Shown in pieces: positions 1 through 32,062 of a DNA stretch of 32,062 nucleotides; position 1 is the stretch's first letter, and every line of letters starts with the position of its first letter. Both the position numbers and the translations under genes were made by a program. Location of the stretch: the NCBI GenBank assembly GCA_022511505.1, contig JAFLTK010000345.1:1-32062 (forward strand). Direction: 5' to 3'. This DNA is from Muribaculaceae bacterium. Its GTDB lineage: Bacteria > Bacteroidota > Bacteroidia > Bacteroidales > Muribaculaceae. Under the pieces are notes generated by a model. That model was not told where the DNA came from and did no database searches. It worked only from the letters and a program-made list of their open reading frames with translations.

Positions 1-404
1 TACACACTAAATTCGGGCAATATCCTAATCTTAAGGAGAATGAAAATTTAATATATTATGGGCTTACACCTAACCCGGAGAAGTTGCTTCAAGCTGGTGA
101 TGTGTTTGTTTTACCTACTTATCGCGAAGGGTTTGGTATGAGCGTACTTGAAGCTTCTTCGGTCGGGTTGCCCGTTATTTGTTCAGACACTTACGGTGTT
201 CTTGATGCAATGGTTGATGATGAGACCGGTCTTCGTTGTAAGACCATGGATGTTGAATCATTAAAGAAATGCATGTTGAAACTCTATAGCGATCAAGACC
301 TTCGAAACAAATTAGGGACAAATGGTCGGCGTAGGGTTGAAGAAAAATTTTCAAGTGATGTGGTGACCGATGCATGGTTAGATTTCTATAAATCACTCTT
401 GTAA
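1..404 (+). CDS. Glycosyltransferase family 1 (GT4-like), C-terminal part; 5' end lies outside the window
   Basis: Frame stays open upstream to the window edge (HTKFGQYPNLKENENLIYYGLTPNPEKLLQAGDVFVLPTYREGFGMSVLEASSVGLPVICSD). The EGFGxxxLEAxxxGxPV motif is typical of GT4. The listed start at 84 is an internal TTG. Confidence 0.88.
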   Translation, partial: HTKFGQYPNLKENENLIYYGLTPNPEKLLQAGDVFVLPTYREGFGMSVLEASSVGLPVICSDTYGVLDAMVDDETGLRCKTMDVESLKKCMLKLYSDQDLRNKLGTNGRRRVEEKFSSDVVTDAWLDFYKSLL

Positions 405-406
405 TT

Positions 407-988
407 ATGTCTTCCACAAGTTTATCATATCGCTTTCTGAAACGTCTTGGGTTTAATTATCCCGAGGATGAATATGTACAAATTTCATTTTGGGACATTC
501 TATGTCGTGTCGTTAAAACCTATCGTGACGGTTTCTTATTAAAGTTTTTCATGGACTCATGGCTTCTTTCCCCGATTGCGCCAAGAAAGCTCCGTCCTGC
601 CATATTGCGAACAATCGGATGCAAGGTCGGCAAAGATGTATTCATCGGTTCTCAAGTTTGGATAGATTCTGGTCACGCAGATTTAATTACAATAGAGGAG
701 CATGCCCACGTTGATGCGAGGTGCGTTTTGCTTTGTCACAAGAGGGAACTTTCTGACTATCGCCAAGGAGATGACTACGCTAAACTTCCCTATAAGAAAT
801 TACCCATTCACATTGGTAAAGGATGTTCGGTAGGAACTGGAACTATTGTAATGCCGGGTGCTGAGATTGGAGAAGGCGCAATTATTGGAGCCGGATCTAT
901 AGTGACCAAGCCAATACCGGCTTGGTCTATCGCATTAGGACAACCGGCCAAAGTAGTAAAATATATTGAAAAACGTCACGACCAATGA
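407..988 (+). CDS. Hexapeptide-repeat acyltransferase (WcaF/maltose acetyltransferase-like)
   Basis: Left-handed beta-helix hexapeptides (IGKGCSVGTGTIVMPGAEIGEGAIIGAGSIVTKPIPAWSIALGQPAKVVKYI); starts 3 nt after the GT stop. Confidence 0.85.
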   Translation: MSSTSLSYRFLKRLGFNYPEDEYVQISFWDILCRVVKTYRDGFLLKFFMDSWLLSPIAPRKLRPAILRTIGCKVGKDVFIGSQVWIDSGHADLITIEEHAHVDARCVLLCHKRELSDYRQGDDYAKLPYKKLPIHIGKGCSVGTGTIVMPGAEIGEGAIIGAGSIVTKPIPAWSIALGQPAKVVKYIEKRHDQ

Positions 989-1866
989 ATATAATATCTT
1001 TTGACATCGAGGAATGGTATATAGAGAAAGTGCAACATGGAGGTCGATCTCACATGTATGCTAAATATGAGAAGATTTTAAATAATATCTTGGAAAGTTT
1101 AGACGAAAATAAATTGACAGCTACCTTTTTCTGTCTTGGTAAAATTGCCGAAGAATTTCCTCATATAATTAAACTAATAGCTTCCAAAGGGCATGAAATA
1201 GGTAGTCATTCTAATGCTCACGATTGGGTGAATAAATTAAATATCAAACAATTCCGCGAAGACACTTATCGAGCAATTAATGCATTACAAGACATCTCGG
1301 GACAAAAGATCCTAAGTTTCAGAGCTCCTGCATTCTCTATAACAGAAGCTAATAAATGGGCTTTTGAAATTCTTGCCGAGAATGGAATTGTAAATGATGC
1401 TTCTATCTTTCCAACCACCCGCGACTTTGGCGGATACCGTGGTTTCCCTTCTGATACTCCTTGCAAAATTAAATATAACGGTATTACATTAAACGAATTT
1501 CCAATACCTCTATATAAAATTCCTATTGTCAATAAAAATATCCCATTTTCTGGTGGCGGTTATTTTAGACTTCTTCCATATAGCTTTGTTAAGAACTGTA
1601 TAAAGAGGTCAGAGCACTCTATCTGTTATTTCCACATCGAAGATTTCTTAAAAAATGATACTCATAAATTGATGACTCGTCAAGAATATGAAGATTATTT
1701 CAAAGAAACCGGCACTCTCATAAAAAGAATATCACGACATTTCAAATCAAATGTCGGACGAGGAAATTCTTTTAATAACTTTCAGAAGTTATTAAAAGAT
1801 TTCCATTTTACATCTATTAACAAATTCTCTTTAGAAAACAAAGAATGGCAATTAATAGAACTATGA
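985..1866 (+). CDS. Polysaccharide deacetylase family protein (NodB-like with DUF3473-like C-terminus)
   Basis: MNIISFDIEEWY..., TATFFCLGKIAEEFPHIIKLIASKGHEIGSHSNAHDW (NodB motif); ATGA overlap with the upstream stop. Confidence 0.85.
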   Translation: MNIISFDIEEWYIEKVQHGGRSHMYAKYEKILNNILESLDENKLTATFFCLGKIAEEFPHIIKLIASKGHEIGSHSNAHDWVNKLNIKQFREDTYRAINALQDISGQKILSFRAPAFSITEANKWAFEILAENGIVNDASIFPTTRDFGGYRGFPSDTPCKIKYNGITLNEFPIPLYKIPIVNKNIPFSGGGYFRLLPYSFVKNCIKRSEHSICYFHIEDFLKNDTHKLMTRQEYEDYFKETGTLIKRISRHFKSNVGRGNSFNNFQKLLKDFHFTSINKFSLENKEWQLIEL

Positions 1867-1965
1867 TGTCGATTAACGTTATATAATGTAATGTTAGTAT
1901 TTCTTTTAATTATGCTAGCGTTGTCTCAAAGACTTCTACAATTCAATTTTAAACAAAGAGAAATA

Positions 1966-2064
1966 ATGTATCGACGGTTTTTCAAGAGGGCGATTGACAT
2001 AGTGGCGAGCGGATGCGCGCTCGTGGTGCTTGCCGTGCCTTTGGCCGACACTACTGTGTTATAA
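1966..2064 (+). pseudogene. Truncated N-terminus of a bacterial sugar transferase (WcaJ/PglC-like) remnant
   Basis: Translation MYRRFFKRAIDIVASGCALVVLAVPLADTTVL* matches the start of the intact sugar transferase at 4169 (MYQRFFKRTIDISASLGVLIIFSPILV) and then stops. It is GC-rich within an AT-rich neighbourhood. The frame extends upstream to ATG 1891. Confidence 0.75.
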
Positions 2065-2098
2065 AGAGTTTCTATAATTCAATTCTAAATAAATATAT

Positions 2099-3163
2099 AT
2101 GAAACGAGTTGTCGTTTTTGGTGCTACCGGCAATCTTGGTGCCTATATTGCAATGCATCTCAAGAATGAGGGTTATGATGTCATCGCTGTTGGAGGACGC
2201 AAGGATGACAAGGGCTTCTTTGCCGATCATGGCATGCAATATTTCTCGGTAGACATCCGTCGTCCCGATGCTTTTGACGTTTTACCCGCTGAAGGAATTG
2301 ATGCGGTGTGTCATTTTGCCGGGGCTCTTCCAAGCCGATATGAATTTGATCCCGTTGACCTTATTGAGTCCATCACTATTGGCACTCTCAATGTGTTGAA
2401 TTGGATGAGAAAGGTCGGTTGCAAGAAGATTGTCTTCCCTCAGACACCGAGCGATATGGCCAAATATCACAACAATGGTTCAGTCATCCCCGATGATGCT
2501 CCGCGCCATTTCCCTTTGACAGGCGATCATGCAATCTACACTATCGCTAAAAATGCCGCAGTCGACCTAATGGAACATTATCAGGCTGAATATGGAATCG
2601 CGTTTTTTGCGCTGAGATTTTTCACAATCTATCAATATCATCCCAATGCGTGGCATTATTGTAACTTCAAGCGTCGCATGATGCCATTCCGCATGTTGAT
2701 GGACCGCGCTTCAAAGTCGCTGCCCATTGAGATCTGGGGCGATTGCAAGAAGGCCAAAGAGATGGTCTATATTAAAGACTTTGTCAGATTGGTTCGCAAT
2801 TGTGTTGATTCAGACCTTCCCGGTGGATGCTACAATGTGGGAAATGGATGGCAAGTATCCCTTGAGGATCAAATAAAAGGTATTGTTGAAGTATTCTCGC
2901 CCAAAGAGAATCCCTCGCCGATAATCTATTGTCCTGAAAAGCCCGACCCTCTTGAGAACGCTTTCAGCATGGAAAAAACATTCCGCGATCTCAAGTGGAG
3001 GCCCAAGTATTCCTACCTTGACCAACTCCGAGATTTCAAACACGAAATGGAGACCGAGCCCATGGCCGGCCTTTGGGGTGTTATGAAAGATTATGAGCCA
3101 AAGGATGATGATGACGTCAACAATGAAGACTATGCCCCGGCTCGCGGTCGTATTGATAAATAA
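2099..3163 (+). CDS. NAD-dependent epimerase/dehydratase (extended SDR)
   Basis: N-terminal GATGNLG Rossmann motif, YTIAK (YxxxK) catalytic motif, sugar-nucleotide epimerase-like C-terminus. Confidence 0.87.
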   Translation: MKRVVVFGATGNLGAYIAMHLKNEGYDVIAVGGRKDDKGFFADHGMQYFSVDIRRPDAFDVLPAEGIDAVCHFAGALPSRYEFDPVDLIESITIGTLNVLNWMRKVGCKKIVFPQTPSDMAKYHNNGSVIPDDAPRHFPLTGDHAIYTIAKNAAVDLMEHYQAEYGIAFFALRFFTIYQYHPNAWHYCNFKRRMMPFRMLMDRASKSLPIEIWGDCKKAKEMVYIKDFVRLVRNCVDSDLPGGCYNVGNGWQVSLEDQIKGIVEVFSPKENPSPIIYCPEKPDPLENAFSMEKTFRDLKWRPKYSYLDQLRDFKHEMETEPMAGLWGVMKDYEPKDDDDVNNEDYAPARGRIDK

Positions 3164-3222
3164 TAATCAAATAAAATAGCAATCATCTGAATGAAAAATA
3201 TTGTAAATCAATTGGTTAGTGT

Positions 3223-4152
3223 ATGGGGGGGGTAAAAGCCCTTTCAATGAAATCTAATAGATCGGCAATAAGTCTTTACATAGAGTTTTTCTGGTGTTTT
3301 CTGCGCTATGGATGCCTTCCACGACAATATTTCAACGGACAGTTCTGGAACAAGACAACTAACGATCGAAAAGACATTCTGACTTACAGAAAGTTTGTCA
3401 ATGTAATGAATTCGTTAAATAAGGATGAGGAGATACATATATTAGCCGATAAATCACATTTTAACAAATATTTTGATGATTATATTCACAGAGAATGGCT
3501 GTTGTCCTCTGAATCATCACCAAAACAAATTGCTGAATTTATCCTTCGTCATGGAAACGTAATTATTAAACCGTTTGACGCAATGGAGGGTCATGGCATT
3601 TATAAGATTTCAGCATCTGATATTGATGACATTGATGAAACTAGTCAGAAGTTAGCCAACCAACAATTGATGATTGAGGAAATTCTTAAACAGCACCCTG
3701 ACATGATTTTTGGGAACACTTCGGTCAACACAATTAGAGTGCACACTATTCTCGACCACAACGGCAAAGGGCACGTGATTAGTTGTGTTCTAAGAGCCGG
3801 TGTTGGTGATACTGTTGTTGATAATTATTGTTCGGGTGGCGCAATTTACCCCGTCGATGTTGAAAGTGGAATAGTCACCGGTAAAGGCAAATCTCATGAT
3901 GGCGGATGCCACATTGTTCACCCATTCACTGACATTGTTATGCTCGGTTATAAAATACCTAATTGGAATATTCTATTAAACGAGATAATAAAAGCAGCAG
4001 AAAGACTGCCGGGTCTCCGTCTCATTGGATGGGATGTTGCCATCACAAATGATGGAATCGCTTTAATTGAGGGAAACCATAACCCTGACTATGAATTATA
4101 TGAATTTATTGGAGATGGAAAATCCTATCCTACTATAAAAAAGTTCATTTAG
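3223..4152 (+). CDS. Sugar-transfer associated ATP-grasp protein (ATPgrasp_ST-like); start uncertain (3191 across the G tract, 3223 or 3247)
   Basis: FGNTSVNTIRVHT, IIKPFDAMEGHGIY and RLIGWDVAITNDGIALIEGNHNPDYELYE resemble the ATPgrasp_ST family; it lies directly upstream of a sugar transferase. Confidence 0.75.
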   Translation: MGGVKALSMKSNRSAISLYIEFFWCFLRYGCLPRQYFNGQFWNKTTNDRKDILTYRKFVNVMNSLNKDEEIHILADKSHFNKYFDDYIHREWLLSSESSPKQIAEFILRHGNVIIKPFDAMEGHGIYKISASDIDDIDETSQKLANQQLMIEEILKQHPDMIFGNTSVNTIRVHTILDHNGKGHVISCVLRAGVGDTVVDNYCSGGAIYPVDVESGIVTGKGKSHDGGCHIVHPFTDIVMLGYKIPNWNILLNEIIKAAERLPGLRLIGWDVAITNDGIALIEGNHNPDYELYEFIGDGKSYPTIKKFI

Positions 4153-4168
4153 AGATATTCATCTTTCT

Positions 4169-4783
4169 ATGTACCAACGATTCTTTAAACGCACAATTGA
4201 TATCTCTGCAAGTCTTGGAGTTTTGATTATATTCAGTCCTATACTTGTGACAGTAGCCATTTTGCTTCATTTTTTCAACGAAGGGGCAGGCGTTTTTTTT
4301 CTGCAGGAACGTCCAGGATATAAAGGCAAGCCTTTTAAGATTGTTAAATTTAAAACAATGAACGAACGTAAGGGTCCCGATGGTAAATTGTTACCTGATA
4401 AACAACGCATAACTCCGTTTGGTGCATTTGTGCGCAACTCATCACTTGATGAACTTCCGCAATTGTGGAATGTATTGAAAGGAGATATGTCATTAATCGG
4501 GCCGCGGCCTTTATTAATGCAATACCTCCCTCTCTATAGTGCAGAACAAATGAGACGGCATGACGTACGTCCCGGCATATCGGGCTGGGCTCAATGCCAC
4601 GGACGCAATAATCTGTCGTGGACCGAGAAATTTAAACTTGACGTTTGGTATGTTGATAATATTTCTTTTAAGACAGATTGTGAAGTTGTATTAACGACTT
4701 TAAAAAATGTCATTCGACATAAAGATATCGACAATTCCAACTCATCAAAATTCACTACTGAACCTTTCAATGGGCAAAACTAA
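4169..4783 (+). CDS. pglC: Initiating sugar transferase, PglC-like monotopic phosphoglycosyl transferase
   Basis: FFLQERPGYKGKPFKIVKFKTMNERKGPDGKLLPD, SSLDELPQLWNVLKGDMSLIGPRPLL, RPGISGWAQCHGRN, and a PglC-like tail (TTEPFNGQN). Confidence 0.85.
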   Translation: MYQRFFKRTIDISASLGVLIIFSPILVTVAILLHFFNEGAGVFFLQERPGYKGKPFKIVKFKTMNERKGPDGKLLPDKQRITPFGAFVRNSSLDELPQLWNVLKGDMSLIGPRPLLMQYLPLYSAEQMRRHDVRPGISGWAQCHGRNNLSWTEKFKLDVWYVDNISFKTDCEVVLTTLKNVIRHKDIDNSNSSKFTTEPFNGQN

Positions 4784-5972
4784 AATATCTGATTATAGCG
4801 ATTTGAAAACGCCATGTTTTCTGTTTGACGAAACAGAATTTCAACGAGGTATCAGAGAGTTTCAAGCCGCTCTGAAATCAAGATCGTTTGATTATATAAT
4901 AGGTTATTCTGTAAAGACCTGCTCACTGCCCTATGCTTTGCGCAAGGCGCGTGATTTTGGATGTATGGCAGAGGTTGTGAGTCGCGATGAATATCAACTC
5001 GCTACTCTTTGTGGTTTTAATCCACAAAAAATTATTTATAACGGCCCCATGAAATCCTATGAAACTTTTATCGAGGCTGTTTCTCAAGGGGCTATTGTAA
5101 ACATTGAAACTAAACGCGAATTAAAATGGTTGGATGAACTACCCGATGGTCAGGTCTATAAAATTGGACTTCGGCTTAATATCAACATATCTCATGTGTC
5201 ACCGGAAGATGCTGATGGAGATGATGATAATAGTCGATTTGGGTTCTCTGATGAAACAGATGAATTTTGCGATGCAGTAAAGTTGATATCATCAAATCCT
5301 AAAGTACATCTAGCCGGCCTGCATATCCATAGGACCACTCATTCTCGTTCACCTCGTTTTTATGAGCGATCTATAGAGTATGCGGCTCAGGTCATAAAAA
5401 AATATGATTTAAAACTCGACTATCTCGATGTAGGTGGAGGATATTTCGGCATATTTCACAACAAACCAACATTCAGAGACTATGCCGAGGCATTCAATCA
5501 GGCACTTCATCGGAATGGACTTGATCAATTGCAAATTATCATTGAGCCAGGTAACGCACTTACTGCCAGCTCGTTTAAATTTCTTTCGGAGGTAATTGAC
5601 GTCAAGCGTGTTGATTCTAAAACTCGATTTGTGACAACCGATGGTTCACGAAATGACATTGATCCTTTTTTTCGCAAAACCAATTATCTGAAAGAAATTC
5701 TTTATAAGGAAGGGAATCGTCCTATTGAACCTTTTCAAGTCATAGGTGGATGCTCATGCCTCGAATATGACCGATTATTTACGCTCGTTGATAGCCCGCT
5801 AATCAATATAGGAGACCGTATTCTCTACAATAATGTAGGCGCCTATACACTAACATTATCACCCCTATTTATCCGTTTATGGCCGCGAGTATATTCTATT
5901 TCGCGTGAAAGAGATAAAAAAGTGGTACGACGAGAACTAAATGCTTCAGATATAATTAATTTTGATAGCTAA
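4770..5972 (+). CDS. PLP-dependent fold-type III decarboxylase (diaminopimelate/ornithine decarboxylase-like)
   Basis: IGYSVKTCSLPYALRKARDFGCMAEVVSRDEY (PLP lysine motif), LDYLDVGGGYFG, IIEPGNALTASS, NNVGAYTLTLSP. Start taken at ATG 4770, overlapping pglC by 14 nt, rather than the ORF-track start at 4707. Confidence 0.82.
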   Translation: MGKTKISDYSDLKTPCFLFDETEFQRGIREFQAALKSRSFDYIIGYSVKTCSLPYALRKARDFGCMAEVVSRDEYQLATLCGFNPQKIIYNGPMKSYETFIEAVSQGAIVNIETKRELKWLDELPDGQVYKIGLRLNINISHVSPEDADGDDDNSRFGFSDETDEFCDAVKLISSNPKVHLAGLHIHRTTHSRSPRFYERSIEYAAQVIKKYDLKLDYLDVGGGYFGIFHNKPTFRDYAEAFNQALHRNGLDQLQIIIEPGNALTASSFKFLSEVIDVKRVDSKTRFVTTDGSRNDIDPFFRKTNYLKEILYKEGNRPIEPFQVIGGCSCLEYDRLFTLVDSPLINIGDRILYNNVGAYTLTLSPLFIRLWPRVYSISRERDKKVVRRELNASDIINFDS

Positions 5973-6004
5973 GATTCATAACCAAGAATATACAATCAAC
6001 AGTA

Positions 6005-7006
6005 ATGAACAATCTGTTATTCTGTAGTGTAGGACGTCGAGGGCGTCTACTACAAAATGCTAAGGAAACGATTGGTAAAACAGGATTGATTGTCGGCACT
6101 GATAATCAATCTACGGCGCCTGCGCTTCAATTTTGCGACCGGCAGCATGTGGTTCCTCGCATTACCGATCCCAAATACTTCGATATTATCCTTAATATAT
6201 GCAAGGAGAATGACATTAAAGCTATTACTACACTTATAGATCCTGAAATCGAACTTCTTGCAAAAAACTCAGACCGATTCAAGGAACTCGGTGTTATACC
6301 TTTATGTCCCGCTCCCAAAAGCGCAATCTATTGCTTCAACAAATTTGAACTTTACAAATATCTTACCGAGAAAGGTATCAGAACCCCTCTAACTTTTCAC
6401 GATTGGGACGAGTTCATAGAAGCACTTGAAGAAAGAAGAATTTCGTTCCCCATTTTCATGAAACCCATCTGTGGAAGTGCCAGCATTGGTGCACATAAAG
6501 TTCACACTCTCGAACAAGCAACGATAGATTGGAATTCTGGAGAACACGATTATATCATTCAGGAGCTAATGACAGGAGGTGATTGTGATGCAGATGTTTA
6601 TGTTGATACAATCTCTCATAAAGCTGTAGCTGCATTCTCTAAACGTAAGATTGAAACTCGCATTGGTGGAGCCAGTAAAACGATCTCGTTTAAAGACCCG
6701 AAGTTGTTTAAATTTATAGAGGAAATATGCTCAGTTTTTGAGTTTAACGGTCCTCTTGATATGGATTTCTTCATTAAGGATGGAGAATATTATCTTTCTG
6801 AGATTAATCCTCGATTTGGGGGTGCCTATCTCCATGCCTATGGCGCAGGAGTGGATTTTTTCCAACTAATTGTCAATAATATTAATGGCATTGTTAATGA
6901 GGTTAATCTCGGCAATTATGATGATGACGTGCTGATGTTAATGTATGACGACGTTGTCATTGTCCCCAAAGATAAACTTGTAAATGATAAATTCTCGCTT
7001 CTCTGA
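6005..7006 (+). CDS. ATP-grasp domain protein (CarB/PylC-like carboxylate-amine ligase)
   Basis: FPIFMKPICGSASIGAHKVHT, YIIQELMTGGDCDADVYVD and GPLDMDFFIKDGEYYLSEINPRFGGAYLHAY are ATP-grasp signatures. Confidence 0.85.
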   Translation: MNNLLFCSVGRRGRLLQNAKETIGKTGLIVGTDNQSTAPALQFCDRQHVVPRITDPKYFDIILNICKENDIKAITTLIDPEIELLAKNSDRFKELGVIPLCPAPKSAIYCFNKFELYKYLTEKGIRTPLTFHDWDEFIEALEERRISFPIFMKPICGSASIGAHKVHTLEQATIDWNSGEHDYIIQELMTGGDCDADVYVDTISHKAVAAFSKRKIETRIGGASKTISFKDPKLFKFIEEICSVFEFNGPLDMDFFIKDGEYYLSEINPRFGGAYLHAYGAGVDFFQLIVNNINGIVNEVNLGNYDDDVLMLMYDDVVIVPKDKLVNDKFSLL

Positions 7007-7012
7007 AATATA

Positions 7013-7606
7013 ATGGCAAAGGTGAATGTTTTTGGAGCGGGAGGGCATGCTCGTGTAGTTGCCGATATTGTGGAGGCAACGGGTCGCGAAGTCGGGTGCT
7101 TTTATGACGACGCCCCCCGCGTCGAGACGCTCAAAGGGCACCCGGTTGTCAGGCCGACGGCCTGTGTCGACCACACTGAGCATACGGCTGTCGAATCGTC
7201 ATGCGCAAGTGTCACCGGGCCGCTTGTGGTAGCGATTGGCGCTAACAAAGTGCGCAAGGAGGTCGCTGAGCGGTATTGTGTTGAATATCAGGCGATTGTT
7301 GCACCGGGGGCCATTGTTGCACCTTCGGCCAAGATGGGCGAAGGTAGTGTGGTTCTGCAAGGTGCTGTTATCCAGACTGATGCGACTGTTGGGTGTCATT
7401 GTATCGTCAACATTGGTGCTATGATTGACCATGATTGTGAGATTGGCGATTTTGTCCATGTTGCCCAAGGTGTCGCCTTGGGTGGAGGTGTCAAGATTGG
7501 CGAAGGAACGTGGATTGGTGCCGGCTCAGTTGTAACCTCAGGTGTAAAGATTGGTTGCTGGCGGGTCATTCCACCCGGGTCAGTCATTACCGAAGACTTT
7601 GAGTAG
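7013..7606 (+). CDS. pglD: PglD-like sugar N-acetyltransferase (PglD_N plus hexapeptide repeats)
   Basis: MAKVNVFGAGGHARVVADIVEATGREVGCFYDD, MIDHDCEIGDFVHVAQGVALGGGVKIGEGTWIGAGSVV. Confidence 0.83.
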   Translation: MAKVNVFGAGGHARVVADIVEATGREVGCFYDDAPRVETLKGHPVVRPTACVDHTEHTAVESSCASVTGPLVVAIGANKVRKEVAERYCVEYQAIVAPGAIVAPSAKMGEGSVVLQGAVIQTDATVGCHCIVNIGAMIDHDCEIGDFVHVAQGVALGGGVKIGEGTWIGAGSVVTSGVKIGCWRVIPPGSVITEDFE

Positions 7607-7662
7607 ATAGGAGATATTATATATCAAATAATTGATAGTTCTGTAAATCAAGCATATAAAGC

Positions 7663-8931
7663 ATGAAACAAGAGAGAATTTTGCTCTGTCTCGCCCACAT
7701 GAGCGGGCGAGAAATGGCGTTTATCGAGCAAGCATTCCGCGATAACTGGGTCGTGCCTTTGGGACCCAACGTTAATGGTTTTGAGGCTGACCTTGAGGCA
7801 TTTGTCAACCGTCGCGACGCCGCCGAGCCGCTCCACAAGCGCGTAGTGGCGCTCAGCGCGGGAACGGCGGCGGTGCATTTGGGGTTGATTGCGGCCGGGG
7901 TGAAGGCGGGCGACGAGGTGATTGTGCAGTCGTTCACGTTTTGCGCGTCGTCCCACCCGGTGACCTACCTCGGCGCGACGCCGGTGTTTGTCGACTCTGA
8001 GCCGCGGTCGTGGAACATGGACCCGGCGCTGCTCGAGGAGGCTATCCGCGACCGTGAGGCGAAGACGGGACGCCGCCCGGCGGCAATTATCCCGGTGGCG
8101 TTGTATGGCATGCCATACGACGCGACGGCCATCATGGAGGTTGCCGACCGCTATGGCATCCCGGTCATCGAGGATGCCGCCGAGGGCTTTGGCTCGCGCT
8201 TCAAGGGGCAGGTGCTGGGTACGTTTGGCCGCTATGGCGTGCTGTCGTTCAACGGCAACAAGATGATAACGACCTCGGGCGGCGGCGCTTTGATTTGCCC
8301 CGACGAGAAGGAGGCGCGCCGCGTGCTGTGGTATGCCACTCAGGCGCGCGAGAGTTACCCCTACTATCAGCATGAGGAGATTGGCTACAACTACCGCATG
8401 AGCAACATCTGTGCCGGCATAGGCCGCGGCCAGATGACAATCGTCGACGAGCACATCGCCCACCATCGCCACGTCCAGGAACTCTACTGCCGCCTGCTGG
8501 CCGATGTCGAGGGTATCACGATGCACGTCAACCCCGGGCCTGACTATGACTCTAACTACTGGCTCTGTACGGCCACGCTCGACCCGGCGCTGCGCATCAA
8601 GGGCCAGGAGCGCGCCTATAAGCAGGTAATCACCGGCGCAGTTGGCGGCGCCGCCGGCGTCACCCATCAGGTTGCAACGGCTACGACCGACTGCCAGCCC
8701 AACGATAACGTCGAGGCCCTTCGCATGGCGCTCGACGCTGCCGGCATCGAGTCGCGCCCCCTTTGGAAACCGATGCACCGCCAGCCGGTCTATGCCTCCA
8801 ACCCGGCATATATCAACGGCGTCAGCGACCTCCTTTTCAAGACCGGCATCTGCCTCCCCGCCGGACCTTACGTCACCGACGAGCACGTTGCCCACATCGT
8901 CCGCTCAATCAAGGACGCCATCGAGCGCTGA
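7663..8931 (+). CDS. pglE: DegT/DnrJ/EryC1 family aminotransferase (PglE-like)
   Basis: ALSAGTAAVHLGLIAAGVKAGDEVIVQSFTFCAS, VIEDAAEGFGSRFKGQVLGTFGRYGVLSFNGNKMITTSGGG, IGYNYRMSNICAGIGRGQM. Confidence 0.87.
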   Translation: MKQERILLCLAHMSGREMAFIEQAFRDNWVVPLGPNVNGFEADLEAFVNRRDAAEPLHKRVVALSAGTAAVHLGLIAAGVKAGDEVIVQSFTFCASSHPVTYLGATPVFVDSEPRSWNMDPALLEEAIRDREAKTGRRPAAIIPVALYGMPYDATAIMEVADRYGIPVIEDAAEGFGSRFKGQVLGTFGRYGVLSFNGNKMITTSGGGALICPDEKEARRVLWYATQARESYPYYQHEEIGYNYRMSNICAGIGRGQMTIVDEHIAHHRHVQELYCRLLADVEGITMHVNPGPDYDSNYWLCTATLDPALRIKGQERAYKQVITGAVGGAAGVTHQVATATTDCQPNDNVEALRMALDAAGIESRPLWKPMHRQPVYASNPAYINGVSDLLFKTGICLPAGPYVTDEHVAHIVRSIKDAIER

Positions 8932-8955
8932 CAATCCCCCGATACAACCCTATAG

Positions 8956-8993
8956 CGAGGGCGAGCCATGGAAACAGCCACGGCTCGCCCTCG
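8956..8993. terminator. Bidirectional terminator-like hairpin between convergent genes
   Basis: cgagggcgagccatgg / ccacggctcgccctcg: 16-bp stem with one mismatch and loop aaacag, between pglE (+) and the hydrolase (-). No strong T-run. Confidence 0.6.
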
Positions 8994-9019
8994 ATGTATA
9001 AAAGCGGATAGACTAGACT

Positions 9020-10042
9020 CTATGCCACCCTCGGCTCGACGCGGTTGAGCCAATTGAAGATGTAGTCGTAAACGGCGTTGCGCACCGCCGGAGCCGAGAG
9101 CATCAGGTCGTGGAGGCCCCCGTTGACGCGAACGCTGGTTACGCGCGGACCGAGTTCAAGGCCATACTTGCGGATGTCGGCCACGTCGAGCACGCCGTCG
9201 GCACGATTGTGGTCCGGAGTCCACTCGCCGCCCGAGATTGACTGCGCCGAGTGCATCAGCAGTATCGGTATTTGGATATTTGCCCGGCCGTCGCGAAGGC
9301 TTTTCTGGGCAAGCGTGATAGCACGTATCCATCCGGCTGTCACGTCGGGCGATTGGGTCAGTTTCCAGCCTGTGTTGTAGGTCCATTCGCCGTGGGCACT
9401 GCTCAGCAGGCTCTCTGAATAGGCCGTCGAGGCTCCCTGGGAGATGGTTGTTCCGGGGAACCATTTGCCCCACAGCGACACAACCGGGATGAGCCACTCC
9501 TTGCTGCCGAGGTTCCAGTCAAGGAACGGCGAGTTGAGTATCAAGTTTTTAACCACGGCGGGATGAACCTGTGACTCATAATAGGCGGCAATCAATCCGC
9601 CTGTCGAGTGCCCCATCAGGGTGATATCATCGATGCCGGCACGTTCCATCTCGACGAGAGCCGAGTCAATATCCGGGAAATAGTCGCGCAGCGAGCGCAC
9701 GTCAAAACGGTGCTCGGTCGAGGTCATCGAGCGCCCATAGCGCCGCAGGTCGACGGCATAAAACTGATAGCCGTGGTCCACAAATTCACGCGCCATCTCG
9801 GCTTGAAAAAAATAGTCGTTAAAGCCATGGATGTAGAGGACGCCGCGCTTCATTTGGCGCGCCTGCGACACGCGGTAGCGGATTACTGTCGACGTCGCGG
9901 CGCCAAGGTCGTCGGCCGGCTGTTTGACGGTCAGCATCTCAAAGTCGTTGCCAAGGACATCGGGCTTCCACTGGGTCTGTGCCAGCCCTACGCCCCAGGC
10001 AACATGCATCAGAATGAGACTCAATGCCTTATAGAGATTCAT
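9020..10042 (-). CDS. Secreted alpha/beta hydrolase (serine aminopeptidase S33/lysophospholipase-like)
   Basis: Signal peptide MNLYKALSLILMHVAWGVGLAQ; YIHGFNDYFFQ; nucleophile elbow GHSTGG; C-terminal Asp/His region (VNGGLHDLMLSAP). Confidence 0.87.
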   Translation of the reverse strand: MNLYKALSLILMHVAWGVGLAQTQWKPDVLGNDFEMLTVKQPADDLGAATSTVIRYRVSQARQMKRGVLYIHGFNDYFFQAEMAREFVDHGYQFYAVDLRRYGRSMTSTEHRFDVRSLRDYFPDIDSALVEMERAGIDDITLMGHSTGGLIAAYYESQVHPAVVKNLILNSPFLDWNLGSKEWLIPVVSLWGKWFPGTTISQGASTAYSESLLSSAHGEWTYNTGWKLTQSPDVTAGWIRAITLAQKSLRDGRANIQIPILLMHSAQSISGGEWTPDHNRADGVLDVADIRKYGLELGPRVTSVRVNGGLHDLMLSAPAVRNAVYDYIFNWLNRVEPRVA

Positions 10043-10689
10043 TGCTTATAGGGTACTTGAATTTTCACGGGAAATTTGGAGAAGAGAGTCTGGACGGCCT
10101 CGGCTATGCCTTGGAGATTGCGGAAATTAGTGTCGCCGGGGTCCATGATGGTGGCAACCGATGCCGAATAGAGAGGAATTTTGTCGGCAATGTTGACCAT
10201 ATCCATTGTCAGCACGCCCTCGCGATATATGCCGGTAATAACCTGAGCGTTAGAGTAATATCCGGGCCAATAGTAGGCGCGAGGATACATAAAGTAGGGA
10301 TAAACGCCGTTGAACACCGGGCCGCGGGGCGGAACGGGGCCGGCCGGAGGCATTGGCGCAGGCGGCGGAGGCGTCATCGGCAATGCCGAGGCGAGCGGTG
10401 CCGTGTCGATTTCTTTCTTGACCGTCAGACCGATGTTGACAAGCAACGGCGAGTTGGGGTCCTCGCGATAGCCGCGTTCAACCATCTGCTCGCGGATTGC
10501 GGCCGCGATATTATAGTAGGTCACCATCTGCATTCCGGGGGGAAGATGACCATCGTCGGGCGTGACGATGCGAAACGTCGAGTAGTCGGCCAGATCGGCA
10601 TCGTTATAAACCTGAGAGTTGACAAGCGTGTAGGGCGAGCACGAGGCCATTAGTGCGCCGAGAAACGCCAGAGTGACAATCTTTTTCAT
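10039..10689 (-). CDS. DUF4136-like lipoprotein
   Basis: Lipobox MKKIVTLAFLGALMASCS; YSTFRIVTPDD and IREQMVERGYREDPNSPLLVNIGLTVKKE resemble DUF4136; 4-nt overlap with the downstream hydrolase start. Confidence 0.7.
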   Translation of the reverse strand: MKKIVTLAFLGALMASCSPYTLVNSQVYNDADLADYSTFRIVTPDDGHLPPGMQMVTYYNIAAAIREQMVERGYREDPNSPLLVNIGLTVKKEIDTAPLASALPMTPPPPAPMPPAGPVPPRGPVFNGVYPYFMYPRAYYWPGYYSNAQVITGIYREGVLTMDMVNIADKIPLYSASVATIMDPGDTNFRNLQGIAEAVQTLFSKFPVKIQVPYKQ

Positions 10690-10832
10690 AGCCTAAAATA
10701 GTTTAGAACGTCGTTGGGTAATTATTCAACTTCTCGCTTCGCTCAAAGTTGAAGTTTAAAGTTTAAACTTGAAGTTGAGTTTACGAAACTTCAATTGATA
10801 TATCTCAACAACGTCCAAACCGCGGCCAATGT

Positions 10833-11912
10833 TCACTTTATCCCGCGCTTGTCGAGCTCGGCACGATAGCGAGCCGCGTTCTGGCAATGTATACTGTAGG
10901 AATGGGTGAAATTGTGGTAGCCCGAGAAGTCCTCGCGGGCACACATGTAAAGATAGTCGGTCACCGGGGCCTGGAGGACATCGTCGAGCGTCGAGCGTTC
11001 GGGAACACGGATAGGCCCCGGGGGCAAACCGCGATAGAGATAGGTGTTATAGGGGGAATCGATAAAAAGCATGTCGTGGGTGATGCGGCGAATCGACTCG
11101 TCGCCCATGGCATATTTCACCGTAGGGTCTGCCTGTAGTTTGATTCCGTTATACAGGCGATTAAGATAGAGGCTTGCCACGATAGGACGCTCGTCGGGCT
11201 TGGCGGTCTCCTCCTCGACTATCGACGCGAGCGTCGCAACCTGCTCGGGGGTCATCCCAAGCTGAGCCGCAAGTTTGCGGCGGTCTTCGGTCCAGAACTT
11301 ATTGCGATATTCAAGCAGTCGCTTGACAAGCGATTCGGGTTCGATGGTCGCGTAAAATTCGTAGGTATCAGGGATAAAAGCTGCCTGAAACTCAGCGACG
11401 GTAAAGCCACTGTCGGGTAACACTTTCTCACACGCTTCAAGGAACTCGCCGGGAGTCATGTCGAGATTGCGAGTAATCGTTCGGGCGAGGCGTTCCATGC
11501 CTCGTGTTGCGTTAAACTGCACTTTTACAGGTGATTGACTACCCGTAACGATGCGTCGGCTAATCTTGCCTGCGCTTGTCCCCGGCACTATCTCATAATA
11601 TCCGCGAGAGCGATTGACGTTGCCCCCCTGAAGACGCCAAAGGATATAGACACGGTTGCCCATCGACGAGCCTAGGCTCGTCTTGAGGCTATCCTTCACA
11701 GCGGCAGTGCTGCTTTCGCGCGGAATCCTAACAGTTGTCGACTCGCCGCTATAGGTTGGCATGGTAAATAGCGACGCCGCCACAACAAGCGCCACCGCTA
11801 CCGACGCCACAATGATAATCGCCAGACTGTGGCGCGCAACAAATTGGCCCACAGTCCCTTCATTCTTGCCTCGCTTCCCCGAGGCCGCTTTCTTCTTTTT
11901 TGGTGTATTCAT
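10833..11912 (-). CDS. mltG: Endolytic murein transglycosylase MltG (YceG-like)
   Basis: LASIVEEETAKPDERPIVASLYLNRLYNGIKLQADPTVKYAMGD, SPYNTYLYRGLPPGPI; one N-terminal TM helix. Start taken at MNTPKKKK (11912). Confidence 0.9.
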   Translation of the reverse strand: MNTPKKKKAASGKRGKNEGTVGQFVARHSLAIIIVASVAVALVVAASLFTMPTYSGESTTVRIPRESSTAAVKDSLKTSLGSSMGNRVYILWRLQGGNVNRSRGYYEIVPGTSAGKISRRIVTGSQSPVKVQFNATRGMERLARTITRNLDMTPGEFLEACEKVLPDSGFTVAEFQAAFIPDTYEFYATIEPESLVKRLLEYRNKFWTEDRRKLAAQLGMTPEQVATLASIVEEETAKPDERPIVASLYLNRLYNGIKLQADPTVKYAMGDESIRRITHDMLFIDSPYNTYLYRGLPPGPIRVPERSTLDDVLQAPVTDYLYMCAREDFSGYHNFTHSYSIHCQNAARYRAELDKRGIK

Positions 11913-11916
11913 ACCG

Positions 11917-11948
11917 CAAAAGTAACAAAAACCTCCCACCCTTGCAAA
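11917..11948 (-). promoter_or_regulatory. Bacteroidetes-type promoter of mltG
   Basis: On the minus strand: TTTG (-33; + strand 11945-11948), 20-nt spacer, TACTTTTG (-7; + strand 11917-11924), immediately before ATG 11912. Confidence 0.55.
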
Positions 11949-12047
11949 TTGCTCCACCACTATTAGTAAGACACATTCTCGCTAAACATTTATGCACCGT
12001 TTTTACTGCAAAACCGATTCCCCATTAGTAAACTCCCGGAAATTTCA

Positions 12048-12055
12048 TATATTTG
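12048..12055 (+). promoter_or_regulatory. -7 promoter box TATATTTG upstream of the 12137 gene
   Basis: Matches the Bacteroidetes TAnnTTTG consensus about 80 nt upstream of the start codon. Confidence 0.4.
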
Positions 12056-12136
12056 CAAAACCAAAGTTTGTTCTCAAAGCAAATCCGATAACAAGCAAAT
12101 AAAACGTGTTACAAACGTTGCATTGAATAAAACAAG

Positions 12137-12586
12137 ATGAAGCGCATGGTAAGGCTATATCTTTTGTTAATAAAAAGAATGACAATTGCTTTGACAATTG
12201 TCACGACATTGCTGTCTTTGATAATTTTTGTTTTTGGCGCAGGTCCGGGATTTTATATCTTGTTCGTTCTATATTTGTTGATTCCCCTAAGTCTAATTGA
12301 TAATGCGACAATGTTATTTTGTGCCGTCACAGGAATCATTGATATACAAAGAATATCTAAACGAGAAATCTATTGGTTTAGCACGATTAGTGAATTTTTG
12401 ACTATTTATCTTTGGCTAATAATATCTTCACAAGATTTTGATTTCCCAATCATTGCATATTTTTATACTCTCCCGTCTTATTTGCTATTCTTTATAATTA
12501 TTGGGAAAGCAATTAAGACGGTATATCCCCGTCTCTATGACCGAGTTGTTTACTTCAGATTTCTCAAGATCACTGATTTAAAATAA
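12137..12586 (+). CDS. Hypothetical small membrane protein
   Basis: 149-aa ORF with about four hydrophobic segments; AT-rich; -7-like box upstream. Confidence 0.6.
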   Translation: MKRMVRLYLLLIKRMTIALTIVTTLLSLIIFVFGAGPGFYILFVLYLLIPLSLIDNATMLFCAVTGIIDIQRISKREIYWFSTISEFLTIYLWLIISSQDFDFPIIAYFYTLPSYLLFFIIIGKAIKTVYPRLYDRVVYFRFLKITDLK

Positions 12587-12770
12587 TTACAATCCCAAAC
12601 CAAGTTCCCTTGATAAGTAACCACGGCTTGTTTATTTAAATTTTTTCATTTGAGTAATTTGCGGTTGTTGTCGCCATTCTCTAAAATATCCATTTGATGA
12701 ATAGCTATCTGATTAAGTTTTGTCAATCCATTCAGTAGCACTTAACACAAAAGATGGTAACCTTGCCGAC

Positions 12771-12804
12771 ATTCTAAAGTGGTCAAATTCGACCACTTTA
12801 GAAT
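12771..12804. repeat. Perfect inverted repeat (14-bp arms, 6-nt loop)
   Basis: attctaaagtggtc-aaattc-gaccactttagaat; no T-run on either side. Confidence 0.85.
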
Positions 12805-12852
12805 TAGAAAAAAACCTCCCATCCATGCAAATTGCTAAAAAATTATAATTAT

Positions 12853-12883
12853 TTTGCTGATAGAAATTTATTTATTACTTTTG
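12853..12883 (+). promoter_or_regulatory. Bacteroidetes-type promoter of the putrescine operon
   Basis: TTTG (12853-12856), 19-nt spacer, TACTTTTG (12876-12883), upstream of the 12971 start. Confidence 0.6.
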
Positions 12884-12970
12884 GCCGACGCAATTAATAA
12901 CAATTTGGCGGGCGATGTTGACTATCGCGCGACTTTATTATTAATCTCTCTAACACTCTGATTGGATTAA

Positions 12971-13207
12971 ATGGACAACATCATTGACATTTTTAATCAT
13001 ATCCTCCACCAAGCCGACAGTATCGACGTGGCCGACTTTGAGTTCAAAAAACTTATCAACGAGGACGCTGACATTAAGCAGATGTATCGGCAATGGTGTC
13101 ACGAGGTTGGCAGTAGTGAGAAAAATGGCTTTTTGGACTACTGCGATGAATACATGGAGTCGCGAGACTCAATTTGGGACACATTGAACGACTATGACGC
13201 AGAATAA
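12971..13207 (+). CDS. Small acidic hypothetical protein, translationally coupled to aguA
   Basis: 78-aa ORF MDNIIDIFNHILHQADSIDVADFEF..., overlaps the aguA start by 14 nt, preceded by a good promoter. Confidence 0.72.
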   Translation: MDNIIDIFNHILHQADSIDVADFEFKKLINEDADIKQMYRQWCHEVGSSEKNGFLDYCDEYMESRDSIWDTLNDYDAE

Positions 13208-14240
13208 ACGACGCCTCGAGCGGCGCTTCCCCGCCGAGTGGGAGCGGCACACGGCCGTGCTACTGGCGTGGCCCCACAAAGATACCGACTGGGCTTACAT
13301 GCTTGACGAAATCACTGAGTGCTATATCTCTATCATCGAGACAATTACCATCAACAGCCGTGTCATTCTGCTGGCTCCCGACGCCGAGGTGCCGCGCGAG
13401 CGACTGAAGCATATTGACCCCGAGCGGTTGATTATCGTCGAGGTGCCGACCAACGACACTTGGACGCGTGACTACGGCCCGCTGACCGTCACCGACTGCG
13501 GGCGACCGCGCCTGTGCAACTTCCAGTTCAACGGCTGGGGGCTCAAGTTTGCCGCGTGCCACGACAACCGTGTGACCGAGCGGTTGCGAGATGCCGGCTT
13601 GCTTGCAGTGCCGGTAGAGAACCGCCTCGACTTTGTGCTCGAGGGTGGCTCGGTTGAAAGCGACGGCCGCGGCACGCTCTTGACCACTTCCCACTGCCTG
13701 ATGGCGCCCAACCGAAACAACACGATGTCGCGCATCCAGCTCGAGCGCTATCTCAAAGACTGCTTCGGGCTGAACCACATCCTGTGGCTCGACAACGGCT
13801 CCCTTGCCGGTGACGATACCGACTCCCATATCGATACCCTCGCGCGCCTCGCGCCCGACAATACCATCATCTATACCGGCTGCCAAGACGCCAATGACGA
13901 GCACTTTGCCGACCTCCAATGTATGGCCGACCAACTGCGCGGCCTGCGCACTCGCGACGGCCTCCCCTACAATCTCGTCGAACTACCCCTCCCCGACCCC
14001 ATTTTTGACGACGAGGGGAACCGCTTGCCGGCAACCTACACCAACTATCTCGTTGACGACCGTACGCTCATCATGCCCACCTACCGCCAGCCCGACAAGG
14101 ACACGCTGGCGGCCCGTATGCTGAAAATTTCTTTCCCAAACCACGAGTTGCTGACAGTCGACTGCGTGCCGCTTATAAAGCAGCACGGCTCGCTCCACTG
14201 TGCAACAATGCAACTTTACCCCGACACTATCACATTATGA
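13194..14240 (+). CDS. aguA: Agmatine deiminase (peptidylarginine deiminase-like family)
   Basis: RFPAEWERHTAVLLAWPHKDTDW, NDTWTRDYGPLTV, NFQFNGWGLKF, and C-terminal catalytic HGSLHCATMQLYP. Confidence 0.92.
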   Translation: MTQNKRRLERRFPAEWERHTAVLLAWPHKDTDWAYMLDEITECYISIIETITINSRVILLAPDAEVPRERLKHIDPERLIIVEVPTNDTWTRDYGPLTVTDCGRPRLCNFQFNGWGLKFAACHDNRVTERLRDAGLLAVPVENRLDFVLEGGSVESDGRGTLLTTSHCLMAPNRNNTMSRIQLERYLKDCFGLNHILWLDNGSLAGDDTDSHIDTLARLAPDNTIIYTGCQDANDEHFADLQCMADQLRGLRTRDGLPYNLVELPLPDPIFDDEGNRLPATYTNYLVDDRTLIMPTYRQPDKDTLAARMLKISFPNHELLTVDCVPLIKQHGSLHCATMQLYPDTITL

Positions 14241-15130
14241 ATCGTCCCATATTGAAAACCGGAATCATCCAGCAACGCAACAGCGACTCGGCGGCCGACA
14301 ACCGCTCGCGCATCGCCGAGAAAGTGCGACTCCTTGCCGCCGATGGAGCTCAACTAATTGTAAACCAAGAACTTCACGACTCGCTATATTTCTGTCAAAC
14401 CGAGAATACAGACCTTTTTGACCTTGCCGTAGACCTCGACGGCGAGGCAACAGAGTTTTACTCGGCGCTTGCTCGCGAGACCGGTGTAGTCTTGGTGACA
14501 TCGCTTTTCGAGCGACGCGCCGCCGGACTGTATCACAACACCGCCATCGTTTTTGACACCGACGGCAGCGAGGCCGGGCGTTATCGCAAAATGCACATCC
14601 CCGACGACCCGGCATATTACGAAAAATTCTATTTCACCCCCGGCGACCTTGGGTTCAAGCCCATCGACACGTCGGTCGGGCGCCTTGGCGTGCTCGTGTG
14701 CTGGGACCAGTGGTATCCCGAGGCCGCGCGTCTTATGGCTCTCGCCGGCGCCGAGATACTCATCTACCCTACCGCCATCGGCTGGGAATCCACCGACACC
14801 CCCGAGGAGCAGGCACGCCAACGCGAGGCCTGGACCACGGTTCAGCGCGGCCACGCCGTTGCCAACGGGCTACCCGTCGTCACCGTCAACCGCGTGGGCC
14901 ACGAGCCCGACCCGAGCGGCGCAACCGGTGGTATCCAATTCTGGGGTTCAAGTTTTGTTGCCGGGCCGCAGGGCGAACTGCTCTACCGTGCCGGCGACAC
15001 CGACGAGGAAACCGCCATCATCGACATCGATATGCGCCGTAGCGAGCTCGTGCGCCGCTGGTGGCCTTTCCTCCGCGACCGTCGCATCGACCACTACGCC
15101 GACCTAACCAAGCGCTTCATTGACCGCTAA
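14237..15130 (+). CDS. aguB: N-carbamoylputrescine amidohydrolase (carbon-nitrogen hydrolase)
   Basis: Glu/Lys/Cys triad context: NQELHDSLYF, YRKMHIPDDPAYYEKFYFTPGDLGFK, LVCWDQWYPEAARLMALAGAEILIYPTAIG; ATGA overlap with aguA. Confidence 0.92.
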   Translation: MNRPILKTGIIQQRNSDSAADNRSRIAEKVRLLAADGAQLIVNQELHDSLYFCQTENTDLFDLAVDLDGEATEFYSALARETGVVLVTSLFERRAAGLYHNTAIVFDTDGSEAGRYRKMHIPDDPAYYEKFYFTPGDLGFKPIDTSVGRLGVLVCWDQWYPEAARLMALAGAEILIYPTAIGWESTDTPEEQARQREAWTTVQRGHAVANGLPVVTVNRVGHEPDPSGATGGIQFWGSSFVAGPQGELLYRAGDTDEETAIIDIDMRRSELVRRWWPFLRDRRIDHYADLTKRFIDR

Positions 15131-15208
15131 CCGCCCTCGACCTTCATCTTGGGCGCGGAGCTACGGCTTTCTCTATATCAGTAGAGTCAATGTATGAACG
15201 TTGCCGGG

Positions 15209-15305
15209 CATCGCGGAGCGATGATAATTTCATTAACCCCGTACAAGCGCGAAGCGCGCAGTGCGGGGTAGCTGTCCCCTCTAAAAAATCGTCCCGGAGG
15301 GACGA
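15209..15305. repeat. REP-like cluster of three GGA/GAA-loop hairpins
   Basis: catcgc-gga-gcgatg (15209-15223); accccgtac...gcgc-gaa-gcgc...gtgcggggt (15236-15269); tcgtccc-gga-gggacga (15289-15305). Confidence 0.65.
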
Positions 15306-15337
15306 GATTTCACTGTGAGAAATATGGAAATAGAGAA

Positions 15338-15460
15338 TTACTGACGTGCGACTGAAAAATCAATATCTCCTAATATATGAGTAGTGTCATAAGCAGAGAA
15401 CCAATCCTTTGCGATCAGGTTTTTCAATTCCTCTTCTCGAATGTTTTTGGGATAAGTCAT
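15338..15460 (-). pseudogene. Possible N-terminal remnant of a restriction-modification/DNA methyltransferase-type protein
   Basis: 40-aa minus ORF MTYPKNIREEELKNLIAKDWFSAYDTTHILGDIDFSVARQ*; reads like a conserved N-terminus (YDTTxIxGDIDF) ended prematurely. Family assignment is from memory only. Confidence 0.35.
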
Positions 15461-15496
15461 AATTTTAATTAACACAAAGTATTACACAGAAAATTT

Positions 15497-17908
15497 TTAG
15501 AACTCGACGGAGAGGCGGACGTTCAGTTGGCGGCGGGTGAGGTAGTTGGGGACGGCATATTGTATCTCGTTGACGTCGGTTACCCAGTAGTAACTGGAGA
15601 CGTTGGAGATGTCAAGCAGGTTAAAGCAGTCGAGCCCAATCCATGCGCTTTTGATGTGACGCAGGAAGCCGCGGCGGGTTGCGCCCTGTTCGAGCGGCGA
15701 GAGGAGCGCATAACTGAGACCGATGTCGACACGCTTGTAGGCGGGAGTTCGGAAATAGCCTTTGTCGCGCGACGAGCGTGGTGCAGTCACGGGGAGGCCG
15801 TCAGAGAAAATGCCGCGCAGACTGAATTTAAGTTTGGGCCATTTGGGGAAATAGTCGGTAAAATAGAGCGCGAAACTGTAGCGTTGGTCGCTTGGTCGCG
15901 GGACCTTGACGCCGTTGAGTGTTTCTTGGGTCTTCATCAACGAGAAACTTATCCAACTGTCGCTCCCCGGGACAAATTGCCCGTAGAGTTTGAAATCAAG
16001 TCCGGCCGCAAACCCGTTGGTTTCGTTAAGGCCTGAGTAGACGAGTTTTAGGTTGTCGATTTCATAGGGAATAATGTTTGACAGCGCTTTGTAGTAGGCC
16101 TCGGCGGTCAGTTTGAACGGGCGATTGAGGGCGCGGAACGTATAGTCGCTTCCGGCGATGAACTGCAACGACCGCTGGGATTTGATATTGGTGTTTAGAA
16201 CGATGTTTGTATTGCCGTCAACGTCGACAACCGGCATTCGATACTCCTTATAAAATGGCGATTGATAATATAAGCCGGTTGCAAAGCGGAAAGTCCAGCG
16301 CGGGTTTTGGTCGGGCACGAGGCCGAGGCTGATGCGCGGCGACAGCAACCATTCTTTGTTGAAACTCCAATAACTCAGTCTGAGGCCGCCGTTGATTGAC
16401 AGGTAGCCGAGCCCGGTCTGCAACTTATAGGTATCCATGGCAAACATCGACAGGCGCGTCGACGACACGTCGTGGTGGGAACTGAGGCTGTAGATGACTT
16501 TTACAAGGTTGGGGTCATGGGGGAGGGAATAACCGGCCGAGTCGCGCTTCTCCCACTCGCTCGTGCGGTCCATAATCTTCTCGCCGGCTATCGAGAGCCC
16601 GTAGGCAATCGAGTGGCCGTTGACGCCGGTAGTTCCGCGAAGTGCAAGTTGCATCACGCTCGCTTTCAGTCGGTTGCGCGCATGTTCCATATAGCGCCCC
16701 ACCCCGAGTTCGCCGCCAACCTCGCCGGTGCCTGCCTGGTCAAGCCAATACTCGCCCGAGATGTCATAACTGACAAGTTCGTTGGTCAGATAACCCGAAC
16801 CGAGGAGGGTGAACACGGTCGACTTGGACGGGAAATATTGCAGTGAAAGTGCACCGAAATAGGTCTCAAACTTATCTTTCTCATGTCCGTCAAAATAGAC
16901 CTTAAACTGCTTGGCGTCGGTCGACGTGCCGAAGTTGGTCGTGCGGTCCTGAGGCGTGAACTTATAGTTGTTGATGGCGATGTTGCCAAGGAACGACACC
17001 TTGAAACGCGACGATGGCGAGAAAATCAGATTTGTCTGATAATCAAAGAAATTGGGGTCATACTCGCCGCGGGTCTCCATCGAACTCAACAGCGAACTGT
17101 TGCTCTTGTAGCGCACGCCGTGGAGTTGAGAAAACTTTTTTGACGACTGACCGAGAGCGATGCTTCCGCCCATCAGCGATGCCGACACCGAGCCCTCGAA
17201 AGCCTCGGGCTGGCGATAGGTGATGTCGAGAACGCTTGACATCTTGTCGCTATACTCGGCCGAGAAACCGCCGGTTGAAAAACCGATTGCACCGACCATG
17301 TCGGGATTGATAATCGACAGACCCTCTTGTTGGCCCGACGAAATCAACTGCGGGCGATAAACCTCTACACCGTTGAGATATACCGAATTTTCGTCAAACG
17401 TACCGCCGCGCACCGAGTATTGGCTCGACATCTCGTTTGATGAATTGACGCCGGCCATGGTCGTGATGAGCGACTCAACACCGTTGCCGCTTACGTCGGG
17501 CTGGCGCTTGAGTTCGTCAATCGAGATTTTGCCCATAGTCGAGGTTTCCTTGCGATATTCAGTAACTTCGAGTTCGCCAAGCACATTGCTGTTGTCCATC
17601 AGCCGCACGTTTAGCGTCACGTCGCCTTGTGGCTCGATGAGCGTCCGCGTCACCTCCTTGAATCCGATGCAGGCAACGTGGACTTTGATTGTGTCGCTGT
17701 AGGCCGTCGACAGTTGATAAGTGCCGTCGAGCCCCGTGCTTGTGCCTATAGCAGTGCCGCCAATTCTGACGGTCGCAAACTCAATAGGTTGATCTTGTTC
17801 GTCGGTCACCTTGCCCTGGATTTTGACGCGCGACGGCGCCGCCACGGCAACCATTGATACGACCATCACGAGCAGAAGACAGATATATTTGAGAAAAATA
17901 TGTTTCAT
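15497..17908 (-). CDS. TonB-dependent outer membrane receptor with CarboxypepD_reg-like N-terminal domain
   Basis: Signal peptide; KIQGKVTDEQDQPIEFATVRIGGTAIGTSTGLDGTYQL; plug domain SIDELKRQPDVSGNGVESLITTMAGVNSSNEMSSQYSVRGGTFDENSVYLNGVEVYRP; terminal beta-strand ending in F. Confidence 0.92.
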   Translation of the reverse strand: MKHIFLKYICLLLVMVVSMVAVAAPSRVKIQGKVTDEQDQPIEFATVRIGGTAIGTSTGLDGTYQLSTAYSDTIKVHVACIGFKEVTRTLIEPQGDVTLNVRLMDNSNVLGELEVTEYRKETSTMGKISIDELKRQPDVSGNGVESLITTMAGVNSSNEMSSQYSVRGGTFDENSVYLNGVEVYRPQLISSGQQEGLSIINPDMVGAIGFSTGGFSAEYSDKMSSVLDITYRQPEAFEGSVSASLMGGSIALGQSSKKFSQLHGVRYKSNSSLLSSMETRGEYDPNFFDYQTNLIFSPSSRFKVSFLGNIAINNYKFTPQDRTTNFGTSTDAKQFKVYFDGHEKDKFETYFGALSLQYFPSKSTVFTLLGSGYLTNELVSYDISGEYWLDQAGTGEVGGELGVGRYMEHARNRLKASVMQLALRGTTGVNGHSIAYGLSIAGEKIMDRTSEWEKRDSAGYSLPHDPNLVKVIYSLSSHHDVSSTRLSMFAMDTYKLQTGLGYLSINGGLRLSYWSFNKEWLLSPRISLGLVPDQNPRWTFRFATGLYYQSPFYKEYRMPVVDVDGNTNIVLNTNIKSQRSLQFIAGSDYTFRALNRPFKLTAEAYYKALSNIIPYEIDNLKLVYSGLNETNGFAAGLDFKLYGQFVPGSDSWISFSLMKTQETLNGVKVPRPSDQRYSFALYFTDYFPKWPKLKFSLRGIFSDGLPVTAPRSSRDKGYFRTPAYKRVDIGLSYALLSPLEQGATRRGFLRHIKSAWIGLDCFNLLDISNVSSYYWVTDVNEIQYAVPNYLTRRQLNVRLSVEF

Positions 17909-18049
17909 TATTGTGTTGAAAGCAAAGATTCTAAAAGCCCGGCCACATTTGCGCCGCGGCTACACATTAGTTAATAACGTGATAACATACCCAAAAATTA
18001 CATCCACCCCCAACTTTCCCAATTTTCCATAAAAAATAATGATTGATTT

Positions 18050-18079
18050 TTTGTGGTTTATAAAAAGTTTGTATATTTG
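18050..18079 (+). promoter_or_regulatory. Bacteroidetes-type promoter upstream of the HTH locus
   Basis: TTTG (18050-18053), 18-nt spacer, TATATTTG (18072-18079). Confidence 0.5.
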
Positions 18080-18109
18080 CAAAGTTAATTTATAAGTTAA
18101 TTTTCCAAA

Positions 18110-18199
18110 ATGACGCAGAATTATTATTTGGAATTAATAGAGGAGCATAACGCTGTTAATTTTTATAGCATTCATCTGGATGGGAAATCTAAATTTTAG
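18110..18199 (+). CDS. 29-aa small ORF preceding the HTH gene, possible toxin-gene remnant
   Basis: ATG 18110 gives MTQNYYLELIEEHNAVNFYSIHLDGKSKF*, about 30 nt after the -7 box and 5 nt before the HTH start. Confidence 0.4.
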   Translation: MTQNYYLELIEEHNAVNFYSIHLDGKSKF

Positions 18200-18204
18200 C
18201 AGAA

Positions 18205-18474
18205 ATGAAACGAAGTAATATTATCGAAAAAAGACGTTCTATGGTATCGCCTCTGATTAAGAGGGAGGTAAATCTATCTTTTGAGATAGTAGATAGGATT
18301 CATGCAATCCTTGATGCAAGAGGGTTAAAGCAAAAAGACCTTGCCACAATGTTGCACAAGAACGAGTCTGAAATTAGCAAATGGATGCGTGGCACACATA
18401 ATTTCACACTGGACACTATCTGCATGATAGAAGAAGCCCTAGGCGTAGAGATTCTACAAGTGGTGCCGGTGTAA
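18205..18474 (+). CDS. XRE-family HTH regulator, antitoxin-like (HigA-like)
   Basis: IHAILDARGLKQKDLATMLHKNESEISKWMRGTHNFTLDTICMIEEALGVEIL. Confidence 0.85.
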   Translation: MKRSNIIEKRRSMVSPLIKREVNLSFEIVDRIHAILDARGLKQKDLATMLHKNESEISKWMRGTHNFTLDTICMIEEALGVEILQVVPV

Positions 18475-18565
18475 AACACCCTTTAGCGAATAGTTTATTG
18501 AGCCGTTATATTGCGCGGCTTTTGGTATTTTTTGGCAGGGGGATGGTATATTCAAAAAAATACGC

Positions 18566-18573
18566 TACCTTTG
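18566..18573 (+). promoter_or_regulatory. -7 box TACCTTTG upstream of the EpsG-like gene
   Basis: Matches TAnnTTTG about 30 nt upstream of the start; no clear -33 box. Confidence 0.4.
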
Positions 18574-18602
18574 CACACATATTTATCAAACCATGAAATA
18601 AC

Positions 18603-19826
18603 GTGCAAGCCGAACTATACTTTTTGAGATTGCAAGATGCGCCGGTGTGGAACATCGCCTATCAGGTGTTCTTCCACTTGCTGTATCTGGCAGTTATCAT
18701 ATACTTGCTCTGTCCCGCGATGCGCCGTCGTGACCGTATTGTGGCCCCCGAGTATTTCAACAAAGGCAAGTGGCAACGCCTGTTACCGGGATTGTTTCTT
18801 GCCGTTGTCACATGGATTTTTATAGGCTTCTACCCTACCGACATTCCAAGCGACCGCGTCATCTATGCGCGGCAGTTACAGACGATTATAGATGGCGGCA
18901 GTTTTTCTACAAGGGATTATGGAGGGCAAGAGACACTTAGCATGCTCGGAACATTTGACCCGTTATATCGTTTCTTAGTTCTACACGTATCACCCTATAT
19001 TGGGTCGGTCGTTGTTTTTATGGCGATATGGGGGTTGATTTACGTGGGGTGTTATTATGAGGCGTGTCGTCGCATGGCTCCCGACCACGTTTTTCTCCTT
19101 TTTCTGGTAGTAGCCGGTAGTCTGTTTTTCTTTGGTTACGGTGTCAGCGCGTTGAGACAAGGCGTTGGCGAGGCGTTGGTTTTATTGGCATTTGTGTTGC
19201 CCCGGCGACGATGGTGGCTGACACTCTTGCTGATGATATGCGCTGTCATGATACATTTCTCGTTGCTATTGCCGTGTATCGCGTTCTGGATTGGATCCAA
19301 TTTTAAGCGCACCGACATCCTTTGCTATATTTGGCTTGCGGTCGCCGTCCTGTCATTTTTCATTGGCCCGCTTGTGACGAAGTTCATTCTTTCGATGCCG
19401 AGTATTGACCCCCGAGTAGAGGCATATTTAGACCCGAACGGCGGAGGCTATGACCTTAGTTATTTCATAGGATTCAGACTCGATTTCATTCTCTACTCGG
19501 CGATTGCGATCGTGGCAGGCATTTATTACATTTATCGTCGCAAATATGACGACGCCGTCTATACATCGTTGATTAACACCTATCTGCTGATAATGACGGC
19601 ATGGCTATTCCTGATTCGCATCCCGTATACCGACCGAATTGCCCATCTTGGCTGGATGCTTGCCCCGGTAATTCTTTTCCTGCCACTATTGGGCCGCAAA
19701 CAACTGACGACTGCCCCGGCATCGGCCCCGGCGATTGACCGTGTGCTGACACCTCAAGTGATAATGGTCCTGATGATGGTAATGCAGTTGACGCTCAAAT
19801 ATGTCCACATTCGCTTAGTTTTCTAA
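18603..19826 (+). CDS. EpsG-family polytopic membrane protein (polysaccharide polymerase-like)
   Basis: Many TM segments; PTDIPSDRVIYARQLQTI, SALRQGVGEALVLLAF, MIHFSLLLPCIAFWI resemble EpsG/Wzy-like proteins; predicted GTG start. Confidence 0.65.
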   Translation: MQAELYFLRLQDAPVWNIAYQVFFHLLYLAVIIYLLCPAMRRRDRIVAPEYFNKGKWQRLLPGLFLAVVTWIFIGFYPTDIPSDRVIYARQLQTIIDGGSFSTRDYGGQETLSMLGTFDPLYRFLVLHVSPYIGSVVVFMAIWGLIYVGCYYEACRRMAPDHVFLLFLVVAGSLFFFGYGVSALRQGVGEALVLLAFVLPRRRWWLTLLLMICAVMIHFSLLLPCIAFWIGSNFKRTDILCYIWLAVAVLSFFIGPLVTKFILSMPSIDPRVEAYLDPNGGGYDLSYFIGFRLDFILYSAIAIVAGIYYIYRRKYDDAVYTSLINTYLLIMTAWLFLIRIPYTDRIAHLGWMLAPVILFLPLLGRKQLTTAPASAPAIDRVLTPQVIMVLMMVMQLTLKYVHIRLVF

Positions 19827-19844
19827 ACACTTATCCCAGCCACA

Positions 19845-20414
19845 ATGAACAGAGTTAAGTTGCTGATATCAGACTTTGACGGGACGCTTGTCGACACGTT
19901 TGAGCCCAATTATCTTGGATACCGCGACGCTTTTGAGGCGATGGGGATGAGCATCGACCGCGACACCTACCGTTCGTGTTTTGGCTTGCGATTTGACCGA
20001 TTTATGGAGCGAATGGGGATTAACGACGATGCCGTGCGCCGGCAGATTCGCGACCTCAAAACCGAGTTCTATCCCCGCTACTTTGACCGCTTCCGCGTCA
20101 ACCGCGTGTTGCTCAACCTGCTCGACGCCCATCATCGCGGCGGCGGACTGACTGCCATAGCCTCTACCGCACGCGTCGAGAATCTAATGAACGCCCTTGA
20201 CCACATCGGCGCACGCTCAACCTTTGACATTATCATCGCCGGCGAGCAAGTAAAAGACGGGAAGCCGTCGCCAGAGATTTATCTGACGGTGCTTGAGCAA
20301 GCCGGCGTTACAGCCGCCGAGGCGCTGATATTTGAGGACTCTCCCGTTGGAATTCAAGCAGCCGAGGCTGCCGGCATTGCCCATATCGTCGTAACTCCCT
20401 CTTACTTTGAATAG
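19845..20414 (+). CDS. HAD-family hydrolase (phosphoglycolate phosphatase-like)
   Basis: LISDFDGTLVDTF, IASTARVENLMNAL, KPSPEIYLTVLEQAGVTAAEALIFEDSPVGIQAAEAAG. Confidence 0.88.
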   Translation: MNRVKLLISDFDGTLVDTFEPNYLGYRDAFEAMGMSIDRDTYRSCFGLRFDRFMERMGINDDAVRRQIRDLKTEFYPRYFDRFRVNRVLLNLLDAHHRGGGLTAIASTARVENLMNALDHIGARSTFDIIIAGEQVKDGKPSPEIYLTVLEQAGVTAAEALIFEDSPVGIQAAEAAGIAHIVVTPSYFE

Positions 20415-20415
20415 C

Positions 20416-21093
20416 ATGGACGGCTCAAAAGTCGCTGTTTTCATGGACCTCGACGACACGCTGTTCAGCGAGGTCGACTATCTGCTGAGCGCCTATCGCG
20501 CCATTGCCGCCGAGGTCGACCGCCGCGGCGCTCTCGATGCTTCGATTGCTTTCGACGTTCTAAACGAGAACCGCGGGCATGCCGCCTTTGACCAACTGGC
20601 AAAGATGCAACAAGCGGTCACGGTCGACGAAATGCTACAAATTTACCGCTACCACACCCCCTGCATCTCCTTGCGCCCGGGTGTTGCCGAGACTCTCGAC
20701 GCCCTTAAAAGCCGCGGGACAACTATCGGCGTCATAACCGACGGCCGTCGTGGCACGCAAAGCGCCAAAATTAGCGCCCTCGGGTTGGAACGGTGGGTAG
20801 AGTCGCGTCTTGTCATCATCAGCGAGGCTGCCGGTGGCGACAAACTCAGCGGTATCCCGTTCCTTGAAGCCGAGCGTTTGGTAACAGGCCGAAAGTTCTG
20901 GTACATTGGCGACAATCCCGCTAAAGACTTTGTCGCGGCCAATGCTCGTGGCTGGACAACGGTCAGACTCACCCCTCCCGCCGAGGCCATTCATCGCGTC
21001 GACATCGACACGCTCTCGCCCGAGTTTTTACCCCGGTTCACCATCGAGCAAATAACCCGTTTGCCCGAATTGATAGATAATGTCGAGAAATAA
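20416..21093 (+). CDS. HAD-family hydrolase
   Basis: VAVFMDLDDTLFSEVDYLL, IGVITDGRRGTQSAKI, FWYIGDNPAKDFVAANARGWTTV; ATG 20416 preferred over TTG 20407. Confidence 0.87.
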   Translation: MDGSKVAVFMDLDDTLFSEVDYLLSAYRAIAAEVDRRGALDASIAFDVLNENRGHAAFDQLAKMQQAVTVDEMLQIYRYHTPCISLRPGVAETLDALKSRGTTIGVITDGRRGTQSAKISALGLERWVESRLVIISEAAGGDKLSGIPFLEAERLVTGRKFWYIGDNPAKDFVAANARGWTTVRLTPPAEAIHRVDIDTLSPEFLPRFTIEQITRLPELIDNVEK

Positions 21094-21152
21094 TTGTAAC
21101 TTTGCATCGCCTCTCTCTACTTTAGCAGACCATAACACCTCAACACCGATAA

Positions 21153-22232
21153 ATGTCAACCAAAGTTGCCCTCATCACCGGCATCACGGGCCAAGACGGC
21201 TCCTATCTTGCCGAGTTTCTCCTAACCAAGGGGTATGAAGTTCACGGAATATTGCGTCGCAGTTCGTCTTTCAACACGGGTCGCATCGAGCACCTGTATC
21301 TCGACGAATGGGTTCGCGACATGCAACGCGGTCGTCGCATCAATCTCCACTATGGTGACATGACCGACTCGTCGTCACTCATCCGCATCATCCAAGAGGT
21401 CAAGCCCGACGAAATCTACAACCTCGCCGCCCAAAGCCACGTGAAGGTATCGTTTGACGTGCCCGAGTACACGGCCGATACCGACGCCGTCGGCACCTTG
21501 CGCCTCCTCGAGGCCGTACGCATCCTTGGCCGCGAGAATCAAACCAAGATTTACCAGGCAAGCACCAGCGAACTTTTCGGCCTCGTTCAAGAGGTGCCTC
21601 AGCGTGAGACCACCCCATTCTACCCGCGGTCGCCATACGCCGTCGCCAAACTCTACGCCTACTGGATTACCAAAAATTATCGCGAAAGTTACGGCATGTT
21701 TGCCGCCAACGGCATCCTGTTCAATCACGAGAGCGAGCGCCGCGGTGAGACATTTGTTACCCGCAAAATAACCCTGGCGGCCGCTCGCATAGCCGCCGGG
21801 TTACAGGATCGCCTATACCTCGGCAACCTCAACGCGCGCCGTGATTGGGGTTATGCGCCCGACTATGTCGAGTGCATGTGGCTCATTCTCCAGCAGGAGA
21901 AGGCCGATGACTTTGTGATTGCCACCGGCGAGTATCACACCGTTCGCGAGTTCACCACACTCGCCTTCAAGCGCGTAGGCATCGACCTCGACTGGCAGGG
22001 CGAAGGCATCGACGAGAAAGGCATCGACCGCGCCACCGGCCGCGTCATCGTCAGCGTCGACCCGCGTTTCTTCCGCCCCGCCGAGGTAGAGCAACTGCTC
22101 GGCGACCCGTCAAAGGCGCGTCGAGTCCTTGGATGGAATCCTCGCAAAACATCGTTTGAAACACTCGTCAACCGTATGGTTGACAGCGATGTCCAACTAA
22201 TCAGCCGCGCCGACAATGAACCGAAATTCTAA
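21153..22232 (+). CDS. gmd: GDP-mannose 4,6-dehydratase
   Basis: [99 protein letters not shown]. Confidence 0.96.
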
Positions 22233-23289
22233 GATTTATGTTGCCGGACATCGCGGGCTTGTCGGTTCGGCAATTTGGGACAATCTCATCGCCCGCGGCT
22301 ATACAAACCTCGTTGGACGCACTCATGCCGCGCTCGACTTGCTTGACCCGGTCGCCGTCCGCAACTTCTTTGATGCCGAGCAGCCCGACGTTGTCATCCT
22401 CGCCGCCGCCCACGTTGGCGGCATCATGGCCAACAACACCTATCGCGCCGATTTCATCTACCAAAATCTCCAGATACAGCAAAACGTCATCGGCGAGAGT
22501 TTCCGCCACGGCGTTAAAAAGTTACTGTTCCTCGGAAGCACCTGTATCTACCCGCGCGACGCCCGTCAGCCTATCACCGAAGACGAATTACTGACTTCAC
22601 CACTCGAATACACCAACGAGCCATACGCCATCGCCAAGATTGCCGGACTGAAAATGTGTGAAAGTTTCAACTTGCAGTATGGCACTGACTATATTGCCGT
22701 TATGCCCACCAACCTTTACGGTCCGCGCGACAATTTCCACCTTGCCAACTCCCATGTACTCCCCGGCATGATGCGCAAGATGCACCTTGCCCGAGCACTT
22801 GCCGAGAGCGACTATGATGCCATCCGTGCCGACCTCGCCGCGCGCCCCGTCGACAACATTGGAGGCGACGCCACCGTCGAGCAAATCAACGCCACGCTCG
22901 CCCGATATGGCATCTACCCCGACCGTCTTGAACTGTGGGGCTCGGGACGCCCTTTGCGCGAATTTCTTTGGAGCGAAGACATGGCCGACGCATCGGTCCA
23001 CATCCTTGAGAACGTCACGTTCGACGACCTGCGCGGCGACTCATCCCAACCGCGCAACTGCCACATCAACATCGGCACCGGCATCGAAATCACCATCGCC
23101 CAACTCGCTGACAAAATCGCTAATGCCATAGGCTACCGAGGCCGCATCTGCTGGGACAGCACCAAGCCCGACGGTACAATGCGCAAACTCTGCGACGTCA
23201 GCCGTCTCCACACCCTTGGCTGGCACCACACAGTCGACATCGACACCGGCATCACCCGCCTCTACCGCTGGTATCTCACCACCATCTAA
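22216..23289 (+). CDS. fcl: GDP-L-fucose synthase
   Basis: [82 protein letters not shown]; 17-nt overlap with gmd. Confidence 0.95.
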
Positions 23290-23339
23290 ACCCAATCCCC
23301 CGAAAATACTTATATAGCAATTTGTTGTAAACGGGGTGG

Positions 23340-23642
23340 TTAATCGAGGGCGATGAGGTGGAAGGAGACGGGGCGGAAGCCGTCGTTGCAACTGAGCATG
23401 GCGCTGGTGGGGTTTTTCATCCAGCCGTTATAGAAGTTGCCGCCGCCACGGGCGAGTTCCTCAACAAATGGCTGCAAGGTTTTCCATGCCTCGGGGCAGA
23501 AGCCCTCGGGGCGCTCGGCATCGCGACTTATCCACGTCTGTCCCTCGACGACGTCACAGGGATTGTCGAGCGGGTTCTCGTAAAGGGCTATAAGGTCGTC
23601 ATATCGGGCTACTCGTGCGGCAGTTATCTTAACATCTTTCAT
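23340..23642 (-). CDS. TIGR04076-like family protein
   Basis: MKDVKITAARVARYDDLIALYENPLDNPCDVVEGQTWIS...PEGFCPEAWKTLQPFVEELARGGGNFYNGWMKNPTSAMLSCNDGFRPVSFHL. Confidence 0.78.
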   Translation of the reverse strand: MKDVKITAARVARYDDLIALYENPLDNPCDVVEGQTWISRDAERPEGFCPEAWKTLQPFVEELARGGGNFYNGWMKNPTSAMLSCNDGFRPVSFHLIALD

Positions 23643-23684
23643 GACAGAATTGGGCTTGCGGGCGCGTGTTGAAGTTTACGGAAT

Positions 23685-24353
23685 TTATTCGACATCTATA
23701 ATATTGCCTTTCCAAATGGTAAAACCGACTTTGTTGATTACCGGGATTCTCACTTCTGAAGGGTTGGGAATCAATTTATATGGTCGCCCGAAGCCATCAG
23801 CCATTCCACGAGGGGTGGGTTTAATATCATCACAACCACGCGCTGAAACTAAACAACGTTTTATCTCAAACTGATTAATGCACTCCTTCATTTCGGGAAC
23901 TTTAAGCAAGAAATCGAGTGTCCTTATAAATTGATTTCTAGCATCAGCCTTCTTGCTATTGATATTACCGATAGACACTTCGTGCATTAAAAAATGTTTT
24001 GGAAACTCCTTGGTAACAACAATAAAATCGACACGACTCAATCCTTTTGACCAATCACATTTATTAGATTTGTTAAACTGGTTTACAAATTCTTCGTATT
24101 TGATAAATAGAAGATTGTTTGGTGCTTCGGGTGTCCCATTCTTGTATGTGGCAGCTCGATCAGCCGAGTTTTGACTACATTCTATAAGTCCATCGGCCTT
24201 GCAATCATGAATATGAAAGATATGTTTGTTGATAACTTGTGTCGGTACCTCAATAATGCCACAAAATTCGCCCAAAGAAACTATTTTGCGATGTATTATG
24301 GCATTGGCGACTTGATTTTTTAAGATATCAACAATCTGTGTGGGCTCAGCCAT
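23685..24353 (-). CDS. Uncharacterised partner protein of the adjacent ATPase; possible PD-(D/E)XK-like or effector fold (unproven)
   Basis: Starts MAEPTQIVDILKNQV, overlapping the ATPase stop by about 8 nt; core segment GLSRVDFIVVTKEFPKHFLMHEVSIGNINSKKADARNQFIRTLDFLLKVPEM. No confident family. Confidence 0.7.
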   Translation of the reverse strand: MAEPTQIVDILKNQVANAIIHRKIVSLGEFCGIIEVPTQVINKHIFHIHDCKADGLIECSQNSADRAATYKNGTPEAPNNLLFIKYEEFVNQFNKSNKCDWSKGLSRVDFIVVTKEFPKHFLMHEVSIGNINSKKADARNQFIRTLDFLLKVPEMKECINQFEIKRCLVSARGCDDIKPTPRGMADGFGRPYKLIPNPSEVRIPVINKVGFTIWKGNIIDVE

Positions 24354-25491
24354 TATATCTGTCATACTCGTCATAAATGTCGGTAATAGGGTCAGAAAGC
24401 CTTGTAGTATCAATCAAGGGATTTCCTTGATCATCTTTAATCTTAAGATTAATAATAGTTCCGTTCTCAACGAGATAAACGTCAACAGAATCTGCAGAGA
24501 TGTTAAGCGCATCGCTTTGCTTGCCGTAGCGCGCAAAAAGCAGATTGATGTAATTGACAATGTAAGGACTATGAGTTGCCATCATGAGAGTCATATCATA
24601 ATCATGTCGGGTCAAGAAACAACGTTCAATCAGGAAGTCGACTAATTCTATTTGATTGACAGGGTAAAGACTGAGCTCCGGTTCCTCAATAAAAATATGA
24701 ACACGCCGATATGGAAATTCACCAACGTTCATTCCGGCACGAAAACTTTTCAAATTATCAGTGTCGGCAAAATATCTGAAGAGCGCGCCATTCAACGAAT
24801 CTTCAAGATTGTATTTTGTCGCATAATAGTCGGTTATTAAACCTACAGGGGTCGACGTTTGTATACCTGAGGAAGCATTTGAAAGTTTGATGTTAAAATC
24901 GCCGTTTATACCATTGCCAATTATATTAAATGCGTGGGTCCCATTCTTTTGCTTCCTAACCGCAAAGTTTACACCTAAGAAGTTTAGATTAAGCTCGGAG
25001 GTCTGTTTACAAGCTGTCCTGAAGTTTTCTAATGTATCTTGCAGATAATAGTTGTCTTTATGCCTATCGACAGCACTACCGAGAAGGTCGGGAATAATTG
25101 AACGCTTGTCACTGATAAAAACTATTTTTTCAAGGCTCAGATGTTGACGTGCAACAACAAATCTTGCTGTTGTTTGCTTGTTCTTCATTATGATCTCATA
25201 AGGGCCATTCCTATAAGTAATTACCGAGTCGGGTAATAGATATTCAAGAAGTCCGGAGACTTTAAATAAAGGTAGTGTCTTGAAACCAATCTTAGTATTT
25301 TTAATCTTAGAGTGTTTTATAAAAGAACGTAGATTGATTCTCTTATACATCCATCGAAATAATGAAAGCACCTTCATGATAGTGCTCTTGCCACTTCCCG
25401 ATTCACCAATAAACAGTGTTAACGGTTTAATGTCAATAAGTTCGGCCTCTGAAATAGGGCCAAAGTTCTCAATTTTAAGATATTCTGACAT
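24346..25491 (-). CDS. AAA family ATPase (AAA15/21, RecF/ABC-ATPase-like)
   Basis: LKIENFGPISEAELIDIKPLTLFIGESGSGKSTIMK (Walker A), LSNASSGIQTSTP (signature-like), RRVHIFIEEPELSLYP (Walker B), LMMATHSPYIVNYIN (switch His). Start at MSEYLKIENFG (25491). Confidence 0.87.
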   Translation of the reverse strand: MSEYLKIENFGPISEAELIDIKPLTLFIGESGSGKSTIMKVLSLFRWMYKRINLRSFIKHSKIKNTKIGFKTLPLFKVSGLLEYLLPDSVITYRNGPYEIIMKNKQTTARFVVARQHLSLEKIVFISDKRSIIPDLLGSAVDRHKDNYYLQDTLENFRTACKQTSELNLNFLGVNFAVRKQKNGTHAFNIIGNGINGDFNIKLSNASSGIQTSTPVGLITDYYATKYNLEDSLNGALFRYFADTDNLKSFRAGMNVGEFPYRRVHIFIEEPELSLYPVNQIELVDFLIERCFLTRHDYDMTLMMATHSPYIVNYINLLFARYGKQSDALNISADSVDVYLVENGTIINLKIKDDQGNPLIDTTRLSDPITDIYDEYDRYNG

Positions 25492-25651
25492 AATGAAAGT
25501 GTTAGACAATAGACTTGCTCAAGTTGCTATATTTTAGGTCTATTGTTTTAGGAATGGTTGTTCTGAGCAAAATTAATGAAAAAAAGCATTTAATGCAAAA
25601 AAAGAAATGATAACGTCTTAAAAATTTGAATGTGGATAAAGAAAGATAAGA

Positions 25652-25694
25652 AACCGGGCCCTTGGCGGCGGGAGTGTCGACCAAGGGCCCGGTT
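25652..25694 (-). terminator. Rho-independent-like terminator after the 25707-27968 gene
   Basis: Perfect 14-bp stem aaccgggcccttgg / ccaagggcccggtt with a 15-nt loop; T-rich tail in minus-strand orientation (tttcttatctttctt). Confidence 0.75.
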
Positions 25695-25706
25695 ATGGCA
25701 AGGGAT

Positions 25707-27968
25707 TTATCGAATGACGGTTTTGCGTCCTCCGACAATGTAAATGCCGGGGACAAGGCGTTCGGGGGCTACTTTAACGCCGTGGAGGTTGTAGATTTCT
25801 TGCGCTCCGATACCGTCGGCGTCGATGGCTTCAACGCCGCTGTTTTTGTCATCGGTGTAGAGCGAAATGGTCTGACCCTCAAGGGCGTTGGTCAGGTCAA
25901 GGGCAAAAGAGGTCGAGGGGAGGTCGGGCATTCTGAATGTATCCTCAACGTCGGTCTCGATAGCCACAATAGCTTTGGTCGTGGCAATCTCGATTGTATA
26001 CTCGCTCGGCGATATAGTCAGCGTTGCAACACCCTGCGCGTCAAAGCCAAAATAGCCGCTCATTCCCTGATAGCGACCGTAGGCAACAACGTCGGGATTG
26101 TCGATGGTCAGATAGACGGTGCGAGTGGTCTCAGAGGGTTTGGGGCCACGGGTGGTGACGGTGAAAAATGCGTCGGTCTTGGGGAGTTGAGAACCGGATA
26201 TGTAGATGATGTTACTGCTACCGGCAGGCTCCCAAATGTTTTTACCATCGCTGACGTTTACGAGGAACACCTGATTGCGGTATTCGCTCTTGACCGAGAT
26301 TTGCACCGAGTACCAGTCGGCGGTCGACTGATAGACGTTGGAAACGGTGTAGAGACCCTGAGCGTAGGTTGCCTCCAGACCGTTATAGACAATCGACAGC
26401 CCTTCGGGACCTTCAAATGTGTAAATGTAGTCGCCGGGGATGTCGGTGATGTCAATATAGAGGGTACTTCCATCGACAGCGTCGGCAAGGTCGATGGTCA
26501 CGGTCGATGCGGGCAGGTTGACGTTCATCTTGACGCCATCGAGCAGTATCGAGTTGATTTGTTTGAAGTTGGCGGCTTCGAGTGTCAGGGTCGAACCATT
26601 GGTCACATCAAATTGGGCCGGGAACGAGGTCATCATGACGTTGTCGTTATAGGCACGCGAGAGCCACGCGGCAGTGCTCGGAACGATGGTAACATAGCGC
26701 GGCGTGGTGTCTTCCTTGAAGTTGACGGTAAACTCGGCATTGCCATTAATCTGGGTCACGGGAACGTTGAAGCGAACGCCGTCAGACGACAGTGTCTGTG
26801 TGCCAAAAGTGACGCTCGCGATAACGTAGGACGATTGATATTGCTCCTTGACGGCAGCCTGTAGCGAAGTCTCGGGTATGTCGGTGACGGTGTAACGCCC
26901 GTCGTTATATGTGACGGTGGGGTTGGCCGGCATCCCGGTGAATGTCAGCACGTCGGCCGAGCAATTAAAGATATAGGTCACTTGACCGGGGTTCTCTTCT
27001 TCCTCGTCCTTGAGCCTGACGGTGACAATCATGCCATCGACAACGTCAAAATAGTCGGCACCGTTAAACACCTCAGCCTTGACTGCATCGGGATATTGAA
27101 CGGTAACGCCATCCTCGGCAATTTCATAGCCGGTGGCGGCCATGACGGTAATCTCACTCATCGAGCGGGGGAGATGGGCGATAGTTGTCTCGCCGGTCAA
27201 GGGAATGTCTACACCGTTGCGGTCGTGGGCAACGATACCTTGGAAACCTTTAGCGAGGAAAGTGACGGTGTTGGTGCCGGTCTGAGTAACGTCAAAGTTA
27301 AACGCGAGGTCGGTGTCGACACTACCGTTGTTGTAGGTGCGGGTAGAGTTGTTGAGGCCCAGCGATGTGCCGTTGACAGTAGCCGAGTTGACGTTATAGT
27401 CTGCCATATTGAAATAAATCTCAAGGTTGGTGCCGGCGACGATGCTCATCGAACCGCGGGCAAGCACCTCGGCAATTTCCTCGGCATCCATCATCGCACC
27501 ATATCCCACGCGCATCTGGCTGATGAAGCCCTCGGTGCCCGGGTTGGCAAAGTTGAACGAAAGGGTACACTCGGTTGTAGAGGCGGCTTCTTGATAGATG
27601 TTGACGCTACCGCCAGCGGTCGGGTAGTAACCGCAATCGGGGGTCAGCATATACCCGTAGTAGTTGTAGAAATCGCTCTGGACGTTACAAAGTGACGTCG
27701 GGACGGTCTTGCCGTCGACCTCGAGGCTGTAGAGGTCGACGTTGGTCACGGTGCCGATGAAAATTATATCGCCGGCGTTGAACGTGACCTCGGTGGGGTT
27801 ATTGGTGTAGATTTCAATCTGGCTGCCGGTGGTAACATTCCACATGTTCATCATGTAGCCGGGGCCGTTTACAACGGTGAACGTGGTAGTAACGCTTTGG
27901 GCGGCCGCGACGTTGACGCCGAGGCACGTTATCAAGGCGAGCAGAAATGTTGAAACGATTTTTTTCAT
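25707..27968 (-). CDS. Secreted beta-rich surface protein with C-terminal sorting-like domain
   Basis: Signal peptide MKKIVSTFLLALITCLGVNVAAAQ; repeated beta-sandwich-like segments; C-terminus EIYNLHGVKVAPERLVPGIYIVGGRKTVIR (T9SS type A-like tail). Confidence 0.82.
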   Translation of the reverse strand: MKKIVSTFLLALITCLGVNVAAAQSVTTTFTVVNGPGYMMNMWNVTTGSQIEIYTNNPTEVTFNAGDIIFIGTVTNVDLYSLEVDGKTVPTSLCNVQSDFYNYYGYMLTPDCGYYPTAGGSVNIYQEAASTTECTLSFNFANPGTEGFISQMRVGYGAMMDAEEIAEVLARGSMSIVAGTNLEIYFNMADYNVNSATVNGTSLGLNNSTRTYNNGSVDTDLAFNFDVTQTGTNTVTFLAKGFQGIVAHDRNGVDIPLTGETTIAHLPRSMSEITVMAATGYEIAEDGVTVQYPDAVKAEVFNGADYFDVVDGMIVTVRLKDEEEENPGQVTYIFNCSADVLTFTGMPANPTVTYNDGRYTVTDIPETSLQAAVKEQYQSSYVIASVTFGTQTLSSDGVRFNVPVTQINGNAEFTVNFKEDTTPRYVTIVPSTAAWLSRAYNDNVMMTSFPAQFDVTNGSTLTLEAANFKQINSILLDGVKMNVNLPASTVTIDLADAVDGSTLYIDITDIPGDYIYTFEGPEGLSIVYNGLEATYAQGLYTVSNVYQSTADWYSVQISVKSEYRNQVFLVNVSDGKNIWEPAGSSNIIYISGSQLPKTDAFFTVTTRGPKPSETTRTVYLTIDNPDVVAYGRYQGMSGYFGFDAQGVATLTISPSEYTIEIATTKAIVAIETDVEDTFRMPDLPSTSFALDLTNALEGQTISLYTDDKNSGVEAIDADGIGAQEIYNLHGVKVAPERLVPGIYIVGGRKTVIR

Positions 27969-28002
27969 TTATCTGTTGTTGATGTTGTTATTGTTGTTGA
28001 TG

Positions 28003-31000
28003 TTATTTTACCATTACTTTTTGGTTGCCGACGATGTAGAGGCCGGGGGCGAGGCCTGCAGTGGCGGTTGCGCGGTCAACGCGCTCGGCAACCTTGATGC
28101 CGGTGATGGTGTAGACATCTACAGTCGACTCTTGGGCATCGACAGCGACATTTTCAACGCCGGCAACGTCAACCGAGATTGGCGTTGTGTAGAGAATGAG
28201 GTTAGGGAAGGCCTCGTTGGTCATCGCACAGATTACCTTGCGTTTAGGCACATAGTTGAATATCGTGACACCGTTTTTGACGGTATACTCGGGGTCGGCG
28301 CTGACGTCCGGTCCCTCGAGTTCCTCGCCGATAAACATTTCATAATAGTAGTCATAGTAGACATCGCTCTGCTTGTCGCCAAGGAACCAGCGATAGACGG
28401 TTTCAACACCGTTAACCGAGGCTTCGGTCGAGAGGTCGACGCGGCCCTCGGCACAAGAGGCCACGAGGGGATTCTGGTTGGCATAGTAGTAGGTGTTGAA
28501 CACAGTCGGGTTGAACTGCTCGTAGCGTGGCAACGTTGCAAACGTCAGGTAGTTACCTTCAACGCTGAGCACAGCGAGATGATTGGCTACAGGCGAGACG
28601 TCGAGTGTCTCAAAATTGTTGTCGACAAGGACAAGTTCGCGCAGACCGCTGAGACCGGTCAGGTCTATGGTCGACAAACGGTTTTGAGTGGCGTTCAGTT
28701 GAGTGAGGCGGCTATTGTTTCCAAACTTGAGCGAAGTCAGATTATTTTCAGAGATAATGAGAGTTGTCAGGTTGGGATAGGCCGAGGCGTCAAATGTCGT
28801 GTAATTGTTGCCGCCGAGATTAAGGAAACGGAGGCCGCTGAGGTTGGCAAACGACTGCTCGCGCAGGTTGCTACCGTCGAGCACAAGTTCATAGAGAGTC
28901 GACGTCGTCGGGAGTTTAATGTTACCGTCGGTCAGACCGGCGCCGTGGATGTCAAACGCCTCGGCGCGAGTCATCGGCGTCGCATCAAGGTCGCGGAGCG
29001 GCACATTGAGCAAGAACATCATTGTCACATCGGCCGGGTCACCGTAGGTGTAGACCTTGGCCGTCTTGCCGGCAACGCTACGACCGGTGCGGTAAGTCTC
29101 GGTGTTGTTTTGGTCATAAAGATACTCGTCATACTGGCTGCCGTCGCCGTTCCAGTCGATATAGACGGCGTTGGCACCGTTTCCGGCAAATCGGAAACCG
29201 ATGTTGGCGGTACCGGTGGCCGTGGTAGTGAACGAGGCAACAAGGTTGGTAGGACGGTCGAGCACCTCGGTGACAGTGGTTGTCAACGGGGCGTTGTCAA
29301 ATGCCGGGAACACGGGATTGGTCATCTCGCAATAGACCTTCTTTCCTATGAGCGACTCGCTGAAGCGGGTAGCGCCATCGGTCAGCGTATAGAGAGCGGG
29401 ATCGACCGCGGTGTTGGTGTCGGCATACATCCATTTGTAGATAGTGGCCCCGTTGATGTTTTGGTCGCTGAGGTTGATTGATGCGCCGCCGGCAATGATG
29501 CTGTAAGGATTCTGGGGCGCGTAGGTATAATCGGCACCAACGGCATCGGGTGTTGGCAGAGTGACCAACGACAGGTTGTTGTTGGCAACATTAAGCGACG
29601 TCAAGCGACGCGAGTTGGCAAGTTGGAGCGAACTGATAGTATTGCCTGAAACGTTAAGGCTTGTCAAATTTGCGGCACCGGTCAAGTCGAGGTCTCCACT
29701 CATCAAGTTGTTGCTCAGGTCGAGACTTTTAAGACCGGCATAGTACTTGAAATCGATGTTGCTGATGCGGTTGTTGGCCAGGTTGAGGTTGTAGAAATAT
29801 TGCGGTTCCTCGATGATGATGGCGGTCAGGCGGTTGCCCGAGAGATTGACGTCGTGAAGGTTCATTTTCTGGAAGTCGCCGCGCACGCCCGAGAGATTGA
29901 TGGCGGTCAGGCGGTTGCCCGAAAGGTCAAGGGCGCGGAGGTTGCGGTTGTAACCGAGGTCGATGGCGGCGAGGTTGGCGCCGGCAACCGTCAACGTTGT
30001 CAGGGCTTCTGACTCGTTGAGGTCAATCGACGCAAGTTCTATTCCGTTCATTTCCAGAGCGGTAGCACCGAAACCATCGGTAATATAGACGGTCACGGGA
30101 GCCACGGGAATGGGCACCTTGAAACTGATGTTGGCGTCGGCGGGGAGCGAAGAGGCAGTCACAGCGCCCTCAAAGGTGTAATCTGTGCCGCCGGTGCTGA
30201 TGATAACGTCGGCCGGGAGCGCGAGGCCCGAAGCCATCGGCGCGCCGGCGAGTTTGAACGACACTGTCTGCCCGGCCATCGAACTTCCGGGGGTGAAAGT
30301 GAAAGCAACGGCAGGCTTGTCATAGTCCTCGGGGGTTTTGACCTTGAAGAGACCCGACTGTAAAGGCCAGTCGGGGAAAGCGGTGCAGTAGAACTCGACG
30401 TAAACCGAGTCGGGAATTGCTTGGTTGAACGTAATGACGCCATTTTCAAAGGTATACCAGGCGGGGTCGACCTCGTAGGGGTCGGCGGCGCGAGGCACTG
30501 CAAAAACTGCTGCGTAGGTAACCGGGGTGATGGTGTTGCCCTGCTCGTCGACGTATGGGGCACGGATTACCTCACTCGAAAAGTCAATCGGCTCGCCTAC
30601 TTTGTATTTGAAATCACAGTCGAGCGGACCGCGGTAATACATGTAGTCCCATCCCTCGCGAGGAAGCGGCAGGGTGGCAAAGTTTAGCAGGTTGTAACCC
30701 AGGTTGACACTCGCCAGTTTCTGGTTGTTGCTCAAATCTATCTCGGCAATCTGATTGTGTTGAAGATAGAGTAACTTCAAGTTGGGATTGTTGCTGAGAT
30801 CGATGCTCGAGATTTTGTTACCTGAAAGGTCAAGATATTCGAGGTAGGGATTATGGGTAAGGTCGACTTCGGTCACCTTATATATATCGTCGGAGTTATA
30901 GGAGCCTTGATGGCTTAGGTAGAACTCGCCGAGATTAGTGTTTCGAGAGATGTCGACCGAGGTTATCTTGGTGTTGGAGAGGTTGAGCACGTCGAGATGT

Positions 31001-31752
31001 TGGTTGCGGCTGACGTCGATTGACGAGATGTTGGTAACTTCGAGCACAAGCGACACCAAGTCGGGGCAACCGGAGGGGTCAATCGAGGTGATGCCATAGT
31101 TGTTGCGGCCGCTGAAATATTGCAGGTTAGGGAAGTTGCGCAAATCGAGTTGGGGGTCAACGACATCGTTGATGCCAACCTGAAGCAGAAGCAGGTCGGG
31201 GTGGTTGGTACCGATTTTCATCGCCGATGGGACCTTGAAAGCGTTGTCGGTCAGGTCGATAGAGTTGATAGCGGTATAGGGCGAGAGGTCGATGGCTGTC
31301 AACTCATTGTGTGACAAGTCAATGACGCTCAGGTTGGTCAACGCCGGCGAGAGTTCGAGCGCGCCCATATAGCAGCCGTGAACGTCGATATAGTCAATCA
31401 GCGAGGCGTCGCCATAGATGCGCACCTTGTTGTTTGTCTCGGTTACACTCAGCGAGATGGCCGTGGCCACAACGGCCTTATCACCGTCGGTGTCGGTCCC
31501 AAGCGAGTAGCGATTTACCTCGACATACTCCTGGGACTTGGGCCCCTCGACATAGAACTCGGCACCGTCGACCGTTGAGCCCAGATAGATGGTGAAATTA
31601 TTCTCGGGACCCTGATAGCCATAAATATTTGTGGTCAGGGTCATTACAACCGGCATATCGGCCGGGTCGGTTGCCGCAAAGGCCACGTCGGGGGTGGCGA
31701 GGAGAATAGCGGCCGCGAGGCCGGCGACAAATCCGCTAAATATTTTTTTCAT
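28003..31752 (-). CDS. Large secreted leucine-rich-repeat protein with C-terminal sorting-like domain
   Basis: Signal peptide MKKIFSGFVAGLAAAILLATPDVAFA; LRRs (LEYLDLSGNKISSIDLSNNPNLKLLYLQHNQIAEIDLSNN); C-terminus VYTITGIKVAERVDRATATAGLAPGLYIVGNQKVMVK. Confidence 0.87.
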   Translation of the reverse strand: MKKIFSGFVAGLAAAILLATPDVAFAATDPADMPVVMTLTTNIYGYQGPENNFTIYLGSTVDGAEFYVEGPKSQEYVEVNRYSLGTDTDGDKAVVATAISLSVTETNNKVRIYGDASLIDYIDVHGCYMGALELSPALTNLSVIDLSHNELTAIDLSPYTAINSIDLTDNAFKVPSAMKIGTNHPDLLLLQVGINDVVDPQLDLRNFPNLQYFSGRNNYGITSIDPSGCPDLVSLVLEVTNISSIDVSRNQHLDVLNLSNTKITSVDISRNTNLGEFYLSHQGSYNSDDIYKVTEVDLTHNPYLEYLDLSGNKISSIDLSNNPNLKLLYLQHNQIAEIDLSNNQKLASVNLGYNLLNFATLPLPREGWDYMYYRGPLDCDFKYKVGEPIDFSSEVIRAPYVDEQGNTITPVTYAAVFAVPRAADPYEVDPAWYTFENGVITFNQAIPDSVYVEFYCTAFPDWPLQSGLFKVKTPEDYDKPAVAFTFTPGSSMAGQTVSFKLAGAPMASGLALPADVIISTGGTDYTFEGAVTASSLPADANISFKVPIPVAPVTVYITDGFGATALEMNGIELASIDLNESEALTTLTVAGANLAAIDLGYNRNLRALDLSGNRLTAINLSGVRGDFQKMNLHDVNLSGNRLTAIIIEEPQYFYNLNLANNRISNIDFKYYAGLKSLDLSNNLMSGDLDLTGAANLTSLNVSGNTISSLQLANSRRLTSLNVANNNLSLVTLPTPDAVGADYTYAPQNPYSIIAGGASINLSDQNINGATIYKWMYADTNTAVDPALYTLTDGATRFSESLIGKKVYCEMTNPVFPAFDNAPLTTTVTEVLDRPTNLVASFTTTATGTANIGFRFAGNGANAVYIDWNGDGSQYDEYLYDQNNTETYRTGRSVAGKTAKVYTYGDPADVTMMFLLNVPLRDLDATPMTRAEAFDIHGAGLTDGNIKLPTTSTLYELVLDGSNLREQSFANLSGLRFLNLGGNNYTTFDASAYPNLTTLIISENNLTSLKFGNNSRLTQLNATQNRLSTIDLTGLSGLRELVLVDNNFETLDVSPVANHLAVLSVEGNYLTFATLPRYEQFNPTVFNTYYYANQNPLVASCAEGRVDLSTEASVNGVETVYRWFLGDKQSDVYYDYYYEMFIGEELEGPDVSADPEYTVKNGVTIFNYVPKRKVICAMTNEAFPNLILYTTPISVDVAGVENVAVDAQESTVDVYTITGIKVAERVDRATATAGLAPGLYIVGNQKVMVK

Positions 31753-31779
31753 TTTTGAAACGTGGATTGAATTATCGGG

Positions 31780-32062
31780 TTATTGAACTGCAATTTTCTT
31801 GGTGTGGTTGTTGACGTCGACGATATAGATGCCCGCGGGGAGGGTATCGAGGTCAAGCGTTGTCTCTGGTCCGTCGGCCCGGCATGCCTTGACAATTCCA
31901 CCGGCGGTGTTGTAGACACGGATGTCGAGCGACGTGGCTGTGCCGACGAAAATATCATAAATATTGCGACCTGCCGGAGTCATTATCAGGCGGTTATTGT
32001 GGTCGTCGGTGGTGACACTCTGAACGCCGGCGCGTTTGATTACCTCCTTGAGACCGGCGAGG
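31780..32062 (-). CDS. C-terminal part of a further secreted protein with sorting-like domain; 5' end outside the window
   Basis: Frame remains open to the window edge: LAGLKEVIKRAGVQSVTTDDHNNRLIMTPAGRNIYDIFVGTATSLDIRVYNTAGGIV...LPAGIYIVDVNNHTKKIAVQ*. Confidence 0.75.
   Translation of the reverse strand, partial: LAGLKEVIKRAGVQSVTTDDHNNRLIMTPAGRNIYDIFVGTATSLDIRVYNTAGGIVKACRADGPETTLDLDTLPAGIYIVDVNNHTKKIAVQ

Follow-up and report, generated by a model that had tools for sequence, protein, structure and literature searches.

An ATPgrasp_ST gene in the window, which is the whole stretch of 32,062 nucleotides analysed here, carried a run of eight G bases (G8) in its 5′ coding region. Judged from its sequence features and those of homologous genes, this tract is probably a contingency (phase-variation) repeat of a glycan-modification gene, with a rough probability of 0.75. 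In the proposed mechanism, replication slippage, presumed to occur in vivo, would alter the tract length by one base. A G9 (or G6) tract would give the full-length ligase, whereas G8 would give a 14-residue stub from ATG 3191. Since slippage would switch a glycan-decorating ligase, the glycan decoration would differ from cell to cell, and the selective reason is presumably phages or immunity. The features of the locus were as follows.

2099–3163, + strand: NAD-dependent sugar epimerase (PF01370), immediately upstream of the ATPgrasp_ST gene
3191–3235, + strand: native 5′ end of the ATPgrasp_ST gene, MKNIVNQLVSVWGG followed by a stop in the G8 phase
3225–3232, + strand: G8 tract, at which slippage is proposed to act; in frame again as G9 or G6
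3223–4152, + strand: body of the ATPgrasp_ST (PF14397) gene; in the G8 phase open only from ATG 3223 or ATG 3247
4169–4783, + strand: initiating sugar-phosphate transferase (PF02397)
4707–5972, + strand: PLP-dependent amino-acid decarboxylase (PF02784), whose true start may be further in
6005–7006, + strand: PylC-like second ATP-grasp ligase (PF21360, PF02655)
7013–7606, + strand: PglD-like sugar acetyltransferase (PF17836)
7663–8931, + strand: DegT/DnrJ/EryC1 sugar aminotransferase (PF01041)

The window gene was a clear member of the ATPgrasp_ST family (sugar-transfer associated ATP-grasp) by sequence and was located among sugar-transfer genes. The match to PF14397 scored 136.2 bits against a cut-off of 31.4 (E-value of 1.6e-39) and covered protein residues 60–294. 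The protein read in the G9 frame kept every invariant column of the family alignment A1, and the gene showed no further lesion apart from G8. The model of a homologue from a Phocaeicola faecalis isolate (L039), with a pLDDT of 93, resembled ATP-grasp ligases, RimK and PsnB among them, and the nearest solved folds (RimK, PsnB, and other ATP-grasp ligases) were just 10–17% identical. The same epimerase gene was also found near the ATP-grasp gene in L039, L047, and L189. The most likely role of the ligase is to add an amino-acid or amine substituent to the surface glycan that the neighbouring enzymes make, and the glycan genes around the ligase gene suggest that a surface phenotype would depend on the phase. 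At 1968–2063 of the window (+ strand), a short fragment, MYRRFFKRAIDIVASGCALVVLAVPLAD, followed by a stop, looked by eye like the beginning of the sugar-phosphate transferase gene at 4169; it was probably left behind when genes of the cluster were shuffled.

Reading frames and the native start

The first-pass annotation had described a reading frame from ATG 3191 (MKNIVNQLVSVWGG) that runs through G8 at 3225–3232 into TAA at 3233, with ATG 3223 and ATG 3247 as the starts available in the G8 phase, and it had proposed that adding one G or removing two would fuse this frame to the downstream gene. All of these elements were present in the sequence: the downstream frame was open from either G8-phase start to 4152, and in silico tracts of G9 and G6 joined both frames while G8 did not. 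Among the in silico lengths, G7 and G10 closed both upstream starts (ATG 3191 and ATG 3223), and ATG 3223 was in frame at G5, G8, and G11 only. The homopolymer was located inside the native 5′ coding region, and a change of one base switched the frame of an otherwise intact gene, which was closed at G8 and open from ATG 3191 at G9.

In all 24 of the closest homologues (at least 35% identity), an ATG was located 38–44 residues, mostly 40–43, ahead of a conserved R-[HY]-G motif. The corresponding distance in the window was 40 residues for ATG 3191 via G9, 29 for ATG 3223, and 21 for ATG 3247. The N-termini were colinear across the tract, with IWGEVSKLS of L019 aligned to VWGGVKALS of the window, and the segment before the tract matched the N-terminal helix of close homologues. 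The 12 residues before the tract beat 99.6% of the ATG-started peptides of the window on the family N-terminal profile (p = 0.004). The upstream start context of ATG 3191 was the best of the three ATGs. These four lines of evidence, namely start position, colinear alignment, profile fit, and start context, indicate that the segment before the tract is the native N-terminus. With the native start at ATG 3191 in the G9 frame, the assembled G8 sequence would represent the OFF or N-truncated phase. The earlier concern that homologues might begin at the 3247 methionine, with an unconserved upstream segment, was not borne out, as the aligned N-termini started at the equivalent of ATG 3191 (G9). The idea that the tract toggles the full-length form gained support from the sequence comparison with one correction: the tract would decide not on an optional extension but on the normal full-length protein of the family.

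An alternative start was the most probable of the other explanations, in particular for the window gene, and it was considered unlikely. According to this explanation, the G8-phase ATG 3223 (or ATG 3247) yields a working ligase that is shorter by 11 (or 19) residues, and the tract trims the N-terminus or is approximately neutral. ATG 3223 is in the G8 frame and retains the conserved first-helix leucine, its context score was inside the lower range of true starts, and the Pfam domain begins well downstream of it. However, no close homologue began so late, and the first helix, confidently modelled with 22 residues, would be cut by the G8-phase truncation. The context of ATG 3247 was poor, and most tracts of the homologues were located in the middle of the gene, beyond rescue by any start. 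ATG 3223 is a possible fallback, 11 residues shorter, in the G8 phase only. The nearly full-length product that it could yield counts against the contingency reading.

Poly-G tracts in homologous genes

Apart from the G8 tract, no run of G or C in the window reached 7 bases, and a dinucleotide model gave 0.48 expected runs of at least 8 in 32 kb. A single G8 in this window, taken alone, is within chance expectation, and rarity in the window was dropped as an argument. Therefore, the statistical case must rest on the homologues. The draft genome of the organism (90% complete) contained 9 tracts of at least 8 G in 2.55 Mb, and none of the other 8 interrupted a recognisable gene on the sense strand. 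This scarcity of long G-tracts in its own genome counts against the contingency reading. The gene was present in one copy in this assembly, and no second copy with a different tract length was found there.

The ATPgrasp_ST loci were gathered by protein similarity from approximately 1,770 genome searches, in which some genomes were repeated, and one contig scan. Tracts of G8–G10 were present in 9 of 145 ATPgrasp_ST gene regions (119 distinct loci), all on the sense strand. The nine tracts occupied about eight different positions, given below as the approximate codon on the L039 scale, and four were in frame and five out of frame.

Window: G8 near codon 13, out of frame
L039 (commensal isolate FXJYN30E22 of Phocaeicola faecalis): G8 near codon 25, in frame
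L217: G9 near codon 58, in frame
L153 (distant member): G8 near codon 100, out of frame
L047: G9 near codon 122, out of frame
L044 (Prevotella RUG136): G9 near codon 137, out of frame
L222: G10 near codon 155, in frame
L046: G10 near codon 158, out of frame
L158: G9 near codon 236, in frame

A single ancestral site may underlie the tracts of L222 and L046. The in-frame and out-of-frame states were seen across homologues of different species, with one genome per species.

With 4.4 tracts per Mb genome-wide, as pooled from five genomes, 0.62 tracts were expected in these gene regions, compared with the 9 observed. The excess over the genome-wide rate gave P values of 3e-7 without the window and 4e-6 when L222 and L046 were counted once. 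Four of the five genomes used for the rate carry a tract-bearing ATPgrasp_ST gene, and the rate is therefore not biased low. In a comparison within loci, the ATPgrasp_ST genes had 9 tracts in 141 kb and the genes flanking them 7 in 312 kb (p = 0.03 by Fisher's test, or 0.06 with the window left out). The flanks were themselves enriched, with 7 tracts observed and 1.4 expected (P = 6e-4), and the excess over them was modest because the glycan loci are tract-rich as a whole.

The majority of ATPgrasp_ST genes had no tract, and the order-wide search returned mostly distant members, which were tract-free. No other homologue was found in the genus of the window organism among 3 genomes, and the single good orthologue in the genus of genome G256 was tract-free. 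The P. faecalis G8 site reads AGGGAGGGA in L150 and in the closest Phocaeicola relative (G803), a hint that such sites can gain or lose a tract. The G803 gene has a frameshift elsewhere, unrelated to the tract site. The split homologues L150 and L160/L045 were considered as further cases and rejected, as they carried no G-tract. Separately, a second P. faecalis ATPgrasp_ST gene (L039:3897–5022) was split at a G6 run.

The L047 gene was disrupted by its G9 tract alone, and its orthologue L189 (70% DNA identity) was intact and tract-free. When L047 was compared with L189, both halves of the gene showed a nonsynonymous difference of 0.15–0.20 against a near-saturated synonymous difference of 0.80–0.94. 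By this sequence comparison, both halves of L047 are under purifying selection and not in decay.

The L047/L189 pair bears on a second explanation, in which an error of sequencing or assembly hides a gene that is always G9, or the gene is dead through ordinary pseudogene decay. The window belongs to a draft metagenome-type assembly, in which homopolymers are error-prone, and the two rejected homologue groups (L150 and L160/L045) show that ordinary frameshifts without a G-tract occur in the family. However, the window gene was otherwise undamaged and retained the invariant columns, purifying selection acted across both halves in the L047/L189 pair, and a one-base miscall would leave the tract long and mutable anyway. 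The first-pass annotation had allowed that the tract might be a sequencing error; this is unlikely as a general explanation because tracts recur in the same family in eight other genomes, including an isolate, and four of those tracts are in frame. Overall, error or decay was considered improbable.

Recoding, in which slippage of RNA polymerase or the ribosome gives a fixed full-length fraction from G8 without a change of DNA, is very improbable: homopolymers of at least 8 bases are known transcription slippage sites (PMC3711429), but programmed slippage normally conserves its site, whereas the positions and phases of the homologue tracts differ with no conserved slippery site and phase among them, four tracts are plainly in frame, most homologues are tract-free, and no special RNA structure was found around the window tract (z = −0.8). 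All three explanations were weakened by the many tract positions and the in-frame homologues.

As far as the compared sequences reveal, ATPgrasp_ST seems to recur as a poly-G contingency gene in Bacteroidales, and the window gene is likely a new instance of slipped-strand phase variation by its sequence features. A broader reading is favoured only a little above even odds. In this reading, the ATPgrasp_ST ligases would form a recurrent and independently evolved poly-G contingency class in gut Bacteroidales (Muribaculaceae, Prevotella, and Phocaeicola), as part of a slippage-based phasome beside the invertible promoters. With the same slight preference, the phasome would also include acyltransferases, TonB receptors, and promoter spacers, and would tune single glycan decorations and not whole capsules.

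Relation to known phase-variable systems

Translational phase variation of surface-glycan genes through poly-G or poly-C tracts is known from Neisseria, Campylobacter, and Helicobacter. The present case shares with them a homopolymeric G-tract in a coding sequence, a glycan-modifying gene, and a surface-glycan cluster, and both phases may occur in nature here too, in that homologues of different species had in-frame and out-of-frame tracts. It differs in the bacterial order, Bacteroidales, in the ATPgrasp_ST family, and in that the switching is proposed from sequence comparison. Phase variation of gut Bacteroidales has been described mostly as DNA inversion. The invertible promoters of Bacteroides belong to the same order and act on the same kind of target (surface polysaccharides and TonB receptors), but site-specific inversion switches whole loci, whereas slippage would switch the frame of one enzyme.

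A 2025 review mentioned Bacteroides in connection with inversion (PMC11868660). Slippage was speculated at a C4/C5 run in a polysaccharide acetyltransferase of B. fragilis (PMC3090145). That gene likewise modifies a polysaccharide, belongs to a Bacteroidales species, and has its frameshift at a homopolymer, there a short run of C; that case involves C4/C5 and speculation, whereas here G8–G10 tracts recur in one family across genomes. In B. intestinalis, one of the proteins reported to change with phage was an ATP-grasp protein of a phase-variable capsule operon, and slippage was not reported (PMC12118408). In a literature consisting mostly of non-subscription papers, no report was found of poly-G phase variation of ATPgrasp_ST genes or in Muribaculaceae or Prevotella, of poly-G phasomes in Bacteroidales, or of ATP-grasp phase variation. 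Because few subscription journals were covered, this absence argues only weakly for novelty. The mechanism belongs to a known kind, of which this gene family and this lineage seem to be new examples.

Homopolymer frameshifts in draft genomes are easily discarded as noise. Should these tracts prove to switch, many of the surface genes that look ‘broken’ in assemblies of Bacteroidales would be live switches, and variation of single glycan decorations would be a cheap route of escape from phages and immunity. Such variation would then be directly countable from existing metagenomic reads.

Further tracts in the compared genomes

Additional tracts were seen in other surface genes. Five TonB-dependent receptors (Plug and CarbopepD_reg_2) of Prevotella RUG136 (G398; L132, L133, L137, L139, and L148) had a G8 or G9 tract within or close to the region of the signal peptide. 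Some of these tracts were in frame, and L133 and L148 need one G fewer; the five receptors are candidates for slippage control. Acyltransferase genes and a glycosyltransferase-like gene (L208, L209, and L210 of G208, and L225:2579) carried G8–G10 tracts in both phases, and these tracts are candidates for further glycan-modification switches. The acyltransferase assignment was based on PF01757 in three of them and on the look of the sequence in L225. A PGA_cap capsule gene just 3′ of the G256 ATP-grasp gene (L047:2400–3500) had an in-frame G8 near its start. The sibling glycan genes with tracts (the acyltransferases and the one PGA_cap gene) were counted in favour of the contingency reading.

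In L048 and L050 of the window organism's own genome and in L197, L198, L204, and L212 of G208, intergenic G8–G11 tracts preceded a Bacteroidales −7 box (TAnnTTTG) by 15–21 bases and often followed TTAAC. This spacing to the −7 box was found in 5 of 45 tracts of at least 9, compared with a background of 3% (p = 0.01), and these intergenic tracts are possible transcriptional slippage switches. The dinucleotide TA directly followed 36 of 79 tracts of at least 8 G, including the window tract, and 8 of 71 runs of 6–7 (p = 5e-6), in loci that were partly chosen for their tracts.
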